DNA of 64,000 nt from Guptibacillus hwajinpoensis (GTDB lineage: Bacteria; Bacillota; Bacilli; Bacillales; Guptibacillaceae): contig NZ_JAIVAE010000003.1 in the NCBI RefSeq assembly GCF_020171785.1, positions 1-64,000 on the forward strand, given 5' to 3'. Each line of letters begins with the position of its first letter. Within the stretch, counting starts at the first letter, position 1. The notes below the pieces were generated by a model. It was given only the letters and a program-made list of their open reading frames with translations, made no database searches and was not told the DNA's origin. Below, piece by piece: positions 1-64,000 of this stretch. The position numbers were made by a program, and so were the translations under genes.

Positions 1-78
1 GAGCTAGGTGAAGGAGAGTTTTTTTCATCTTATATACTTCAAAACACCATTTCAACTAACAGGAAAATCAAAACCATT

Positions 79-118
79 AAAAAAGCTTGTAGAGGAACCA
101 AGGGTTCCTCTACAAGCT
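79..118 (-). terminator. intrinsic terminator reading leftward
   Basis: A perfect 16-bp inverted repeat (84-99 with 103-118, 3-nt loop) is followed on the minus strand by a run of T (complement of the A run at 79-84). It would end a transcript coming from the right, although no minus-strand gene is seen nearby. Confidence 0.6.
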
Positions 119-120
119 GA

Positions 121-144
121 ACGCATCCAATGGATGCGTTTTTT
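121..144 (+). terminator. intrinsic terminator reading rightward
   Basis: An 8-bp stem (121-128 with 132-139) with a 3-nt loop runs straight into six T. It lies two bases after the preceding hairpin, so the two form a back-to-back bidirectional terminator. It probably ends a gene lying left of the window. Confidence 0.7.
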
Positions 145-221
145 CGTACAGATGACCAATCACATTTTCATCCTTTTGAATATAAATAAAGAAAACTACT
201 TTAGACAGGAAGTGCCTTCCA

Positions 222-428
222 ATGGAAATACATTGTGATGGATGTACGAAGGAGATGAGAGACTGGGAAACCATTCATATGGTGAAGTTCGATAAATGGT
301 ATGTTGGTCATTTCAACTGCTTATTGAACTTGAAAAAAAAATTGAATCTCAATAGACCGATTAAGTGGGATAAATTAGAAGGTAAGAAGGATAATCAAAA
401 AGATTCGGATGGGAAAACAGCGAATTAG
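222..428 (+). CDS. small hypothetical protein, 68 aa
   Basis: The ATG at 222 has an AGGAAG ribosome site about 9 nt upstream, and a terminator follows the stop. The N-terminus has a C-x-x-C pair (HCDGC, residues 4-8) and a third Cys near residue 33 (HFNC), which could be a small metal site. The C-terminal third is Lys/Asp/Asn-rich and probably disordered. There is no signal peptide or membrane segment. I do not recognise the family. It appears monocistronic, between terminators on both sides. Confidence 0.55.
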   Translation: MEIHCDGCTKEMRDWETIHMVKFDKWYVGHFNCLLNLKKKLNLNRPIKWDKLEGKKDNQKDSDGKTAN

Positions 429-442
429 ATCGAGGGGCAAGA

Positions 443-475
443 AAAGACGCTAACTTTAGGTAGCGTCTTTTCTTG
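443..475 (+). terminator. intrinsic terminator
   Basis: A perfect 10-bp stem (443-452 with 461-470), 8-nt loop, then a T-rich tail. It ends the small gene at 222-428. Confidence 0.75.
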
Positions 476-522
476 TGATTTTAATATGAAACATCCTCTT
501 TATTCGCCGCTTTCTTCCATAG

Positions 523-606
523 GAAGAGCTGATTAAACTCGCTGGTGAACTTAATGTACCTTTTTTAGTAGAAGGAGATCGGTCTATTTCTCTAGACAAT
601 ATGTAA
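523..606 (+). pseudogene. short decayed coding remnant, possibly thioredoxin/GST-like
   Basis: Between stop codons at 520-522 and 604-606 the frame reads as a 27-residue protein-like stretch with no start codon. Part of it, LAGELNVPFLVEGD, resembles the 'x-VPFLVxGD' strand of glutaredoxin or GST N-domains. No flanking homologous segment is visible in other frames. This is a weak resemblance by eye and the stretch may be chance. Confidence 0.25.
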
Positions 607-674
607 ATGACATGCTAGTCACCTGTGGAGGATGAGGTGAATATTGTAGAGCATCTAATAAATGAGGTGATACA

Positions 675-1313
675 ATGTTAGCTTGTCATTCTGCAATAGG
701 TTACACAGCAATCGGTGACTCTATTACATTAGGAACGGGGACCATGTTGTTTTCTCCAACTTTTGTAGATTTTTATAAAAATGAATTACAATGTTCCATA
801 AGAAAAAAGGTGAATGTAAGTGTTTATGCTGAAAATGGAGCGACGACGTCGGAAGTGAAAAAATGGCTTGCTTGCTCGAAGATCGACCTGGGACAAACGG
901 AAATCGTAACTTTAACAGCCGGTGGAAATGACCTTATCGATGCGGCTGAATCTTACGCGGTAACGAAAAAAGATACTGTGTTGGATGATGCTTTAAAGCT
1001 TTGCTGCCAAAATATGAGCTGGATTGTCTCCAATTTGTCTAAAGCTCTTAAACAGTCAGATGGAAAAGCGATGATACGAATTGTTAACTTGTATAATCCT
1101 ATTCCTACTATTCCTTTTTCGGATTACTGGGTAAAGCAGTTCAACCGTCATATTGACAAATGTTCCACTGGAGAGTTGGTGAGAGTGGCTAATGTCTTTC
1201 CCGTTTTTAAAGGGAGAGAAAAGCAATTGTTAGCTTCAGATTGTATCCACCCGAACACGCATGGACATAAAGAAATTTCAAATGTACTTATGAAAACAGG
1301 AATTACTTTATAA
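675..1313 (+). CDS. SGNH/GDSL-type lipase or acylhydrolase
   Basis: This 212-aa protein has the family blocks in order. Block I is AIGDSIT with the presumed nucleophile Ser16, the oxyanion Gly/Asn block is TAGGNDL (about residue 75), and block V is D-x-x-H (Asp189, His192) near the C-terminus. The start is supported by GAGGTG just upstream. There is no convincing signal peptide, so it is probably cytoplasmic. The family hydrolyses esters or acyl groups; the substrate cannot be told. It stands alone, with degraded sequence upstream and egtB downstream. Confidence 0.85.
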   Translation: MLACHSAIGYTAIGDSITLGTGTMLFSPTFVDFYKNELQCSIRKKVNVSVYAENGATTSEVKKWLACSKIDLGQTEIVTLTAGGNDLIDAAESYAVTKKDTVLDDALKLCCQNMSWIVSNLSKALKQSDGKAMIRIVNLYNPIPTIPFSDYWVKQFNRHIDKCSTGELVRVANVFPVFKGREKQLLASDCIHPNTHGHKEISNVLMKTGITL

Positions 1314-1383
1314 ATGTTTAATTAATTGAAAGCAAGGGTAAATTTTTGTGTTAATACATTATAGAAATACTAGGGAGGAACAT

Positions 1384-2670
1384 ATGGTACAACAATCGAT
1401 TCAGTTAAGCGAATTACGAGAACAATTGCTTCATTCCTTTGAGGCAACACGCGCAATGACAAATACATTAGTGGAACCACTTGAGACGGAGGATTTTACC
1501 ATCCAATCAATTCCCGATGTTAGTCCTCCCAAATGGCATATGGCCCACACGACTTGGTTTTTTGAAACGTTTATTTTGAAACAGTATAAAGAAAATTATG
1601 AGTCTTTTCATAAAGAATTTGACTATTTATTTAACTCGTACTATGAAAGTGTTGGAAGTTACTTTCCGCGTCATTCAAGGGGATTATTAAGTAGACCAAG
1701 TATAGATAAAGTAAGAAGCTATCGTTCGGATATCAATGAAGAAATAGTGAACTTAATTCAACAACTCGATGAAGGACATCTTCATCAAGTTGCAGATCTC
1801 GTTGAAATTGGACTAAATCATGAACAACAGCACCAAGAACTTTTAATGACAGATATTAAATATAATTTCTCCGTTAATCCGTTGTACCCTGTATACCGTC
1901 CACTTGATGACGAACCTACTGCAAAAGCGACACCGTTAGAATGGGTGTCATTCGAGGGTGGACTTATTGAAACGGGGATAGATGAAGAGGACGGCTTTTC
2001 TTTTGACAATGAGCGACCAGTACATAAGGTATGGCTTGAACCATTTAAATTAGCGACAAGAACGGTGACGAACGGAGAATACATGGAATTTATCAATGCT
2101 GGAGGCTATGAACAGGCTGCCTACTGGCTGTCTGATGGTTGGGCAACTGTGAAGGAAGAAAATTGGAAAGCGCCATTGCATTGGGTCGAAAAAGACGGTA
2201 AGTGGTATACGTTTACACTTCATGGACTAGTGCCGATTAATAAAGAAGAGCCCGTTACCCACGTTAGCTATTACGAAGCTGAAGCCTATGCAAGTTTTGT
2301 TGGGAAGCGCCTACCTTCAGAATCAGAATGGGAAGTTGCAGTGAGGGATCAGCCGATCGCTGGTAATTTTGTAGAGGATGGTCACTATCATCCGGTTGCA
2401 TCAGTGAAAGAAGAAGAAGGTAACATTAAAAAAGCTTATGGAGATGTATGGGAATGGACGAAAAGTCCTTATATGCCATATCCTGGTAATAAACCTCTTG
2501 AGGGTGCATTAGGTGAATATAATGCCAAATTCATGAGTAGCCAAATGATTTTACGAGGAGGATCATGCGTTACTTCGCAAACACATATCCGTCCAACATA
2601 TCGTAATTTCTTTGGTCCTGAAAAACGCTGGCAATTTACAGGCATTCGTCTTGCAGATGACGTGGAATAA
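1384..2670 (+). CDS. egtB: EgtB-like iron-dependent sulfoxide synthase (DinB + FGE-sulfatase domains)
   Basis: I place the start at ATG 1384 because GGGAGG lies 6 nt upstream; in-frame codons further up lack a ribosome site. The product is 428 aa. The N-terminal DinB-like domain carries the iron ligands: His52/His55 in KWHMAH and the H-x3-H-x-E motif (His146, His150, Glu152). The C-terminal half is an FGE-sulfatase fold ending in the GGSC...R-x-T-x-R and FTGIRLA blocks. EgtB joins cysteine or gamma-glutamylcysteine to hercynine in ergothioneine synthesis. No EgtD methyltransferase or EgtE lyase lies in the window, so the true substrate (ergothioneine, ovothiol or another thiol-imidazole) is open. 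Confidence 0.85.
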   Translation: MVQQSIQLSELREQLLHSFEATRAMTNTLVEPLETEDFTIQSIPDVSPPKWHMAHTTWFFETFILKQYKENYESFHKEFDYLFNSYYESVGSYFPRHSRGLLSRPSIDKVRSYRSDINEEIVNLIQQLDEGHLHQVADLVEIGLNHEQQHQELLMTDIKYNFSVNPLYPVYRPLDDEPTAKATPLEWVSFEGGLIETGIDEEDGFSFDNERPVHKVWLEPFKLATRTVTNGEYMEFINAGGYEQAAYWLSDGWATVKEENWKAPLHWVEKDGKWYTFTLHGLVPINKEEPVTHVSYYEAEAYASFVGKRLPSESEWEVAVRDQPIAGNFVEDGHYHPVASVKEEEGNIKKAYGDVWEWTKSPYMPYPGNKPLEGALGEYNAKFMSSQMILRGGSCVTSQTHIRPTYRNFFGPEKRWQFTGIRLADDVE

Positions 2671-2762
2671 CAGGGGGAATTTTAGCCTGATTTACTGAGT
2701 TTCTAGATAAGATAGGATTCGACCTCTTGAAGCTTTAAGTTCTTAATGCTGAAATATCGTAA

Positions 2763-2835
2763 TCTTCCTTACAGACATTAGAAGATTATTTCGATATAAT
2801 TGTCACTGAAGATAAAGATAGAAGGAGCGATGAAT
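2763..2835 (+). pseudogene. possible HAD-hydrolase remnant ahead of the thioredoxin gene
   Basis: After a stop at 2760-2762 one frame reads TLEDYFDIIVTEDKD, which resembles the 'YFDxIVT' segment before the conserved Lys of HAD phosphatases. It has no start codon and continues out of frame into the next gene. An imperfect inverted repeat (2754-2767 with 2781-2797) covers the same bases. Decayed gene or chance. Confidence 0.2.
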
Positions 2836-3150
2836 GTGAAAAAAATAGAAACGGCAGATTCTTATCAGTCTTTCATTAACAATAAAGAGGTATCCATACT
2901 AAAATACGAAGCAAACTGGTGTCCTGATTGCAAACGACTTGATTTTTTTATTGATGACATCATGAATGTTAATCAAGATAAGTCCTGGGCTCAAATTGAC
3001 ATTGAACAGTTTCCTGAAATTACAGAGGAAAATAATGTTATGGGTATTCCTAGCTTACTCGTTTATAAAGATGGGAAGAAAATTGGTCACTTGCATAGCG
3101 CCAATACAAAAAATCCCGATCAAGTGAAAGAATATCTAAGTCAGTTTTAA
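2836..3150 (+). CDS. thioredoxin family protein
   Basis: I choose the GTG at 2836 because it is spaced 8 nt from GGAG; the ATG at 2830 sits too close to that site and the TTG-like upstream start has none. The 104-aa product is a single thioredoxin fold with the redox motif WCPDC (Cys29, Cys32) and the cis-proline segment GIPSLLVY near residue 77. Length is normal for a thioredoxin. No signal peptide, so it acts in the cytosol as a thiol-disulfide reductase. The CPDC motif differs from CGPC of TrxA, so this is an accessory thioredoxin. A terminator follows directly. Confidence 0.85.
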   Translation: MKKIETADSYQSFINNKEVSILKYEANWCPDCKRLDFFIDDIMNVNQDKSWAQIDIEQFPEITEENNVMGIPSLLVYKDGKKIGHLHSANTKNPDQVKEYLSQF

Positions 3151-3156
3151 TAATAG

Positions 3157-3189
3157 GAGAAGGTTGCATGTGCAATCTTCTCTTATTTT
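3157..3189 (+). terminator. intrinsic terminator
   Basis: A 12-bp stem with one G-T pair (3157-3168 with 3171-3182), then a T-rich tail. It ends the thioredoxin gene. Confidence 0.75.
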
Positions 3190-3568
3190 GTAAGTACATA
3201 TTCAACTGAGCCATCGTTAAGTGAATGAATGTAAGCAATTGAGTAGCCGATGCTAAGATAAATCCATAGCGTTTCGGTACATGAAGGATGGAGGGGCTCA
3301 GTTGGTGCGTAAAGACTTTTGTAGAGCACAGTTGTTTGATTGGAAAATGGTGAACAGTGGAGAAGTACGACATGTTTTCCACTCCAAGCCGTCCCGATTT
3401 GATGTCGTCTCATTACACTCATCCTTTAGGGTATTTTTAGTTTTTTTCAATCACCTGCAAAAATGAGAAGTTACTCGATTTAGATGGAAAGATTCATTTT
3501 GTTGATAGGAGTATCATATGATTCATGCATGTTGAATGATATGACTACGACATTATTTTAAAAATATT
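3190..3568. other. gene-less stretch, probably degraded DNA
   Basis: About 380 bases without a supportable gene. Open frames on both strands are short, lack ribosome sites and have low-complexity or unlikely compositions. One minus-strand frame (3183-3422) ends in a plausible-looking segment (GYSIAYIHSLNDGSVEY) that could be the tail of a lost gene, but I cannot name it. Confidence 0.4.
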
Positions 3569-3613
3569 TTGAATTTTTTCTGCGTAGCTGGTATATTAGT
3601 AACATATACCGGC
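3569..3613 (+). promoter_or_regulatory. candidate sigma-A promoter with overlapping dyad, for the riboswitch-sinI transcript
   Basis: TTGAAT (3569-3574), 17-bp spacer, TATATT (3592-3597). An inverted repeat, 3587-3596 with 3604-3613 (10-bp arms with one wobble, 7-bp gap), covers the -10 and the likely start point, which suggests a repressor operator. The regulator is unknown. The leader to the riboswitch would be about 95 nt. Confidence 0.5.
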
Positions 3614-3697
3614 AAACTTCTATTGTAAATTTGTAAATTCTTTAAAAACATGTAGGTTTTCTAGGAAAATAGTCGGTGCATGTCATTTCTTAATTCT

Positions 3698-3803
3698 CCA
3701 GATAAGGGCAAACCATTCTAAAGAATGGGACGCAAAGACACAGGTCTAATGTTGGGTCACCAACGATGACGGCTGGTCCTCCTGGAAACCCGATAAGGAG
3801 GAG
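3698..3803 (+). promoter_or_regulatory. cyclic-di-GMP-I (GEMM-I) riboswitch
   Basis: The hallmark strings are present in order: AGGGCAAACC, the capped P1b hairpin (CCATTC-TAAA-GAATGG), GGGACGCAAAG, then the second arm reading GGTCTAAT to GGCTGG. P1a can form between 3698-3708 and 3777-3785. The 3' strand of P1a contains TCCTCCT (3777-3783), which is exactly complementary to the downstream Shine-Dalgarno AGGAGGA (3796-3802). Ligand binding should hold TCCTCCT in P1a and free the ribosome site; without ligand it can mask it. I infer a translational ON switch. No terminator lies between aptamer and gene. Confidence 0.88.
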
Positions 3804-3809
3804 AAAAGA

Positions 3810-3962
3810 ATGACCATGGCAGAGATTAAGCCTAAGAAAGTACTAGATCAAGAATGGGTTATTCTCATGAGGGCTGCCCGGGAGCTTGGGTTACAAAAGG
3901 AAGAGGTAAGGTCATTCCTAAGACAAGGTAAAAAACCAACATCCACGAATGTACATAAATGA
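3810..3962 (+). CDS. SinI-family antirepressor, 50 aa
   Basis: The ATG at 3810 follows AAGGAGGAG with good spacing; an in-frame ATG at 3816 is a weaker alternative. Residues 11-42 match the SinI/SinR dimerisation domain: VLDQEWVILMRAARELGL followed by EEVRSFLRQGK, as in B. subtilis SinI (LDQEWVELM... EEIRKYL). SinI sequesters SinR, the repressor of biofilm-matrix and motility-switch genes. There is no DNA-binding domain, so it should work only by heterodimerising. It sits alone between the c-di-GMP riboswitch and a terminator, without sinR beside it. Too short for many gene finders. Confidence 0.85.
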   Translation: MTMAEIKPKKVLDQEWVILMRAARELGLQKEEVRSFLRQGKKPTSTNVHK

Positions 3963-3965
3963 TGA

Positions 3966-3988
3966 GCGACCAGTAAGGTCGTTTTTTT
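3966..3988 (+). terminator. intrinsic terminator
   Basis: A 6-bp stem (3966-3971 with 3977-3982, one G-T pair) running into seven T. It ends the sinI-like transcript 4 nt after the stop codon. Confidence 0.75.
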
Positions 3989-4000
3989 CTGGCTTAATCC

Positions 4001-4030
4001 TTGACTTTAGGTGAACATTTTTTGTATCAT
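4001..4030 (+). promoter_or_regulatory. sigma-A promoter for glyS
   Basis: TTGACT (4001-4006), 18-bp spacer, TATCAT (4025-4030). It begins right after the sinI terminator and about 50 nt before the T-box leader. Confidence 0.6.
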
Positions 4031-4084
4031 ATGTCATATCAATCTCATACATAACCATACTAACTATGAAGGACAAATAGTAAT

Positions 4085-4265
4085 CAGATAAACCTCATTG
4101 AAGCGATTCGGGGATGGTGCGAGCCCGAATAAGGTCTGATGAAACGGCGGTCTGGAGTTTACGTTCTGAAAGTGGATGCATGATATGCATCAACTAGGGT
4201 GGAACCGCGGGTGCATAAGCTCTCGTCCCTGGACATTTATTGTCCATGGAGCGAGAGCTTTTTAT
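4085..4265 (+). promoter_or_regulatory. T-box leader (glycine) of glyS
   Basis: The T-box core AGGGTGGAACCGCG is at 4196-4209, and stem I has a distal GGATGGTGCGAGCC element (about 4112-4125). A strong terminator follows: stem 4217-4225 with 4252-4260 extended inward, then a T run. A GGC triplet at 4146-4148 is the likely glycine specifier, though its pairing context was not modelled. Uncharged tRNA-Gly would favour the antiterminator and allow glyS transcription. Confidence 0.92.
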
Positions 4266-4291
4266 ATTGATTGAAAAAAGGAGAGAATAAC

Positions 4292-5674
4292 ATGACAATT
4301 TCTATGGAACAGATCGTATCTGTATCAAAGCACAGAGGATTTATTTTTCCAGGGTCTGATATTTACGGAGGACTCGCAAATACGTGGGACTATGGTCCGC
4401 TTGGCGTAGAATTAAAAAACAATATTAAAGGAGCATGGTGGAAGAAATTTGTTCAAGAATCTCCATACAATAGTGGCCTAGATGCTGCCATATTGATGAA
4501 CCCAAAAACTTGGGAAGCTTCGGGTCACTTAGGTAACTTTAATGATCCATTAATTGATTGCAAAAGTTGTAAAACAAGGCACCGTGCTGACAAGTTAATC
4601 GAAGACGCACTATCGACAGAGGAAGATGAAATGATTGCAGACGGCCTTTCATTTGAAGAAATGGAACGTCTAATTAAAAATAACAACATTACATGTCCAG
4701 AATGTGGTAGTGAAGACTTTACAGAAATTCGTCAGTTCGATTTAATGTTTAAAACACATCAGGGTGTAACGAAATCAAGCACAAATGAAATTTATCTTCG
4801 CCCGGAAACAGCTCAAGGAATTTTTGTTAACTTTAAAAATGTTCAGCGTTCTATGCGTAAAAAAGTACCTTTTGGTATTGCACAAATCGGAAAAAGCTTC
4901 CGAAACGAAATCACACCAGGTAACTTTACGTTCCGGACTCGTGAATTCGAACAAATGGAGCTCGAATTCTTCTGTAAACCTGGTGATGAACTCGAGTGGC
5001 ATGACTATTGGAAAGAGTATTGCAAAAACTGGTTGCTTAATCTTGGCGTGAGTGGAGATAGCATTCGTCTACGTGAGCATGCAGAAGATGAACTTTCCCA
5101 TTATAGTAACGCAACAACTGATATCGAGTACAAATTCCCGTTTGGTTGGGGCGAGCTTTGGGGCGTTGCTTCAAGAACAGATTACGATCTGAAGCAGCAT
5201 ATGGAACACTCAAATGAAGATTTTACTTATCATGATCAGCAAACGGGTGAAAAGTATGTACCATATTGTATCGAGCCTTCACTCGGTGCAGATCGTGTGA
5301 CACTTGCCTTTTTGATTGAAGCATATGAAGAACAAGAGCTTGAAGATGGCACATCAAGAAGTGTGATGCACTTCCACCCGGCGATCGCGCCATTTAAAGC
5401 AGCTGTCTTCCCACTTTCTAAAAAGCTATCTGAAGAAGCGCGTGCCGTTCATGCTGAGCTATCTAAATATTTCATGGTTGATTATGATGAAGCTGGTTCA
5501 ATCGGTAAACGTTACCGTCGCCATGACGAAATTGGTACACCTTACGCGATTACGTTTGATTTTGATTCTGTAGAAGATCAGCAAGTCACGATCCGTGATC
5601 GTGATACAATGGAACAAAAAAGAATGCCGATTTCAGAACTGAAAAGCTTTCTTGAAGAAAAAACACAATTTTAA
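4292..5674 (+). CDS. glyS: glycyl-tRNA synthetase, dimeric class II type
   Basis: I start at ATG 4292 because AAGGAG lies 8 nt upstream; the TTG at 4271 has none. The 460-aa length fits the single-chain alpha2 GlyRS, not the alpha2beta2 GlyQS of B. subtilis. Visible features are the N-terminal [14 protein letters not shown] block, a zinc-type pair of Cys motifs (CKSC and CPEC), class II motif 2 ([10 protein letters not shown] then [13 protein letters not shown]), motif 3 (EPSLGADR), and a C-terminal anticodon-binding domain. It charges tRNA-Gly in the cytosol. Control is by the T-box just upstream, and a terminator follows. Confidence 0.97.
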
Positions 5675-5682
5675 TTAAAGTA

Positions 5683-5709
5683 GCCGCTCGTGTACGAGCG
5701 GCTTTTCTT
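5683..5709 (+). terminator. intrinsic terminator
   Basis: A perfect 8-bp GC-rich stem (5683-5690 with 5695-5702), 4-nt loop, then a T tail. It ends glyS. Confidence 0.85.
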
Positions 5710-5734
5710 TACTAATGAGGAGAGTGAGTGAAAG

Positions 5735-6307
5735 GTGAGAATACTTTGGGATTTTGATGGGACATTATTTGATACATACCCAGCGTTTACAAAAGTGATG
5801 AAACAGTTAGTCTCCTCTGAGCTATCAGAAGAAGAGATATTAAGAGAGTTGAAAGTTTCCTTTCATCACGCAACAGAAGTGTTTCAATTAACTGAGGAGC
5901 AGATTACAGCATTTCGTAAAAAGGATAATGCCCTTTCTCCTGACGACAAACCACCATTTAGAGGATTAAAAACGATCCTGGAAAAAGCCGATTTAAATGT
6001 AATCATGACACATAAACCACGTGCTGAAGTAATTGCTATTTTAAAGCATTTTGATATGGAACATTATTTTGCTGATCTCGTAGCAGGTGACGATGGTTTT
6101 CCACGAAAGCCCGATCCTGCTTCATACCATTATTTGAATGATCAATACCATTTGGACCTTGCAGTAGGGGATCGTATGCTGGATATTCTTCCTGCAAAAG
6201 AAGTTGGAATGAAAACATGTCTCTTTCAAAATGACTCTCCAGGAGCCGATTTTTATGTGACAAATTATCATGATTTAAATGAAAGGCTTTGGCCTTCTAA
6301 TTATTAA
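5735..6307 (+). CDS. HAD-superfamily phosphatase (phosphoglycolate-phosphatase-like)
   Basis: GTG start with a GAGGAGAG site upstream; 190 aa. HAD motif I is DFDGTLFDT (Asp6 nucleophile, Asp8), motif II is the Thr in VIMTHKPR, motif III is the Lys in RKPDP, and motif IV is AVGDRMLDI. The helical cap between motifs I and II is of the C1 type. The family dephosphorylates small metabolites in the cytosol; the substrate is unknown. It is likely cotranscribed with nothing upstream (terminator) and sits 68 nt ahead of the MFS gene. Confidence 0.85.
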   Translation: MRILWDFDGTLFDTYPAFTKVMKQLVSSELSEEEILRELKVSFHHATEVFQLTEEQITAFRKKDNALSPDDKPPFRGLKTILEKADLNVIMTHKPRAEVIAILKHFDMEHYFADLVAGDDGFPRKPDPASYHYLNDQYHLDLAVGDRMLDILPAKEVGMKTCLFQNDSPGADFYVTNYHDLNERLWPSNY

Positions 6308-6375
6308 TAATCAAGTAGTTGATCCCCTTTGTGTTCATATGTGATAATACACATATCAACACAAGGGGGATGTTT

Positions 6376-7791
6376 TTGTTGGATAAAAAACTTCGGTTTA
6401 TATTGATTACATTTTTGCTAGGTGTTTTTCTAGGTGCTCTTGATTCAGGCATCGTATCTCCTGCGTTAACCACCCTTATAGAAGATCTAGGGATTGACTT
6501 AAAATGGACGGTTTGGGTAGTAACGATTTATACGCTAGTCTATGCAGTAAGCATGCCAATTGTAGGGAAACTTGCTGATTTATTTGGGAGAAAGCGAATT
6601 TTCCTAACTGGTATTACGTTATTTGCCATTGGTTCTGTAATCGCTGGATTTAGTCAGTCACTTTCCTTTCTCCTTGTTGGTCGAGCGGTTCAAGCTCTCG
6701 GTGGTGGTGGCATTATCCCTATTGCAAATGCCGTAATCGGAAGCAGCTTTCCAAAGGAGAAACGGGGCATGGCACTCGGTTTTGTTGGAGCTATGTTTGG
6801 AATAGCGACGATTCTTGGACCAAATGTAGGAGGTTTTTTCGTTGCTCAGTTTAGTTGGAGATGGATATTCTTCATTAACGTCCCTATTGCACTTATTATC
6901 ATCATAATGGGCTTAAAACTTCCCGATGATCGAAAAGAGACAAAAAAACCTTCACTTGATTGGGGGGGAGCTGGTGTATTATCTTTTGTTATCATAAGTC
7001 TTCTACTGGGATTAACGAATCTTGATACAAATGAATTTGCGCAGTCGATCCAATCGCTCATGGTTTGGCCGCTTTTACTAATTAGTGTTGTATTTATTTA
7101 TCCACTTATTCGAGTGGAAAAAGCTGCAAAAGACCCGATTCTTAAATTAAGTTACTTTAAAGACCGGAATATCGTGTTAGCTTTACTCATTTCAATGATT
7201 ACAGGTATTGGCATAATTAGTATGATTTTTGTTCCTTCATTCTCAGAAATCATATTACTGCTGTCCAGAGGTCAAGGTGGGTACGTTATGACAATTCTGG
7301 CAGTAGCATCTGGTTTTGCTGCTCCTATAGGTGGAGTACTTCTCGACAAGTGGGGGGCAAAACAAGTTGTATTACTTGGCTTTTCATTAAGTCTTCTTGG
7401 TTCACTTTCTTTTGTTTATATAGCAGATGGATGGATCACACTATCTCTTGGGATGATTCTATCTGGTATAGGGATAGGATTCACTATGGGAACACCCTTA
7501 AATTATATTATTCTTGAGTTAACACCTGATCATGAAGCGGGATCAGCTCTATCTCTCGTAAGTTTGTTTAGATCGGTAGGTACTTCACTTGGCCCTGTTA
7601 TTCTTGCTGGTTTTATCGCTATGTCAGGAGCAACATTTAACGGAAGTAAAATGTCTGAAGCGATCAGAGATGTGATTTTATCCGGCTATCAACATATGTA
7701 CCTTGCTGCCTCTGTTATTTTCTTGATTGGTCTTATACTCGGAGTCTTTCTGAAGATGCCTCCCAAGTCTTCCAGCGTTCATAATTCATAG
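6376..7791 (+). CDS. MFS multidrug-type exporter, DHA2-like
   Basis: The ribosome site AAGGGGG (6363-6369) abuts the ATG at 6370 but is well spaced from the TTG at 6376 or 6379, so I choose TTG 6376 (471 aa). The protein is highly hydrophobic with about 12-14 predicted membrane spans. MFS motif A is GKLADLFGRKR between TM2 and TM3. The LDSGIVSPAL start of TM1 and ATILGPNVGG (motif C) point to proton-driven drug exporters of the EmrB/QacA group. Substrate unknown. A bidirectional terminator separates it from convergent gltC. Confidence 0.85.
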   Translation: MLDKKLRFILITFLLGVFLGALDSGIVSPALTTLIEDLGIDLKWTVWVVTIYTLVYAVSMPIVGKLADLFGRKRIFLTGITLFAIGSVIAGFSQSLSFLLVGRAVQALGGGGIIPIANAVIGSSFPKEKRGMALGFVGAMFGIATILGPNVGGFFVAQFSWRWIFFINVPIALIIIIMGLKLPDDRKETKKPSLDWGGAGVLSFVIISLLLGLTNLDTNEFAQSIQSLMVWPLLLISVVFIYPLIRVEKAAKDPILKLSYFKDRNIVLALLISMITGIGIISMIFVPSFSEIILLLSRGQGGYVMTILAVASGFAAPIGGVLLDKWGAKQVVLLGFSLSLLGSLSFVYIADGWITLSLGMILSGIGIGFTMGTPLNYIILELTPDHEAGSALSLVSLFRSVGTSLGPVILAGFIAMSGATFNGSKMSEAIRDVILSGYQHMYLAASVIFLIGLILGVFLKMPPKSSSVHNS

Positions 7792-7836
7792 GAAATGGTA
7801 GGTTCGCTAGATTTTTCCTTCATTAATATAGCTTGC

Positions 7837-7879
7837 AAAAAGCCAGATCTGAACACGTATGCTCGATCTGGCTTTTTTT
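7837..7879. terminator. bidirectional intrinsic terminator
   Basis: A perfect 12-bp stem (7838-7849 with 7865-7876) with A runs on the left and T on the right. It serves the convergent MFS gene (+) and gltC (-). Confidence 0.85.
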
Positions 7880-8783
7880 ATTGCCCAAACCTGTTAAGAA
7901 CTTCATAGAAGTGTTTAAGAAATTCGAAAAATTTTCTTTCTGAAGGGGCTAGTTCTCTTCCTTGAGGAATAATGACGCCCACAGTCCTTGTCACATTGGG
8001 CTCTGATAATTCAATTTTTACTGTTTCACCAGGTAACTGTTCTGAAAGTGTTATTTCAGGTAAGAGACTTACACCTAATCCTGCTGCTACAAGCCCCTTA
8101 ATCGTATCAATGTCTTCCCCTTCAAATGCAATTCGAGGTTTAAAACCAACCTGCTGACATGCTGATGTAACTAGATGATGAAGCGCATATCCTGAACGAA
8201 ATAGAACAAAGGGTTCATTCTTCAATTGTCCTAGTCTCAACATTGGATAATCTGCTAACTCGTGTGAGATTGGTAAAAGAGCGAGTAGTTTTTCAGTGAA
8301 AAAAATGTGGCCTTCAACATCTGTTCGATCTTTTGGTACTGGAGATACGAACGCAATATCGATCTCTCCTTTGCTGACAGCGTCCGTTAGATCTTGCACA
8401 GATCCTTGCCTTAATTGAAATCCAACGCTTGGATGCTCTTTACGAAATGCTGATATAACAGTAGGTAGCGTTTTGGCGGCTAAACTATTCGGAAAGCCGA
8501 TGCGGATTGTTCCGGTGTCTGGATTTAGAAATTCGTAGACGGCTTGTCTCGCACGTTCAATTTCTGAAATGGCCGTCTCGGCGTGATCCATAAATATTTG
8601 TCCAACTTGAGTTAACTTTACGTTTCTCCCTTCCCGAATAAATAATTGTACGCCAAGTTCCGATTCAAGATTGGCAATTTGTCGACTTACAGCTGATTGA
8701 GCAACGTGAAGAGAAGTCGCTGCTGCTGTAACATGTTCTCTTTTTGCAACTTCCATAAAATAATATAACTGCCTAAGTTCCAT
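7878..8783 (-). CDS. gltC: LysR-family activator of glutamate synthase genes
   Basis: I choose the start at 8783 (MELRQLYYF), the canonical LysR beginning; a longer in-frame start at 8810 is less likely. The winged HTH is in residues 1-60 (HVTAAATSLHVAQSAVSRQI), then a periplasmic-binding-like effector domain beginning near residue 90 (TIRIGFPNSLAAKTLP). The sequence closely follows B. subtilis GltC throughout (EREHV, HVAQSA, REGRN, GEDxDxIKGLVxAGxGVxLLPE). Divergent orientation from gltAB confirms it. GltC activates gltAB when nitrogen is limiting and 2-oxoglutarate is high, and represses itself. Confidence 0.95.
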   Translation of the reverse strand: MELRQLYYFMEVAKREHVTAAATSLHVAQSAVSRQIANLESELGVQLFIREGRNVKLTQVGQIFMDHAETAISEIERARQAVYEFLNPDTGTIRIGFPNSLAAKTLPTVISAFRKEHPSVGFQLRQGSVQDLTDAVSKGEIDIAFVSPVPKDRTDVEGHIFFTEKLLALLPISHELADYPMLRLGQLKNEPFVLFRSGYALHHLVTSACQQVGFKPRIAFEGEDIDTIKGLVAAGLGVSLLPEITLSEQLPGETVKIELSEPNVTRTVGVIIPQGRELAPSERKFFEFLKHFYEVLNRFGQ

Positions 8784-8818
8784 AAAAAAGCAATCTCCCT
8801 TTTGATTCATATCAATAA

Positions 8819-8835
8819 TAGATTAATTATATCTA
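8819..8835. promoter_or_regulatory. candidate GltC binding dyad
   Basis: A 17-bp dyad with 5-bp arms (TAGAT at 8819-8823, ATCTA at 8831-8835) has the T-N11-A form typical of LysR regulators. It lies between gltC and gltA, about 10 bp upstream of the gltA -35. Confidence 0.55.
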
Positions 8836-8844
8836 AATTATATA

Positions 8845-8874
8845 TTGGAAGCATTGGTTAAAGCAATGTAAAAT
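8845..8874 (+). promoter_or_regulatory. candidate gltA promoter
   Basis: TTGGAA (8845-8850), 18-bp spacer, TAAAAT (8869-8874). The leader to gltA would be about 80 nt. Confidence 0.5.
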
Positions 8875-8960
8875 GAGTGTAGAATATTTAAACAATTTCG
8901 ACGTTATGGCGTTAAAGCGAGAAACCATAATGAATTGGGATAAGAGCGAGGAGTGGGAAT

Positions 8961-11900
8961 ATGGATAGAACAAACTTTCCAGAGAAACAGGGATTATATG
9001 ATCCAATTCATGAGCATGACGCTTGTGGCATCGGGCTGATCGCCAATATAAATAATGTGCCTGCGCATGACATTATTGAAAAGGGAGTCTATATGCTACG
9101 CCAGCTAGATCACCGCGGAGGGCAGGGAAGCGATCCTGACACGGGTGACGGTGCGGGCATTATGCTACAGATTCCACACGAATTTTTCCAAAAGAATTCC
9201 GGGTTTAACCTTCCAAATAAAGGGGAGTACGGTGTCGGAATGATGTTCCTACCCGTTGATAATCAGCTGAGACAGCGCGCAAAACAAATTGTTGAAAAAG
9301 CAATCGAGGAAGCAGGCCAAGAGTTTATTGGCTGGAGAACCGTTCCTGTAGATGAAACAACAATTGGAGAAGCTGCATGTATTGCTCAGCCTGTCATTCG
9401 ACAGGTCTTTATTAAGAAAAGCGATATTTCTGCTGAAGAATTTGAACGTAAATTATACGTCATTCGTAAAAAAGCAGAGAAGCAAGTATCTCAAGATTCA
9501 CAGCTATCAAAGACAAAGTACTACGCAGCTAGTTTCTCAAAAGATACGATTGTTTATAAAGGAATGCTCACACCAGAACAGCTTGATCAATTTTATTTAG
9601 ATTTAAAAGATCCAAGTTTTAAATCTGCTTTTTCAATGGTTCATTCACGTTTCAGTACAAATACTTTTCCAAGTTGGGATCGGGCGCATCCAAACCGTTA
9701 CCTTATTCATAATGGAGAGATTAATACGCTTCGAGGGAATGTAAACTGGATGAGAGCAAGAGAAGGTGCTCTTCAGTCAGATGTCTTTGGAGACGACATG
9801 AAAGACATTGCTCCAATCGTACGACCAAACGGGAGTGATTCTTCATCATTAGATAACTGTCTTGAATTTTTGAATCTTTCAGGCCGATCACTACCCCATG
9901 CGGCTATGATGATGATCCCTGAACCGTGGGATCGTGATGCAACGATGCTTGATCCTAAAAAAGCTTTCTACGAGTATCATAGTACATTAATGGAACCATG
10001 GGATGGACCAACTGCAATCGCGTTTACAAACGGTCGCCAAATTGGAGCGATGCTTGATCGAAATGGACTGCGTCCTGCACGCTACGTAATCACAAACGAC
10101 GATACGTTTATTCTTTCATCCGAAGTTGGTGTCATTGAAATTGATGAAGAGAAAATAGTGGAAAAAGGCCGCTTAAGCCCTGGCAAAATGCTTCTATTAG
10201 ATCTTGAAGAAAAACGACTTGTGTATGATGAAGAGATTAAAACACAAATCGCAACAGACAAACCGTACCGTAAATGGTTAGATGAAAATTTAATGAGCTT
10301 GTCTCCTGAAGCAAGTAAAACGAGAGAAATTGAAGAGAAAGAGCTCATTAAAACACAAAGAGCCTTCGGTTACACATATGAAGAGTTAACTAAGAATATT
10401 GCTCCAATGGTAACAGAGAAGAAAGATCCAATTGGATCAATGGGGAACGATGTCCCTCTTGCTGTTCTTTCTGAGCGACCGCAGCTATTGTTTAACTACT
10501 TTAAGCAACTGTTTGCTCAAGTTACGAATCCACCGATCGATTCCATTCGTGAAGAATCGGTTACTTCAACAATGACGTTGCTTGGACCAGAGGGCAACTT
10601 GCTTGAAACGGATCCAGGAAGTGCTAGAAGAATTCGACTTGAAACACCGATTCTTACCGATAGTCGTTTTGAAGCGATTAAAGCATTGAATGAAGAGGAC
10701 TTTCATCCAGAAACATTAAGTTTGCTGTTTGATGCAGCTCGTGGTGAAACGGAAATGGAACATGCTTTACTAGCACTGTTCCGAAAAGCTGATCGTGCCA
10801 TTAAAAACGGTAAAAGCATCCTTGTTCTTTCAGATTTAGGAATTAACCGTGATAAAGCAGCAATTCCATCATTACTTGCTTTAAGTGGTCTTCATCATCA
10901 CTTAATTAAGAGAGAAACGCGTACGAAGGTTAGTTTAATTGTTGAAACTGGTGAGGCTAGGGATGTTCATCAGTTTGCCATGCTAACTGGATATGGGGCT
11001 GACGCTATTTATCCTTATGCCGCTTACGATTCAATTAACCAGATGATTTTGGACGGAACCATTGAAGGATTTACGTTCGATGAGGCGATTGAGAACTACA
11101 TTGAGGCTGCCACAACTGGTATCGTTAAAGTAATGTCAAAAATGGGTATTTCAACGATCCAAAGCTATCGTGGTGCTCAAATCTTCGAAGCAATCGGTGT
11201 AAGCAACGAAGTGATCGATCGTTATTTTGCTGGTACCGCTTCGCAAATTGACGGCATTCCAATCGATATTATTGCGACAGAGACGTTGATGAGACATCAT
11301 TTTGCTTATCATGATTCTGAATATAGTGATTTAACGCTTGAAACAGGAAGCGAACTTCAGTGGAGGAATGGAGGAGAGCATCACTCTTTCAATCCGAAAA
11401 CAATTCATACGCTACAACACGCTGCTAGAAGTAATAATTATGAATTATATAAAAAATTCTCCGGTATGGCGCTTGAAGAGAATTTAACTTATCTTAGACA
11501 GGCGATTGATTTTGGATCGAAAGAATCCATTTCAATTGATGAGGTTGAAAGCGTTGAATCCATTACACGTCGATTTAAGACGGGCGCAATGAGCTACGGC
11601 GCTCTAAGTGGTGAGGCTCACGAAGCTCTCGCAATTGCGATGAACCGGATTGGAGGACGAAGCAATAGCGGTGAAGGTGGAGAAGATCCTTCTCGTTTTA
11701 CGCCAGATGAAAATGGGGATCTACGTCGAAGTGCGATTAAACAGGTCGCTTCTGGTCGCTTTGGCGTATCAAGCTATTACTTAAGCAATGCAGATGAAAT
11801 TCAAATTAAAATGGCTCAAGGCGCTAAGCCGGGCGAGGGTGGTCAGTTACCTGGTAAGAAAGTATATCCTTGGATTGCCGAAGTTCGTGGCTCTACGCCA

Positions 11901-13550
11901 GGAGTCGGATTGATTTCACCACCACCGCACCATGATATTTATTCAATTGAGGATCTTGCCCAACTTATTCATGATTTGAAAAATGCAAATCCATCTGCAC
12001 GAATCAACGTAAAGCTCGTTTCAAAAGCAGGCGTTGGTACGATTGCTGCAGGAGTAGCGAAAGGGCTGGCAGATGTGATTCTTATTAGCGGATATGAAGG
12101 TGGAACAGGAGCATCGCCTCGAACGAGTATTAAACACGCGGGTCTTCCATGGGAACTGGGCTTAGCTGAAACGCATCAAACGCTCGTCTTGAATGATCTT
12201 CGTGACCGCGTTGTTCTTGAAGCGGATGGAAAAATGATGACCGGTCGTGACGTAGTGATGGCGGCGATTCTTGGCGCTGAAGAATTTGGATTTTCAACTG
12301 CACCGCTTGTTGTTCTTGGATGTATTTTAATGAGAGCTTGTCATTTGGACACATGTCCAGTTGGTGTAGCAACTCAAAATCCTGAACTTCGCAAGAAATT
12401 TATGGGTAACCCCGATCATGTGGTTAATTATATGCAGTTTATTGCTCAAGAAGTGCGAGAAATCATGGCTGAACTTGGCTTTAGAACAATTGAAGAAATG
12501 ATTGGTCGTACCGATGTACTGAAAGTAAGTCGTCGTACAAAAGACCATTGGAAAGCAAGATATCTTGATCTTAAACCGCTTCTTTATCAGCCGCATGTAT
12601 CCGATGAAGTCGGTAGATTCAACCAGCGACAGCAGGATCATAAACTAGATGCTGCGCTTGATAATACGTCAATCATCCCTGCAGCACTTGGAGCGCTTGA
12701 AGAGCAAAAACCTTTTGAAGGCTCTTACGTTATTCGCAATACAAACCGCGTTGCTGGTGCGCTATTAGGACATGAGATTACGAAGCGATATGGTGCTGAT
12801 GGACTTCCAGAAGACATGATTCGCCTGCATTTTAAAGGGTCTGCTGGTCAAAGTTTCGGAGCATTCGTCCCTAACGGGGTGACAATGCAGTTAGAAGGCG
12901 ATGCAAACGACTATGTTGGAAAAGGATTATCAGGCGGGAAACTCATTATTCATCCTTCCGCTAAAGCAGGGTTTGCTAGAGACGAAAATACAATCGTAGG
13001 AAACGTTGCTTTTTATGGAGCAACTTCAGGTGAAGCCTATATCAGTGGGCTTGCAGGAGAACGTTTCTGTGTAAGAAACAGTGGTGCTAAAGCGGTTGTA
13101 GAAGGAATTGGCGACAATGGATGTGAATACATGACGGGTGGCCGTGTCGTTGTGCTTGGTGAGACTGGAAAGAACTTTGCAGCCGGTATGTCTGGAGGAA
13201 TTGCATACGTTCTATCAGATGATCAAGAAGCATTTAAACGCAATGTGAATGCTGAAATGGTCCATGTTGAAACATTGAGCAACTATGAAGAAATTCTTGA
13301 AGTAAAGCATATGATTCAACAGCATGCTTACTTTACTGATAGTCCAAAAGCCATTCGTTTTATTCAAAACTGGAATGAAGTTGTAGGGAAGATCGTGAAG
13401 ATCATTCCTAAAGAATTTAAGAGAATTACAGAATCATTAGAAGAGCTTAAAGAACAAGGCTATAAAGACGATGACGCAGCATATGAAGTGTTCCAACAGG
13501 CAAAGAACGGTGAAGTAAAGCCACGTAAAAGTGATCTGGAGCCGGTATAA
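8961..13550 (+). CDS. gltA: glutamate synthase (NADPH) large subunit
   Basis: 1529 aa, the normal length, with GAGGAG ahead of the ATG. The N-terminal Ntn glutaminase domain has its catalytic Cys at residue 22 (HDACGIGL), so a 21-residue propeptide is expected to be cleaved. Further on are the central domain, the FMN-binding synthase domain (TGAMSYGALSGEAHEALA, GGRSNSGEGGED), the 3Fe-4S Cys cluster (CHLDTCPVG), and the C-terminal GXGXG beta-helix domain. It converts glutamine and 2-oxoglutarate to two glutamates with GltB. First gene of gltAB, controlled by the divergent GltC. Confidence 0.98.
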   Translation: MDRTNFPEKQGLYDPIHEHDACGIGLIANINNVPAHDIIEKGVYMLRQLDHRGGQGSDPDTGDGAGIMLQIPHEFFQKNSGFNLPNKGEYGVGMMFLPVDNQLRQRAKQIVEKAIEEAGQEFIGWRTVPVDETTIGEAACIAQPVIRQVFIKKSDISAEEFERKLYVIRKKAEKQVSQDSQLSKTKYYAASFSKDTIVYKGMLTPEQLDQFYLDLKDPSFKSAFSMVHSRFSTNTFPSWDRAHPNRYLIHNGEINTLRGNVNWMRAREGALQSDVFGDDMKDIAPIVRPNGSDSSSLDNCLEFLNLSGRSLPHAAMMMIPEPWDRDATMLDPKKAFYEYHSTLMEPWDGPTAIAFTNGRQIGAMLDRNGLRPARYVITNDDTFILSSEVGVIEIDEEKIVEKGRLSPGKMLLLDLEEKRLVYDEEIKTQIATDKPYRKWLDENLMSLSPEASKTREIEEKELIKTQRAFGYTYEELTKNIAPMVTEKKDPIGSMGNDVPLAVLSERPQLLFNYFKQLFAQVTNPPIDSIREESVTSTMTLLGPEGNLLETDPGSARRIRLETPILTDSRFEAIKALNEEDFHPETLSLLFDAARGETEMEHALLALFRKADRAIKNGKSILVLSDLGINRDKAAIPSLLALSGLHHHLIKRETRTKVSLIVETGEARDVHQFAMLTGYGADAIYPYAAYDSINQMILDGTIEGFTFDEAIENYIEAATTGIVKVMSKMGISTIQSYRGAQIFEAIGVSNEVIDRYFAGTASQIDGIPIDIIATETLMRHHFAYHDSEYSDLTLETGSELQWRNGGEHHSFNPKTIHTLQHAARSNNYELYKKFSGMALEENLTYLRQAIDFGSKESISIDEVESVESITRRFKTGAMSYGALSGEAHEALAIAMNRIGGRSNSGEGGEDPSRFTPDENGDLRRSAIKQVASGRFGVSSYYLSNADEIQIKMAQGAKPGEGGQLPGKKVYPWIAEVRGSTPGVGLISPPPHHDIYSIEDLAQLIHDLKNANPSARINVKLVSKAGVGTIAAGVAKGLADVILISGYEGGTGASPRTSIKHAGLPWELGLAETHQTLVLNDLRDRVVLEADGKMMTGRDVVMAAILGAEEFGFSTAPLVVLGCILMRACHLDTCPVGVATQNPELRKKFMGNPDHVVNYMQFIAQEVREIMAELGFRTIEEMIGRTDVLKVSRRTKDHWKARYLDLKPLLYQPHVSDEVGRFNQRQQDHKLDAALDNTSIIPAALGALEEQKPFEGSYVIRNTNRVAGALLGHEITKRYGADGLPEDMIRLHFKGSAGQSFGAFVPNGVTMQLEGDANDYVGKGLSGGKLIIHPSAKAGFARDENTIVGNVAFYGATSGEAYISGLAGERFCVRNSGAKAVVEGIGDNGCEYMTGGRVVVLGETGKNFAAGMSGGIAYVLSDDQEAFKRNVNAEMVHVETLSNYEEILEVKHMIQQHAYFTDSPKAIRFIQNWNEVVGKIVKIIPKEFKRITESLEELKEQGYKDDDAAYEVFQQAKNGEVKPRKSDLEPV

Positions 13551-13564
13551 GGGGAGGTATTCGA

Positions 13565-15049
13565 TTGGGTAAGCCAACAGGATTTTTAGACTATCCTAGA
13601 GAAAAAGCACGTGAAAGAGATCTATCAACACGACTGAAAGATTGGGGAGAATACCAACTCCCTCAATCTGAAGAAAACTTGAAAACGCAGGGGGCACGCT
13701 GCATGGATTGCGGCACGCCCTTCTGCCACTCAGGTATCGAATTAAATGGGAGTGCATCAGGTTGTCCACTTTATAACCTGATTCCAGAATGGAATCATCT
13801 TGTTTATCAAGGGAAATGGAAAGATGCGCTAGATCGCCTACTTAAAACAAATAATTTTCCAGAATTCACTGGCAGGGTATGTCCTGCGCCATGCGAAGGT
13901 GCCTGCGTAGCAGCGATTCCTGACGATGCAGTTGCGATTAAAAGCATTGAAAAAGAAATTATTGACCGCGGTTTTGCAGAAGGATGGATGACACCTCAGC
14001 CTCCTAAAAATCGTACTGGGAAAAAGATTGCCATCGTAGGATCAGGTCCCGCAGGCTTAGCTGCCGCTGATCAGCTGAATAAAGCAGGACACTCCGTTAC
14101 AGTATATGAACGTGATGATCGTATTGGCGGTTTATTGATGTACGGCATTCCTAACATGAAGCTAGATAAAGAGTTGGTAGAGCGCCGTGTAAAACTTCTT
14201 GCTGATGAAGGCGTAACCTTTGTTACGAATACGGAAATTGGTAAAGACGTGACACAAGCTGAGCTTCGTGATGAACATGACGCGGTGATTCTTTGTACGG
14301 GAGCTCAAAAGCACCGTGACCTTCCAATTGAAGGACGTAAGCTTGGAGGAATCCATTATGCAATGGATTACTTAAAGCAAAATACAAAGAGTTTGTTAGA
14401 TTCTGAGCTTCAAGATAAGAAGTATGTTTCAGCAGAAGGAAAAAATGTGATTGTAATTGGTGGTGGAGATACAGGGGCGGACTGTGTTGCTACAGCACTT
14501 CGACACGGATGCAAAAGTGTCCACCAATTTGGTAAACATCCACAGCTAACAGCTGATCGAATGATCGATAACCCTTGGCCAGAATTCCCGAAAGTTTTTA
14601 CTCTTGATTATGCTTATGAAGAGGCTCAAGCAGAGTACGGTGAAGACCCTCGTCAATATTCCATCATGACGAAAAAATTCGTTGGTGATGAGAATGGTCA
14701 AGTAAAAGAGCTACACACGGTTACGATCGAGAAACATGTTGATAAAAGAGGGAATGTGTTCATGAAAGAACTTCCTGGAACAGAACAAGTTTGGCCAGTT
14801 GAACTTGTCTTAATTGCAATTGGCTTCACTGGACCTGAGGAAGGTGTTCTTGAGCATTTTGAAGTCGATCAAGATAACCGTAAACGAGCGAAGGCAGAAT
14901 TTGAAGATTATCGTACAAATGTAGACGGTGTGTTTGCAGCGGGTGATGTTCGTAGAGGACAGAGCCTTATCGTATGGGCAATTAATGAAGGACGCGGTGT
15001 AGCTCGTGAGACGGATCGCTATTTAATGAACAAAACGGTTATGCCTTAA
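13565..15049 (+). CDS. gltB: glutamate synthase small subunit
   Basis: TTG start 8 nt after GGGGAGG and 14 nt after gltA, so cotranscribed. 494 aa. The N-terminal ferredoxin-like domain has the 4Fe-4S cysteines (CMDCGTPFC, then CPAPCEGAC). The FAD site is [13 protein letters not shown] and the NADPH site is [14 protein letters not shown]. It passes electrons from NADPH to the GltA synthase site. A strong terminator follows. Confidence 0.97.
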
Positions 15050-15056
15050 TAACAAG

Positions 15057-15084
15057 AAAAGCACTCCAACGGAGTGCTTTTCGG
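15057..15084. terminator. bidirectional intrinsic terminator
   Basis: A perfect 11-bp stem (15057-15067 with 15071-15081) with a 3-nt loop, flanked by A on the left and T on the right. It ends gltAB and also lies just beyond the 3' end of the minus-strand toxin-like gene. Confidence 0.85.
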
Positions 15085-15088
15085 TTTG

Positions 15089-15178
15089 TTACGAAGAACG
15101 ATCTTTCGTGTGGATGATGGCGAGCACAAGAGCGGAAAAGCTGACCATTAACGATAGGGCCTCAAATACGCTAAGCAT
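15089..15178 (-). CDS. putative holin-like type I toxin, 29 aa
   Basis: On the minus strand a 29-residue ORF begins with ATG at 15178, with AAAGGAG 8 nt upstream. It reads MLSVFEALSLMVSFSALV, then a hydrophobic helix and a short charged tail (HTKDRSS). The 'VxEALSLMxxFxxLV' pattern is that of the small holin-like toxins (Hol_Tox/TxpA-BsrG-type membrane peptides) of Bacillaceae. Such toxins sit in the membrane and are silenced by an overlapping antisense RNA. The antitoxin promoter is not identified here. Too short for many gene finders. Confidence 0.7.
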   Translation of the reverse strand: MLSVFEALSLMVSFSALVLAIIHTKDRSS

Positions 15179-15245
15179 CACATCACTCCTTTACAAATAG
15201 AATGTCACTTACAGGGGTTGTCCTATACGCAAAAAAGCGAAGTAT

Positions 15246-15274
15246 TTGACAGAATGTCTGGAATCAAATACACT
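15246..15274 (+). promoter_or_regulatory. sigma-A promoter of mhqED
   Basis: TTGACA (15246-15251), 17-bp spacer, TACACT (15269-15274). The -35 is a perfect consensus. The leader is about 110 nt and contains the operator below. Confidence 0.65.
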
Positions 15275-15280
15275 TAAATC

Positions 15281-15304
15281 AAATATCTCGAATTAAAGAT
15301 ATTT
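15281..15304. promoter_or_regulatory. MhqR-like operator
   Basis: The core 15284-15301 reads TATCTCGAATTAAAGATA, which agrees with the published B. subtilis MhqR operator at all but two positions. The dyad arms extend to AAATATCT and AGATATTT. It overlaps the expected start point of mhqED, so binding would block transcription. MhqR is a MarR-type repressor released by quinones and diamide. Confidence 0.72.
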
Positions 15305-15390
15305 ATCATTTATAAATTAGATGATTAAGATAATTGCAATGCGGGAACCTTCTAAAATGGATGTAACAATGAAAAGGAGACTTATAACTT

Positions 15391-16335
15391 ATGAAGCACA
15401 CAACAGGAATACACCATATTACAGCAATTGTAGGAAACCCTCAGGAAAATGTCGACTTTTATAGCGGGGTTTTGGGGCTACGCCTTGTTAAAAAAACAGT
15501 GAATTTTGATGACCCAGGAACGTATCACCTTTACTTCGGAAACGAAGAAGGAGCACCAGGTACAATTATGACGTTTTTCCCGTGGTCGAACGCTCATGAT
15601 GGTGAAATCGGTTCTGGTCAAGTTGGCGTAACAAGCTTCGTAGTTCCAACAGGTAGCCTACCATTCTGGAAAAAACGCCTGGACAAGTTAAATGTAGAAA
15701 ACGGTGAGATGACTCGCTTTGGTGAGAAGGTTCTTGCTTTTGATGATCCTCATGGTTTGCATCTAGAGCTTGTTGAACGAGAAGAAGGTGAACCTAATAC
15801 TTGGAGTTTTGGCGGTGTTAGTACGAAACATGCAATCAAAGGATTTGCTGGTGCAACGCTATTAACAGGAAAACCAAATTCAACTATGACGGTTCTTGAA
15901 GAAGTTCTCGGTTTTATCCGTGTTGCGGAAGAAGAGGATTTCGTTCGGTTCAAATCAAGTGCTTCTATTGGTAATACGATCGATGTTAAGAAAACACCAA
16001 TGGTTTCTGGAAGAATGGGGTCAGGAACAGTCCACCATATTGCATTCCGTGCAAATGACTTCAATGATCATGAGGAATGGAGAAATTTACTCGATGAAAA
16101 AGAGTATGGTCCTACACCAGTCGTTGACCGTCAATATTTTAATGCCATCTACTTTAGAGAAGAAGGCGGAATACTTTTTGAAATTGCAACAGATCCTCCA
16201 GGATTTGCAAAAGATGAAGACCCTGATGAAATGGGGAAAAAGCTTCTTCTACCACCATGGCTTGAGGAAAAGCGTCCTGAGATTGAACGTGTTTTAGAGC
16301 CTGCAAATGCAAGAGTGCTTGAGGGTGACAAATAG
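15391..16335 (+). CDS. mhqE: ring-cleaving dioxygenase of the glyoxalase fold (MhqE/A/O type)
   Basis: 314 aa with AAAAGGAG upstream. It holds two vicinal-oxygen-chelate modules. Metal ligands are visible as His in GIHHITAI (N-terminus), His in GTVHHIAFR (start of module 2) and Glu in GILFEIATDPPGF. This is the MhqA/E/O family of thiol-dependent dioxygenases that detoxify 2-methylhydroquinone and catechols in the cytosol. The overlap with the esterase gene reproduces the B. subtilis mhqED order, and the upstream MhqR-like site supports the call. The choice among E, A and O rests on this gene order. Confidence 0.88.
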   Translation: MKHTTGIHHITAIVGNPQENVDFYSGVLGLRLVKKTVNFDDPGTYHLYFGNEEGAPGTIMTFFPWSNAHDGEIGSGQVGVTSFVVPTGSLPFWKKRLDKLNVENGEMTRFGEKVLAFDDPHGLHLELVEREEGEPNTWSFGGVSTKHAIKGFAGATLLTGKPNSTMTVLEEVLGFIRVAEEEDFVRFKSSASIGNTIDVKKTPMVSGRMGSGTVHHIAFRANDFNDHEEWRNLLDEKEYGPTPVVDRQYFNAIYFREEGGILFEIATDPPGFAKDEDPDEMGKKLLLPPWLEEKRPEIERVLEPANARVLEGDK

Positions 16336-16940
16336 TGAAACACATTTTCAAACAAGAAAAAAAAGATCTTCCCGTATTACTCTTACTTCATGGAACGGGG
16401 GGAACAGAAGAAGATTTGGTTCCTCTAGCTGAGCTTGTTGCGCCAGAGCACTCAATTCTAAGTGTGAGAGGAAATGTTTCAGAAAATGGAATGCCGCGGT
16501 TTTTTAAACGATTAGCAGAGGGTGTTTTTGATGAGGCAGATTTAATTGAGAGAACGCATGAGTTAAATGCTTTCATTGATGAATCCGCAAAAATTTATAA
16601 CTTCGATCGTAATCATGTTATTGCCATAGGCTATTCAAATGGTGCTAACATAGCCGGAAGTTTGCTTTTCCATGACCCAAATGCACTTAAAGGCGCTATT
16701 CTTCATCACCCGATGGTGCCACTGCGAAATCTGAAGCTACCTAATCTTTCTGGAAAGCCTATCTTCATAGGCGCAGGAGAGAATGATCCGATTTGCTCTC
16801 CTGAGGAAACGAAAGAACTTTATGAAATGCTTTCTCATGCTGGGGCGGATGTAGAGGTCCATTGGGAAAGCGCTGGACATCAATTAACAAGGTCTGAAGC
16901 TGAAACAGCGGCAGATTGGTTTCATAAGCATTTTAAATAG
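16335..16940 (+). CDS. mhqD: MhqD-type carboxylesterase/phospholipase, alpha/beta hydrolase
   Basis: GTG start overlapping the mhqE stop by one base, indicating translational coupling. 201 aa. The alpha/beta hydrolase has oxyanion LLHGTGG, nucleophile elbow GYSNG, acid Asp in GENDPICSP and the catalytic His in AGHQL. MhqD is the esterase partner of the MhqE dioxygenase in quinone resistance. No signal peptide. A terminator follows. Confidence 0.9.
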   Translation: MKHIFKQEKKDLPVLLLLHGTGGTEEDLVPLAELVAPEHSILSVRGNVSENGMPRFFKRLAEGVFDEADLIERTHELNAFIDESAKIYNFDRNHVIAIGYSNGANIAGSLLFHDPNALKGAILHHPMVPLRNLKLPNLSGKPIFIGAGENDPICSPEETKELYEMLSHAGADVEVHWESAGHQLTRSEAETAADWFHKHFK

Positions 16941-16973
16941 CGGAAAGAGTGCTTTAACATATCCTCAATAATA

Positions 16974-17020
16974 AAAAAGCAAGCATCAAAGTCGCATAAC
17001 TTTGTTGCTTGCTTTTTTTG
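16974..17020. terminator. bidirectional intrinsic terminator
   Basis: A long stem (about 17 bp with one mismatch, AAGCAAGCA on the left and TGCTTGCTT on the right, loop near 16993-16998), with A and T runs at its ends. It is shared by convergent mhqED and the symporter gene. Confidence 0.85.
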
Positions 17021-17029
17021 TATACCAGT

Positions 17030-18253
17030 TTAAGTACTTTTCTTTTCATCGCGATCGATTACGGCAGCTCCGATAATGTCTCCTAGTACGTTTGAAGCTG
17101 TGCCAGCCATACCGATTAGTACGTCAACACCTGCGATGAGAGCGACGATTTCTAATGGTAAATTAAACATCGTTAAAACAGCTGATAGTGTCACTAAGCC
17201 AGCAGCTGGAATGCCCGCTGTTCCTATAGATAAAAGAGTGCCAATCGCAACGATGATCACATAATCCATAATCGAGAAGTTTAACCCTGTTACATTTGCA
17301 GCAAATACAATCGAGGCTCCCATTCTTAATGCCCCTCCATCAGAGTTAAACACGGCTCCAATCGGTAAAGAAAAGTTCACAACTCGCTCTGAAATACCAG
17401 CTTTTTTTGCAGAGTCAATGGCTATCGGAAGAGAAGCGATACTACTTGATGTGAAAAAGGCTGTAAGATAAGCATCCTTCGTTTGAGAGAAGAAGTGTCG
17501 AATACTCAACTTTGAGTATTTTAGAAAAGAAGTATAAATCAGTGCCCATAACAATAGAACACCTAAGTAAAACACCCCTGTAAAAGCAATGAGTGACTGG
17601 AAGGTTCGAAAGCCTTGATTACCGAACGATGTTGCGCTGATCGCAAAAATACCAATTGGTGCATAAAGCAAAATTCCCTGTAATAGCAAGAAGAACAAGT
17701 CATTTGCAGATGAGAAAAGACGATGGAGCCTTTCACCTGATTCCCGCAGATCTTTTTTGTCGGAATAACGCATTTTTCCCATCGTTAATCCGATGATCAC
17801 AGCGAGAAAGAGAATGCCCATTAGCTGGCCAGAAGAAAAAGTTTCAAAAAGGTTACTAGGCACAATGTTAAGAAGTACATCAGAAAATCCTGGTGTATCT
17901 GGCTTTTCTACTTTAGCATCCGGAAGGGTTAAGCCAGAACCGGGGTTAACCCATAAAGCGATTGTGACCCCTATTAATACAGCCGCGGCTGTCGTTAATC
18001 CGTAATACACGAGCAGCTTGCCGCCAAGCCGACCAAGGTGTTTCGGATTCATTTGATTAATTGCGAGCACTACTGTTAAGAAAATGACTGGAATTGCGAC
18101 AAGGTTAAGCAAGTTGATCAAAATGGTGCCAAGTGGTTTAATAATTTCAATACTTGGTCCAAAAAGAATACCTGCTCCTATACCTAATAGAAAGCCTAGA
18201 GTCATTTTTAATACGAAAGAAGAATCTTTATACAATTGCCACATTACCTGCAT
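17030..18253 (-). CDS. dicarboxylate/amino acid:cation symporter family (DAACS), atypical binding site
   Basis: 407 aa with GAGGTG upstream. The GltP/DctA fold is clear: TSSSIASLP in hairpin 1, NSDGGALRMG in TM7, TAGIPAAGL in hairpin 2, and SNVLGD in TM8. In the TM8 substrate motif, where acidic transporters have D-x-x-R-T-x-x-N, this protein reads G-M-A-G-T-A-S-N. The Asp and the substrate-carboxylate Arg are therefore both Gly. TM7 NMDGT is also changed to NSDGG. I infer a sodium- or proton-coupled transporter of a substrate other than aspartate, glutamate or succinate. Monocistronic. Confidence 0.85.
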   Translation of the reverse strand: MQVMWQLYKDSSFVLKMTLGFLLGIGAGILFGPSIEIIKPLGTILINLLNLVAIPVIFLTVVLAINQMNPKHLGRLGGKLLVYYGLTTAAAVLIGVTIALWVNPGSGLTLPDAKVEKPDTPGFSDVLLNIVPSNLFETFSSGQLMGILFLAVIIGLTMGKMRYSDKKDLRESGERLHRLFSSANDLFFLLLQGILLYAPIGIFAISATSFGNQGFRTFQSLIAFTGVFYLGVLLLWALIYTSFLKYSKLSIRHFFSQTKDAYLTAFFTSSSIASLPIAIDSAKKAGISERVVNFSLPIGAVFNSDGGALRMGASIVFAANVTGLNFSIMDYVIIVAIGTLLSIGTAGIPAAGLVTLSAVLTMFNLPLEIVALIAGVDVLIGMAGTASNVLGDIIGAAVIDRDEKKST

Positions 18254-18489
18254 GGTTACACCTCTTATTAAATAGTGTTATTAGTATAACAGCTAGATAG
18301 GAAATTGTTTAGAGATTATATTTCCTTTTAAAATAAAATATATTTATAAAAGGTTATTTATCATTGGATATTTAGATTTTACTTGATTTTTAAATCGCTT
18401 TTTAAGATATTTATATTTTCTTGTTATATTTTTTTAGAATAGTATTTTGGGGATAAGCTATTCTTCTATTATTTGCTTTTGAAGGCACG

Positions 18490-18498
18490 TGGTATACT
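18490..18498 (+). promoter_or_regulatory. extended -10 promoter
   Basis: TGGTATACT is an extended -10 element about 35 nt ahead of the methyltransferase gene, with no good -35. It lies at the end of a 277-bp AT-rich intergenic stretch. Confidence 0.5.
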
Positions 18499-18530
18499 AA
18501 CTAAGAAGGAATTAGAAGGAGTTTAGAAGA

Positions 18531-19307
18531 ATGATTTTTACAACTGCAGGTAGACCAACTGAAGCGCTAGTGAGAGAAGCGAAAAGACTGAGCCGCTTAC
18601 ACAAAGGCACATACATACCAAGGGAAAAACGATCGATTAGCCAACTTATGAATTTATGTGATGAACCACTTATAGTTGTTGGATTTGATCGCCTTTTTCT
18701 ATATAAAGATCAGGCAGAAAAGCCTGTTTTCTTCCATCCGAATACAGCCATGTTTCGTACGAAAGCTCTCTTACGAGGACGTAGCGATGCGTTCATTCAG
18801 GCGAGCGGACTTAATAAAGGTATGAGTATGTTAGACTGTACTGCGGGTCTGGGAGCTGACAGCATCGTTGCGAGCCTTGTAGTAGGAAAAGATGGAAGTG
18901 TTCAAGCAATCGAAGGCTCAGACCATGCTCTTATACTTCAAGAGGGACTTAAAAATTGGCAAAGTGGCGAGGCAAAGATCGATAACGCTATGAGGAGAGT
19001 AGTCGTGATAGGGAAGCGGTATGAAGCAGTTTTACCGAATTTACCTGATGATTCAGTAGATGTGGTTTATTTTGACCCAATGTTTGAAGATACCATACTA
19101 GAATCTGATGGGTTACTAGAAATGAAAAAGATTGCCCTGTACGATGCGCTATCTGAGGAAATGATAAAAGAAGCAAAACGAATTGCTCGTATAAGAGTTG
19201 TTTTAAAAGATTCGTGGAAAAGTTCACAGTTTCAAAAGTTTGGCTTTCAACAGCAGATTCGAAGAACATCCAAGTTTCATTACGGAATCCTTGAATGTAG
19301 GGGGTGA
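18531..19307 (+). CDS. class I SAM-dependent methyltransferase, RsmJ/YpiP-like
   Basis: 258 aa, ATG after AGAAGGAG. The SAM-binding motif I is MLDCTAGLGADS (about residues 102-113), followed by an acidic residue in AIEGSDHA. Motif IV is VVYFDPMFE (DPMF), typical of the RsmJ/YpiP group that includes the 16S rRNA m2G1516 methyltransferase of E. coli. The substrate here is not proven; rRNA guanine is the family-based guess. It is followed within 6 nt by the MUG-type glycosylase, then by DUF4256, as one operon. Confidence 0.75.
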   Translation: MIFTTAGRPTEALVREAKRLSRLHKGTYIPREKRSISQLMNLCDEPLIVVGFDRLFLYKDQAEKPVFFHPNTAMFRTKALLRGRSDAFIQASGLNKGMSMLDCTAGLGADSIVASLVVGKDGSVQAIEGSDHALILQEGLKNWQSGEAKIDNAMRRVVVIGKRYEAVLPNLPDDSVDVVYFDPMFEDTILESDGLLEMKKIALYDALSEEMIKEAKRIARIRVVLKDSWKSSQFQKFGFQQQIRRTSKFHYGILECRG

Positions 19308-19313
19308 AGCAAT

Positions 19314-19814
19314 TTGTTACCAGATCACCTAGATTATAATTTGAAAATCCTGTTTATCGGTTTCAATCCTGGGCTTCAATCAGAAGAAGTAGGCCATCAC
19401 TATGCAAATCCTACAAATCGTTTTTTCGCTGTATTATATGAAGCGGGACTGACTGACCGGAAGCTCTCACCAGAAGAAGATCATAGACTTCTCGAATATG
19501 GGTATGGATTAACGAATATCGTTGATCGTCCTACAAGAGGAGCGAGTGACTTAACTATTGAAGATTATGTCCAGGGAAGAAAAAACCTTATGAAAAAAAT
19601 CAACGGATATATGCCATTAGTAAACTGCTATGTCGGGAAAGGAGTATATCAGAAATTATCTGGGATAAAAAAGGTTGATTGGGGATTTCAACCGATTAAT
19701 CAAGTGGATGGTGTTCGCGATTTTGTTGCACCATCTACAAGCGGATTAGTTAGGATGTCTCTTAAAGAATTAATTGGTATTTATAGTGAATTAAAAGTGG
19801 ATAAGGTCAATTAG
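19314..19814 (+). CDS. mug: mismatch-specific uracil/thymine-DNA glycosylase, MUG/TDG family
   Basis: TTG start 6 nt after the upstream stop, with GGGGGTGAAG. 166 aa, the usual MUG length. Motif 1 is IGFNPGLQSEEVGHHYANPTN, where the GxNPGLxS block holds the catalytic Asn. The leucine-intercalation motif region reads APSTSGLVRM, where E. coli Mug has NPSGLNR. The enzyme removes uracil, ethenocytosine or thymine from G mismatches, leaving abasic sites. Confidence 0.88.
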   Translation: MLPDHLDYNLKILFIGFNPGLQSEEVGHHYANPTNRFFAVLYEAGLTDRKLSPEEDHRLLEYGYGLTNIVDRPTRGASDLTIEDYVQGRKNLMKKINGYMPLVNCYVGKGVYQKLSGIKKVDWGFQPINQVDGVRDFVAPSTSGLVRMSLKELIGIYSELKVDKVN

Positions 19815-19826
19815 GAGGGACTGGGT

Positions 19827-20408
19827 ATGTCGGATAGAAATAAGAGTACTGAGAGAAAAATTTTGCAACCTGAACATAAGGAAGAATTACTTCGCAAATT
19901 AAAAGACCGCTTTGAAAAAAATATGCAGCGTCATAATGATCTTGAATGGGCAGGTGTGCGACTAAAGCTTGAGGAAAATCCTGATAAAATATGGACTCTA
20001 AATGAAATGGAAATGACAGAAGGAGAGCCAGATGTTGTAGGTTACCTTAAAGAAAGTGACGAATACATTTTTTATGATTGTTCGGCTGAGAGTCCTAAAG
20101 GCCGCAGAAGTGTTTGTTACGATCGAAAAGCTTTAGAGTCCAGAAAAAAATTTAAACCTGAGAACAACGTTATGGACATGGTAACGTCCATGGGTGCTGA
20201 GCTATTAACTGAAGAGCAGTACCGCGAATTGCAAACGCTTGGGAATTTCGATGTGAAAACGTCGAGCTGGGTGCAAACTCCCGCTGATGTGAGAGAACTC
20301 GGCGGTGCGCTTTTTTGTGATCGTCGCTACGGTCGTGTGTTTGTTTATCACAATGGTGCAGAATCTTATTATGCTGCCAGAGGGTTTCGCTGCTCACTAA
20401 AGGTGTAA
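19827..20408 (+). CDS. DUF4256 family protein
   Basis: 193 aa, ATG after AGGAGG and 12 nt after the glycosylase, so same operon. Recognised by eye as DUF4256: the YDCSAESPKGRRSVCYDRKALESRK block, the MDMVTSMGAELLTEEQYRELQ block and a C-terminal RRYGRVFVYHNGAESYYAARGFR block. Soluble and cytosolic. Function unknown in the family. Its place after a DNA glycosylase does not define a role. Confidence 0.8.
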   Translation: MSDRNKSTERKILQPEHKEELLRKLKDRFEKNMQRHNDLEWAGVRLKLEENPDKIWTLNEMEMTEGEPDVVGYLKESDEYIFYDCSAESPKGRRSVCYDRKALESRKKFKPENNVMDMVTSMGAELLTEEQYRELQTLGNFDVKTSSWVQTPADVRELGGALFCDRRYGRVFVYHNGAESYYAARGFRCSLKV

Positions 20409-20459
20409 TAATGATTTGGATTTAGTAAACCCCTTCTATCAATTTCAGCTTAATTGTAA

Positions 20460-20473
20460 TGTAAGCGCTATTG
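20460..20473. promoter_or_regulatory. imperfect cre-like site
   Basis: TGTAAGCGCTATTG matches the cre consensus TGWNANCGNTNWCA except for the last two bases. It lies 27 bp ahead of the serine hydrolase gene. Confidence 0.3.
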
Positions 20474-20499
20474 TGAGGTTAACTTGAACGGAGGATAAG

Positions 20500-21546
20500 A
20501 TGAAGCTGGGGACTTTTTTTATACAGGAACGCATGGCAACTCATAACGTAATTGGTATAAGTTTAGCTGTTGTGAACCACTGCAAAATAAGTCATACGGA
20601 ATGTTTTGGTTTATTAGAAGCACATTCAACTAAGAGGGTAGAAACTTCTTCACTTTTTAATGCGTGTTCTGTTAGTAAGTTTCTTACGTCAGTACTTGTA
20701 ATGACTTTAGTGGAAAAAGGAAATCTTGATTTAGATAGAGATGTCAATGAATTTCTAACTTCCTGGAAGCTTTCAAACAAACTATTTATGAATCACAAGG
20801 TGACGCTTCGTTACTTACTTAGTCATCAATCAGGAATAGTAGACCCTATTGATAGTTTTGGTCAGCTTGATCAAATTGATACGGATCCTCCATCCATGGT
20901 GGAACTTCTGAAAGGAAAAACAGTCTATTGTAAAGAACCTATTCAGGTAACCTACAAACCTGGCAGTGACTTTCAGTATTCTGATGCTGGATTTTGTATC
21001 ATTGAACAAATAGTAGAAGATGTGACGGGTATGAATTTTCATGAAGTTATGAACGACTTCATTTTTAAACCATTAAACATGAATCGTAGCACCACAGATT
21101 TCACCAGGTTAACAGCCTTTAGTGGAGAAATTGCTTCTGGTCATCATAAAACGGGTGAAAAAGTTAAAGAAAACGATATGATTTATCCATATGCAGCTGC
21201 ATCTGGTCTTTGGACCACACCCACAGATTTATCTTTGTTTATGATGGATTTCTTGAAGTCTATGAAAAATGAAAGCAAAATAGGACTATCTGCAAGTAGT
21301 GCCATGAAGATAATCAGTTCGTATGGTGATAGAGAGTGGACAGGATTAGGTGTATTTCTAGAACGCTCAGGTAAACATTTCAAAGTCTTTTCTCTTGGAT
21401 GGGGAGTTGGTTTTCAATGTATGATGGCACTGTACCCCAAATTAGAAAATGGAGTAATCATAATGACAAATACAGATTTAGGTGTACATCAAGATGAAGG
21501 CATTATAGGGGACATCATTCGATCACTTACACTCGATAATAGTTAG
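20500..21546 (+). CDS. cytoplasmic serine hydrolase of the class C beta-lactamase/esterase fold
   Basis: 348 aa, ATG after GGAGG. The S-x-x-K motif is SVSK (about residue 57) and the Y-x-N position reads YSD (QYSDAGF), with Asp in place of Asn. The third box region is LGWGVGF rather than K-T-G or H-x-G. There is no signal peptide, so it is not a secreted penicillin-binding protein or resistance enzyme. Family members are esterases, D-amino-acid peptidases or lactamase-like hydrolases. Monocistronic with its own terminator. Confidence 0.8.
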   Translation: MKLGTFFIQERMATHNVIGISLAVVNHCKISHTECFGLLEAHSTKRVETSSLFNACSVSKFLTSVLVMTLVEKGNLDLDRDVNEFLTSWKLSNKLFMNHKVTLRYLLSHQSGIVDPIDSFGQLDQIDTDPPSMVELLKGKTVYCKEPIQVTYKPGSDFQYSDAGFCIIEQIVEDVTGMNFHEVMNDFIFKPLNMNRSTTDFTRLTAFSGEIASGHHKTGEKVKENDMIYPYAAASGLWTTPTDLSLFMMDFLKSMKNESKIGLSASSAMKIISSYGDREWTGLGVFLERSGKHFKVFSLGWGVGFQCMMALYPKLENGVIIMTNTDLGVHQDEGIIGDIIRSLTLDNS

Positions 21547-21590
21547 GACAAGGGTGGACTATTTAGTCATAAGTCTTTAACTGTGAATGA

Positions 21591-21630
21591 AAAACGATCC
21601 TGCTTGCTCGACAAGATCAGGATCGTTTTT
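21591..21630. terminator. bidirectional intrinsic terminator
   Basis: A perfect 12-bp stem (21591-21602 with 21618-21629) ending in T on the right and A on the left, between convergent genes. Confidence 0.85.
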
Positions 21631-21631
21631 A

Positions 21632-23515
21632 TTATACAAATCGTAGCAATAACCGCTTTAACAATGGTGTTAAATACGCGGGTATTTCATTTGCGGAAGG
21701 AATGACAAGACTTTGTGTCCCGTATATATTTCGCATCGTATTTTTTTCTTTTTCTTGTGGTTCTCCATTTGATAAAAAGACACCGATTACTTCATAGCCT
21801 TTTTTTCGTGTCTGAATAACGGCTTCATGTGTATCGATGATGCCATTTTCACTATAATCGTAAGCAGAAGGCTCTCCATCTGTAAAGACGAGTAAGATTT
21901 TATGTTTTTCATTTCGTTCAGCTAGTTCTTCAGCAGCTTTTCGAATCGCGTAACCATCCCGATTGTCTTCTTCAGGCTCCAATTGCATAATTTTTGCACC
22001 TTCATTAGGTTGAGTGGAGCGATTATAGTCGACGATTTTGAAAAGGGTATTTGGCTGTTCTTCATCATCTGCATCGAAAGCATCTTCATAGAAGCCAGTG
22101 ATCGAGTGTTTAATGTTGAGTCCTTTTAACGTCTCGTGGAAAAGTGTAATCCCAAGGCGTGTTTCTTCCATTTTATCGTACATGGATGCCGAACAATCGA
22201 CAAGTAACGAGAAGGTGACATCTAGCTCTGTACTAGGCGCATTCTTTTTATAAAAGAGACGAGGATTTTCGTCTGTTAATATCCTAAGGAGCTTGCGATT
22301 CAATCGACCAAAATGAAGATCACTTCTTGGGGCAATTTGTTTTTGCTCGATCGTTTTTTGGATCGCAGAGCGAAGTGACTTTTCAGCATATTGAATTTCA
22401 GCTTTCGCAGTTCGATAATTCGATCGCTCTTCAGAAGTAGGTTTGTCGGCTTGACGAATGACTTCCTTCACGTTTCGATTCGCTTCCCCTAGGGGATCCT
22501 GCGCTCCTGCGACAGCTTTTGTATCATGGCTTTCAAGAAGAGCTTCTTCATCAAACTGACTGCCTTCTGATTGCTTTGAAGCACCTTGCACACTGACAAA
22601 GGCTTGATCACCGGATTCTTCTTTTCGTTCTCCTTCACCGATGAGGTCGGATTTTGCCCCTTCTTCCAGGTCAAATTGAAGGAAATTGGAGCCTTCTTGT
22701 TCCTGTTCTTCATGCCACGTATTCATTTCTTCATCATACGTTTCTTTATCTTCTTTATCCGTCGTTTCCATAGTATCGTCACTTTTCAACTGACGAGCTT
22801 CTTCATCCTCTACTACTACCGAGGGATTTGCGGATGTCCCATACATCGTTAAATATTCTGTTGACATATCGAAATGATCATCATTTAGTTCCTGACAAAA
22901 AGCGTTTGTGAGCGTAACGACGGCTTTTGTTGAACTCGCTTTAGAAATCTCCATAATTAAATGGCGCAAATAGGGCTTATATTCTGCTAGGTCATTTCCG
23001 AGAGCAACTGGTTTACCGATCGCTTGGAGGTAGATGGCGCAAAATAAAGCATCAAGCAGCTGGTTCTGACGATTATGAACGTCCAAACGTCCACGGAAAC
23101 GCTTTTGAAATAGCGTTCGTCTTGTATCAAAAGCAGCACTCATTCCAGGACGGACATTCATACAAATCTTCTCAAGTCTGACATCTTCTAATAACGCAAA
23201 CAACTGTTTACGAAAAAGAGGATGTGATTGGTTTTTAAGAGTAGAGAGATAACGATCTACTTCATTGAAATTTGTATAATGAACATTACCAAGTGCACGA
23301 AGGTAGATATCACTTTTCATGCCATCAAATTGTGTGCCATCAAAAATATCATTCCAATAATGACTGACCGTAATCAACTTTTCAGCTGGTCTGTAATAAG
23401 AATGGAAAGCGAACTGAACTTCACTCTCTATGTGACTCAGTGTTTCAGCGAGATCAGATAAACTTAGATGAAGAAAAGGATCAGTCTGATTCTCAGCAAA
23501 GTTTAGAAACTTCAT
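21632..23515 (-). CDS. VWA-domain protein, NorD/CobT-like partner of a MoxR ATPase
   Basis: 627 aa. The N-terminal 230 residues are a helical domain resembling NorD/CobT. A long acidic low-complexity linker follows (about residues 235-340). The C-terminal VWA domain has the MIDAS motif D-x-S-x-S (VDCSASMYDK) and LVFTDGEPSAYDY. MoxR-VWA pairs act as metal-insertion or complex-activating chaperones, for example for nitric oxide reductase or CO dehydrogenase. Its gene starts directly after the AAA+ gene (adjacent bases), so they are co-translated. No client enzyme gene is adjacent. Confidence 0.82.
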   Translation of the reverse strand: MKFLNFAENQTDPFLHLSLSDLAETLSHIESEVQFAFHSYYRPAEKLITVSHYWNDIFDGTQFDGMKSDIYLRALGNVHYTNFNEVDRYLSTLKNQSHPLFRKQLFALLEDVRLEKICMNVRPGMSAAFDTRRTLFQKRFRGRLDVHNRQNQLLDALFCAIYLQAIGKPVALGNDLAEYKPYLRHLIMEISKASSTKAVVTLTNAFCQELNDDHFDMSTEYLTMYGTSANPSVVVEDEEARQLKSDDTMETTDKEDKETYDEEMNTWHEEQEQEGSNFLQFDLEEGAKSDLIGEGERKEESGDQAFVSVQGASKQSEGSQFDEEALLESHDTKAVAGAQDPLGEANRNVKEVIRQADKPTSEERSNYRTAKAEIQYAEKSLRSAIQKTIEQKQIAPRSDLHFGRLNRKLLRILTDENPRLFYKKNAPSTELDVTFSLLVDCSASMYDKMEETRLGITLFHETLKGLNIKHSITGFYEDAFDADDEEQPNTLFKIVDYNRSTQPNEGAKIMQLEPEEDNRDGYAIRKAAEELAERNEKHKILLVFTDGEPSAYDYSENGIIDTHEAVIQTRKKGYEVIGVFLSNGEPQEKEKNTMRNIYGTQSLVIPSANEIPAYLTPLLKRLLLRFV

Positions 23516-24421
23516 TTATGCTTTCTCCTGATAACGTCCAAAAATCGTTTCTGCGATGTTTTCCACTGCCGCTTTTTCACGCTCATCTTCAAGCTTATCT
23601 GTAATCGCGCGTTTAATCGCACGTCTCGCTTCCATAAATGTTGTTAAGTCACACGCATCTAAGAGTGAACGAGGAGAGGCGGCTTCTTCTGAAATCTGGC
23701 CATCTCTTACTTTTGATTGAAGGTCAGCAGATAGTGTCACAAACTGATCAAGCTGATCTGAGTCGTCTAGAAGCGACTGTTCACTTAACATTTCTTTTAA
23801 AGCTTCCCCTTGTAAGTAAGGCACTTCTATTACGATAAAGCGATTTTTTAATGCCTCATTTAACGGTGCTGTTCCAATATATCCTTCATTAATCGCAGCA
23901 ATAACACCAAAGTTCTCTTTTGCACGAACCGTTTCTCCAGTGAAAGGGTTGAGCACCATGCGTCGATAGTCAAGAACACCATTTAGAATAGGAAGTGTTT
24001 CTGCTTTCGCTGTATTTATTTCATCAATATAGAGAAGTTCACCGTTTTTCATCGCATTTTCCACTGGCCCAGGAACAAATGTAATATGCGCATTGTTTTG
24101 TTCGTCATAACTTAGCGTTTTGTAACCTAGAAGCGCTTCAGCATCTAAATCAACGGAACAGTTAATTGAATACATAGGTTGGTTAAAGAAATAGCTAATT
24201 AATTCGGCTAGTTTTGTTTTACCAGCTCCTGTTGGTCCTTTTAGCAAAACATTCTTCCCAAGAATTAGAGCTGTTACGGCATCTTTTACAATTGACATGT
24301 CTGGTGCTGTGTATCCTTTTGAACCAATTAGGTAGTGATCTGGGTTTGTATTTGCATCGCGTCGGTCTTCAATACGATTCTGTATTTTATCTGGAATATC
24401 AAACGTTTCATATAATTGCAT
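23516..24421 (-). CDS. MoxR-family AAA+ ATPase (NorQ/GvpN-like)
   Basis: 301 aa. Walker A is GPTGAGKT (residues 62-69) and Walker B is LLYIDEIN. The PILNGVLDYRRM segment and the arginine-containing NRFIVIEVPY region are standard for MoxR/CbbQ/NorQ ATPases. The enzyme remodels client proteins with the downstream VWA partner in the cytosol. First gene of the two-gene minus-strand operon; GGAGGTATGACAG lies ahead of the ATG. Confidence 0.88.
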   Translation of the reverse strand: MQLYETFDIPDKIQNRIEDRRDANTNPDHYLIGSKGYTAPDMSIVKDAVTALILGKNVLLKGPTGAGKTKLAELISYFFNQPMYSINCSVDLDAEALLGYKTLSYDEQNNAHITFVPGPVENAMKNGELLYIDEINTAKAETLPILNGVLDYRRMVLNPFTGETVRAKENFGVIAAINEGYIGTAPLNEALKNRFIVIEVPYLQGEALKEMLSEQSLLDDSDQLDQFVTLSADLQSKVRDGQISEEAASPRSLLDACDLTTFMEARRAIKRAITDKLEDEREKAAVENIAETIFGRYQEKA

Positions 24422-24527
24422 CTGTCATACCTCCGAGTTTCGAATTCACATCTATTCAAAAGTTAACTATAACGGAAAAAAACAGTCTCTGTCTAATGAA
24501 AGTCGTTGGAATGTCAACGTCAATCAT

Positions 24528-24556
24528 TTTACCGAGCGTAATAGATGAGCTATACT
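24528..24556 (+). promoter_or_regulatory. candidate promoter of yojF-bshB2
   Basis: TTTACC (24528-24533), 17-bp spacer, TATACT (24551-24556), about 40 nt ahead of yojF. Confidence 0.45.
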
Positions 24557-24597
24557 AGTTCTAGCAAGTAGGCCTATGAAAGAAGGGGGCATAAGAA

Positions 24598-24939
24598 ATG
24601 AAGCCTATTCAAATAGAAAAAGTACAAGAAATTCTTGAAACATTTGAAAACAAAGAGCTGTATTTACACTTAGAAACGACGAGTGGAGCCTATGCTGCTC
24701 AAGATAAAGAAAAGCTTGCGGTTGGAGCTTACATAAGAAACGGCTCAATTAAATTTACCAATGTAAAAATGGCTGGTAGCGGTCCATTTCGCGTTGGGTT
24801 TAAATTAAATGACGGCTGGATGTATGCGGAAGGCTTAACGGATTATCAGTTGGATGGTGGTCGCCTGTTAATGGCAGGTCATGATTCAAGCGGCCGTTTA
24901 GCTGTAGCCGTACAACTAAGTTATACACCATTCGACTAA
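24598..24939 (+). CDS. yojF: YojF family protein (DUF1806)
   Basis: 113 aa, ATG after GAAGGGGG. The single-domain beta-rich protein matches YojF, seen in ETTSGAYA, VGAYIRN, KMAGSGPFRVG and GWMYAEGLTDYQL. In Bacillus yojF precedes yojG (bshB2), exactly as here, with a 10-nt gap. The function is unknown, but the fixed pairing suggests a role in bacillithiol metabolism. Confidence 0.88.
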   Translation: MKPIQIEKVQEILETFENKELYLHLETTSGAYAAQDKEKLAVGAYIRNGSIKFTNVKMAGSGPFRVGFKLNDGWMYAEGLTDYQLDGGRLLMAGHDSSGRLAVAVQLSYTPFD

Positions 24940-24949
24940 GGAGGTAACG

Positions 24950-25618
24950 ATGATGGAGAAACAAGTCCTAGTTGTTTTCCCGCACCCGGATGATGAAGCT
25001 TTCGGAACTGCAGGGCTAATAACGAAATTTGTAAATGATGGCGTGCCTGTCACTTATGCATGTGCAACGCTAGGAGAAATGGGACGTAATATGGGAAACC
25101 CATTCTTTGCAACAAGAGAAACCCTTCCAGAAGTACGTAAGAAAGAATTGCAGGATGCTTGCAATGCAATGGGGGTAAAGGACCTTCGCATGCTTGGCTT
25201 CCGTGATAAAACGCTCGAATTTGAAGATCCTGAACTGCTAGTTTCAACGATAGCGAAGCTCGTTGATGAATTGAAGCCGTCGTTAATCATTACATTTTAT
25301 CCGGAATACGGTATCCATCCCGATCATGATGCCTGTTCGGCTGCTGTCATTGAGACGTTAAAACGTATGCCGAAAGAAGACCGTCCAACGGTTTATGCAT
25401 TGCCAATTACTCCGGATCGCGAAGCAGTACTTGGTAAGCCAGATAAAACATTTGATGTAACGGATGTGTTAGAAACGAAGATTAAAACAATTGAAGCTCA
25501 CCGTTCCCAAACAGAGGCTATGGTGGCGAGACTTGAAGACGGCTCTATGGATCCTAACTCCGAAATGATGTCGTTCATTAAGCAAGAATCCTTCTGGATC
25601 TACCCATTTGATGAATAA
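24950..25618 (+). CDS. bshB2: bacillithiol biosynthesis deacetylase BshB2
   Basis: 222 aa, ATG after AAGGAGG. A LmbE/PIG-L zinc deacetylase: zinc motif PHPDDEAFG near the N-terminus and HPDHD near residue 124. The GEMGRNMGNPFFATRETLPEVRK stretch is typical of BshB proteins. It removes acetate from GlcNAc-malate to give glucosamine-malate, and may act as a bacillithiol-conjugate amidase. Places the strain among bacillithiol-producing Firmicutes. Confidence 0.93.
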   Translation: MMEKQVLVVFPHPDDEAFGTAGLITKFVNDGVPVTYACATLGEMGRNMGNPFFATRETLPEVRKKELQDACNAMGVKDLRMLGFRDKTLEFEDPELLVSTIAKLVDELKPSLIITFYPEYGIHPDHDACSAAVIETLKRMPKEDRPTVYALPITPDREAVLGKPDKTFDVTDVLETKIKTIEAHRSQTEAMVARLEDGSMDPNSEMMSFIKQESFWIYPFDE

Positions 25619-25653
25619 GTTCTGAAGCGTTCATATCTATTCCGAACAGAACG

Positions 25654-25662
25654 TGATATAAT
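25654..25662 (+). promoter_or_regulatory. extended -10 promoter of the ABC-F gene
   Basis: TGATATAAT is a consensus extended -10 about 40 nt ahead of the gene. A second TATAAT at 25669-25674 is an alternative. Confidence 0.5.
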
Positions 25663-25700
25663 TTGCACTATAATATGATAGATGGAGGAATACGACCTAA

Positions 25701-27320
<1,620 letters not shown>

Positions 27321-27326
27321 TAGACT

Positions 27327-27358
27327 AAAAAGCGGGTCCCACTGGGATCCGCTTTTAT
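27327..27358. terminator. bidirectional intrinsic terminator
   Basis: An 11-bp stem with one G-T pair (AAAAGCGGGTCCC on the left, GGGATCCGCTTTT on the right, 3-nt loop). The right arm overlaps the stop codon of the convergent MATE gene. Confidence 0.8.
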
Positions 27359-28710
27359 TCGTATACCGTTCGTGTAGATTGTTGCACATATCGTAGTCTC
27401 AAAAATAACGTAATGGCGGCAAAAAATAGTCCAGTACTAAGGCCAACCCAGTACCCATATGGACCAAACGCTGTGTATTTCGCAAGTATAAAACCTGAAG
27501 GAAGACCGATCACCCAATAAGAAATTAAGCTCATAACGAGTGTCACATTCACATCCTTATATCCTCGGAGTGCACCCTGAATTGGAGCAGCAACTGCATC
27601 TGAAAGCTGGAAAAAGATCGCATAGATTAAGAATACTTTAATCAAATCGAAAACGTCCTCATTACTTGTATACCAACTTGCAACTGCATCGTTGAATAGA
27701 AACAAACAAAGAGCTGAAAACAAAGCCATACCAACGGCAAAAGCAATTCCCATGTAACTGTAGTGCTTCGCATCTTGTAATCTTCTTGCGCCAACTTCAA
27801 ATCCGATGGCGATCGTTAAAGCCATTGAAATACTAAGTGGAATCATATATAGAAGAGAGGCGAAGTTAATAGCCGCCTGATGAGCAGCAATCGTTTCGGT
27901 TGAATACGTGCTCATTAATAGCGTAACGGCGGCGAAAATACTCACTTCAAAAAAGATGGAAAAACCAATAGGGACGCCAATTTTTAACTGTTCTTTCCAA
28001 ATTGAAAATGAGACTGGATAAAAACGTTTGAAGACACCGTATGCACTAAACGGTCTTACTTTTATCACGACCAGTAATGCAATTAGAAGAATAAACCAAT
28101 AAGTGATCGCTGATGCATAACCAGCACCAACACCACCTAATTTAGGGAATCCCCATTTTCCAAAAATAAGTACATAGTTGAAAAATACATTGATTGGAAG
28201 CGATGTGAGAGTAACAAGCATCGTTGTCCTTGTCTGTCCAAGTGCATCAAAGAAACTTCTAAGTACCGAGTAAATAAACAATGGAACAATCCCAAATGAA
28301 AGTCCGATTAAATACTCTTTTGCAATTTGAGCTACGTTGTCCTGAAGATCCATCGTATTTAATATTGGATCCAAAATAAAACTTCCAACTACTAAAATAC
28401 TAAGTGATAAAGCAATAGAAAGGTAAATGCCCTGCAGGACTGAAAAAGAAACACGATCTTCCTGTTTGGCGCCAATATAATGCGATACGATTGGCGTTAT
28501 GGCAAGTAAAATACCGCTTAAGCCCGTAAAGACAGGTACCCAAAGACTCGACCCAATCGCAACTCCGGCTAGATCATTCGCCCCAGCTCTTCCGCTCATG
28601 AGTGTGTCTACAAAGTTCATTGAATAAAGACCAACTTGCGTAATTAAAATCGGGTACAAAATCACAATTAATAGTTTGATTTTTTCCTTGAGGGAATTAG
28701 TTGGATACAT
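27355..28710 (-). CDS. MATE-family multidrug exporter (NorM-like)
   Basis: 451 aa with about 12 membrane segments in two six-helix halves. Typical MATE sequences are visible: LYSMNFVDTLMSGRAGANDLAGVAIGSS near TM1-TM2 and GVPIGFSIFFEVSIFAAVTLLMS at the start of the second half. These carriers export cationic drugs with Na+ or H+. No dedicated regulator is adjacent. It is divergent from the DCC gene and convergent with the ABC-F gene. Confidence 0.88.
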   Translation of the reverse strand: MYPTNSLKEKIKLLIVILYPILITQVGLYSMNFVDTLMSGRAGANDLAGVAIGSSLWVPVFTGLSGILLAITPIVSHYIGAKQEDRVSFSVLQGIYLSIALSLSILVVGSFILDPILNTMDLQDNVAQIAKEYLIGLSFGIVPLFIYSVLRSFFDALGQTRTTMLVTLTSLPINVFFNYVLIFGKWGFPKLGGVGAGYASAITYWFILLIALLVVIKVRPFSAYGVFKRFYPVSFSIWKEQLKIGVPIGFSIFFEVSIFAAVTLLMSTYSTETIAAHQAAINFASLLYMIPLSISMALTIAIGFEVGARRLQDAKHYSYMGIAFAVGMALFSALCLFLFNDAVASWYTSNEDVFDLIKVFLIYAIFFQLSDAVAAPIQGALRGYKDVNVTLVMSLISYWVIGLPSGFILAKYTAFGPYGYWVGLSTGLFFAAITLFLRLRYVQQSTRTVYE

Positions 28711-28835
28711 GGTGCAACATCCTTGCTATGTAAAATACTGAACACGGAAATTATAGCACATTCTGCCTCATCAATTAGAAAGTTATGCTACACTAAATAT
28801 GTGAAATAGTGAACATACAAACGAGGTGTTAATAC

Positions 28836-29246
28836 ATGAAAAGTCGAGTAGACGTGGATACAAATATTATACTTTTTGATGGGGTTTGCAATTTATGCAA
28901 TGGATTAGTGAAGTTTATGTTTAAATACGATAAGAAAGCCGTTTTCTCTTTTGCATCGCTTCAATCAGAAACGGCAGAGATTGTTCTTAAGAAAGCTGGT
29001 CTTACAGAAGTTCCAGATAGTGTGATTGTGATCAAAGAAGGGAAGGCGCTAGTTAAATCAGAAGCGGCTCTTTGGATCATTCATCAACTTGGCGGATGTT
29101 TTAAGCTATTGCTAGTATTTCGCTTCTTCCCACGTTCCATTCGAGATCGGCTCTATGACGAAATAGCCAAACGTCGTTATAAATGGTTCGGAAAAAAAGA
29201 AAGCTGTATGATCCCAACAAAGGAACAAAGAAAGCGATTTTTGTAA
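28836..29246 (+). CDS. DCC-family thiol-disulfide oxidoreductase-like protein (YuxK type)
   Basis: 136 aa, ATG after GAGGTG. The N-terminal FDGVCNLCN block is the DCC (DxxCxxC) signature, followed by FASLQSE, then VIVIKEG and a C-terminal RYKWFG motif; all are typical of the family. There is a predicted thioredoxin-like fold and no signal peptide. The exact redox substrate is unknown. Stands alone. Confidence 0.85.
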   Translation: MKSRVDVDTNIILFDGVCNLCNGLVKFMFKYDKKAVFSFASLQSETAEIVLKKAGLTEVPDSVIVIKEGKALVKSEAALWIIHQLGGCFKLLLVFRFFPRSIRDRLYDEIAKRRYKWFGKKESCMIPTKEQRKRFL

Positions 29247-29404
29247 AAAGAAAAACGTTGAAATTGCTTACCTATCAATTTCGTTGTTATATAATGGAAA
29301 ACAATGAAGGGAAGAAGGATATACGAATTCTTCTACCAAGAAAGGCATTGATCACTCATATTTCTTACCTATCGCAATCATGCATCACTTGAGAGGGGGA
29401 TTTC

Positions 29405-30316
29405 ATGGAGCACGTCATTATCGTAGAGGGTGTAACTAAAAAATATGGTTCTGTGTTTGCAGTGAAGAATTTATCTTTCACCGTAAAAAAAGGTGAAATC
29501 TTCGGTATTATTGGTCCTAATGGTGCAGGGAAAACAACGACGCTTGAAATGCTTGAAGGAATATTAAAACCTAACAGCGGTACGATTGATGTGTTAGGCT
29601 ATGTTCCTACGAAACAATTACGCGAATTGAATAAGCGCATTGGCGTACAATTTCAATCCACTTCGATTCAAAAGAAAATGAAAGTAAAGGAAGCACTTCA
29701 ATTATTTGCATCATTTTATGATGGGCCGAGTCAAAAGGATCATTTGATCGAATTACTCGGACTGCACGAGAAGTTAAACGTACATTTTGAAGATCTTTCA
29801 GGAGGTTGGAAGCAACGTGTCACCCTAGCACTCGCTACGATTCATCAGCCTGAAATCTTATTTCTTGATGAGCCAAGTATGGGACTGGATCCTCATGCAC
29901 GTAGGGAAATGTGGTCATTGATTGAACGATTAAGAAAACAGGGATGTACAATTGTGATTACTACCCATTACATGGAGGAAGCAGAAAAATTATGCGACCG
30001 TGTGGCTATGATTTACAATGGGGAATTAAAAGCGCTTGATACGCCACAGCAGTTATTAAGTGGGAGCATTTCAAAAAATATCACTTTCGAAAGTCATCAG
30101 TTAAAACTTGAGGATATAGAACCAATACCCGGTGTGCTAAGAGTTGAAGAAAATGATGGGCTATTTCACGTGTTTTGTAAAAATCAGCAAGAAACAGCTT
30201 ATCAAATTTTTCGCATCTGTCATGAGCAAGAAATTTCTCTTTCGAACTTCTATTTCGAGAAAGGTACTTTAGACGACTTATTTGTACACTATCTCGAAGA
30301 GGAGGTCGTCCAATGA
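29405..30316 (+). CDS. ABC-2 type transporter, ATP-binding subunit
   Basis: 303 aa, preceded by GAGAGGGGG. Walker A is GPNGAGKTTT, the signature is LSGGWKQRV (Trp in place of Gln), Walker B is ILFLDEPSMGLDP, and the switch His is in VITTHYMEEAE. A C-terminal extension of about 75 residues (DrrA-type) follows. It powers the permease whose gene overlaps its stop codon by 4 bases. Substrate unknown; related systems export drugs or lipids. Confidence 0.9.
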   Translation: MEHVIIVEGVTKKYGSVFAVKNLSFTVKKGEIFGIIGPNGAGKTTTLEMLEGILKPNSGTIDVLGYVPTKQLRELNKRIGVQFQSTSIQKKMKVKEALQLFASFYDGPSQKDHLIELLGLHEKLNVHFEDLSGGWKQRVTLALATIHQPEILFLDEPSMGLDPHARREMWSLIERLRKQGCTIVITTHYMEEAEKLCDRVAMIYNGELKALDTPQQLLSGSISKNITFESHQLKLEDIEPIPGVLRVEENDGLFHVFCKNQQETAYQIFRICHEQEISLSNFYFEKGTLDDLFVHYLEEEVVQ

Positions 30317-31053
30317 ACGCTGTCGTGCAGTTAGCAATTCTAGAAACGAAAATGTTCTTTCGAGATCGTTTAAGTGTGTTTTGGACATTTCTTTTTCCTG
30401 TTGTCATGATCTGGCTTTTTGGTTCCATGTTCGTTGGAAATGAAATGAATGGCCTTACTTTTGCTGAGCAGTTTGTTCCTTCTTGGATTGGAGTAAATAT
30501 TGTAACAACTTCTTTTTTTACTTTAGGTACGGTTCTTGCTGGCTACCGTGAAACAGGCGTTTTGCGAAGGTATCAATCAACCCCTCTTCAACCATGGAAA
30601 ATTCTCGCAGCGCATACTGTACAGGGAACTGTTATTTTCTTTTTTTCTGCCGTGTTACTAATGGTTTTTGGGATGTGGATGTATGGCCTTTCATTACCCG
30701 AATACATCGGAAGCACACTATTGGCTTTAGTTATTAGTATTCTAGCTTTCTTTCCATTTGCTCTATTCTTAACCTCACTAGCTAAAAACACCCAGGCAGC
30801 TGCAGCTATCAGTTCCCTCTTTTTAAACGTCATGCTTTTTTTATCAGGGGCCACCTTTCCAATTGCATTTATGCCAGAGGCACTTCAGTTCGTTGCGAAA
30901 CTACTTCCGCTTTATTATGTCATTAATTTGCTTCGTGGAACGTGGAACGAAGCTTCCATTTCCTCTTATGGAGTCGAAGTAGGAATTTTTTTAGGAATTT
31001 CAGTAGTCTCAATCCTACTGGCCTCTCGTTTTTTTAGATGGAGCGGAAAGTAG
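30313..31053 (+). CDS. ABC-2 type transporter, permease subunit
   Basis: 246 aa; starts ATGA overlapping the ATPase stop, so translationally coupled. It has six predicted membrane helices with the ABC2_membrane pattern: an N-terminal amphipathic stretch, YRETGVLRRYQSTPL between TM2 and TM3, and the FLSGATFPIAFMPEALQ loop before the last helices. It forms the export channel as a dimer with the ATPase. Confidence 0.9.
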   Translation: MNAVVQLAILETKMFFRDRLSVFWTFLFPVVMIWLFGSMFVGNEMNGLTFAEQFVPSWIGVNIVTTSFFTLGTVLAGYRETGVLRRYQSTPLQPWKILAAHTVQGTVIFFFSAVLLMVFGMWMYGLSLPEYIGSTLLALVISILAFFPFALFLTSLAKNTQAAAAISSLFLNVMLFLSGATFPIAFMPEALQFVAKLLPLYYVINLLRGTWNEASISSYGVEVGIFLGISVVSILLASRFFRWSGK

Positions 31054-31117
31054 CAGTAGACGAAAAAGGTAAGGGTTGTAAAAATTTAATTTTACTCATT
31101 TCAACCACCTTTAATTT

Positions 31118-31144
31118 GGTGATTCGGTTTAAAATACGAACGTT
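31118..31144. promoter_or_regulatory. PurBox-like pair upstream of the guanine riboswitch
   Basis: AAATACGAACGTT (31132-31144) matches the B. subtilis PurBox AWWWCCGAACWWT at 11 of 13 positions. A weaker inverted copy (ATTCGG at 31122-31127) lies just upstream. The pair sits 35-60 bp ahead of the -35, as at PurR-controlled promoters. Confidence 0.4.
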
Positions 31145-31178
31145 TTATTTCTTTTATTCGAAAATATTCATGTTTTAC

Positions 31179-31207
31179 TTGAACCTCAGTTATGGGTTTG
31201 CTATGGT
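31179..31207 (+). promoter_or_regulatory. promoter of the guanine riboswitch transcript
   Basis: TTGAAC (31179-31184), 17-bp spacer, TATGGT (31202-31207). The expected start is about 20 nt before the aptamer. Confidence 0.55.
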
Positions 31208-31233
31208 AGTTAAGTACTAACTAAATCAATTTT

Positions 31234-31303
31234 ACTCGTATATTCTCAGAAATATGGTCTGAGCGTTTCTACCCGGTTCCCGTTAAAGTACTGGACTACG
31301 AGT
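31234..31303 (+). promoter_or_regulatory. purine riboswitch aptamer, guanine type
   Basis: P1 pairs ACTCGTA (31234-31240) with TACGAGT (31297-31303). P2 is CTCAGA/TCTGAG with the conserved AATATGG loop, J2/3 is GTTTCTACC, and P3 follows with the CCCGTTAA loop. The ligand-pairing position in the 3' junction (GGACTACG) is C, as in guanine sensors, not U as in adenine sensors. It would turn gene expression down when guanine or hypoxanthine is abundant. Confidence 0.93.
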
Positions 31304-31319
31304 TGAAGTATGCTGATAA

Positions 31320-31366
31320 CTGTCTTTGTTTTTATAATGTAAAATAAGATGACAGCTATTTTTTAT
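31320..31366 (+). terminator. probable expression-platform terminator of the riboswitch
   Basis: CTGTC (31320-31324) pairs with GACAG (31351-31355), extended by AT-rich pairing inside, followed by a T6 run. It lies 17 nt after P1, where a ligand-dependent terminator is expected. Confidence 0.5.
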
Positions 31367-31381
31367 ACTTGAACTTTTGTG

Positions 31382-31422
31382 GTCTGGAGGGTAGAACATT
31401 ACACCATCCAGACTTTTTTTTT
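31382..31422 (+). terminator. second, strong intrinsic terminator before the lipoprotein gene
   Basis: An 11-bp stem with one mismatch (GTCTGGAGGGT with ACCATCCAGAC) followed by nine T. It is stronger than the first hairpin. Either this is the regulated terminator or the two act in tandem. Confidence 0.7.
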
Positions 31423-31501
31423 CACGAATACGAGAATGATATTCTAGAAGGGAGCAGCAAAAGAAAGGTTAGTCAGACAGGTTATCGTGTTTATTTAAAA
31501 A

Positions 31502-31514
31502 ATATCCGAACATA
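31502..31514. promoter_or_regulatory. PurBox-like site just upstream of the lipoprotein gene
   Basis: ATATCCGAACATA agrees with AWWWCCGAACWWT at 12 of 13 positions. It lies immediately before the ribosome site AGGGAGAG. Confidence 0.35.
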
Positions 31515-31535
31515 CATACTAGGGAGAGAGCAACC

Positions 31536-32408
31536 ATGAGGAAACCAGTGATTAAAAAATACGTAGCAACAACGATGCTAACTTTACTTTTGCTAGTTGT
31601 TTTGTCAGCATGTAACTCTGAATCAGAATCTTCTGCAGAGCAAGAGACAACGGAGCGGCCCATCCTTGTTCAGGGGCCAATGCCAATTGAAGCAGAAGAA
31701 TTTGCAGAAAGATTAGAGAATGTGACGGAAGAAACTTCAGGATCATTTCTTTTTTATAAAGGAACGGTAGATGATTATCCAGTGATCGTTGCAAAGACAG
31801 GAAAAGGTATGGAAAATACAGCTGCTTCAACAGCCGTAGCCATCGAGAAGTACAATCCACTTGCGATTATCAACCAGGGTACTTCGGGTGGTCATGACCC
31901 CGAATTAGATGTATTTGATATCGTTCTAGGCAAAAGAACGACGAACACCGGGTCTCTAAAAACGGTTAATTTGAATGAGGATGAAGGTATAAAGCCAACG
32001 GAATGGAAGCCAATGGATTTAATGGCTTCTGAGGGTAGCGCAGGAGAAGATCCTGATGCAGAAAATATACGCTACTTTGAAGGAGACCCAGACTTACTTG
32101 CTGCAGCAAACGCTGTAAAAGATGACTATCAAAAAGGAAAAGTTGTGGAAGGAACGATTGGTTCTGCCGACGTGTGGAATAATGAAATTGATCGTATTAA
32201 TTGGTTTCATGAGAAGTATGGTACTTCCGTAGAAGAAATGGAAGGCGCAGCAGGAGCTCAAATCGCTCAAGCCTACGATGTTCCTTTCCTTGGGATTCGT
32301 ATTCTTTCAAATAATAAAGTAAACGGAGGAGAATATAACCCAAATACCGCTGAAGCAAATCAAGAATATGTTTACAAAGTTGTCCAACAATATATAAAGA
32401 ATCAATAA
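31536..32408 (+). CDS. lipoprotein with nucleoside phosphorylase/MTAN-type domain
   Basis: 290 aa. The N-terminus is a lipoprotein signal (KK, hydrophobic core, lipobox LSAC with Cys26), so the enzyme is anchored outside the membrane. The rest is the PNP/UDP phosphorylase fold: VAKTGKGMENTAAST, INQGTSGGHDPELDVFD, and the ribose-binding VEEMEGAAGAQIAQAY. At the base-contacting position, where MTA/SAH nucleosidases have Asp (RxISD), this protein has Asn (RILSNN). In trimeric purine nucleoside phosphorylases Asn gives 6-oxopurine preference. With the guanine riboswitch, I infer cleavage of extracellular guanosine/inosine-type nucleosides for base salvage. Confidence 0.85.
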   Translation: MRKPVIKKYVATTMLTLLLLVVLSACNSESESSAEQETTERPILVQGPMPIEAEEFAERLENVTEETSGSFLFYKGTVDDYPVIVAKTGKGMENTAASTAVAIEKYNPLAIINQGTSGGHDPELDVFDIVLGKRTTNTGSLKTVNLNEDEGIKPTEWKPMDLMASEGSAGEDPDAENIRYFEGDPDLLAAANAVKDDYQKGKVVEGTIGSADVWNNEIDRINWFHEKYGTSVEEMEGAAGAQIAQAYDVPFLGIRILSNNKVNGGEYNPNTAEANQEYVYKVVQQYIKNQ

Positions 32409-32440
32409 AATAACTAGAATCCGGCCGTGTTTTAACAAGA

Positions 32441-32497
32441 AACAGCTTAAGTCATAAGTGCAAGGTAAGACGCACTTTTCTTAAGCTGTTTTTTTAT
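32441..32497 (+). terminator. intrinsic terminator
   Basis: A perfect 12-bp outer stem (32441-32452 with 32481-32492 region) with a smaller inner hairpin, then a T7 run. It ends the lipoprotein gene. Confidence 0.8.
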
Positions 32498-32543
32498 TTT
32501 CTCTTCTATCCAACTTTCCTACTTGCGACAATATGCTAGTTTT

Positions 32544-32576
32544 TTGTGGATTTCATTTTACACTTTGTATAGTGTA
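32544..32576 (+). promoter_or_regulatory. candidate promoter and operator of the pyrimidine catabolic genes
   Basis: TTGTGG (32544-32549), 18-bp spacer, TATAGT (32568-32573). A perfect dyad TACACT-N6-AGTGTA (32559-32576) covers the -10. The half-site TACACTTT recurs in direct orientation at 32595-32602. The likely binder is the locus PucR regulator, but this is inference. Confidence 0.5.
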
Positions 32577-32649
32577 TCAAAGAAATGAATCTTCTACACT
32601 TTCATTAGAAAGAAAATTCAGTTAATTACTTGAATGGGAGGGTATACAT

Positions 32650-33540
32650 ATGTCAGATTCAGTAAAAATCGGGTTAATTCAGGCGAAAAATGAGGTGGAT
32701 GGCAATGAACCGGTTGAGTTGCATAAGCAAAAAGCGATTGAAAAACATATTCAGCTTGTAAGAGAAGCAAGTGAAAAGGGAGCTCAAATTGTTTGTTTAC
32801 AAGAGATTTTCTATGGACCGTATTTCTGTGCAGAGCAGAATACGAAGTGGTACGACGCTGCAGAGGAAATTCCTGAGGGACCGACGACAGTAAGATTTCA
32901 AGCACTTGCTCGTGAACTTGGAATCGTGATCGTATTACCTATATATGAACGTGAAGGTATCTCTACTTATTACAACACAGCAGCTGTCCTTGATGCGGAC
33001 GGTTCCTATCTAGGAAAATACCGAAAACAACATATTCCTCACGTTGCGGTTGGAGAGAACGGACACGGCTTCTGGGAAAAGTATTATTTTAAACCAGGTA
33101 ACCTCGGATATCCGGTGTTTAATACGGCTTTCGGTAAAATTGGCGTATACATTTGTTATGATCGTCACTTTCCTGAAGGAGCGCGCTTACTTGGGTTAAA
33201 CGGAGCAGAGATTGTTTTTAACCCTTCAGCTACAGTAGCTGGACTTTCTGAATATTTATGGAAGCTTGAGCAGCCAGCCCATGCGGTTGCGAACGGCTAC
33301 TATTTAGGAGCGATTAATCGCGTTGGGACGGAAGCGCCATGGAATATGGGGGAATTTTATGGTCAATCGTATTTGGTAGACCCACGTGGCAACTTTGTTG
33401 CGATGGGCTCGCGTGATGAAGATGAAGTTATTATCGGTGAAGTGAATAAAAAGATGATTCGAGAAGTTCGAGATACATGGCAATTTTATCGTGATCGCCG
33501 TCCAGAAACTTACGGAGAAATGACGTCATTATTACCTTAG
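32650..33540 (+). CDS. pydC: beta-ureidopropionase (N-carbamoyl-beta-alanine amidohydrolase)
   Basis: 296 aa nitrilase-superfamily enzyme. The Glu-Lys-Cys triad is visible: Glu in CLQEIFYGPYF, Lys in KYRKQHIPH, Cys in VYICYDRHFPEG. Closest in character to beta-ureidopropionases and N-carbamoylputrescine/N-carbamoyl amino-acid amidases. It hydrolyses N-carbamoyl-beta-alanine to beta-alanine, CO2 and ammonia, the third step of reductive uracil breakdown. The neighbours preT, preA and hydA fix the role. A terminator-like hairpin lies between it and preT. Confidence 0.88.
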   Translation: MSDSVKIGLIQAKNEVDGNEPVELHKQKAIEKHIQLVREASEKGAQIVCLQEIFYGPYFCAEQNTKWYDAAEEIPEGPTTVRFQALARELGIVIVLPIYEREGISTYYNTAAVLDADGSYLGKYRKQHIPHVAVGENGHGFWEKYYFKPGNLGYPVFNTAFGKIGVYICYDRHFPEGARLLGLNGAEIVFNPSATVAGLSEYLWKLEQPAHAVANGYYLGAINRVGTEAPWNMGEFYGQSYLVDPRGNFVAMGSRDEDEVIIGEVNKKMIREVRDTWQFYRDRRPETYGEMTSLLP

Positions 33541-33542
33541 CG

Positions 33543-33574
33543 AGCAGGTGTGGCTTGGCCACCTGCTTTTTCGT
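33543..33574 (+). terminator. terminator or attenuator between pydC and preT
   Basis: A stem of about 10 bp with one bulged base (AGCAGGTG-T-GGC with GGCCACCTGCT) followed by five T. A second, weaker dyad (AGCTCT/AGAGCT, 33579-33598) follows. Partial readthrough would lower the downstream genes relative to pydC. Confidence 0.65.
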
Positions 33575-33623
33575 TTAAAGCTCTTGCAGAACAGAGCTCA
33601 TTTTATTTATAGGGGGGACTCAT

Positions 33624-34985
33624 ATGAGTACTAGCGAACCAATGATTCAACGAGAGCTTCAGAAACGATTTACCGAAGTCACACCACCGCTCACGAACCA
33701 GGAAGCGTTTCAAGAATCGCAAAGGTGTCTTTATTGTTACGATGCTCCGTGCATCCAGGCGTGTCCAACCGGCATTGATATCCCTACCTTTATTAAGAAA
33801 ATCGCGTCAGGTAATATGAAAGGTTCCGCTAAAACAATCATGACAGCCAATCCAGTAGGGGCAAGCTGTGCAAGAGTTTGTCCAACTGAAGAACTATGTG
33901 AAGGTGCTTGCGTACTTAATCATTCGACGAAACCGATTTTAATCGGAAACCTTCAAAGGTACGCCACTGATTGGGCAATAAAAAATGATCAGGTCCTATT
34001 TAAAGAAGGTCAACCAAACGGTAAGAGCGTCGCCATTGTGGGGGGAGGTCCAGCGGGATTATCTGCCGCTCGTGAGCTTGCTCTGCTTGGGTATAGCGTG
34101 ACGGTTTATGAAGCTGAAAAGCAAGCAGGGGGGCTCGATACGTATGGGATCGTCTCATTTCGCTTACCGAAGGCCATATCTTTATGGGAAGTTGAGCAAA
34201 TCGAAAACTTGGGCGTTACGATTAAAACGGGTGTAAAGGTTGGCGTAGATATTCCATTTCATGAGCTTCTTGCAACGAATGATCGCGTGATTTTAGCAAT
34301 TGGAATGGCAAACGTCCCTGATCTTCAAATTGCAGGTGAAAATGCGGAGGGCGTTTATGATGCGATTGAACTTGTAAAAATGACAAAAGACGCACCATTT
34401 CCAACTCACTTAAAAGATAAGAAAGTGGTAGTGATTGGCGCAGGTAATACTGCAATCGATGGTGCTACTTGCTCTGTTCGGCTTGGAGCAGAAAACGTGA
34501 AAATTCTTTATCGTCGATCCGAACAAGAAATGACTGCCTATGATTCTGAATACGAATTCGCCAAACAAGATGGCGTTGAGTTTCGCTGGTTAACGCAACC
34601 AGTCGAAATTGTCACAAATAAGTCAGGACAAGTTACAGGGATGAAATGCGTGAAAATGAAGCTTTCAGAACCGGCTGAGGACGGGAGAAGGAGAACTGAA
34701 CCTATCCCAAACTCTGAATTTTTGATTGAATGCGATGCAGTCGTCAAGGCGATTGGGCAAAAGCGTCATCTTTCTTTTATTGAAGAACTTGGTATTGCGC
34801 ATAACGACGGCGTTATTTTAATTAACCCAGATACGATGGAAACATCCAATCCAAAAATCTATGCATGTGGCGATGTGATCTTTGGAAAAGGTCAGGGAGA
34901 AGCCATGGTTGTTTCCGCGGCCCAACAGGGGAAAACCGCTGCTTATCATATGCATGAAAGTTTAAAAGAAACGTACTCAGCGTAA
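33624..34985 (+). CDS. preT: NAD-dependent dihydropyrimidine dehydrogenase, PreT subunit
   Basis: 453 aa, ATG after AGGGGGG. The N-terminal Fe-S domain has CLYCYDAPCIQACPTGID and a second set (CARVCPTEELCEGAC). The FAD site is GGGPAGLSAAREL and the NAD(P)H site is GAGNTAIDGATCSV. Homologous to the small subunit of glutamate synthase (gltB in this window), as known for PreT. It feeds electrons from NADH to PreA for reduction of uracil and thymine. The stop overlaps the upstream reach of preA. Confidence 0.92.
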   Translation: MSTSEPMIQRELQKRFTEVTPPLTNQEAFQESQRCLYCYDAPCIQACPTGIDIPTFIKKIASGNMKGSAKTIMTANPVGASCARVCPTEELCEGACVLNHSTKPILIGNLQRYATDWAIKNDQVLFKEGQPNGKSVAIVGGGPAGLSAARELALLGYSVTVYEAEKQAGGLDTYGIVSFRLPKAISLWEVEQIENLGVTIKTGVKVGVDIPFHELLATNDRVILAIGMANVPDLQIAGENAEGVYDAIELVKMTKDAPFPTHLKDKKVVVIGAGNTAIDGATCSVRLGAENVKILYRRSEQEMTAYDSEYEFAKQDGVEFRWLTQPVEIVTNKSGQVTGMKCVKMKLSEPAEDGRRRTEPIPNSEFLIECDAVVKAIGQKRHLSFIEELGIAHNDGVILINPDTMETSNPKIYACGDVIFGKGQGEAMVVSAAQQGKTAAYHMHESLKETYSA

Positions 34986-35005
34986 TGGGAGAAAGGGGAA
35001 TAATG

Positions 35006-36286
35006 ATGGCAGATCTTAGAACGAATCTTGCGGGGATTACTTCACCGAACCCATTTTGGCTCGCATCTGCACCACCTACGAACTCAGGCTATCAAGTGCA
35101 GCGTGCGTTTGAAGCAGGATGGGGAGGAGCTGTTTGGAAAACGTTAGGGGATCCAATTCTAAATGTTTCTTCAAGATACGCAGCCGTTCACTTTAATGGG
35201 CAGCGCGTAGCTGGATTTAATAATATTGAGCTCATTACAGACCGACCGCTGGAAGTGAATTTGAAGGAAATCTATGAAACGAAGAAAAAGTTTCCGAATC
35301 ATGCTGTTGTTGCTTCGTTGATGGTTGAGCCCAATCAAGAAGCATGGCATGAAATCGTTAAAAAGACAGAGGCCGCAGGTGTAGATGGTCTAGAACTAAA
35401 CTTTGGTTGTCCTCATGGAATGGCTGAACGAGGAATGGGGTCTGCTTCTGGGCAAGTGCCTGAACTTGTAGAAAAACAAACCTATTGGGCAAAAGAAGCG
35501 GCTGAAACACCAGTTATTGTTAAGTTAACACCTAATATTACGGATATTACCGCTACGGCTGAGGCTGCCGTTAGGGGTGGAGCAGATGCAGTAAGCATGA
35601 TTAATACGATTAATAGCCTTGCTGGAGTGGATATTGATACGTGGCGACCGATTCCGCATGTTGGAGGAAAAGGCGCACATGGTGGCTATTGTGGACCTGC
35701 CGTGAAGCCGATCGCATTAAACATGGTCAGTGAATGTGCAAGAAATAGTCGTATTAATGTCCCGATATCTGGAATGGGCGGGGTGTCAAACTGGCAGAAT
35801 GCGATTGAATTTATGTTGATGGGCGCAAGCAATGTCCAGATTTGTACTGCAGCGATGCACCACGGTTTTCGTATTGTCGAAGATCTGATCGACGGTTTGT
35901 CTACGTATCTTGATGAAAGAGGCATCCTTTCAGTTCAAGATATTATTGGAAAATCTGTTCCTACCTTTTCAGACTGGGGAAACCTCGACCTCAATTACAA
36001 AGTTGTCGCGCGGATTAATAATGACGTTTGCATTAATTGCAATAAATGTCACATTGCCTGCGAAGACACTTCTCATCAATGTATTGATATGTTAAAAGAT
36101 CCAAAAGGACATGCCATTCTTCAAGTAAGAGAAGAAGATTGTGTTGGCTGTAATTTATGTTCAATCGTCTGTCCAGTTGATGGTGCAATTGATATGGTTG
36201 AGCTAAAAAGTGACTTGCCACCGATGACCTGGAATGAACGCCAATCGCTCATTACTTCGCTTAAAGATTATAAAGTTACAAAATAA
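35006..36286 (+). CDS. preA: NAD-dependent dihydropyrimidine dehydrogenase, PreA subunit
   Basis: I choose ATG 35006 (MADLRTN), 7 nt after GGGG; ATG 35003 is equally possible. About 426 aa. The FMN TIM barrel is followed by two 4Fe-4S motifs (CINCNKCHIAC, CVGCNLCSIVCP). The catalytic loop is NFGCPHGMAERGMG, with the catalytic Cys, and the GPAVKPIAL segment is typical of PreA/DPD. It reduces uracil to 5,6-dihydrouracil as a PreTA complex. Confidence 0.94.
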   Translation: MADLRTNLAGITSPNPFWLASAPPTNSGYQVQRAFEAGWGGAVWKTLGDPILNVSSRYAAVHFNGQRVAGFNNIELITDRPLEVNLKEIYETKKKFPNHAVVASLMVEPNQEAWHEIVKKTEAAGVDGLELNFGCPHGMAERGMGSASGQVPELVEKQTYWAKEAAETPVIVKLTPNITDITATAEAAVRGGADAVSMINTINSLAGVDIDTWRPIPHVGGKGAHGGYCGPAVKPIALNMVSECARNSRINVPISGMGGVSNWQNAIEFMLMGASNVQICTAAMHHGFRIVEDLIDGLSTYLDERGILSVQDIIGKSVPTFSDWGNLDLNYKVVARINNDVCINCNKCHIACEDTSHQCIDMLKDPKGHAILQVREEDCVGCNLCSIVCPVDGAIDMVELKSDLPPMTWNERQSLITSLKDYKVTK

Positions 36287-36301
36287 ATAGGAGGGTTTTT
36301 T

Positions 36302-37720
36302 ATGAAAAAAATCATTCGCAATGGAACAATTGTAACGGCAAGTGAAACGTATCAGGCAGATATTCTTATATCAGATGGCGTGATATCTTCTATCGGAAAA
36401 AGCATTGAAGTGGAGGGTGCTGAAGTTGTTGATGCTACGGATCGCTATGTTTTTCCAGGCGGTATTGACCCCCATACACATCTGGAAATGCCATTTGGAG
36501 GCACAGTAACAAAAGACGATTTTGAGACTGGAACGATAGCGGCAGCGTTTGGCGGAACAACCTCGGTCATTGATTTTTGTCTCACTGAAAAAGGAAAACC
36601 ACTTTCTCACGCAATTAAAACATGGCACGACAAATCAAAAGATAAATCGGTGATTGATTATAGCTTTCATTTAATGATTAGTGAAATTAATGATGAGGTA
36701 TTAGATCAATTACCTGCTGTGATCAATCAAGAAGGAATTACATCTTTTAAAGTATTTATGGCCTATAAAAACGTCTTTCAAGCTGACGATGAAACCCTTT
36801 ATCGTACGCTATTAGCTGCGAAAGAACATGGAGCGCTAGTTATGGTTCACGCCGAAAATGGAGATGTTATCGAATATTTAACGAAAGAAGCGTTAGCCAA
36901 AGGACAGACAGAGCCGATTTATCATGCTCTTACAAGGCCACCGGAAGTTGAAGGAGAGGCGACTGGGCGTGCTGCACAATTAACAGGACTCGCTTCTTCT
37001 CAATTATATGTCGTTCACGTAAGTTGTCAGGAAGCGGCGGATAAGATTGCGGAAGCAAGAAAGAAAGGTTATGACATACATGGAGAAACGTGCCCACAAT
37101 ACCTTGTTTTAGACCAATCGTACTTAGAGAAACCGAACTTCGAAGGCGCAAAATATGTGTGGAGTCCGCCCCTTAGGGAAAAATGGAATCAGGATGCGCT
37201 CTGGAATGCACTTAGAACGGGACAGCTAGAAACCATTGGCTCGGATCAGTGCTCTTTTGACTTTAATGGTCAAAAAGATTTAGGAAGAGATGATTTTACC
37301 AAAATACCAAATGGCGGACCAATGATTGAAGATCGATTTAGCATTCTTTTTTCAGAAGGGGTTCGAAAAGGTAGGATTTCATTAAACAAATTTGTTGATA
37401 TTACTTCTACAAAATCAGCTAAGCTATTTGGGTTATTTCCAAAGAAAGGAACCATTTCGATTGGAGCAGATGCGGATTTAGTCATTTTTAATCCAGAAAC
37501 AAAACGAAAAATTTCTGCCGACACACACCATATGGCAGTTGACTACAATGCATTCGAAGGGATGGAAGTGACTGGTGAACCTGAAACAGTACTAGTAAGA
37601 GGAGAGTTTGTTATCAAAAACAAACAATTTGTAGGAACACCGGGTTCAGGACAGTATCTGAAACGAGCAAAGTATGGCAAGACGACAAATATGACAGACA
37701 AGCCGATGATGATCCAGTAA
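36302..37720 (+). CDS. hydA: dihydropyrimidinase (D-hydantoinase)
   Basis: 472 aa, ATG after GGAGGG and 15 nt after preA. An amidohydrolase with the HTH of metal site 1 (GIDPHTHLEMPFGG), the carbamylated Lys in SFKVFMAYKN, His in MVHAENGD and VVHVSC, and the Asp in IGSDQCSF. Opens dihydrouracil to N-carbamoyl-beta-alanine. Length and motifs are standard, and the operon context makes dihydropyrimidinase rather than allantoinase the best call. Confidence 0.94.
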   Translation: MKKIIRNGTIVTASETYQADILISDGVISSIGKSIEVEGAEVVDATDRYVFPGGIDPHTHLEMPFGGTVTKDDFETGTIAAAFGGTTSVIDFCLTEKGKPLSHAIKTWHDKSKDKSVIDYSFHLMISEINDEVLDQLPAVINQEGITSFKVFMAYKNVFQADDETLYRTLLAAKEHGALVMVHAENGDVIEYLTKEALAKGQTEPIYHALTRPPEVEGEATGRAAQLTGLASSQLYVVHVSCQEAADKIAEARKKGYDIHGETCPQYLVLDQSYLEKPNFEGAKYVWSPPLREKWNQDALWNALRTGQLETIGSDQCSFDFNGQKDLGRDDFTKIPNGGPMIEDRFSILFSEGVRKGRISLNKFVDITSTKSAKLFGLFPKKGTISIGADADLVIFNPETKRKISADTHHMAVDYNAFEGMEVTGEPETVLVRGEFVIKNKQFVGTPGSGQYLKRAKYGKTTNMTDKPMMIQ

Positions 37721-37744
37721 GAGACTGAAAAAGGAGATAGCTGA

Positions 37745-39226
37745 ATGAAAAAAGAGGAAAGCTATTTAAAATCACCGGACCTTTTGCCAATTGCTCATAA
37801 GGATAAAAAGATCGGGACTGGCGGGTTTGCCATGATGTGGGTTGGGATGGCTGTTGTGCTTGCAGCGTTTGCAATTGGTGGAGCAGGGGTTCAATCCTTA
37901 TCACTAACATGGGTCGTGGTTGCAACGATTATTGGAACGATTGGAATTGGGTTGTTTATTACGGTAATAGGTGATATTGGCATTGAACATGGGTTATCTT
38001 TTCCCGTTTATATGAGAGCGCCTTTTGGAACGATTGGAACCCATATACCCTCAATCGTTAGAGGACTTGCAGCATCATTCTGGTTTGGCATCAACACTTA
38101 CTTTGGCGCAACCGCGATGAATGCAATTTTAAACGTTCTATTTGGATTTGATAACTGGTTCGTCTGTTTCCTTATTTTTGCTACTGTTCAGCTTGTTAAT
38201 ACAGCGCTAGGCATTAAAGCTGTGGAACGATTCGCAGATCTTGCCGCACCGGTTATTATCATTATTTCGGTTTGGATGTACGCATCTCTTTCAGAACAAG
38301 CCATTTCTCAAGGTAGAGAAGTGTGGGCTTGGATTGAAAGTCCCGTAACAGGTGGCGCTGCAGTAACTGCTTTTCTCGTCGTCATCTTTAGTAATATGGG
38401 ATTTTGGGCAACGATTTCAGCTGACATTCCATCGATCTCTCGCTTCATTAAAGCCCCTAAATTTGAACGAAACTGGGTAAAAAGAAATAAAGGAACACTT
38501 GTCGGTAGTATGGTTGCGCTACCGATTACCCAGACCTTCATGGTCGTAATCGGTGGTGTGTCTTACATTGCTGTATCAAATTACGATCCAGTCGTTGCGT
38601 TACAAGAAGCCGCGACAGGTTTGGTTCTAGGTGTCCTTCTATTAATGATTGTTCTTGCACAGTGGTCAACAAATGTTTCTGCAAATCTTGTGCCAGCTGC
38701 AACAATTTTTTCAAATGTTGGAGGCCCGAGAGTACCGTTTTGGGCTGGGGTATTCATTGCCGGTATTGTTGGATCGGTTGTTCAGCCTTGGAGTCTATTT
38801 AATATACTTATCCCTATTCTATTGATCGTGGGCGGGATCTTATCCGCTATCGTTGGTATTCTCTTTGCTGACTATTATCTTTTACGCAAAAGACGCGTAA
38901 ATGTGCCAGACTTGTATGAGAAAGATGGCCAGTATCGCTATATGAACGGTGTTAATGCTGCTGGTTTTATCGCCTGGTTCATCGGGGGATTAGCTGCTTA
39001 TTTCCTTTCTAACTACTCGTTTTTAGTCGGTTTTCTCGTAGGCGCTGGCACTTATTATGTATTAGCAAAGTACTGGTGGTTCAAAAAATACAAACAAGCA
39101 GAAATGCTGGATCCAAGTGATGAGAAATTTCTCGGCATTACAGTTGGGCGTGATTGGATCATCGGCAGTGACAGCGAATCGCAAGCTGTGCAAGAAGTCG
39201 GTAGTGGACTTGATGAAAGGAGGTAA
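37745..39226 (+). CDS. NCS1-family nucleobase:cation symporter
   Basis: 493 aa, ATG after AAGGAGA. About 12 membrane helices with NCS1 landmarks: the TM1 region MMWVGMAVVLAAFAIGGAG, the GLSFPVYMRAPFGTIG loop, and AASFWFGINTYFGATAMNAIL in TM3. NCS1 carriers import uracil, cytosine, allantoin or hydantoins with Na+ or H+. Its place after hydA makes uracil, thymine, dihydropyrimidine or hydantoin the likely cargo. Confidence 0.88.
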   Translation: MKKEESYLKSPDLLPIAHKDKKIGTGGFAMMWVGMAVVLAAFAIGGAGVQSLSLTWVVVATIIGTIGIGLFITVIGDIGIEHGLSFPVYMRAPFGTIGTHIPSIVRGLAASFWFGINTYFGATAMNAILNVLFGFDNWFVCFLIFATVQLVNTALGIKAVERFADLAAPVIIIISVWMYASLSEQAISQGREVWAWIESPVTGGAAVTAFLVVIFSNMGFWATISADIPSISRFIKAPKFERNWVKRNKGTLVGSMVALPITQTFMVVIGGVSYIAVSNYDPVVALQEAATGLVLGVLLLMIVLAQWSTNVSANLVPAATIFSNVGGPRVPFWAGVFIAGIVGSVVQPWSLFNILIPILLIVGGILSAIVGILFADYYLLRKRRVNVPDLYEKDGQYRYMNGVNAAGFIAWFIGGLAAYFLSNYSFLVGFLVGAGTYYVLAKYWWFKKYKQAEMLDPSDEKFLGITVGRDWIIGSDSESQAVQEVGSGLDERR

Positions 39227-39230
39227 GGTG

Positions 39231-39461
39231 ATGAAAGAACATCAGCATTACTTAATTGAACGCGAGAAGATCGACTATTTTATAGATCGTGGCTATCGTA
39301 TAAATGGAATTACGGAAAATTTAAGTGGAGCATTCATCGAGTTTGTTCTAAAGGACGTAAAGTCAGGTGAAATTTCGAATGAAATTCTTCATATTCAGAC
39401 AGCAAATGGGAGAAAATATTTCTCAGCTCTTCTATTAAAACAGATCCAATCCGTTACTTAA
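39231..39461 (+). CDS. unknown small protein 1 of the pyrimidine locus, 76 aa
   Basis: I choose ATG 39231 because AAAGGAGGT sits 6 nt upstream; the longer frame upstream overlaps the permease and lacks a ribosome site. The protein reads KIDYFIDRGYRINGITENLSGAFIEF... with alternating hydrophobic strands, probably a small alpha/beta fold. No signal peptide, membrane helix or cysteine. I do not recognise it. It is 4 nt from the permease stop and 14 nt from the next gene, so it is part of the operon. Confidence 0.8.
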   Translation: MKEHQHYLIEREKIDYFIDRGYRINGITENLSGAFIEFVLKDVKSGEISNEILHIQTANGRKYFSALLLKQIQSVT

Positions 39462-39475
39462 GGAGGAGGGAAGAG

Positions 39476-39718
39476 ATGGAGTACAACTTGTATTCAAAAG
39501 ATAGCGCCTATCCATGTGAAGTGACAATCGATGAGGAAAACGGTCGCTATATGATAAGAAAAGCGGATACGAGCGGAGAAATATTCAATTCAGCAGCGGA
39601 ATTAACTTCATGGATTCGATCCAATTGGAAAGAGACGGACTTTCGAAGTAAAAAACAGTATTATTATCTCATGGAACTATTAGATGAATATGAATGGGAA
39701 ATAGAATCCGGGCAATAG
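39476..39718 (+). CDS. unknown small protein 2 of the pyrimidine locus, 80 aa
   Basis: ATG after AAGGAGGAGGG. The sequence is acidic and aromatic-rich: an N-terminal beta portion (NLYSKDSAYPCEVTID), a middle helix with SWIRSNW, and a C-terminal helix (YYYLMELLDEYEWEIESG). Soluble, one Cys. I cannot assign a family. Last gene before the terminator, whose hairpin loop is its own stop codon. Confidence 0.8.
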   Translation: MEYNLYSKDSAYPCEVTIDEENGRYMIRKADTSGEIFNSAAELTSWIRSNWKETDFRSKKQYYYLMELLDEYEWEIESGQ

Positions 39719-39736
39719 TTGCCCGGTGTTTTTTAT
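39708..39736 (+). terminator. intrinsic terminator overlapping the stop codon
   Basis: A perfect 8-bp stem (39708-39715 with 39719-39726); its 3-nt loop is the TAG stop of the small gene. A T6 run follows. It ends the catabolic operon ahead of pucR. Confidence 0.85.
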
Positions 39737-39865
39737 TTATTATTTAAATTTCATATACCGTACTAAAATTAAATAAATAAAATCTGGCATTATGACTAAT
39801 TGTGTCACAATATAGAGAATAAGTAGAAATGATTTTGATCATATAGTAAAGTTATTCTCACGAGA

Positions 39866-39879
39866 TGTAAGCGCTAACA
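39866..39879. promoter_or_regulatory. catabolite-responsive element (cre)
   Basis: TGTAAGCGCTAACA is a full match to the cre consensus TGWNANCGNTNWCA. It lies 98 bp ahead of pucR, implying CcpA repression of the regulator when preferred carbon sources are present. Confidence 0.72.
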
Positions 39880-39976
39880 TAAATGATGACTGAAAGATAA
39901 TCTTCCACAATTCCCCATCATTACAAAACTTCATGGTTAGATTAATCATATAATCTTCAGAATAGGAAGTGATCGG

Positions 39977-41575
39977 ATGCTGCGAATGACCAGTTTAACA
40001 GTCCATGAAGTGTTAGAAAGAGATCATTTTCAACATGCTACTGTCATAGCTGGTAAAGAAGGCTTAACTCGACGGATTAAATGGGTGCACGTGATGGAAG
40101 TAACGAGTGTGAAACAGCTTTTACATGGAGAAGAATTAATTCTATCGACTGGCTTTGTATGGAAAGATAATGTGCAGGTTTTTCGTTCGATCGTAAAACA
40201 ATTGATCCAAAGTTATGCTGCAGGTCTTTGTATTGAAATTGGTACATATATGGATCATATCCCCTTAGAAATTATCGAACTTGCTAATCAACATCAATTC
40301 CCCATCATTGTATTTACAAAAGAAGTTCGCTTTGTAGATATCACCCAAGATCTTCACTCCCTTTTAATTGCCCATCATTATCAAATGATTTCAGATCTCG
40401 AACAATTTTCACAAGAGCTAAACCGTCTCCTTCTTCTTCCTGGATGTTTAACGAAGATTTTATCGCTATTGTCTATAAAAACAGGTATGCAGGTCATTTA
40501 TAATCCAAAAGAAGCAGCCCCTATTTTTGTGCCAGAAGCGACAGAAGAAAAACGAGAAACTTTCATGCATTTTCTGAAAATTCAACCTGACGGGAAAGGG
40601 CTCGTACTTCAACCCGTTCGTGCAATGGATTATCATTTTGCAAACCTTAGTCTTGTACCAGCACAGCATGCGTCCGTCTCAGATTATGACATGTTACTAC
40701 TTGATCGTAGCGCAACCGCAATTGCTCAATATCTTCTTCGAGAGCTATATATTGAAGAAAAGAAGCGAGCATTAGAGACAGAGTGGTTATATGACTGGCT
40801 TGAAGGCAAGCACACAGAAGAGCGAATTTTGTCTTATCTCGTTGACGTAGACGAAACGCTCATCCCACGTGGACTTCATGTATGTACATGCAAATTTAAA
40901 AAGCCACATGATTCATACACATCTTCTCAAATGACGTATTTTATGCTCCTTATGCGCTCAATGTTTGAGCAGGAAGGTTTTTTTATATTATCGTTAACAA
41001 CTCGGAATAAGCTGATCATTATTGTACTAAATCGGCGGACAGAAGAAAATGTGGAAGAACGATTACGTGAAGCTTTTAAACGCTTTCTACAAAGTGATAT
41101 TTTACAGAAAGAAACTGTCCCAGAAGTTGAAAAAATCGGGGTTGGGAAACATGTCCGATTATTAAAAGACATGCACAGAAGCTATGATTCGTCGCTTGAA
41201 ACCATCACGATGAATGACAAGATGTCGATAAACCCTTCCCTCGTTACCTATTACAACGACTTTCATATCTACCGTATGATCTTCCACCTAGCTAAAGGAA
41301 AAGAGCTAAATGAGTTTATGTATGATTATTTAGATCCGGTTATTGAATATGATGTAAAGAACAATAGTAATCTTTTAAACACCTTAAAAGTCTATATGTG
41401 TTGTAATGGGTCAAAAAAGGAAACTGCTGAACAACTCTATGTAGTGAGACAAACACTCTATCATCGATTAGAAAAACTAGAGGAATTACTTGGTCCAGAT
41501 TTCATGTGTTCACCGAAACGTTTAGCAATCGAATTCGCTATTCATGCATACAGTTATTTAAAACAGCAGGGTTAA
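39977..41575 (+). CDS. pucR: PucR-family transcriptional regulator
   Basis: 532 aa, ATG preceded by AGGAAGTGAT. The N-terminal PucR-type sensor domain (LTVHEVLERDHFQHATVIAGKEG... HGEELILSTG) is followed by a GGDEF-like middle region. The C-terminal HTH_30 (NGSKKETAEQLYVVRQTLYHRLEKLEELLG) binds DNA. Members control purine, allantoin, pyrimidine or hydantoin catabolism in Firmicutes. Position between the catabolic operon and mmsA suggests it controls both sides, sensing a pathway intermediate. A cre site lies upstream. Confidence 0.9.
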   Translation: MLRMTSLTVHEVLERDHFQHATVIAGKEGLTRRIKWVHVMEVTSVKQLLHGEELILSTGFVWKDNVQVFRSIVKQLIQSYAAGLCIEIGTYMDHIPLEIIELANQHQFPIIVFTKEVRFVDITQDLHSLLIAHHYQMISDLEQFSQELNRLLLLPGCLTKILSLLSIKTGMQVIYNPKEAAPIFVPEATEEKRETFMHFLKIQPDGKGLVLQPVRAMDYHFANLSLVPAQHASVSDYDMLLLDRSATAIAQYLLRELYIEEKKRALETEWLYDWLEGKHTEERILSYLVDVDETLIPRGLHVCTCKFKKPHDSYTSSQMTYFMLLMRSMFEQEGFFILSLTTRNKLIIIVLNRRTEENVEERLREAFKRFLQSDILQKETVPEVEKIGVGKHVRLLKDMHRSYDSSLETITMNDKMSINPSLVTYYNDFHIYRMIFHLAKGKELNEFMYDYLDPVIEYDVKNNSNLLNTLKVYMCCNGSKKETAEQLYVVRQTLYHRLEKLEELLGPDFMCSPKRLAIEFAIHAYSYLKQQG

Positions 41576-41684
41576 ATGTGCAACGTGTACAAAACGTAGT
41601 ATATCCATGTTACGTTTTGTCTAATGAATGAAAGCCATTACATCCCCTACAATGAAAATAGGAAAGATTAAAGGAGGGCATGTG

Positions 41685-43151
41685 ATGACTGTTGTAAAAA
41701 AAGAAACCACTTTATTAAAAAACTTTGTTAACGGAGAATGGGTGAGCGCCAAAAGTAAAGATACGCTTGAGGTACCAAATCCTGCAACGGATGAAAACCT
41801 AGCATTTGTGCCACTGTCTTCAAAAGAGGACGTGGATCTTGCGGTTAGTGCAGCATCAGCTGCCTTTCAAACATGGAGTAAAGTACCTGTTCCGAAGAGG
41901 GCACGTATCCTTTTCAAATATCACTCCCTTTTAATGAAACACCATGATGATCTAGCAGAACTAGTTGTAAAAGAAAATGGTAAAAGCTTTAAAGAAGCTC
42001 ATGGAGAAGTGCTTCGAGGTATTGAGTGTGTAGAGTTTGCAACAGGTGCCCCTTCTTTATTGATGGGAGACAATCTGTCGACGATTGCAGAAAATATTGA
42101 TTCAGAAATGTTCCGTTATCCAGTAGGAGTAGTCGGAGGGATTACACCTTTTAACTTTCCAATGATGGTGCCACATTGGATGTTTCCACTTGCGATCGCG
42201 TGTGGGAATACGTTTGTCTTAAAGCCTTCTGAACGAACGCCAATTCTAGCTAATCGTATGGCTGAATTATTAACAGAAGCAGGATTACCAAAAGGCGTAT
42301 TTAATATCGTGCACGGTGCACATGACGTTGTAAATGGGTTATTAGAACATGATGACATAAAAGCTATTTCATTTGTCGGATCCCAACCGGTTGCTAAATA
42401 TGTCTATGAAGAAGCTGCCTCTCGTGGTAAAAGAGTGCAGGCCCTTTCTGGAGCCAAAAATCATCATATTGTTATGCCAGATGCTGATATTGAGAAAGCT
42501 GTACAACAAGTCATAAGTTCAACATTTGGTAGTGCTGGACAGCGTTGTATGGCTTGTAGTGCCGTTGTAATTGTTGGAGACGGTGAGTCATTTATATCTG
42601 CACTTAAAGAAAAAGCAGATGATTTAAAAATGGGAAATGGTTTAGATGAAGAAGTTCTACTAACTCCTGTTATCCGAAAATCTCATCGAGAAAAAGTGCT
42701 AGGTTATATCGATAAAGGATTAGAAGAAGGGGCAGCGTTAATTCGTGATGGTCGTATGGATATGGATGCTCACGAAGAAGGGAACTTTCTTGGACCAACA
42801 ATATTTGATGAAGTAACGCCTGATATGACGATTGCGAAAGAAGAAATATTCGCACCTGTTCTAAGCTTGCTACATGCAGATTCGATCGATGCCGCTCTCG
42901 GCATTCTTCGTAAATCACGATATGGAAATGGTGCGACGATTTATACGAAAGATGCAGGTGTAATTAGGCAATTCCGTGAAGAAGCAGATGCGGGGATGCT
43001 TGGTGTTAATGTTGGTGTACCAGCGCCTATGGCTTTTTTCCCTTTTTCAGGATGGAAAGATTCTTTCTATGGGGATCTGCATGCAAATGGAAAAGATGGT
43101 GTCAATTTTTATACAAGAAGAAAAATGATTACAACTCGTTTTGACTACTAG
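41685..43151 (+). CDS. mmsA: methylmalonate/malonate-semialdehyde dehydrogenase (CoA-acylating)
   Basis: I choose ATG 41685, which follows AAAGGAGGGC; in-frame codons further up lack a site. 488 aa. Aldehyde dehydrogenase with the MMSDH blocks PFNFPMMVPHWMFPLAIACGN and SGAKNHHIVMPDAD, and the catalytic Cys in GQRCMA. It oxidises malonate semialdehyde to acetyl-CoA and methylmalonate semialdehyde to propionyl-CoA. With the next gene it completes uracil and thymine breakdown. A myo-inositol role (IolA) is possible, but no iol genes are near. Confidence 0.92.
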   Translation: MTVVKKETTLLKNFVNGEWVSAKSKDTLEVPNPATDENLAFVPLSSKEDVDLAVSAASAAFQTWSKVPVPKRARILFKYHSLLMKHHDDLAELVVKENGKSFKEAHGEVLRGIECVEFATGAPSLLMGDNLSTIAENIDSEMFRYPVGVVGGITPFNFPMMVPHWMFPLAIACGNTFVLKPSERTPILANRMAELLTEAGLPKGVFNIVHGAHDVVNGLLEHDDIKAISFVGSQPVAKYVYEEAASRGKRVQALSGAKNHHIVMPDADIEKAVQQVISSTFGSAGQRCMACSAVVIVGDGESFISALKEKADDLKMGNGLDEEVLLTPVIRKSHREKVLGYIDKGLEEGAALIRDGRMDMDAHEEGNFLGPTIFDEVTPDMTIAKEEIFAPVLSLLHADSIDAALGILRKSRYGNGATIYTKDAGVIRQFREEADAGMLGVNVGVPAPMAFFPFSGWKDSFYGDLHANGKDGVNFYTRRKMITTRFDY

Positions 43152-43166
43152 AGGGGAGTGAAGAGT

Positions 43167-44504
43167 ATGCAAACTGCTCACGAGAATCTTGCAGGAAAAG
43201 ACGAGAAATATGTATGGCATGCGATGCGGCCATATGATCCGAAATCGACAATGGTCATTGAAAAAGCAAAAGGCGCGTGGTTATCTGATTACGATGGGAA
43301 TCAATTTCTTGATGCTATGGCGGGTCTTTGGTGTGTGAATGTTGGATATGGTCGAGAAGAACTCGCTCAAGCAGCTTTCGATCAGCTTAAAGAACTATCT
43401 TATTATCCCTTAACACATACACATGCTCCGGCGATTAAATTAGCGGAAAAGTTAAATGAAATGCTTGGTGGAGGATATGTCATCTTCTTTTCAAACAGTG
43501 GTTCTGAGGCAAATGAAACTGCATTTAAGATCGCCAGGCAATATCATGAGCAAAAAGGGGAAGGAAGTAGACATAAAATTGTTTCACGCTATCGGGCCTA
43601 TCACGGAAATACGATGGGGTCATTAGCTGCAACCGGTCAGGCACAGCGGAAGTATAAGTATGAACCGCTTGGCCAGGGCTTTTTACATGTGCAACCACCA
43701 GATACGTACCGTGATGTAGAAGACGATCGGGTTGAACTTGCTTCCGTCAAAGCAGTTGACGATCTGATGACCTGGGAACTAAGTCAGACTGTAGCAGCAA
43801 TGATCATGGAACCCATCATCACAGGTGGAGGAATCATCATGCCTCAAAAAGACTACATGAAATCCGTAAAAGAAGTGTGCGAAAAGCACGGTGCTCTTTT
43901 AATCTGTGATGAAGTGATTTGTGGTTTTGGAAGAACAGGAAAAGCATTTGGTTTTATGAATTACGATGTTAAACCTGACATTGTAACAATGGCAAAGGGG
44001 CTAACGAGTGGGTACCTTCCTTTATCAGCTACAGCGGTGAAAGAAGAAATTTATGAGGCATTTAAAGGGAAAGATTCATATGATCACTTTCGTCACATAA
44101 ATACATTCGGAGGTAATCCTGCATCATGCGCACTTGCTCTAAAAAATCTAGAAATAATGGAACGGGAAAAGCTTTTCGAGCGGTCGCAAGAATTAGGAGA
44201 AAAGCTGAAGCGTCAATTAATAGAGCAGTTATCTTCTCATTCCAATGTTGGGGATATCCGTGGGAAAGGGTTGTTGATTGGAATTGAGCTTGTTGAAGAC
44301 AAAAGGACAAAAAAACCGCTTGCCGTGGGGGAACTAAACAAAGTGATCGGTTATTGCAAATCGAAGGGAGTAATTATCGGGAAAAATGGTGACACCGTAG
44401 CAGGTTATAATAATGTGCTTACGATGGCTCCTCCATTAATGATCGAAGAAAAAGACATCGATTTACTTGTTGATACCATTGTAGAAGGAATATCCGATTT
44501 ATAA
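43167..44504 (+). CDS. class III omega-amino acid aminotransferase (beta-alanine/3-aminoisobutyrate type)
   Basis: I choose ATG 43167, spaced 9 nt from GGGGAG; the GTG at 43158 is too close. 445 aa PLP enzyme: glycine loop SNSGSEANETAFK, DEVICGFGRTG with the cofactor-binding Asp, and the Schiff-base Lys in TMAKGLTSGYLPLSA. The HAMRPYDP start and the GLWCVNVGYG segment are typical of omega-amino acid:pyruvate transaminases. It would convert beta-alanine to malonate semialdehyde, the substrate of MmsA encoded just upstream (15-nt gap). Confidence 0.9.
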   Translation: MQTAHENLAGKDEKYVWHAMRPYDPKSTMVIEKAKGAWLSDYDGNQFLDAMAGLWCVNVGYGREELAQAAFDQLKELSYYPLTHTHAPAIKLAEKLNEMLGGGYVIFFSNSGSEANETAFKIARQYHEQKGEGSRHKIVSRYRAYHGNTMGSLAATGQAQRKYKYEPLGQGFLHVQPPDTYRDVEDDRVELASVKAVDDLMTWELSQTVAAMIMEPIITGGGIIMPQKDYMKSVKEVCEKHGALLICDEVICGFGRTGKAFGFMNYDVKPDIVTMAKGLTSGYLPLSATAVKEEIYEAFKGKDSYDHFRHINTFGGNPASCALALKNLEIMEREKLFERSQELGEKLKRQLIEQLSSHSNVGDIRGKGLLIGIELVEDKRTKKPLAVGELNKVIGYCKSKGVIIGKNGDTVAGYNNVLTMAPPLMIEEKDIDLLVDTIVEGISDL

Positions 44505-44529
44505 AGGTGCGCTTCAAGCGCACTTTTTC
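44504..44529 (+). terminator. intrinsic terminator
   Basis: A GC-rich stem GTGCGC/GCGCAC (44507-44523) with a 5-nt loop and five T. It starts at the stop codon of the aminotransferase gene. Confidence 0.8.
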
Positions 44530-44551
44530 CTATGGACTCGTTATAAAAAGA

Positions 44552-44607
44552 TTGAATAATTAAAATAATTGGTTTATAGTAAAGGTGTTACATACCGACT
44601 GGTTAGT
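44552..44607 (+). promoter_or_regulatory. promoter plus TetR-type operator candidate
   Basis: TTGAAT (44552-44557), 17-bp spacer, TATAGT (44575-44580). Downstream, ACCGACTGGTTAGT (44594-44607) is an imperfect dyad of the form seen at TetR/AcrR-type sites. It would place a repressor over the transcript start of the quinone oxidoreductase gene. Confidence 0.5.
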
Positions 44608-44625
44608 TAATAAAGGGGGAAGAAA

Positions 44626-45609
44626 ATGAAAGCGATTCAATTAACAGAGTTTGGTGGTCCGGAAGTGTTGAAACTAATCGACTTAGATGTACCGGAGCCA
44701 AAAGGACACGAAGTACTTATTGAGATTCAGGCCATCGGGGTTAATTACGCAGATACCGCAAGAAGAGAAGGGCAATATGTTGTGGAAACACCTCTGCCGT
44801 ATGTGCCAGGTTCTGAAGTGGCTGGTGTTGTAAAAGCAGTTGGGGAAAAAGTGACTTCAGTAAAACCAGGTTCTTCGGTGGTCACGTTATTAGGTACAAA
44901 AAATGCAACAGGTTATGCAGAATATACGTTAGCTGATGAAAGAGGACTGATTGCGATTCCAGATGGCGTTGATCCTCAGTATGCAGTAGCTCTACCTCTA
45001 CAAGGATTAAGTGCTTATCACACACTTAAGACAATGGGACGTTTTGAAAATGGAGAAACGGTTTTGATTCATGCTGCAGCAGGCGGCGTTGGTACAATTG
45101 CCGTACAGCTCGCCAGACTATGGGGAGCTAAAACAATCATTGGTACAGCAAGCAGTGAAGAGAAAAGAAAGCTTGCAGCTGATATGGGAGCAGATATTAC
45201 GATCGATTATACGAAAGAAGGCTGGGAACAAGAAGTTTTAGAAGCTACGGAAGGTAAGGGAGTAGATGTTATTCTTGAAATGGCAGGAGGAGACGTTTTC
45301 AGAAAATCGTTGAATTGCCTTGGACCTTTCGGACGACTCGTCATATATGGGGTAGCAAGTGGAGAACAAAGCCGCTTTTATCCATCTTCCTTAATGGAGA
45401 AAAATCAGTCAGTTGTTGGCTTTTTCCTACCACAGATGATGCGTAAGCCATCACTTTATCAGAAGAGTCTAGAAGAACTCCTAAACTATATGCAGAGTGG
45501 AGAACTTAAATTGACGATTGGTGGGGTTTTTGAGTTAGAAAAGGCAGCTGATGTTCATCGTATGCTTCAAGGACGCCAAACGAAAGGGAAATTAATCTTA
45601 ACTCCTTGA
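44626..45609 (+). CDS. zinc-independent quinone oxidoreductase (MDR family)
   Basis: 327 aa, ATG after AAGGGGGAAG. A medium-chain reductase with N-terminal GroES-like domain (EVLIEIQAIGVNYADTARREG) and NADPH-binding HAAAGGVGTIAVQLA. The usual zinc ligands of alcohol dehydrogenases are absent, as in QOR (NADPH:quinone reductase). It reduces quinones or enones in the cytosol. Monocistronic between terminators; regulation probably by an unlinked TetR-type repressor. Confidence 0.9.
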   Translation: MKAIQLTEFGGPEVLKLIDLDVPEPKGHEVLIEIQAIGVNYADTARREGQYVVETPLPYVPGSEVAGVVKAVGEKVTSVKPGSSVVTLLGTKNATGYAEYTLADERGLIAIPDGVDPQYAVALPLQGLSAYHTLKTMGRFENGETVLIHAAAGGVGTIAVQLARLWGAKTIIGTASSEEKRKLAADMGADITIDYTKEGWEQEVLEATEGKGVDVILEMAGGDVFRKSLNCLGPFGRLVIYGVASGEQSRFYPSSLMEKNQSVVGFFLPQMMRKPSLYQKSLEELLNYMQSGELKLTIGGVFELEKAADVHRMLQGRQTKGKLILTP

Positions 45610-45634
45610 TTGAAAAAGGAAGCGTGCATCAAAC

Positions 45635-45664
45635 AAAGACGATCGAATTTGGTCGTCTTTTTTA
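45635..45664 (+). terminator. intrinsic terminator
   Basis: A 10-bp stem with one G-T pair (45635-45644 with 45651-45660), then a T run. Confidence 0.8.
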
Positions 45665-45820
45665 CATGGAGAAATTAGTTTTAATATTCTCTGTTAGAAA
45701 ATCGCTATTGCCTATTCACTATGTTAACACTTTGTGGTAATTTAGTATTGCACTGTGTTAATATTCGAAATATTTTTCAGTGAAAATTCAATGTTGTTGA
45801 AAATTTTTTCGGAAATTTGC

Positions 45821-45877
45821 TTGAAAGTTTTGTGAGCAATCTAATACTATGCTAAAATATCAATGAAAGCGTTTTTT
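45821..45877 (+). promoter_or_regulatory. odhAB promoter and cre-like site
   Basis: TTGAAA (45821-45826), 18-bp spacer, TACTAT (45845-45850). A cre-like TGAAAGCGTTTTTT (45864-45877) lies at about +7 and differs from the consensus only in the last two bases. The rest of the 389-bp intergenic region (45610-45998) is AT-rich and shows no gene. The leader of odhA is about 140 nt. Confidence 0.5.
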
Positions 45878-45998
45878 TAAAAGAATGTTTCAAAAAGTGA
45901 AAAGAGTGTAAAGAACTAGTAAGAAACCAAACTTTAACGAAGTTAGAAACCGTTCAATGCACGATTTGAGATTAAACCCAGCAGGGAGGTAGCATGCT

Positions 45999-48857
45999 TT
46001 GAATACCAAACAGTCCAGAGTGGAACATCCATGGCAAGAATTTTATGGACCAAACCTTGGCTATGCCATTGAATTATACGAGAAATATCAAGAGGATCCT
46101 GAGTCAGTTGATCCTGAGATGCGCCAAAAATTTGATCAGTGGGGACCTCCACCTTCATCACAGGAAGTCATTGAATCTACTAGTCAGCCCGCCAACCTCA
46201 AAAAGGTTATTTCTGCTGTTAAATTAGCCGACAACATTCGTACATATGGGCATTTGGCAGCAGCAATTAATCCGCTAACAAATGAAAAATCTGATCAAGA
46301 TTTCATGACACCTCAAAATTACGGGCTTTCCGATGAAGACTTGAAAGCGATTCCTGCTCAAGTTATTTGGGAGAATGCACCAAGAGATGTCACTAATGGA
46401 TTACAAGCAATTCAAAAACTTCAAGATCTTTATACAAAGTCCATGTCTTATGAGTTTACTCATGTTCATGCGGAAGATGAACGTAAATGGTTAGATGAGA
46501 TGGTTGAGAACGATTCTGTAAGCCGTACGCTTACGAATGACGATCGTATCGCACTGCTAAGAAGACTAACAGAAGTAGAAGGTTTTGAAAAATTCCTTCA
46601 TAAAACATTTGTTGGCCAAAAGCGATTCTCGATTGAGGGCGTTGATGCTATGGTGCCAATGCTAGATGATGTAATTAAATGCGGTGCAAGTGATGGTGCT
46701 AAGAACGTTATGATTGGAATGGCTCACCGTGGTCGCTTAAATGTTCTTACACATGTTTTAAATAAGCCTTACGAAAAGATTTTTGCGGAATTCCACCATG
46801 CACCAAACAAGGAACTTGTTCCTTCTGAAGGTTCAATGGGGATTAACTATGGTTGGACAGGCGATGTCAAATATCACATGGGTGCTGACAGACAAATCGA
46901 GGATTCGGAAACAGCCAGTGCAACCATTACACTAGCCAATAATCCAAGTCACCTTGAGTTTGTGGATCCTGTTGTAGAAGGTTATGCTCGCGCTGCACAA
47001 GAAACGCGTAATGAAAAAGGTGAACCGAAGCAAGATTTCACTAAATCTTTTGCGATATTAATCCATGGTGACGCTGCTTTTCCAGGCGAAGGTGTGGTAG
47101 CAGAAACGCTAAACTTAAGTCAGCTAAAGGGATATCATACCGGTGGTACAATTCATATCATCGCCAATAATCAGCTAGGTTTTACAACGGAAAGCACGGA
47201 TTCAAGATCTACAAAGTATGCTAGCGATCTAGCAAAAGGATACGAAATTCCGATTGTTCACGTGAACGCCGATGATCCGGAAGCTTGTCTTGCAGCGATG
47301 CATCTTGCGTATGAATATCGAATGAAGTTTAATAAAGATTTCCTTATTGATTTAATTGGCTATCGTCGTTTCGGTCATAATGAAATGGATGATCCAGCCG
47401 TTACTCAGCCACATTTATATGAAAAAATTAAGAATCATCCTACTGTTCGAGCGAGCTATGCAAAGTATTTAACTGAGCAAAGCGTGATTGAAGACGGTCA
47501 GGGCGAAAAGTTAGATGAAGAAGTTCTTTCTGAGCTTCAGACTGAATACGACAAGATCGCTAAAGGTGGAGACGGCGATGGCGAAGTACAAGAGCTACAA
47601 CCACCAAAAGAAATTGTGAAGGGACTCCCTTCTATCGATACAGCTGTTTCACTAGAAACGCTAAAAGATATTAACAACAAACTGTTAAGCCGTCCAGATG
47701 GATTTAATGTTTATCCTAAGCTTGAGCGCATTCTAAAACGCCGAATTGATATGTTAGAAGAAGGCGGTAAAGTAGATTGGGCGCTAGGTGAAACGTTGGC
47801 ATTTGCTTCAATTCTTAGCGACGGAACGCCAATTCGTATTACAGGGCAGGACTCTCAGCGCGGAACATTTGCTCAGCGTCATCTCGTTCTTCACGATAAA
47901 GAAACAGGCGAAACTTTTTGTCCACTACATGAATTACCAGAAGCTGAATCGTCCTTTGCGATTCACAATAGTCCACTTTCTGAAGCATCAGTGGTCGGGT
48001 TTGAATACGGATATAACGTGTTTGCACCAGAAACGCTCGTTATTTGGGAAGCGCAGTATGGCGACTTTGCGAATGCTGCTCAAGTCATTTTTGATCAATT
48101 CGTTTCGGCCGGTCGAGCGAAATGGGGACAAAAATCAGGAATGGTTCTTTTACTACCGCATGGTTACGAAGGTCAAGGTCCAGAACATTCCAGTGGCCGA
48201 GTTGAACGCTTCTTGACATTAGCTGCTGAAAATAACTGGACAGTTGCTAATTTAACGAGTGCTGCTCAGTACTTCCACATTTTAAGAAGACAAGCGGCTA
48301 TTCTAGAGAAACAGGAAGTGCGTCCACTTGTTATTATGACGCCAAAGAGCCTTCTTCGTAATCAGCGCACATCATCTCCTGGCTTTGAATTTAGTCAAGG
48401 CCAATTCTTGAGCGTTGTTGAGCAAGCAGGACTTGGTGAAAAGAAAGATAAAGTAGAGCGTATTGTTTTATGTACTGGTAAAGTAGCTGTAGACCTTGCA
48501 ACTGAAATAGAGTCTTCTGATGAGAAGTACGATTGGCTCCACGTTCTTAGAGTAGAACAGCTATATCCATTCCCTGAAGAAGAAGTGAAAAACATATTTG
48601 ACCGCTATTCAAACGTCAAAGAAATTATCTGGCTGCAAGAAGAACCAAAAAATATGGGATCTTGGAATTACATTTCTCCTCGTTTAAGGGAGACGGCACC
48701 AGAAGGCGTTTCTGTAAGCTATGTAGGACGTCCTGATCGTTCAAGTCCTGCTGGCGGGGAACCTAATGTGCATAAAAAAGATCAAGAACGAATCATTCAG
48801 GAAGTACTAGAACCATCTAAAACTGTTTCCCATCAAGGAGGTAATCGTCGTGATTGA
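45999..48857 (+). CDS. odhA: 2-oxoglutarate dehydrogenase E1 component
   Basis: TTG start 8 nt after AGGGAGGT; an ATG at 45994 is out of frame. 952 aa, the normal length. Begins with the E1 N-terminal motif [19 protein letters not shown]. ThDP-binding dehydrogenase blocks include [23 protein letters not shown] and GHNEMDDPA. The transketolase-like C-terminal half includes [13 protein letters not shown] and [14 protein letters not shown]. It decarboxylates 2-oxoglutarate in the TCA cycle and hands succinyl to OdhB. Confidence 0.97.
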
Positions 48858-50145
48858 AGTTAAAGTACCAGAACTAGCAGAATCCATTACAGAAGGTACC
48901 ATTTCTCAATGGTTAATCAAAGTAGGCGACAAAGTTGAAAAAGGTGACAACCTTGTTGAGCTTGAAACAGATAAAGTTAACATTGAAGTGAGTGCAGAAA
49001 ACGATGGCGTCATTGAAGAGCTTTTGAAAGAGCCTGGCGATAATGTTGAAGTTGGAGAGATTATTGCTTACCTTGGCAACGGAGAAGGTAGTTCTTCTAA
49101 GTCGTCAGATCAAGACTCTTCTGGAAAAGAAGAAGCAAAGAAAGAAGAGAAAGAAGCACCTGAAGAAGCAAAGTCAAACGAAGAATCTAAGGCGCATGCA
49201 ACAGAATCTTCAGAAGACGAAAAATCTGAGAATGAACGTACAGTAGCTTCCCCTTCTGCAAGAAAGCTTGCACGTGAACTAGGCGTTGATCTGAATAATG
49301 TTGAAACGCGTGATCCATTAGGTCGCGTTCGTCCAGACGATGTGAAGGCTCATGCAGACAAAGCGAACCAAAAAGAAGCTCCTAAGGAAAAGAAACAAGA
49401 GGCACCTAAGCAACAAAAGCCATCTCCTGAAGCGAATGACGGCAAACCAGTTGAGAGAGTTAAGATGTCTCGTCGTCGTCAAACTATTGCGAAACGTCTT
49501 GTTGAAGTTCAGCATACTGCAGCAATGCTAACAACTTTTAACGAAGTAGACATGACGGCAATTATGGAACTTCGGAAACGTCGCAAAGATAAATTCCTTG
49601 AAGATAATGATGTGAAGCTTGGCTTTATGTCCTTCTTTACGAAAGCTGTTGTTGGCGCACTTAAGAAATATCCACGTCTAAACGCTGAAATTCAGGATAC
49701 TGATATTGTATTGAAGAAATTTTATGATATCGGTATCGCGGTTGGAGCAGAAGAAGGTTTAGTAGTACCAGTCGTTCGTGATGCAGACAAGCTATCTTTT
49801 GCAGGAATAGAACAAGAAATTGGTAATCTTGCAAAGAAAGCACGAGACAATAAACTCAAACTTGATGAACTACAAGGTGGATCATTTACGATTACAAACG
49901 GAGGAATCTTTGGATCGATGCTTTCAACACCGATTCTAAATGCACCTCAAGTTGGTATACTAGGTATGCACAAGATCCAGTGGCGCCCTATGGCAATTGA
50001 TCAGGAACGAATGGAAAACCGTCCGATGATGTACATTGCCCTATCCTATGATCACCGTATTGTAGACGGTGGAGAAGCAGTTAGCTTCCTTGCTAAAATT
50101 AAAGAACTTCTTGAAGACCCAGAACAGCTTCTTCTAGAAGGATAA
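48850..50145 (+). CDS. odhB: 2-oxoglutarate dehydrogenase E2 (dihydrolipoyl succinyltransferase)
   Basis: GTG start overlapping the odhA stop by 8 bases, with AAGGAGG upstream, so translationally coupled. 431 aa. Lipoyl domain with the lipoylated Lys in ETDKVNIEV (residue about 43), a long charged Glu/Lys/Ser linker (about 80-135), a peripheral-subunit-binding domain ([16 protein letters not shown]), a second linker, and the acyltransferase core ending in the active-site [13 protein letters not shown]3 (lipoamide dehydrogenase) is not in this window. Confidence 0.97.
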
Positions 50146-50149
50146 AACG

Positions 50150-50185
50150 AAAGAACCTGAATCTACTGATTCAGGTTCTTTTTCT
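50150..50185 (+). terminator. intrinsic terminator
   Basis: A perfect 13-bp stem (50151-50163 with 50168-50180), 4-nt loop, then T. It ends odhAB. Confidence 0.88.
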
Positions 50186-50275
50186 ACTTCTACATTTTTG
50201 AAAGGAGAAGGTAGATCCTTTATCTTATCGTTCCTGTCATGTAGAATAGAAAGAAAGTTGAAAGGGGTGAAAGAT

Positions 50276-50482
50276 TTGATTCATCAAACATGGAAAGAGA
50301 CATCGACGATTAAAAAGGTGAAGTGCATACATACTGATGCAAAGAAGTATATGGTGAACCGCGTTTTAACTGAAGGAAAAACTTATGAAGTGAAAAATGA
50401 AACAGAAGAATTTTTATTCGTTTTAGACAATAGTGGTAAAATCGGTGGGTTTTATAAAGAGTATTTTGAAGAAGTAGAATGA
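50276..50482 (+). CDS. small conserved protein, DUF6501-like, 68 aa
   Basis: I choose TTG 50276, spaced from AAAGGGG; the frame continues upstream to 50198 but without a better site. The product (IHQTWKETSTIKKVKCIHTDA... VLTEGKTYEVKNET... DNSGKIGGFYKEYFEEV) looks like the small beta-barrel DUF6501 family of Bacillaceae. Soluble, function unknown. Monocistronic, terminator directly after the stop. The family name is from memory and should be treated as tentative. Confidence 0.65.
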   Translation: MIHQTWKETSTIKKVKCIHTDAKKYMVNRVLTEGKTYEVKNETEEFLFVLDNSGKIGGFYKEYFEEVE

Positions 50483-50489
50483 GTGTATA

Positions 50490-50519
50490 AAGCCAGATCA
50501 AAATTGATCTGGTTTTTTA
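50490..50519 (+). terminator. intrinsic terminator
   Basis: Stem 50491-50500 with 50505-50514 (AGCCAGATCA on the left), 4-nt loop, then a T run. Confidence 0.8.
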
Positions 50520-50573
50520 TTTTATTAACGAAAAAAAGGAACACTGGATTATCCCCAATGTCCCTTACATCTC

Positions 50574-51818
50574 CTAACAAAATTGATCATTTTTGTTAGG
50601 GTTCTTTAATCCAAAAATCGGTCTTAAGTACAGAGCAAGATAGGATCCTGCGAGAGCGACGACCATCCAAACCCAGCCGTGGAGACTAAAGGAAGCTATT
50701 CCGCCAAAATAGGCACCTATATTACATCCGAAAGCTAGTCTGGCACCATATCCCATAAGCAGTCCTCCAATGATCGATGCGGCTGCTAACTTAAATGGCA
50801 CTCTTCTCATGATAAAGGCGCCGCCAGCGCCTGCTGCCACAAATGCACCAAGAATAACACCAAAGTTCATGACGCTTGTTGAATCAGTAAGAATCGATTG
50901 CTGGAGTGCTTCCCCTTTTGTCCCTGACCAATATCCCCATTGTGTTACATCAATTCCAAGAAATAACGCGATTTTTGATCCCCATAAAGCAAAAGCGGAC
51001 GTAATTCCCCATGGATTTCCGCGCGATATCAATGTGAGGGCATTTAAAACAGCTAATGCGATTGCTGCAATCCAAATCGGCCATGAGCCACGAAAAATCC
51101 GCTTCCATCCTGATGTTGTAGGAAGAGGCTTCATTTTTGGTGGCTTTCGTTTTTTAGCGATGAATTTTACAGCGAAAAAAATAATCCCAAACAATGCAAG
51201 TTGCACAATCCAGGCACCAAAATATCCCAATCCAGTATCTTCAGCTAAGGAAATCGCTTTAAAAGAGGGCATTTGATTTACCCAGAAATCAAAGTGCCAT
51301 GCACCGATAACAGATCCGACGATAAAACCAAAAAGAGTAAGTAGCATTTCAGTTTTTCCCCACCCTACTGTATAGAGCGTACCTGAAGCGCATCCACCGC
51401 CTAGCTGCATCCCAATTCCAAATAAGAATGAACCAACCACTACGCTTGTTCCAACAGGAAATACATATCCTGTTGGAGTCGTTCCAAATAATCCAAAGCT
51501 GTTAGAGAGAATCGGCGCAAACAGCGTGCTAGCTACCGCAAGCATCAACATATGCGACTGAATGGCTGTTCCATTTCCTACACTTAATAATTGTCTGAAA
51601 GCAGAAGTGAAACCAAATCTTGCATGTAATAAACAATAACCAAGTAGTAATCCTAAACCAAATAAGACAAGTTGCTGAATTCCTTGATCGACCAATAATA
51701 GTAATGCGAGTAGACCAATGACTAAAAAGCCCCCTGTTAAAACGGGCTTTTGAGGAGCTTTTAAGAAAGGTAACTGTAAATTTGTTTTTGAAGAGTGAAC
51801 TGGTTGTTCCATTGCCAT
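50574..51818 (-). CDS. YeeE/YedE-family sulfur-compound transporter (TsuA-like)
   Basis: 414 aa, about 10-12 membrane segments arranged as two homologous halves. Each half has the conserved Cys motif of the family: GGGCASGTLYTVGWG and FGCNIGAYFGGI. In TsuA (bacterial YeeE) these cysteines relay thiosulfate. It may import thiosulfate or another sulfur species. No TusA-like protein is next to it, although TsuB-type partners are often adjacent in other bacteria. Divergent from nos. Confidence 0.85.
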   Translation of the reverse strand: MAMEQPVHSSKTNLQLPFLKAPQKPVLTGGFLVIGLLALLLLVDQGIQQLVLFGLGLLLGYCLLHARFGFTSAFRQLLSVGNGTAIQSHMLMLAVASTLFAPILSNSFGLFGTTPTGYVFPVGTSVVVGSFLFGIGMQLGGGCASGTLYTVGWGKTEMLLTLFGFIVGSVIGAWHFDFWVNQMPSFKAISLAEDTGLGYFGAWIVQLALFGIIFFAVKFIAKKRKPPKMKPLPTTSGWKRIFRGSWPIWIAAIALAVLNALTLISRGNPWGITSAFALWGSKIALFLGIDVTQWGYWSGTKGEALQQSILTDSTSVMNFGVILGAFVAAGAGGAFIMRRVPFKLAAASIIGGLLMGYGARLAFGCNIGAYFGGIASFSLHGWVWMVVALAGSYLALYLRPIFGLKNPNKNDQFC

Positions 51819-51961
51819 GTATAATGCACCTCATTCCGATGTATTTAGTATGAATTGATTCGTATATCCTACATGATTTTTTTATATCTGTAAACTATTA
51901 CATACCAAATCTTTTTACCTCTATCGATGAAATGGACATATCTTTCTCTACTTGGAGATTG

Positions 51962-51970
51962 TGCTATAAT
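51962..51970 (+). promoter_or_regulatory. extended -10 promoter of nos
   Basis: TGCTATAAT is a consensus extended -10 element about 90 nt ahead of nos, in the divergent intergenic region. No clear -35. Confidence 0.55.
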
Positions 51971-52057
51971 GACACATGTATCAATAGAGATTAATTTATT
52001 CATCAGGAGCTTAAGATTAGGTTTTAAAACCGTCTCAGGCTATTGGAGGTTGAGACA

Positions 52058-53125
52058 ATGGATAATGAGCAATTAATTGAAAAAGCATTTGATTTTATTC
52101 ATCAAGCTTATGCTGAACTAACGATCGATCCGTCACGCATAGAAGATCGTAAAAAGGAAATTATGCATGAAGTTAAAGCAACAGGTGCCTATACTCATAC
52201 ATATGACGAACTTGCTCAAGGAGCTAAAATGGCCTGGAGAAACAGCAATAAGTGTATTGGTCGCCTGTTCTGGAATACGATGACTGTGTTAGATGCGCGG
52301 TATGCTTCAAAACCTAAAGAAGTAGCGGATGCCCTTCTGCACCACATTCGCATCGCGACAAACGGCGGAAAAATTAAGCCAACGATTACTATTTTTCAGC
52401 CTGGTAAAGTTCGTGTATGGAACCATCAGCTAATTCGTTATGCAGGTTATAATACTGATAAAGGTACGATTGGTGACCCTGATTCGGTCGCTTTTACTAA
52501 GGAAGTCATGAAACTTGGATGGGAAGGAAAGGGAACACAATATGATATACTTCCGCTAGTTTTCTCAATAGATGGAGCTTTACCAAGTTTCGTTGAAATT
52601 CCGAATGAAGACGTACTTCAAGTCGTGATTCAACACCCGGACTACGATTTCACACCATTGCATGCACAATGGTATGGCGTCCCCATCATTTCAGATATGC
52701 GATTAGAAATTGGCGGTATTAGTTATGATGCCGCGCCATTTAATGGCTGGTATATGGGCACAGAAATAGGGGCAAGAAATTTAGCTGATACTGACCGGTA
52801 CAATCTTTTGCCGGATGTAGCTAAACTCTTAGACCTTGATACAAGTTCAAATGCAACGCTTTGGAAAGATCGCGCATTAGTTGAACTAAATAGGGCTGTC
52901 CTTTATTCCTATCAAAATAAAGGGGTAAGTATTGTCGATCATCATACAGCTGCAAAACAATTTCAAAAATTTGAGCAAAATGAAGAGAAGGCCGAGCGAG
53001 AAGTTACTGGAAATTGGACTTGGCTAATTCCGCCTGTGTCGCCAGCTACGACTCATATCTTCCATAAACCTTACAAAAACAAAATTGTAACACCGAACTA
53101 TTTTTATCAATCAAAACCTTATTAA
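52058..53125 (+). CDS. nos: bacterial nitric oxide synthase, oxygenase domain
   Basis: I choose ATG 52058, spaced 9 nt from GGAGG. 355 aa, the usual length of bNOS, lacking the reductase domain. The heme thiolate is Cys66 in WRNSNKCIGR. Substrate and pterin site blocks are visible: VVIQHPDYDFTPLHAQWYGVP, FNGWYMGTEIGARN (with the Arg-binding Glu) and NWTWLIPP near the C-terminus. It makes NO from L-arginine, using electrons from a cellular flavodoxin or reductase. Likely cotranscribed with the ABM-domain gene 13 nt downstream. Confidence 0.96.
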   Translation: MDNEQLIEKAFDFIHQAYAELTIDPSRIEDRKKEIMHEVKATGAYTHTYDELAQGAKMAWRNSNKCIGRLFWNTMTVLDARYASKPKEVADALLHHIRIATNGGKIKPTITIFQPGKVRVWNHQLIRYAGYNTDKGTIGDPDSVAFTKEVMKLGWEGKGTQYDILPLVFSIDGALPSFVEIPNEDVLQVVIQHPDYDFTPLHAQWYGVPIISDMRLEIGGISYDAAPFNGWYMGTEIGARNLADTDRYNLLPDVAKLLDLDTSSNATLWKDRALVELNRAVLYSYQNKGVSIVDHHTAAKQFQKFEQNEEKAEREVTGNWTWLIPPVSPATTHIFHKPYKNKIVTPNYFYQSKPY

Positions 53126-53138
53126 GCGAGGGAGAAAC

Positions 53139-53435
53139 TTGGTTATTGAAAAAGCTTATTTCACCATTCATGAAGGTCTTGAATCAAAATTTGAAGCGAC
53201 ATTTAAAGAAGCTGTACGTTACATTGCAGAAACCGATGGATACATGAATTATCGCTTGTTGAAATCAATTGAAACAGAACGTAAATACGTCATTTTCATT
53301 GAATGGGAAACACTTACATCACATACGGAAGGCTTCATGTCATCCGATCGATTTGAAAAATTTACGTCTTTAGTGGACCCATTTCTTGAAAACGTAGAGA
53401 TGGAGCATCTTGCACCCCTTGACTCAGATCTTTAA
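53139..53435 (+). CDS. ABM-domain (antibiotic biosynthesis monooxygenase-like) protein, 98 aa
   Basis: TTG start after GAGGGAG and 13 nt after nos. Ferredoxin-like ABM fold: FTIHEGLESKFEATFKEAVRYI, then GYMNYRLLKSIE and VIFIEWETLTSHTEGF. Small ABM proteins include cofactor-free monooxygenases and heme-degrading HmoA/IsdG types. No conserved heme-ligand His is obvious beyond His in SHTEG. Coupling to nos suggests a role near NO or heme metabolism, but that is inference. Confidence 0.82.
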   Translation: MVIEKAYFTIHEGLESKFEATFKEAVRYIAETDGYMNYRLLKSIETERKYVIFIEWETLTSHTEGFMSSDRFEKFTSLVDPFLENVEMEHLAPLDSDL

Positions 53436-53458
53436 ACCCACATTTTTGTGGGTTTTTA
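53434..53458 (+). terminator. intrinsic terminator
   Basis: AAACCCACA/TGTGGGTTT stem with a short T loop, then a T run. It begins at the stop of the ABM gene. Confidence 0.8.
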
Positions 53459-53539
53459 TATGCAAAAAACTATACAAGCTATTTAGAAAAGGGTATGCTA
53501 GGATATAGTTATATTCCTATAAGAAAGGTTGGTTTTGTA

Positions 53540-53959
53540 ATGCCTTCATCTATCCCCAGGCCACTAGTTCGATTAAATCAATCGTTTATTTTTATATTTG
53601 CTACAGGTTTTGTATTCTTTTCACATTGGCTTTTCCTCCTGATCCCACTCATTGCTGGATTGATGGGTTTGTTACTTTATTTTAATCCAGTGCTGAAACT
53701 GGGAAAAAAATTCTTAAAGAAACCACTTAATCAATATATTCCTGAGGATGCCGATCAACAAAATTTCAATCAGAAAATAGCTGTATCGCTTCTTACCATT
53801 TCTTTTATAGCTCACATGTTTTCTATTGAATGGTTAGCAATCACGGCTGCAGTCCTAGTAGCTTTAGCTTCGTTTATCGCTATTCTAGGCTTCTGTATCG
53901 GTTGTTTTGTTCGTTTTCAATGGAAGCAATATCAATATAGACGGTCACAGCATTCTTAA
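53540..53959 (+). CDS. DUF4395 family membrane protein
   Basis: I choose ATG 53540 (MPSSIPRPLVRLNQ), with AAAGG about 12 nt upstream; the earlier in-frame start lacks a site. 139 aa, four membrane helices. The start PxPLVRLNQ, the central FNPVLKLGKKF and the C-terminal GFCIGCF (C-x-x-C) pattern match DUF4395. The C-x-x-C at the membrane edge may be redox-active. Function unknown. Confidence 0.8.
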   Translation: MPSSIPRPLVRLNQSFIFIFATGFVFFSHWLFLLIPLIAGLMGLLLYFNPVLKLGKKFLKKPLNQYIPEDADQQNFNQKIAVSLLTISFIAHMFSIEWLAITAAVLVALASFIAILGFCIGCFVRFQWKQYQYRRSQHS

Positions 53960-53987
53960 AAGGCAGCTTTGGCTGTCTTTTTTTTTG
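53958..53987 (+). terminator. intrinsic terminator
   Basis: AAGGCAGC/GGCTGTCTT stem (one G-T pair) with a 3-nt loop and a long T run. Confidence 0.75.
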
Positions 53988-54063
53988 ACTGAAAAACCTG
54001 AAAAGTTAATTTCTGATATACTAAAGAAAGAGAGACGATGAAGATTAGAAAGGATAGGTTTGG

Positions 54064-55374
54064 ATGAGAGAGAAGATTTATGACTTAATCGGTGTAGGAA
54101 TTGGACCATTTAATTTAGGATTAGCTGCATTATTGGATCCAATAAATGAAGTGAATGCTTTGTTTTTCGATCAAAAACTTGAATTTGATTGGCATCCAGG
54201 TATGTTAATTGAAGGAACCAGATTACAGGTACCGTTCATGGCGGATTTGGTCACGATGGCGGACCCAACAAATCCATATAGTTATTTAAATTATTTGAAA
54301 CATCAAAACCGCTTATATAACTTCTATTTCTTGCAACGACTTGAAATGCCTCGAAATGAATATAACCACTATTGCCAATGGGCAGCAGGTCAGTTAGAAA
54401 GCTGCCGATTCGGTACAAAAGTAACGAGCATTGTACCTGTAGGTGATCCTGTTGAACATTATGAAGTGGTTGTTGAAAACCTCGAAACAGGAGATGTGAA
54501 TACGTACTCTGCTAAAAATATGATACTTGGTGTTGGGACCGTTCCTTCTTTACCTTCATCGCTTCAGGGGATGAAAGAAGAAGATGTATTTCATTCATCA
54601 ACATTCCTTCAGCATACTGACCGCTGTTCTAAGGCAAAAAGTATCACTGTTATTGGGTCAGGTCAGAGTTCTGCAGAAATTTTCAGGGAACTTTTGAAAG
54701 ACCGAAAAGAGCATGGGTATTCACTCAATTGGATAACACGCTCACAAGGTTTTTTCCCAATGGAGGAAACTAGATTAAGCCTTGAGCATTTTTCACCCGA
54801 GTATGTCGATTATTTCTATGACCTACCTCAGGCTCAAAAAGATGACATTTTTAGTGGTCAACAACTTCTCTACAAAGGAATTAGTCCTCATACTATTACT
54901 GACATATATAACCTGTTATATGAACAATCTGTAGGTGGCGAAAAGATGGATGTCACATTAATGCCATTAATAGAAGTAAACGGGATTAAAGAAAAAGAAG
55001 ACGGTACTGGTTATGAATTAGAATGTCTTCAATGGCAAAAGGATAAAAAGTTTCTTATTGAAAGTGAAGTTGTGGTGGCGGGCACTGGCTATCGTCCATT
55101 AATTCCTCACTGCCTTGAAGACCTTCAGCATTTAATTGAGTGGGATGAAAAGGGACGCTACCATGTAACAAAGGATTACCGTCTTCGATTAAAGAAAGAA
55201 GCGAATGCGAATATCTTTGTACACAGCGGCATGCAACATACGCATGGAGTAGGATCCACAAATTTAGGGCTTGCTGTTAATCGAAATAAAATTATTATTA
55301 ATGAGCTTTTAGGAAAAGAGTTTTACCCGATCCTTGAAGGAAATATCTTTCAACAATTTGAAGTAAAAGAGTAG
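54064..55374 (+). CDS. lysine/ornithine N-monooxygenase family (siderophore-type)
   Basis: 436 aa; ATG after GAAAGGATAGG. FAD site GVGIGPFNLGLAALL at the N-terminus, substrate region WHPGMLIEGTRLQVPFMADLVTMADP, NADPH site GSGQSSAEIFREL, and the C-terminal ATGY-like VAGTGYRPLIP. This is the SidA/IucD/PvdA family, which hydroxylates the side-chain amine of lysine, ornithine or a diamine for hydroxamate siderophores. No siderophore synthetase, transporter or acyltransferase lies nearby, so its pathway is not shown here. Confidence 0.92.
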   Translation: MREKIYDLIGVGIGPFNLGLAALLDPINEVNALFFDQKLEFDWHPGMLIEGTRLQVPFMADLVTMADPTNPYSYLNYLKHQNRLYNFYFLQRLEMPRNEYNHYCQWAAGQLESCRFGTKVTSIVPVGDPVEHYEVVVENLETGDVNTYSAKNMILGVGTVPSLPSSLQGMKEEDVFHSSTFLQHTDRCSKAKSITVIGSGQSSAEIFRELLKDRKEHGYSLNWITRSQGFFPMEETRLSLEHFSPEYVDYFYDLPQAQKDDIFSGQQLLYKGISPHTITDIYNLLYEQSVGGEKMDVTLMPLIEVNGIKEKEDGTGYELECLQWQKDKKFLIESEVVVAGTGYRPLIPHCLEDLQHLIEWDEKGRYHVTKDYRLRLKKEANANIFVHSGMQHTHGVGSTNLGLAVNRNKIIINELLGKEFYPILEGNIFQQFEVKE

Positions 55375-55433
55375 TTAAACTTTCTATTTAAAGCTAAACA
55401 TTTTATGATAAAAGAAAATAGAAAGGAACGGTG

Positions 55434-55454
55434 ATGAGTGTGATGGTCCCATGA
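55434..55454 (+). CDS. six-codon leader peptide coupled to the next gene
   Basis: The only good ribosome site (AAAGG, 55422-55426) is spaced 7 nt from an ATG at 55434. This reads MSVMVP and stops at TGA 55452-55454, which overlaps the next gene's ATG (ATGA at 55451). Translation of the main gene may rely on re-initiation after this mini-ORF. Alternatively, the ribosome site serves the ATG at 55451 from a distance. Confidence 0.35.
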   Translation: MSVMVP

Positions 55455-56071
55455 ATCAATCCCAATCACTAACATCCAACAATTTTCTTGCAAAGTTGCT
55501 TACTCAGTACGCGAGCATTCATCATAGAGCAATTGGAGCTGCTGCAGAAGAATACATCAAACAGCTTGGAATTAGAACGGGAGAGTGGCTAGAGTCTCAC
55601 TATCGTCTTCTTGAATGGACGCCTGATGACTATGCTAGGGTGATCGTTGATATAAAGAATTCTATTGGAGGAGAGTTCTATATATCAGAAGTTACTCCTA
55701 CCTATGTGATTGTGAAAGCAAATCGCTGTCCATTTGGAGATCAAGTAATGAACGCACCACATCTTTGTACCATGACATCAAGTGTGTTTGGGGGAATCGC
55801 AGCAAGGCATTTTAAGTATGGTGAAGTAAATCTCCGGAAAAGAATTGCACTCGGTGACCCAGGTTGTGAAGTAATGATAGCATTTGAACCCGGAATTGAA
55901 ACGGGAGACCGTTATGAAAACCTTCCAATTACGCCCGAGAATGGTGACCCTTTTACGTGGGAGGAAGATACCATCACACTCTTAAATCAAGAGTTAAAAC
56001 GGAGTGATGAGATGGTAATGAAATTGCTTCAAGAATTAGAAGAACTTAAAAATCAAGTTGACAATCGTTAG
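55451..56071 (+). CDS. MethanogenOD1-like (methanogen output domain 1) protein
   Basis: 206 aa. The main domain includes YHHR-like IHHRAIGAAAEEYI near the N-terminus, then KANRCPFGDQVMNAPHLCTMTSS with conserved cysteines and VNLRKRIALGDPGCEVMIAF. This matches the MethanogenOD1 domain found next to signalling domains in Bacillus and archaea. A C-terminal coiled coil (about residues 175-203) follows. No kinase or phosphatase domain is attached. The three conserved Cys could bind metal or sense redox. Function unknown. Confidence 0.75.
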   Translation: MNQSQSLTSNNFLAKLLTQYASIHHRAIGAAAEEYIKQLGIRTGEWLESHYRLLEWTPDDYARVIVDIKNSIGGEFYISEVTPTYVIVKANRCPFGDQVMNAPHLCTMTSSVFGGIAARHFKYGEVNLRKRIALGDPGCEVMIAFEPGIETGDRYENLPITPENGDPFTWEEDTITLLNQELKRSDEMVMKLLQELEELKNQVDNR

Positions 56072-56075
56072 AACT

Positions 56076-56111
56076 AAAACCAGCCTGGCAGTGATGGGCT
56101 GGGTTTTTTTG
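56076..56111 (+). terminator. intrinsic terminator
   Basis: AAACCAGCC/GGCTGGGTTT stem with an 11-nt loop and a T7 run. Confidence 0.8.
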
Positions 56112-56159
56112 TATGAAATTCGGAATTAATCAGAAACTAATGACAAAGGGGTGATAAAT

Positions 56160-56351
56160 ATGGAGAAAAACGCTAGAGGATATGTTCAAGAGAGTTGTCA
56201 AGCTCTAGAAGAAGCGAGTCGTTGTTTACAACAAGCGTTATCAACAGTAGAGAAGGATCAAAATAGAGATCGAATACAGCAATCATTAGATGGATTAACT
56301 GCTGTTCAATCTCATTGTAGAGAAACGGCAAACGTACTTTCACACCAATAA
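56160..56351 (+). CDS. small helical protein, 63 aa
   Basis: ATG 56160 follows AAAGGGGTGA. The sequence (MEKNARGYVQESCQALEEASRCLQQALSTVEKDQNRDRIQQSLDG... split here) is all-helical, with heptad-like spacing and three Cys, suggesting a small helical bundle or coiled coil. No family recognised. It precedes another tiny gene by 90 nt. Confidence 0.65.
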   Translation: MEKNARGYVQESCQALEEASRCLQQALSTVEKDQNRDRIQQSLDGLTAVQSHCRETANVLSHQ

Positions 56352-56443
56352 AAAATTTTTTTGAAGAAATTTGAAGAATGAAGTTTTAGAAGAAATAAAA
56401 TCGGAAATGGTGGACTAACGTTACACATAAGGAGGGATAGATC

Positions 56444-56578
56444 ATGAGTCTTTTGTTTGGAAAAGGCATGCAAGCATTCGAACAGGATGCTAAAGCAGAA
56501 AGAGAAAAAGTACAAACTTCTCCAATTGCACACTCTAATAAAAAATCAAGATTAAAACAGAAACCGACTAAATTCTAG
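56444..56578 (+). CDS. tiny basic hypothetical protein, 44 aa
   Basis: ATG 56444 after AAGGAGGG (7-nt spacing), stop at 56578, terminator directly after. The protein starts MSLLFGKGMQAFEQDAKAER and ends in a Lys-rich tail. Strong start signals and its own terminator make it a likely real gene. Its length is below common gene-finding limits. Function unknown. Confidence 0.6.
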   Translation: MSLLFGKGMQAFEQDAKAEREKVQTSPIAHSNKKSRLKQKPTKF

Positions 56579-56602
56579 CCATCCTTTTGGATGGTTTTTT
56601 TA
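56579..56602 (+). terminator. intrinsic terminator
   Basis: CCATCC/GGATGG stem with a T-rich 4-nt loop and a T7 run, immediately after the stop codon of the 44-aa gene. Confidence 0.78.
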
Positions 56603-56630
56603 TTGATTTTTGCACTCGAATTCATTACAC

Positions 56631-56686
56631 TGTTTAAGAAAGAAATGGTAATAGAGGAAGGTCCTTACTCTTTCTTAAAAGGTGAT
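56631..56686. repeat. inverted repeat in intergenic DNA
   Basis: TTAAGAAAGA pairs with TCTTTCTTAA, with inner complementary segments (GTAA/TTAC, AGG/CCT). It lies in the 213-bp gap ahead of the hydroxylase gene and could fold as a long RNA hairpin. It lacks a T run on either side strong enough for a terminator. Confidence 0.4.
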
Positions 56687-56791
56687 ATTGATTTTTTAAA
56701 TGGATCACTCAATAAATAGAAAGGAGATAAAAAGTTAACAACAAGAAAACGTTATTGTGATTAATCAATCAAAACCAAAGGGGATTAGCTG

Positions 56792-57430
56792 TTGAAGAAA
56801 GTTAACGTAAGTAAGTTTATATTTTTTCCGGACATTATGATAATGTCATTATTTCTATTGAGCGGCATTATTTATTTATTCATTGAAGGATTGAGAGCGG
56901 AATATCTCGTATTTGCCCTTTTTGGTCTACTTATTTTTAGTATAAGTGAATATTCAACTCATCGCTTTTTCTTTCACAGAAAAGCTCCAAAAAACAAGTT
57001 CTTCTTAAAAGTTCTTCAGCGATTACATTATGATCATCATCAGTACCCAAATCAGCTAAAGCTATTATTTATGCCTATCTGGTATAGCACGCCACAATTT
57101 GCAGTAATTACATTTATTATGTATCTCATTACGAATAGCTTACCTAACGCAATATCTGTGGCAGTGGGTTTAATGGTAATGCTGCTTCTATATGAATGGA
57201 GACATTTTAAAGCACATCAACCTGGAAAAGCAAAAACGAAATATGGAAATTGGTTAAAAAAAACGCATTTACTGCACCACTACAAAAACGAAAATTATTG
57301 GTTTGGTGTAACAAACCCATTTGTTGACGTTCTCTTCGGTACATTAAAAGATGAAAAAGAAGTAGGAAAAAGCCAAACAGCTAGAAATATCAAAACGGAA
57401 AATACATCCTCTAAAGTAAAAATGCTATGA
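56792..57430 (+). CDS. fatty-acid hydroxylase/sterol desaturase-family membrane protein
   Basis: TTG start after AAAGGGG. 212 aa with about four membrane helices. The di-iron histidine motifs of the superfamily are present: EYSTHRFFFHR (H-x3-4-H), LHYDHHQYP (H-x2-3-HH), EWRHFKAHQP and THLLHHYKNENYWFGVTNPFVD. The family adds hydroxyl groups to or desaturates lipids or carotenoids with O2. Substrate unknown. The C-terminal 30 residues are polar and unlike the core. Confidence 0.86.
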   Translation: MKKVNVSKFIFFPDIMIMSLFLLSGIIYLFIEGLRAEYLVFALFGLLIFSISEYSTHRFFFHRKAPKNKFFLKVLQRLHYDHHQYPNQLKLLFMPIWYSTPQFAVITFIMYLITNSLPNAISVAVGLMVMLLLYEWRHFKAHQPGKAKTKYGNWLKKTHLLHHYKNENYWFGVTNPFVDVLFGTLKDEKEVGKSQTARNIKTENTSSKVKML

Positions 57431-57565
57431 AGTAGCTCAGTGCTCTACAGTTCTTTTCTTACTTTACTGGAGTTAAATGCTATAGGAACTGTAAAAAATG
57501 ATTAGATTGTGATAAGAATGGGAAATGTCCTCTTGTGAGTATAAGAATAATGGAGGAGATTTCAA

Positions 57566-58393
57566 ATGGTTAAACAATGGACAACTACAACATTGCATAA
57601 TGACGTAGAAATGCCAACGCTTGGTCTTGGTGTTTGGAAAATGGAGAATAACGATGAAGTAAAAACAGCAGTCAATGCCGCAATTGATGCAGGATATAAA
57701 GCGATCGATACTGCTGCTGCATACAAAAATGAAGAAGGTGTTGGTGCTGCTATTAAAGAAAGCAGTACACCACGTGAAGAACTTTTTATTACATCAAAAG
57801 TATGGAATGATGATCAGGGCTATGATTCCACCCTTCAAGCATTTGAAGACACGGTTTCAAAGCTTGGAATTGATACGTTAGACCTTTATTTAATTCATTG
57901 GCCTGTAGAGGGCAAATATAAAGAGACATGGAAAGCGATGGAGAAGCTCTACAAAGATGGTCGAATTCGTGCCATTGGTGTCAGCAATTTCCATCCCAAT
58001 CATCTTGAAGATTTAATGAAAGATGCAGAAATTAAACCGATGGTAAACCAGGTAGAATTCCATCCACTTCTAAATCAAAAAGAGCTTCGTGAGTATTGTA
58101 AACAGCATTCTATTCAACTAGAAGCATGGTCACCACTTGCTCAGGGAAAACTATTAGATCATAAAGTTGTGAAAGAAATTGCAGAGCAGCACGGTAAATC
58201 TACTGCTCAAGTGATCATTCGATGGGATCTTGAACATGAAGTAGTAACAATTCCTAAGTCGTCAAATCCCGAGCGTATTAAACAAAACTTTGATGTTTTT
58301 GATTTTGAATTAACACAAGATAACATCCGCGCGCTTGATGAGTTAAATCAGAATGAACGAATGGGTCCTGATCCTGACAACTTCGATTTTTAA
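57566..58393 (+). CDS. aldo/keto reductase (YvgN/glyoxal-reductase type)
   Basis: 275 aa, ATG after GGAGGAG. AKR TIM barrel with tetrad Asp/Tyr in DTAAAYKNEEGVG, Lys in ITSKVW, His in LYLIHWP. NADPH-binding IPKSSNPERIKQNFDVFDFEL lies near the C-terminus. Reduces small aldehydes such as methylglyoxal in the cytosol. Monocistronic; the terminator follows immediately. Confidence 0.92.
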   Translation: MVKQWTTTTLHNDVEMPTLGLGVWKMENNDEVKTAVNAAIDAGYKAIDTAAAYKNEEGVGAAIKESSTPREELFITSKVWNDDQGYDSTLQAFEDTVSKLGIDTLDLYLIHWPVEGKYKETWKAMEKLYKDGRIRAIGVSNFHPNHLEDLMKDAEIKPMVNQVEFHPLLNQKELREYCKQHSIQLEAWSPLAQGKLLDHKVVKEIAEQHGKSTAQVIIRWDLEHEVVTIPKSSNPERIKQNFDVFDFELTQDNIRALDELNQNERMGPDPDNFDF

Positions 58394-58397
58394 GACG

Positions 58398-58422
58398 AAG
58401 CCGGCCATGTGCCGGCTTTTTG
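58398..58422 (+). terminator. intrinsic terminator
   Basis: A perfect 8-bp stem AAGCCGGC/GCCGGCTT (58398-58405 with 58411-58418), 5-nt loop, then T. Confidence 0.85.
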
Positions 58423-58474
58423 TATGCAACCATTCCTTTTTTGTTACGTCTGTATTGTGAAGGGAGAGAAGAAA

Positions 58475-59020
58475 ATGAGGAAATGGCTGTATGGATTTGT
58501 ACTATCAGTATTGATCGTTACTTTTTTCTCAGGTGTGTGGTATACCATGATTCGAGAATCGAGTACAGAAGCGGTGAATTCTGTAGCACCTATCGCGAAG
58601 ACTCAGGCAGATCGTGAGTACTATGAACTTGGTGAACCATATGTCGAAGAAGATATGGATGGGGAGGAGCTTTTTCGATTAGAAGTTAATGTGTTGGATG
58701 AATTGCCTGAAGAAGCCATCTTAAAAGAATTAGATAAAACACAAGAGTACATTGGGTTTGAACTTTATGCGAAAAATGATCAAGAAGCTGGCCTCGATTT
58801 CAAGCCTTATTATTCAAAGCTAAAAGTAAATGGTTCGCAAGTAGAACCTGCCGACTTTGTCATCATTGAACAAGACGGTTGGAACAAATTCATGATGAAA
58901 AACCAAGGTTCATTTCGGCTTGTGCTCATTTATCCTGTCGATCGAGATGCAAAAGAAATGACGCTTGTGATTTCCCCTGAATTTTACTATAAGGATATCT
59001 TGTATAAATGGATGAGGTAG
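58475..59020 (+). CDS. membrane-anchored protein of unknown function, 181 aa
   Basis: I choose ATG 58475, 7 nt after GGGAGAG; the longer frame upstream runs into the terminator. The N-terminus is one hydrophobic helix (WLYGFVLSVLIVTFFSGVWY) with positive residues inside, so the protein is a signal-anchored extracytoplasmic protein. The outer part is acidic and beta-rich with an Ig-like feel (GFELYAKNDQEAGLDFKPYY...KVNGSQVEPADF), similar in style to DUF4352 domains. Not firmly recognised. Confidence 0.65.
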   Translation: MRKWLYGFVLSVLIVTFFSGVWYTMIRESSTEAVNSVAPIAKTQADREYYELGEPYVEEDMDGEELFRLEVNVLDELPEEAILKELDKTQEYIGFELYAKNDQEAGLDFKPYYSKLKVNGSQVEPADFVIIEQDGWNKFMMKNQGSFRLVLIYPVDRDAKEMTLVISPEFYYKDILYKWMR

Positions 59021-59034
59021 CATTTTCATTAAAT

Positions 59035-59063
59035 TTGACAATGTTACGGAAAGGAGATGAAAT
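59035..59063 (+). promoter_or_regulatory. promoter of the pirin gene
   Basis: TTGACA (59035-59040), 17-bp spacer, TGAAAT (59058-59063). The -10 overlaps the MhqR-like palindrome. Confidence 0.5.
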
Positions 59064-59084
59064 TATCTCGAATTCGAGATAATT
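59061..59084. promoter_or_regulatory. perfect MhqR-like palindrome
   Basis: A 24-bp perfect palindrome whose 18-bp core (59064-59081) reads TATCTCGAATTCGAGATA, identical to the published MhqR operator consensus as I recall it. It lies between the -10 and the ribosome site of the pirin gene. Confidence 0.8.
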
Positions 59085-59094
59085 AAAAGGAGAG

Positions 59095-59850
59095 ATGAGT
59101 CAATTGCGTATAGAACGTTTTCGTGTAAATCAGCAGGGCGTAGGAGAATTTGATGGTGGTAAAATCACAGAACAAAAGCCAATTGGCTTTCCAGGAGAAG
59201 GTTCAGAGGTAAAACGAGTTGGTCCTTTGTTTTATTGGGCATGGGCTAAAGCAGAGCACGAAGGGTATATCCCTCTCCATCCACATCAAGGATTTGAAAT
59301 CATTACGTATGTGATCAGTGGAAAAGCAGAGCACGGTGACTCACTAGGAACTAGAAGTGTTGTGGGAGCCGGTGGCCTTCAAGTGATGCAGACAGGATCG
59401 GGTGTTTCTCATGAGGAAGGTTTCGTTGGTCCAGATATGCAAGGCTTTCAAATTTGGTTTGAGCCTCATTTAAGAGAAGCGCTGCGACGCAAACCAACTT
59501 ACCAACAGTTTGAACACGAAGAGTTTCAAACAATCGTTAAAGATGGAGTGAAAATAAAAGAAATTCTAGGAGATGATTCCCCTGTTTCATTCGAAACAGA
59601 TGCACTTATGTGGGATGTTTTGATTGAGGACGAAATCATGTTTCAACAATCCTTAACTAAAGGACGCTCGCTAAGTGTTCTTGTTTTAGATGGTGTTGGT
59701 GAACTAAATGAGCATGTTTATGAAGCGAAAGATTTTTTTGTTATTGATGGTGCAGAAAGTGCTGAAATGATCGTTCAATCTAAAGAAAAGACGCGACTTT
59801 TAATAATCGAGGTTCCGACATCAGTTAGTTATCCATTGCTTCGAAAATAA
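59095..59850 (+). CDS. pirin-family bicupin (quercetinase-like)
   Basis: 251 aa, ATG after AAAAGGAGAG. N-terminal cupin with metal ligands His-x-His in HPHQGFE, then His in SGKAEHGDSLG and Glu in GVSHEEGF. The C-terminal cupin is degenerate. Pirins act as iron-dependent quercetin/catechol dioxygenases or redox sensors. The MhqR-type operator ahead of the gene ties it to quinone and catechol stress with mhqED in this window. Confidence 0.9.
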   Translation: MSQLRIERFRVNQQGVGEFDGGKITEQKPIGFPGEGSEVKRVGPLFYWAWAKAEHEGYIPLHPHQGFEIITYVISGKAEHGDSLGTRSVVGAGGLQVMQTGSGVSHEEGFVGPDMQGFQIWFEPHLREALRRKPTYQQFEHEEFQTIVKDGVKIKEILGDDSPVSFETDALMWDVLIEDEIMFQQSLTKGRSLSVLVLDGVGELNEHVYEAKDFFVIDGAESAEMIVQSKEKTRLLIIEVPTSVSYPLLRK

Positions 59851-59946
59851 TCCTATATGCTTTTCCCGATCGATTTACTGGAGATTAATTCCTCTTGTAG
59901 TGTACGATAGATAGTATACATCAATTGGGAGGGCTGGAATCTTATT

Positions 59947-61122
59947 ATGAACCACTTGTATCATTCTTATATAAAAAATGATCGGCAGAAGAAATTATTG
60001 AAGATGGCGAATACGCTCGCAGATTCATTTTCTGAGAGGGCGGATGAAATCGACAAGGAAGGTCGTTTTCCTTTTGAGAATTTCGAAGAATTAAAGAACT
60101 CCGGATATGTTGCTTTAACTGTTCCAACAAAGTTTGGTGGAAAAGCGATTGATCTATATGAATTTGTTATGCTTCAAGAGCGTATTGCAACAGGAGATGC
60201 TGCTACCGCGCTCTCAATTGGTTGGCACCTTGGACTTATGCTCGAAATGAGAGACGAGCAAACATGGACAGATGACGTTTATGAGCGACTTAGTCGTCTT
60301 ATTATGAAAGAAAATGCTTTGTTTAATCGTGCTGCTTCAGAGCCTGCGACAGGAAGTCCGACCCGTGGTGGAATGCCACAAACGAAGGCAACAGAAAAAG
60401 ATGGACAATGGATTATTAACGGACGAAAGTCATTTACTTCAATGGCACCCGGACTCCAATACGCGCTTGTTTCCGCTCAAATTGGAGATACAGGTGAAAA
60501 AGGTTTTTTCCTTATTGATATGAACCTTTCAGGTGTCGAAATTGAAGAAAAATGGGATACGATTTCGATGAGAGGGACACGAAGTGATGATCTGGTACTT
60601 AACGATGTTGTCCTACCGAAGGATGCTTTAGTGGAAGGTCCTGAATCCCCTAAGAGTAAGTTACCAAAAGCGTGGCTTCTTCACATTCCTGCATGTTATT
60701 TAGGAGTTGCAATAGCTGCTCGAAATGAAGCAATTGCTTTTGCATCTACGTATTCTCCGAATAGTCTACCCGGTCCCATTAAAGAGGTACCCGAAGTGCA
60801 GCGTAAAATCGGCGAAATGGAACTAGAATTGATGCGAGCACGAGAAATGATGTATTCTGTTGCTTTAAGGTGGGTTTCTGAACCTGATAAAAGGTCAGAA
60901 ATGGGACCTGAACTAGCTGCTGTTAAACATGTTGCGACAAATAGTGCAGCTAATGTGGTAGATCAGGCAATGAGAATTGTTGGAGCTAGAGCGCTTTTTA
61001 AAGACAATCCAATGCAGCGCCATTATCGAGACGTAAGAGCGGGTTTACACAATCCACCTATGGATGACGCTGTTATATCAATGCTTGCGAAAAATGCAAT
61101 CAGTCATTACGAATCTTCCTAA
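59947..61122 (+). CDS. acyl-CoA dehydrogenase-fold flavoprotein (YdbM-like)
   Basis: 391 aa, start preceded by GGGAGGGC. ACAD N-terminal helical domain, beta domain with the FAD block NRAASEPATGSPTRGGMP...INGRKSFTSMAPG, and C-terminal four-helix bundle. At the catalytic position, where dehydrogenases read YEGTxxI with the base Glu, this protein reads GLHNPPMDDAV. The catalytic Glu is therefore not visible. This form resembles ACAD-fold monooxygenases and YdbM-type proteins. It may be a flavin monooxygenase or a dehydrogenase with a displaced base. Confidence 0.82.
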   Translation: MNHLYHSYIKNDRQKKLLKMANTLADSFSERADEIDKEGRFPFENFEELKNSGYVALTVPTKFGGKAIDLYEFVMLQERIATGDAATALSIGWHLGLMLEMRDEQTWTDDVYERLSRLIMKENALFNRAASEPATGSPTRGGMPQTKATEKDGQWIINGRKSFTSMAPGLQYALVSAQIGDTGEKGFFLIDMNLSGVEIEEKWDTISMRGTRSDDLVLNDVVLPKDALVEGPESPKSKLPKAWLLHIPACYLGVAIAARNEAIAFASTYSPNSLPGPIKEVPEVQRKIGEMELELMRAREMMYSVALRWVSEPDKRSEMGPELAAVKHVATNSAANVVDQAMRIVGARALFKDNPMQRHYRDVRAGLHNPPMDDAVISMLAKNAISHYESS

Positions 61123-61293
61123 GGGGAGATTTTTTTTGAGAAAAAATGAAACCCTCTAATTAGACGTTTTTTACTACCTCATCTTTCAATATGCCAGCAA
61201 TCTAGTTCATTAGATTTAAATTAGTCAGAAAAAAAGGAAAAAACTATTCGAATAGCGAAATAGATCACTAAGAAACGAAAGGAGGGGAGAAAA

Positions 61294-61440
61294 GTGAGAG
61301 AACGTCGAACCGTTTCTTTAAGTGGAAGCTTGTTGTTAACTTATCCATGGGAAATGGAGCGTAAGGAGCAAGCATTAAAAGAACAAGGTATCTATAATAG
61401 GAATAGCCAAAAAGAACAGGAGTTGAAGGAGAATAAATGA
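61294..61440 (+). CDS. small basic/acidic hypothetical protein, 48 aa
   Basis: GTG 61294 is preceded by an excellent AAAGGAGGGGAG. The protein reads RERRTVSLSGSLLLTYPWEMERKEQ... in its first half and is a charged helix rich in Lys/Glu/Gln afterwards. No family recognised. Followed 40 nt later by a terminator hairpin. Below common gene-finding length limits. Confidence 0.6.
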   Translation: MRERRTVSLSGSLLLTYPWEMERKEQALKEQGIYNRNSQKEQELKENK

Positions 61441-61480
61441 TTTCCTTTCATGATAGTCTCTTCATAAATGCATTATAGCT

Positions 61481-61521
61481 TAGAGCCGCGCGAAAGAATA
61501 ATCGCTTCGGCTCTATTTTAA
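61481..61521 (+). terminator. intrinsic terminator
   Basis: TAGAGCCG (61481-61488) pairs with CGGCTCTA (61508-61515), followed by a T-rich stretch. Confidence 0.65.
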
Positions 61522-61541
61522 TTGGAAAGGATGTAGGTCTT

Positions 61542-63011
61542 ATGTTATCAAAAAAAACGATCGGTTATGGAACGATGTTATCTAGTATTCTTATCTTAAG
61601 TATGGGCTGTAAACAAGGGAAAGGCACGTTACATCAAAAAGGAAAATGGTCATCATCTTTACATAGAATATTAAGCGATCATCGACTCAAAGGAGCAATT
61701 GCTGGGGTCAGCGTACGTTCCGCAAAAACTGGAGATTTACTTTTTGATCATAATGGAGATACAAGACTAACTCCTGCTTCAAATATGAAGCTCATTACTG
61801 GAGCTGCTGCTCTCGAAATGCTTGGCTCTGATTACCGTTTTACGACTGAGGTTTGTACAGATGGCGAAATACACGACGGAACTTTAATCGGCAATCTTTA
61901 TTTAAGAGGAAAGGGAGACCCTACCCTTCTAAGAGAAGACTTTGATCAATTTGTTAGTCAGCTTAAATCAATTGGTGTAAAACGGATCGAAGGAAATGTA
62001 GTAGCAGATGAATCGTGGTTTGATGATCAGCATCTTTCTGAAGATATGATTTGGAGCGATGAGCACGAATATTATGGAGCGCAAATTTCAGCGCTTACCG
62101 TTTCACCAAATACCGATTACGATGCAGGTACTATTATGGTGACTGTTTCGGGAGGGGAAATCGGGAGCGCACCAGAAGTCGTGCTTCATCCTAAAACTAA
62201 TTATGTTAACATTGTTAATTTGGCAACGACCGTATCTTCTGAAAAAGAAGGGGAACTTGTTATTAAACGGGTTCATGGGTCAAACACGATCACTATTTCA
62301 GGTACTATTTCACAGTTTGGTGATCCGGAAACGAATTGGGTCGCCGTTTGGAATCCTGGAGCTTATGCTCTGGACCTTTTTTCCGATTCGCTGCTAACAC
62401 ATCATATCGCTCTATCTGGAAACAAAGAGATTGCGTCTACACCTAGTCATGCAAAGACGCTTCTATCCAAGAAATCAATGCCGCTTTCAGAATTACTCAT
62501 ACCGTTCATGAAACTGAGTAATAATGGACACGCCGAAGTACTTTTAAAGGAAATGGGGAGGGTTCACTTAGGAAAAGGAAGTTTTGAAGCAGGTTTAGAA
62601 GTCGTTAAGACTTTTTTGAGAAGTGAAGGATTAAATCCTAATAACATGTGTTTACGAGACGGATCCGGCATCTCGCAAATGAACCTTATTCAACCAAACG
62701 AACTTTCGAAGCTTTTATATACATTACAAAGCAAGAAATGGTTTTCATCGTTCTTTGATTCGCTCCCAGTAGCAGGAGCTCAAGAGCGGTTCGTAGGGGG
62801 TACACTACGTGAGCGGTTAAGAAAAACTTCTGCTGAAAACGTAATCTTCGCGAAAACTGGTTCACTAATAGGGGTTACCTCATTGTCCGGTTATATTAAA
62901 AGGCAAAAACCTCTTGTTTTTTCAGTTATTATAAATAACTTTCTTGATGAAGAAGAAATGGAGAAAATTGAAGATGAAATTATGCTTATCTTAGCGGGTG
63001 ACGTATTGTAA
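61542..63011 (+). CDS. D-alanyl-D-alanine carboxypeptidase/endopeptidase, PBP4 (peptidase S13) family
   Basis: 489 aa, ATG after AAAGGATG. The N-terminal signal ends in LSMGC, a weak lipobox (Ser at -3), so probable lipoprotein. S13 motifs in order: TPASNMKLIT (SxxK), LSNNGHAEVLLKEM (SxN) and FAKTGSLIGV (KTG). Large domain inserts lie between SxxK and SxN as in DacB/DacC. It trims or cleaves peptidoglycan cross-links on the outer membrane face. Monocistronic. Confidence 0.92.
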   Translation: MLSKKTIGYGTMLSSILILSMGCKQGKGTLHQKGKWSSSLHRILSDHRLKGAIAGVSVRSAKTGDLLFDHNGDTRLTPASNMKLITGAAALEMLGSDYRFTTEVCTDGEIHDGTLIGNLYLRGKGDPTLLREDFDQFVSQLKSIGVKRIEGNVVADESWFDDQHLSEDMIWSDEHEYYGAQISALTVSPNTDYDAGTIMVTVSGGEIGSAPEVVLHPKTNYVNIVNLATTVSSEKEGELVIKRVHGSNTITISGTISQFGDPETNWVAVWNPGAYALDLFSDSLLTHHIALSGNKEIASTPSHAKTLLSKKSMPLSELLIPFMKLSNNGHAEVLLKEMGRVHLGKGSFEAGLEVVKTFLRSEGLNPNNMCLRDGSGISQMNLIQPNELSKLLYTLQSKKWFSSFFDSLPVAGAQERFVGGTLRERLRKTSAENVIFAKTGSLIGVTSLSGYIKRQKPLVFSVIINNFLDEEEMEKIEDEIMLILAGDVL

Positions 63012-63014
63012 TAT

Positions 63015-63038
63015 GGCTGCAATTGCAGCCTTTTTTAA
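63015..63038 (+). terminator. intrinsic terminator
   Basis: GGCTGCAA/TTGCAGCC perfect stem with no spare loop bases beyond the centre, then T6. Confidence 0.8.
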
Positions 63039-63085
63039 TGTAGAATAGGAGAAATATATGATTCTACGTCAGTTTACATGATGAC

Positions 63086-63094
63086 TGTTATAAT
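63086..63094 (+). promoter_or_regulatory. extended -10 promoter of the channel-like gene
   Basis: TGTTATAAT is a consensus extended -10 about 140 nt ahead of the gene. A 7-bp inverted repeat (GTAGAAT 63040-63046, ATTCTAC 63061-63067) lies upstream. No gene is seen in 63038-63233. Confidence 0.5.
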
Positions 63095-63233
63095 AGGTAT
63101 GGATTAGATTTGGTAAAGAGAGACAAAGCCTTGAGCGAATTGCGATTATTTCGGCTATACATAGAAAGAGGCATGCAGCCTAAATAAAAAGAAGTACAAA
63201 CGGTGTACTACCGATGATAGAAAGGGGGATGTC

Positions 63234-63851
63234 ATGCTTAAACGTCTCTATCAGTATCTTTTATTTATATGTGTGATTTTATCTGTATCAACAATCTGGT
63301 ATAAGTCTCCCATACAACAGGAGATCTTGATTGGTACATGGATTGTCTTCTTTATTGATTATATTGTGTTTCTATATTTATCAAAAAGCCGATGGGACTA
63401 CATTAAACGTCATCCTTTTGATTTGGTTGCACTGATCCCTCTTGACTCAATTTTTCAAGGAGCAAAGCTTGCGAGGCTTTATCGATTATGGCGGATTAAA
63501 ACAATTGCAAAACGATTTAGTAACCCCATTCTAGGGAAAGCCATGGGAATGTCACCTCAAACATGGTTTTACACAAGTTTTGCCTTTGTTATTGTTTCAA
63601 CATTCCCGTTTTATTTCTATGAGCCAGTTGTCGATTCTTTTCAGGATGCTGCGATATGGTCATTAGGTTCAATTATATTTGTTGGACGTTTTTCCGTTGA
63701 ACCAACTTCTTTTATTGGAAAAATGGTGATCATTCTCTTAACGATTGTTGGCATTCTTCTTCACGCTTTAATCGTACGAACCGCTTTTCGATACGTTGAT
63801 TATTTACGAAAAAAATGGTCATCCAAAGAGGATGACCATTCAGAAGCCTAG
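63234..63851 (+). CDS. voltage-gated-channel-like membrane protein lacking the K+ filter
   Basis: 205 aa, ATG after AAAGGGGGAT. The layout is that of a VIC-superfamily ion channel: S1 (residues 8-25), S2 (33-50), S3 (62-72), S4-like basic helix LARLYRLWRIKTIAKRF (79-95), S5 (112-129), pore region (137-158) and S6 (161-184). The pore region aligns with AxxWxxxTxTTVGYGD of K+ channels, but reads AAIWSLGSIIFVGRFSVEP, so the TVGYG filter is replaced by FVGRF. It is short-tailed, with no RCK domain. It may be a non-selective or non-conducting homologue. The 3' end overlaps the next gene. Confidence 0.75.
   Translation: MLKRLYQYLLFICVILSVSTIWYKSPIQQEILIGTWIVFFIDYIVFLYLSKSRWDYIKRHPFDLVALIPLDSIFQGAKLARLYRLWRIKTIAKRFSNPILGKAMGMSPQTWFYTSFAFVIVSTFPFYFYEPVVDSFQDAAIWSLGSIIFVGRFSVEPTSFIGKMVIILLTIVGILLHALIVRTAFRYVDYLRKKWSSKEDDHSEA
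63808..63840 (-). terminator. terminator of the yeiH-like gene inside the channel coding region
   Basis: A perfect 11-bp stem (63814-63824 with 63830-63840), 5-nt loop. On the minus strand it is followed by seven T. It lies 8 bases past the minus-strand stop codon. Confidence 0.75.
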
Positions 63852-64000
63852 TAAAACCACTTAACGATAAAGAAAGTGCAAAGTGATAGCGTGATGGACA
63901 CAATTGTGATAATCGCCATTGGCTTCAGGGCTTTATTTTTCAAGTCTTTTAAACTAACGCTTAAACCGAGCCCTACCATAGCAGCGGTTAAACACCACGT
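63848..64000 (-). CDS. C-terminal part of a YeiH-family putative sulfate exporter (partial)
   Basis: The minus strand is open for 50 codons from the window edge to the TAG at 63848-63850. It reads TAAMVGLGLSVSLKDLKNKALKPM, then a hydrophobic helix and WFY at the end. The 'AMxxLGLSxxxKDLKxxGLKP' block is the conserved last part of the YeiH/UPF0324 family of membrane proteins. Only the last 50 residues are in the window. Its stop overlaps the convergent channel gene by 3 bases. Confidence 0.75.
   Translation of the reverse strand, partial: TWCLTAAMVGLGLSVSLKDLKNKALKPMAIITIVSITLSLCTFFIVKWFY

Follow-up and report, generated by a model that had tools for sequence, protein, structure and literature searches.

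What does an aptamer for c-di-GMP do directly ahead of a gene that encodes an antirepressor of only 50 residues? In B. subtilis, sinI is under transcriptional control by Spo0A; the phosphorelay commands the production of SinI, and the main action of c-di-GMP is on motility. The window analysed here, a stretch of 64,000 nucleotides from Guptibacillus hwajinpoensis, carries a different arrangement, in which a candidate c-di-GMP-I (GEMM-I) riboswitch stands immediately upstream of a sinI-like gene. We analysed this arrangement in the window, in the rest of the genome and in relatives of increasing distance.

The aptamer and the sinI-like gene

The elements of the unit are the following.

3569-3597, forward strand: predicted promoter of the sigma-A type, hexamers TTGAAT and TATATT 17 nt apart, the second preceded by TG (9 of 12 matches)
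3697-3785, forward strand: c-di-GMP-I (GEMM-I) riboswitch aptamer, full-length match to the RF01051 model
3697-3701, forward strand: 5' strand of helix P1a, UCCAG, five standard pairs with 3782-3786
3782-3786, forward strand: 3' strand of helix P1a, CUGGA, pairing with 3697-3701
3810-3962, forward strand: sinI-like gene (50 aa) with a Pfam SinI antirepressor domain
3964-3984, forward strand: predicted intrinsic terminator directly after sinI (8 pairs, 4 of them G-C, T tail)

The GEMM-I aptamer named in the preliminary description was recovered by the covariance model: in a scan of the whole window, RF01051 scored 66.9 bits against a gathering score of 35 (E 6.6e-11). The core sequences GGCAAA and GACGCAAAG, named from the RF01051 model consensus, are present in the window aptamer according to the RF01051 alignment, and the corresponding columns were invariant or nearly so in 30 aptamers. 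The CCAG...CUGG of P1a was found again in the leaders of the genus, except in D_G006. Binding of c-di-GMP with a change of fold would be the function expected of this family. The c-di-GMP-I-GGC family (RF03167) belongs to the same clan as RF01051, but the window aptamer was reported under RF01051 instead.

The product was likewise found to carry the SinI domain ascribed to it, with 42.1 bits against a cut-off of 31.4 (PF08671). The domain spans residues 12-38, no DNA-binding domain exceeded its cut-off, and all other Pfam matches of the protein were below theirs (Sigma70_r3, 15.3 against 25.3 bits; a NUMOD-like family, 11.6 against 27 bits). In a phmmer search the protein aligned with the solved SinI chains 5tmx_A and 1b0n_B (E 2e-4); the top match was 8v2d_J, a designed repeat protein, for which no single domain passes. 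Since its score for the Bacillus SinI equivalog NF046031 (37.9 bits) falls below the cut-off of 80, the window protein is, judged by these sequence scores, a SinI-domain relative and not an equivalog of the B. subtilis type.

No sinR adjoins the window copy, and the sinI-sinR operon order is therefore absent there; its neighbours, named by reading the sequence alone, are a thioredoxin-like ORF and a glycyl-tRNA synthetase-like ORF. The unit looks monocistronic because of a weak promoter match at 3569-3597 (shuffles average 2.1 such finds) and a terminator call right behind the gene (0.4 expected in shuffles). The promoter stretch was seen by eye in most, not all, of the aligned genus leaders. 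The start codon lies 24 nt past the aptamer, and the distance is 15-37 nt in relatives, two mis-assigned starts excepted. Within the SinI core of 28 codons, changes were in excess at the third codon position, both in the 14 window-type copies (18:9:44 at positions 1:2:3) and in 14 copies of a second, sinR-adjacent type (24:9:56). This excess, and the presence of both types of unit in 14 of 14 genus genomes, suggest that the window unit is more than a chance arrangement.

Two further RNA elements were seen in the window. A T-box leader (4057-4233, forward strand) ahead of the glycyl-tRNA synthetase-like ORF scored 84.7 bits, just under its gathering score of 93, and was therefore missed by the default Rfam scan. 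A purine riboswitch (31216-31318, forward strand) scored 78.7 bits.

Predicted occlusion and release of the Shine-Dalgarno sequence

Three segments of the leader would bear on the access of ribosomes to sinI.

3694-3699, forward strand: 5' anti-Shine-Dalgarno (anti-SD) strand UUCUCC, which overlaps the 5' strand of P1a and pairs with GGAGAA at 3800-3805 in the minimum-energy fold of 3690-3815
3777-3783, forward strand: 3' anti-SD strand UCCUCCU, fully complementary to the SD, with an overlap with P1a at the last two bases
3796-3802, forward strand: SD AGGAGGA of sinI, 7 nt ahead of the ATG at 3810

The sequence confirmed that TCCTCCT at 3777-3783 and AGGAGGA at 3796-3802 are exact reverse complements, and UCCUCCU was unchanged in 13 of 14 genus copies, G001 having UUCUCCU. 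The preliminary description had taken TCCTCCT as the 3' strand of P1a; this holds for its last two bases (3782-3783), which lie in the drawn helix, and the remaining bases lie outside it. The leader (3690-3815) was more stable than its shuffles (z -2.49; 5 of 200 shuffles equally stable). In the free state of four fragments of the window leader, pairing of the SD was 0.40-0.70 to the 5' strand and 0.04-0.30 to the 3' strand, and the respective values were 0.12 and 0.78 in a fragment with different ends. According to these models, the SD can pair with the 5' strand UUCUCC, and does so more strongly than with the 3' strand in most fragments.

Folding with and without P1a constrained gave the outcome expected from the earlier reading. 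With P1a forced, the openness of the SD in the four fragments was 0.53-0.68, up from 0.18-0.30 without the constraint; the cost was 2.5-5.6 kcal/mol, which is well under the binding energy of a nanomolar ligand. The earlier proposal that high c-di-GMP locks TCCTCCT into P1a and so frees the SD thus needs to be modified: its ON sign was retained in the folding models and in relatives, but TCCTCCT is not the sole anti-SD, the 5' strand UUCUCC being another. P1a formation competes with either strand, so that an ON sign is predicted in both cases. A transcription-termination platform was considered for the window and rejected, as there is no terminator call between the aptamer and the ATG.

The leaders of relatives were folded in three overlapping sets, with models that ignore tertiary structure and the energy of the ligand. 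Among the 30 leaders of the first fragment set, where the probability of P1a without ligand was 0-0.06, forcing P1a raised SD openness in 29. In a set of 77, in which some SDs were mis-assigned, 71 leaders were raised, 61 of them by more than 0.1, and three were lowered by more than 0.1; from the 57 places behind this set, L060 had been omitted, as had nine places in L041-L048, whose genomes are those of the 30 family leaders. Start codons were chosen for the third set of 75 leaders, from which D_G004 and D_G006 were dropped because the script found no start, and in which L086 and L089 are still mis-assigned. Here forced P1a raised openness in 70 leaders, in 62 by more than 0.1, and lowered it by more than 0.1 in two, the mean going from 0.24 to 0.54. 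The five that were not raised are P_G006, L086 (probably a mis-assigned start), L056, L057 and L084; L080, L108 and L119 rose by only 0.01 or less. The outcome for a single leader depends on the fragment ends: P_G010 was the exception among the 30 leaders, and P_G006 was one among the 75. From a sample drawn over the whole order, 18 of 20 leaders were analysed (L153 and L160 were dropped, no start being found; L152 and L158 appear to be the same as L061 and L054). Sixteen of the 18 were raised, 15 by more than 0.1, one was lowered by more than 0.1, and the mean went from 0.26 to 0.69; L151 and L162 were not raised.

Shuffling of the flanks weakened both occlusion (openness 0.27 in real and 0.38 in shuffled leaders, p 1.6e-4) and release (gain 0.27 against 0.12, p 0.0017) in 32 representatives, which were hand-picked from the 75 leaders and, being related, are not independent. 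In the case of the window leader, the shuffles were, if anything, more occluded (openness 0.11, real leader 0.30) and had the larger gain (0.29, real leader 0.21). The control is uninformative for this leader, whose 3' strand lies inside the fixed aptamer. The swap tests took their SD positions from the 77-leader folding, in which some SDs were mis-assigned. The test was significant for the 3' strand and SD (0 of 10,000 permutations) and for the best of both strands (P 1e-4). For the helix between the 5' anti-SD and the SD, a simple coevolution was not supported and no covariation is claimed, since neither the swap test for this strand (P 0.22, 27 representatives) nor the outer-pair permutation (3350 of 5000 permutations reached the observed value) was significant.

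The relatives fall into two broad classes of platform. One has the anti-SD in the 5' strand, such as CAACCUCC:GGAGGUUG in Salibacterium and UCCUUCAG:CUGGAGGG in Fictibacillus; the other has a 3'-strand hairpin, CCUGAAAUAC...GUAUUUUAGG and close variants, as found in Metabacillus, Sutcliffiella and Mesobacillus. In both classes, P1a and occlusion of the SD are predicted by the models to be mutually exclusive.

Occurrence of GEMM-I ahead of sinI

The whole genome gave four GEMM-I matches and five SinI-domain matches, with three short SinI genes. One of the other aptamers (C4:188125-188222, reverse strand) lies directly ahead of another sinI and forms a second unit, which adjoins a SinR-like gene, the third sinI and a second SinR-like gene. 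The first SinR-like protein matched 1b0n_A, the B. subtilis SinR of 1B0N (107 residues, E 6e-40), and both SinR-like proteins retain the SinI-type C-terminal domain. A source of c-di-GMP is likely, because the genome carries nine GGDEF domains. The third sinI-like gene (L010 7014-7136, forward strand), between the two sinR-like genes, has no GEMM-I match; upstream of it, AAAGAACGTTTTGTTCTTT was read by eye as a possible SinR box. The other two aptamers of the genome (L011, about 3165-3251, and L012, about 2978-3068, both on the reverse strand) are followed by genes for a protein that looks secreted and for one of about 44 aa, respectively.

The window-type unit and the sinR-adjacent unit were both present in 14 of 14 genomes of the genus, as read by coordinates, and the one other family member searched has two units inside a single sinR locus. 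Over these 15 genomes, 30 of 62 GEMM-I matches lie directly ahead of sinI.

For SinR loci, a scan with SinR gave 132 relatives, and the best 80 were kept. The GEMM-I model was built from the 30 aptamers, and a match was called strong at E of at most 5e-10; it was counted as paired with sinI where a sinI match began within 60 nt downstream on the same strand. Among these best 80 of 132, 54 loci (55 places) had a strong GEMM-I with sinI; eight of the 54 are relatives in the window's own family, and the genera include Fictibacillus, Metabacillus, Sutcliffiella, Robertmurraya, Mesobacillus, Salibacterium and Pontibacillus. Rfam gave a c-di-GMP-I clan match in all 14 loci tried, one of them (L060) without a called sinI behind it, and RF03167 was the best match at 5 of 14 loci checked, with sinI behind each. 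Universality of the arrangement at SinR loci was rejected, as 26 of the same 80 had no strong GEMM-I with a close downstream sinI. The 26 include 13 Paenibacillus records (two from one contig), two Bacillus sp. FJAT isolates, L060 with a strong match and no called sinI behind it, L084 with a weak match, and L064, which seems to have a GEMM-I-sinI unit slightly past its flank. A permissive re-search of six SinR loci without a model match still gave no GEMM-I. As separate observations, the 3' end of the GEMM-I of L060 (4750-4841, reverse strand) runs, by eye, into an apparently truncated or frame-broken sinI, and L064 has an epsC RNA (6910-7021, forward strand) near a sinR locus without an adjacent GEMM-I.

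The evenly drawn order sample consisted of 41 genomes, one from each of 39 other families and two from the window's family. GEMM-I was found in 34 of them and SinI in 27 at E up to 0.001 (26 above the Pfam cut-off). GEMM-I lies within 80 nt ahead of a same-strand SinI in at least 19 of the 41 genomes, that is, in at least 19 of the 24 that have both; at least 17 of these genomes come from families other than that of the window, no two of them from the same one. The SinI match of the pair in G035 is below the Pfam cut-off. Two units per genome were counted in G000, G001, G031, G033 and G052, the second unit of G000 and G001 being taken from the genus comparison. The paired units in genomes of other families are L156 and L157 (G031:C16), L158 and L159 (G033:C12), and L169 and L170 (G052); those of G031 are less than 1 kb apart.

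Proposed switch, SinR and known systems

We consider it quite probable that the window unit switches on the translation of a SinI antirepressor in response to c-di-GMP. This reading is based on the family membership of the aptamer and of SinI, the gene order, its conservation, and the mutual exclusivity of the helices in the folding models. In the absence of ligand, the SD of sinI would be paired with nucleotides that belong to the P1a strands or adjoin them, either UUCUCC of the 5' strand with GGAGAA or UCCUCCU of the 3' strand with AGGAGGA, and the ribosome would be blocked. With c-di-GMP bound, the aptamer would close P1a (3697-3701 with 3782-3786) and withdraw the anti-SD nucleotides, so that the SD opens. 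SinI, once made, would bind to SinR through the C-terminal helices of the repressor and inactivate it. The genome would thereby have two c-di-GMP-gated sinI genes, the orphan unit of the window and the sinR-adjacent unit. We infer ligand binding, the sign in vivo, the binding of SinI to SinR and the biofilm output. A passage of the MogR paper (PMC7793685) mentions, from unpublished array data, that sinI is up at high c-di-GMP in B. thuringiensis, which agrees with the ON sign proposed here.

It is worth considering that the switch works but acts mainly elsewhere, on another SinR/SlrR-like regulator or on the timing of sporulation, and not on a biofilm operon through SinR. Besides two SinR-like proteins, the genome encodes another related HTH protein, in a polysaccharide locus, and it has three short SinI genes. 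Exact GTTCTNTNTACNGAAC palindromes occur in the genome only at the two sinR promoters: those of both sinR-like genes in L010 carry GTTCTATTTACGGAAC and GTTCTGTTTACAGAAC, the sole exact genome matches of the searched pattern, and GTTCTATTTACGGAAC was seen in each of the 14 genus stretches that follow the sinR-adjacent sinI. With up to 2 mismatches, GTTCTNTNTACNGAAC is not enriched genome-wide (148 matches against 168 in the control), which would also fit a target elsewhere. On the other hand, both SinR-like proteins keep the SinI-type C-terminal domain, and a related palindrome, GTTCTTTWTAAAGAAC, occurs with at most one mismatch at eight places in 4.24 Mb, three of them within one 10-kb polysaccharide locus, a clustering that was observed post hoc. 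The whole related pattern, with up to 2 mismatches, gave 38 matches against 25 in the control. The genes of this locus include those for Wzz, a flippase, a polymerase and a glycosyltransferase. Control of a matrix locus by SinR would fit this clustering of sequence motifs, though the locus has an HTH protein of its own. We regard a main target elsewhere as unlikely, though deserving of serious attention. The locus itself (L147 2554-12377, in C5) contains an HTH gene of SinR-like type and three SinR-like boxes that are nearly palindromic.

It is improbable, in our view, that the aptamer binds c-di-GMP silently while the output of sinI is set by the promoter and other factors. There is a precedent in the B. 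cereus group: according to PMC11218506, the natural GEMM-I Bc1 of B. thuringiensis binds c-di-GMP and leaves downstream expression unchanged, so that the presence of GEMM-I is no proof of switching. The six SinR loci without GEMM-I indicate that an adjacent riboswitch is not indispensable. The aptamer is, however, found next to sinI in 14 of 14 genus genomes and in at least 17 other sampled families, with platforms that overlap the SD, which argues for function. An OFF switch, in which the ligand would lower SinI synthesis, for example through an RNA fold or tertiary contact outside the models that hides the SD in the bound state, appears very improbable: GEMM-I of both signs are mentioned in B. 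thuringiensis (mcpA 'off', cbpA 'on'; a passage of PMC7793685) and forced P1a failed to open the SD in 5 of 75 and 2 of 18 leaders, but it did so in 70 and 16, respectively, and the anti-SD overlaps P1a in two different ways across lineages.

The recurrence of GEMM-I ahead of sinI suggests a direct link from the c-di-GMP signal to the motile-or-sticky decision. If the ON switch works as proposed, many Bacillales would tie SinR directly to c-di-GMP through RNA, biofilm control in Gram-positive bacteria would gain a direct second-messenger input, and it could be explained how c-di-GMP might raise matrix production without a protein effector. A broader hypothesis, to which we give an even chance, is that riboswitch gating of sinI is an ancient and widespread form of SinI-SinR wiring in the order, B. 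subtilis being exceptional in having no such gating. Two independently gated antirepressors in the genus of the window would then let one second messenger set the total dose of SinI against SinR without a protein receptor, and the 5'-strand and 3'-strand anti-SD platforms would have reached the same ON logic.

Among known systems, the window aptamer shares with the RF01051 class a full-length match above threshold and a position in cis ahead of a lifestyle-control gene; it differs in that its platform lies at the SD, no terminator being called between aptamer and ATG, and in that the gene downstream encodes a 50-aa antirepressor. With the SinI-SinR pair of B. subtilis (PDB 1B0N), the genome shares the SinI domain and a SinR-like protein, whereas the window gene lies apart from sinR and is below the SinI equivalog cut-off. 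A control panel that included B. subtilis gave no RF01051 match. In the open PMC literature we found no mechanistic study of a c-di-GMP riboswitch with sinI, and a 2015 RNA-seq paper (PMC4342826) was the sole precedent found in print. Its Table 4 has a row for (c-di-GMP)-sinI, BMMGA3_08510 of Bacillus methanolicus MGA3, which shares the riboswitch ligand class and the gene name with the window unit; this precedent consists of the row and one sentence, which give neither mechanism nor direction. Beyond that entry, the present analysis offers a proposed ON platform, a pair of units per genome, and occurrence in at least 17 more of the sampled families. The riboswitch class is thus known and its target had been listed; the proposed ON mechanism, the doubling and the order-wide spread are added here.
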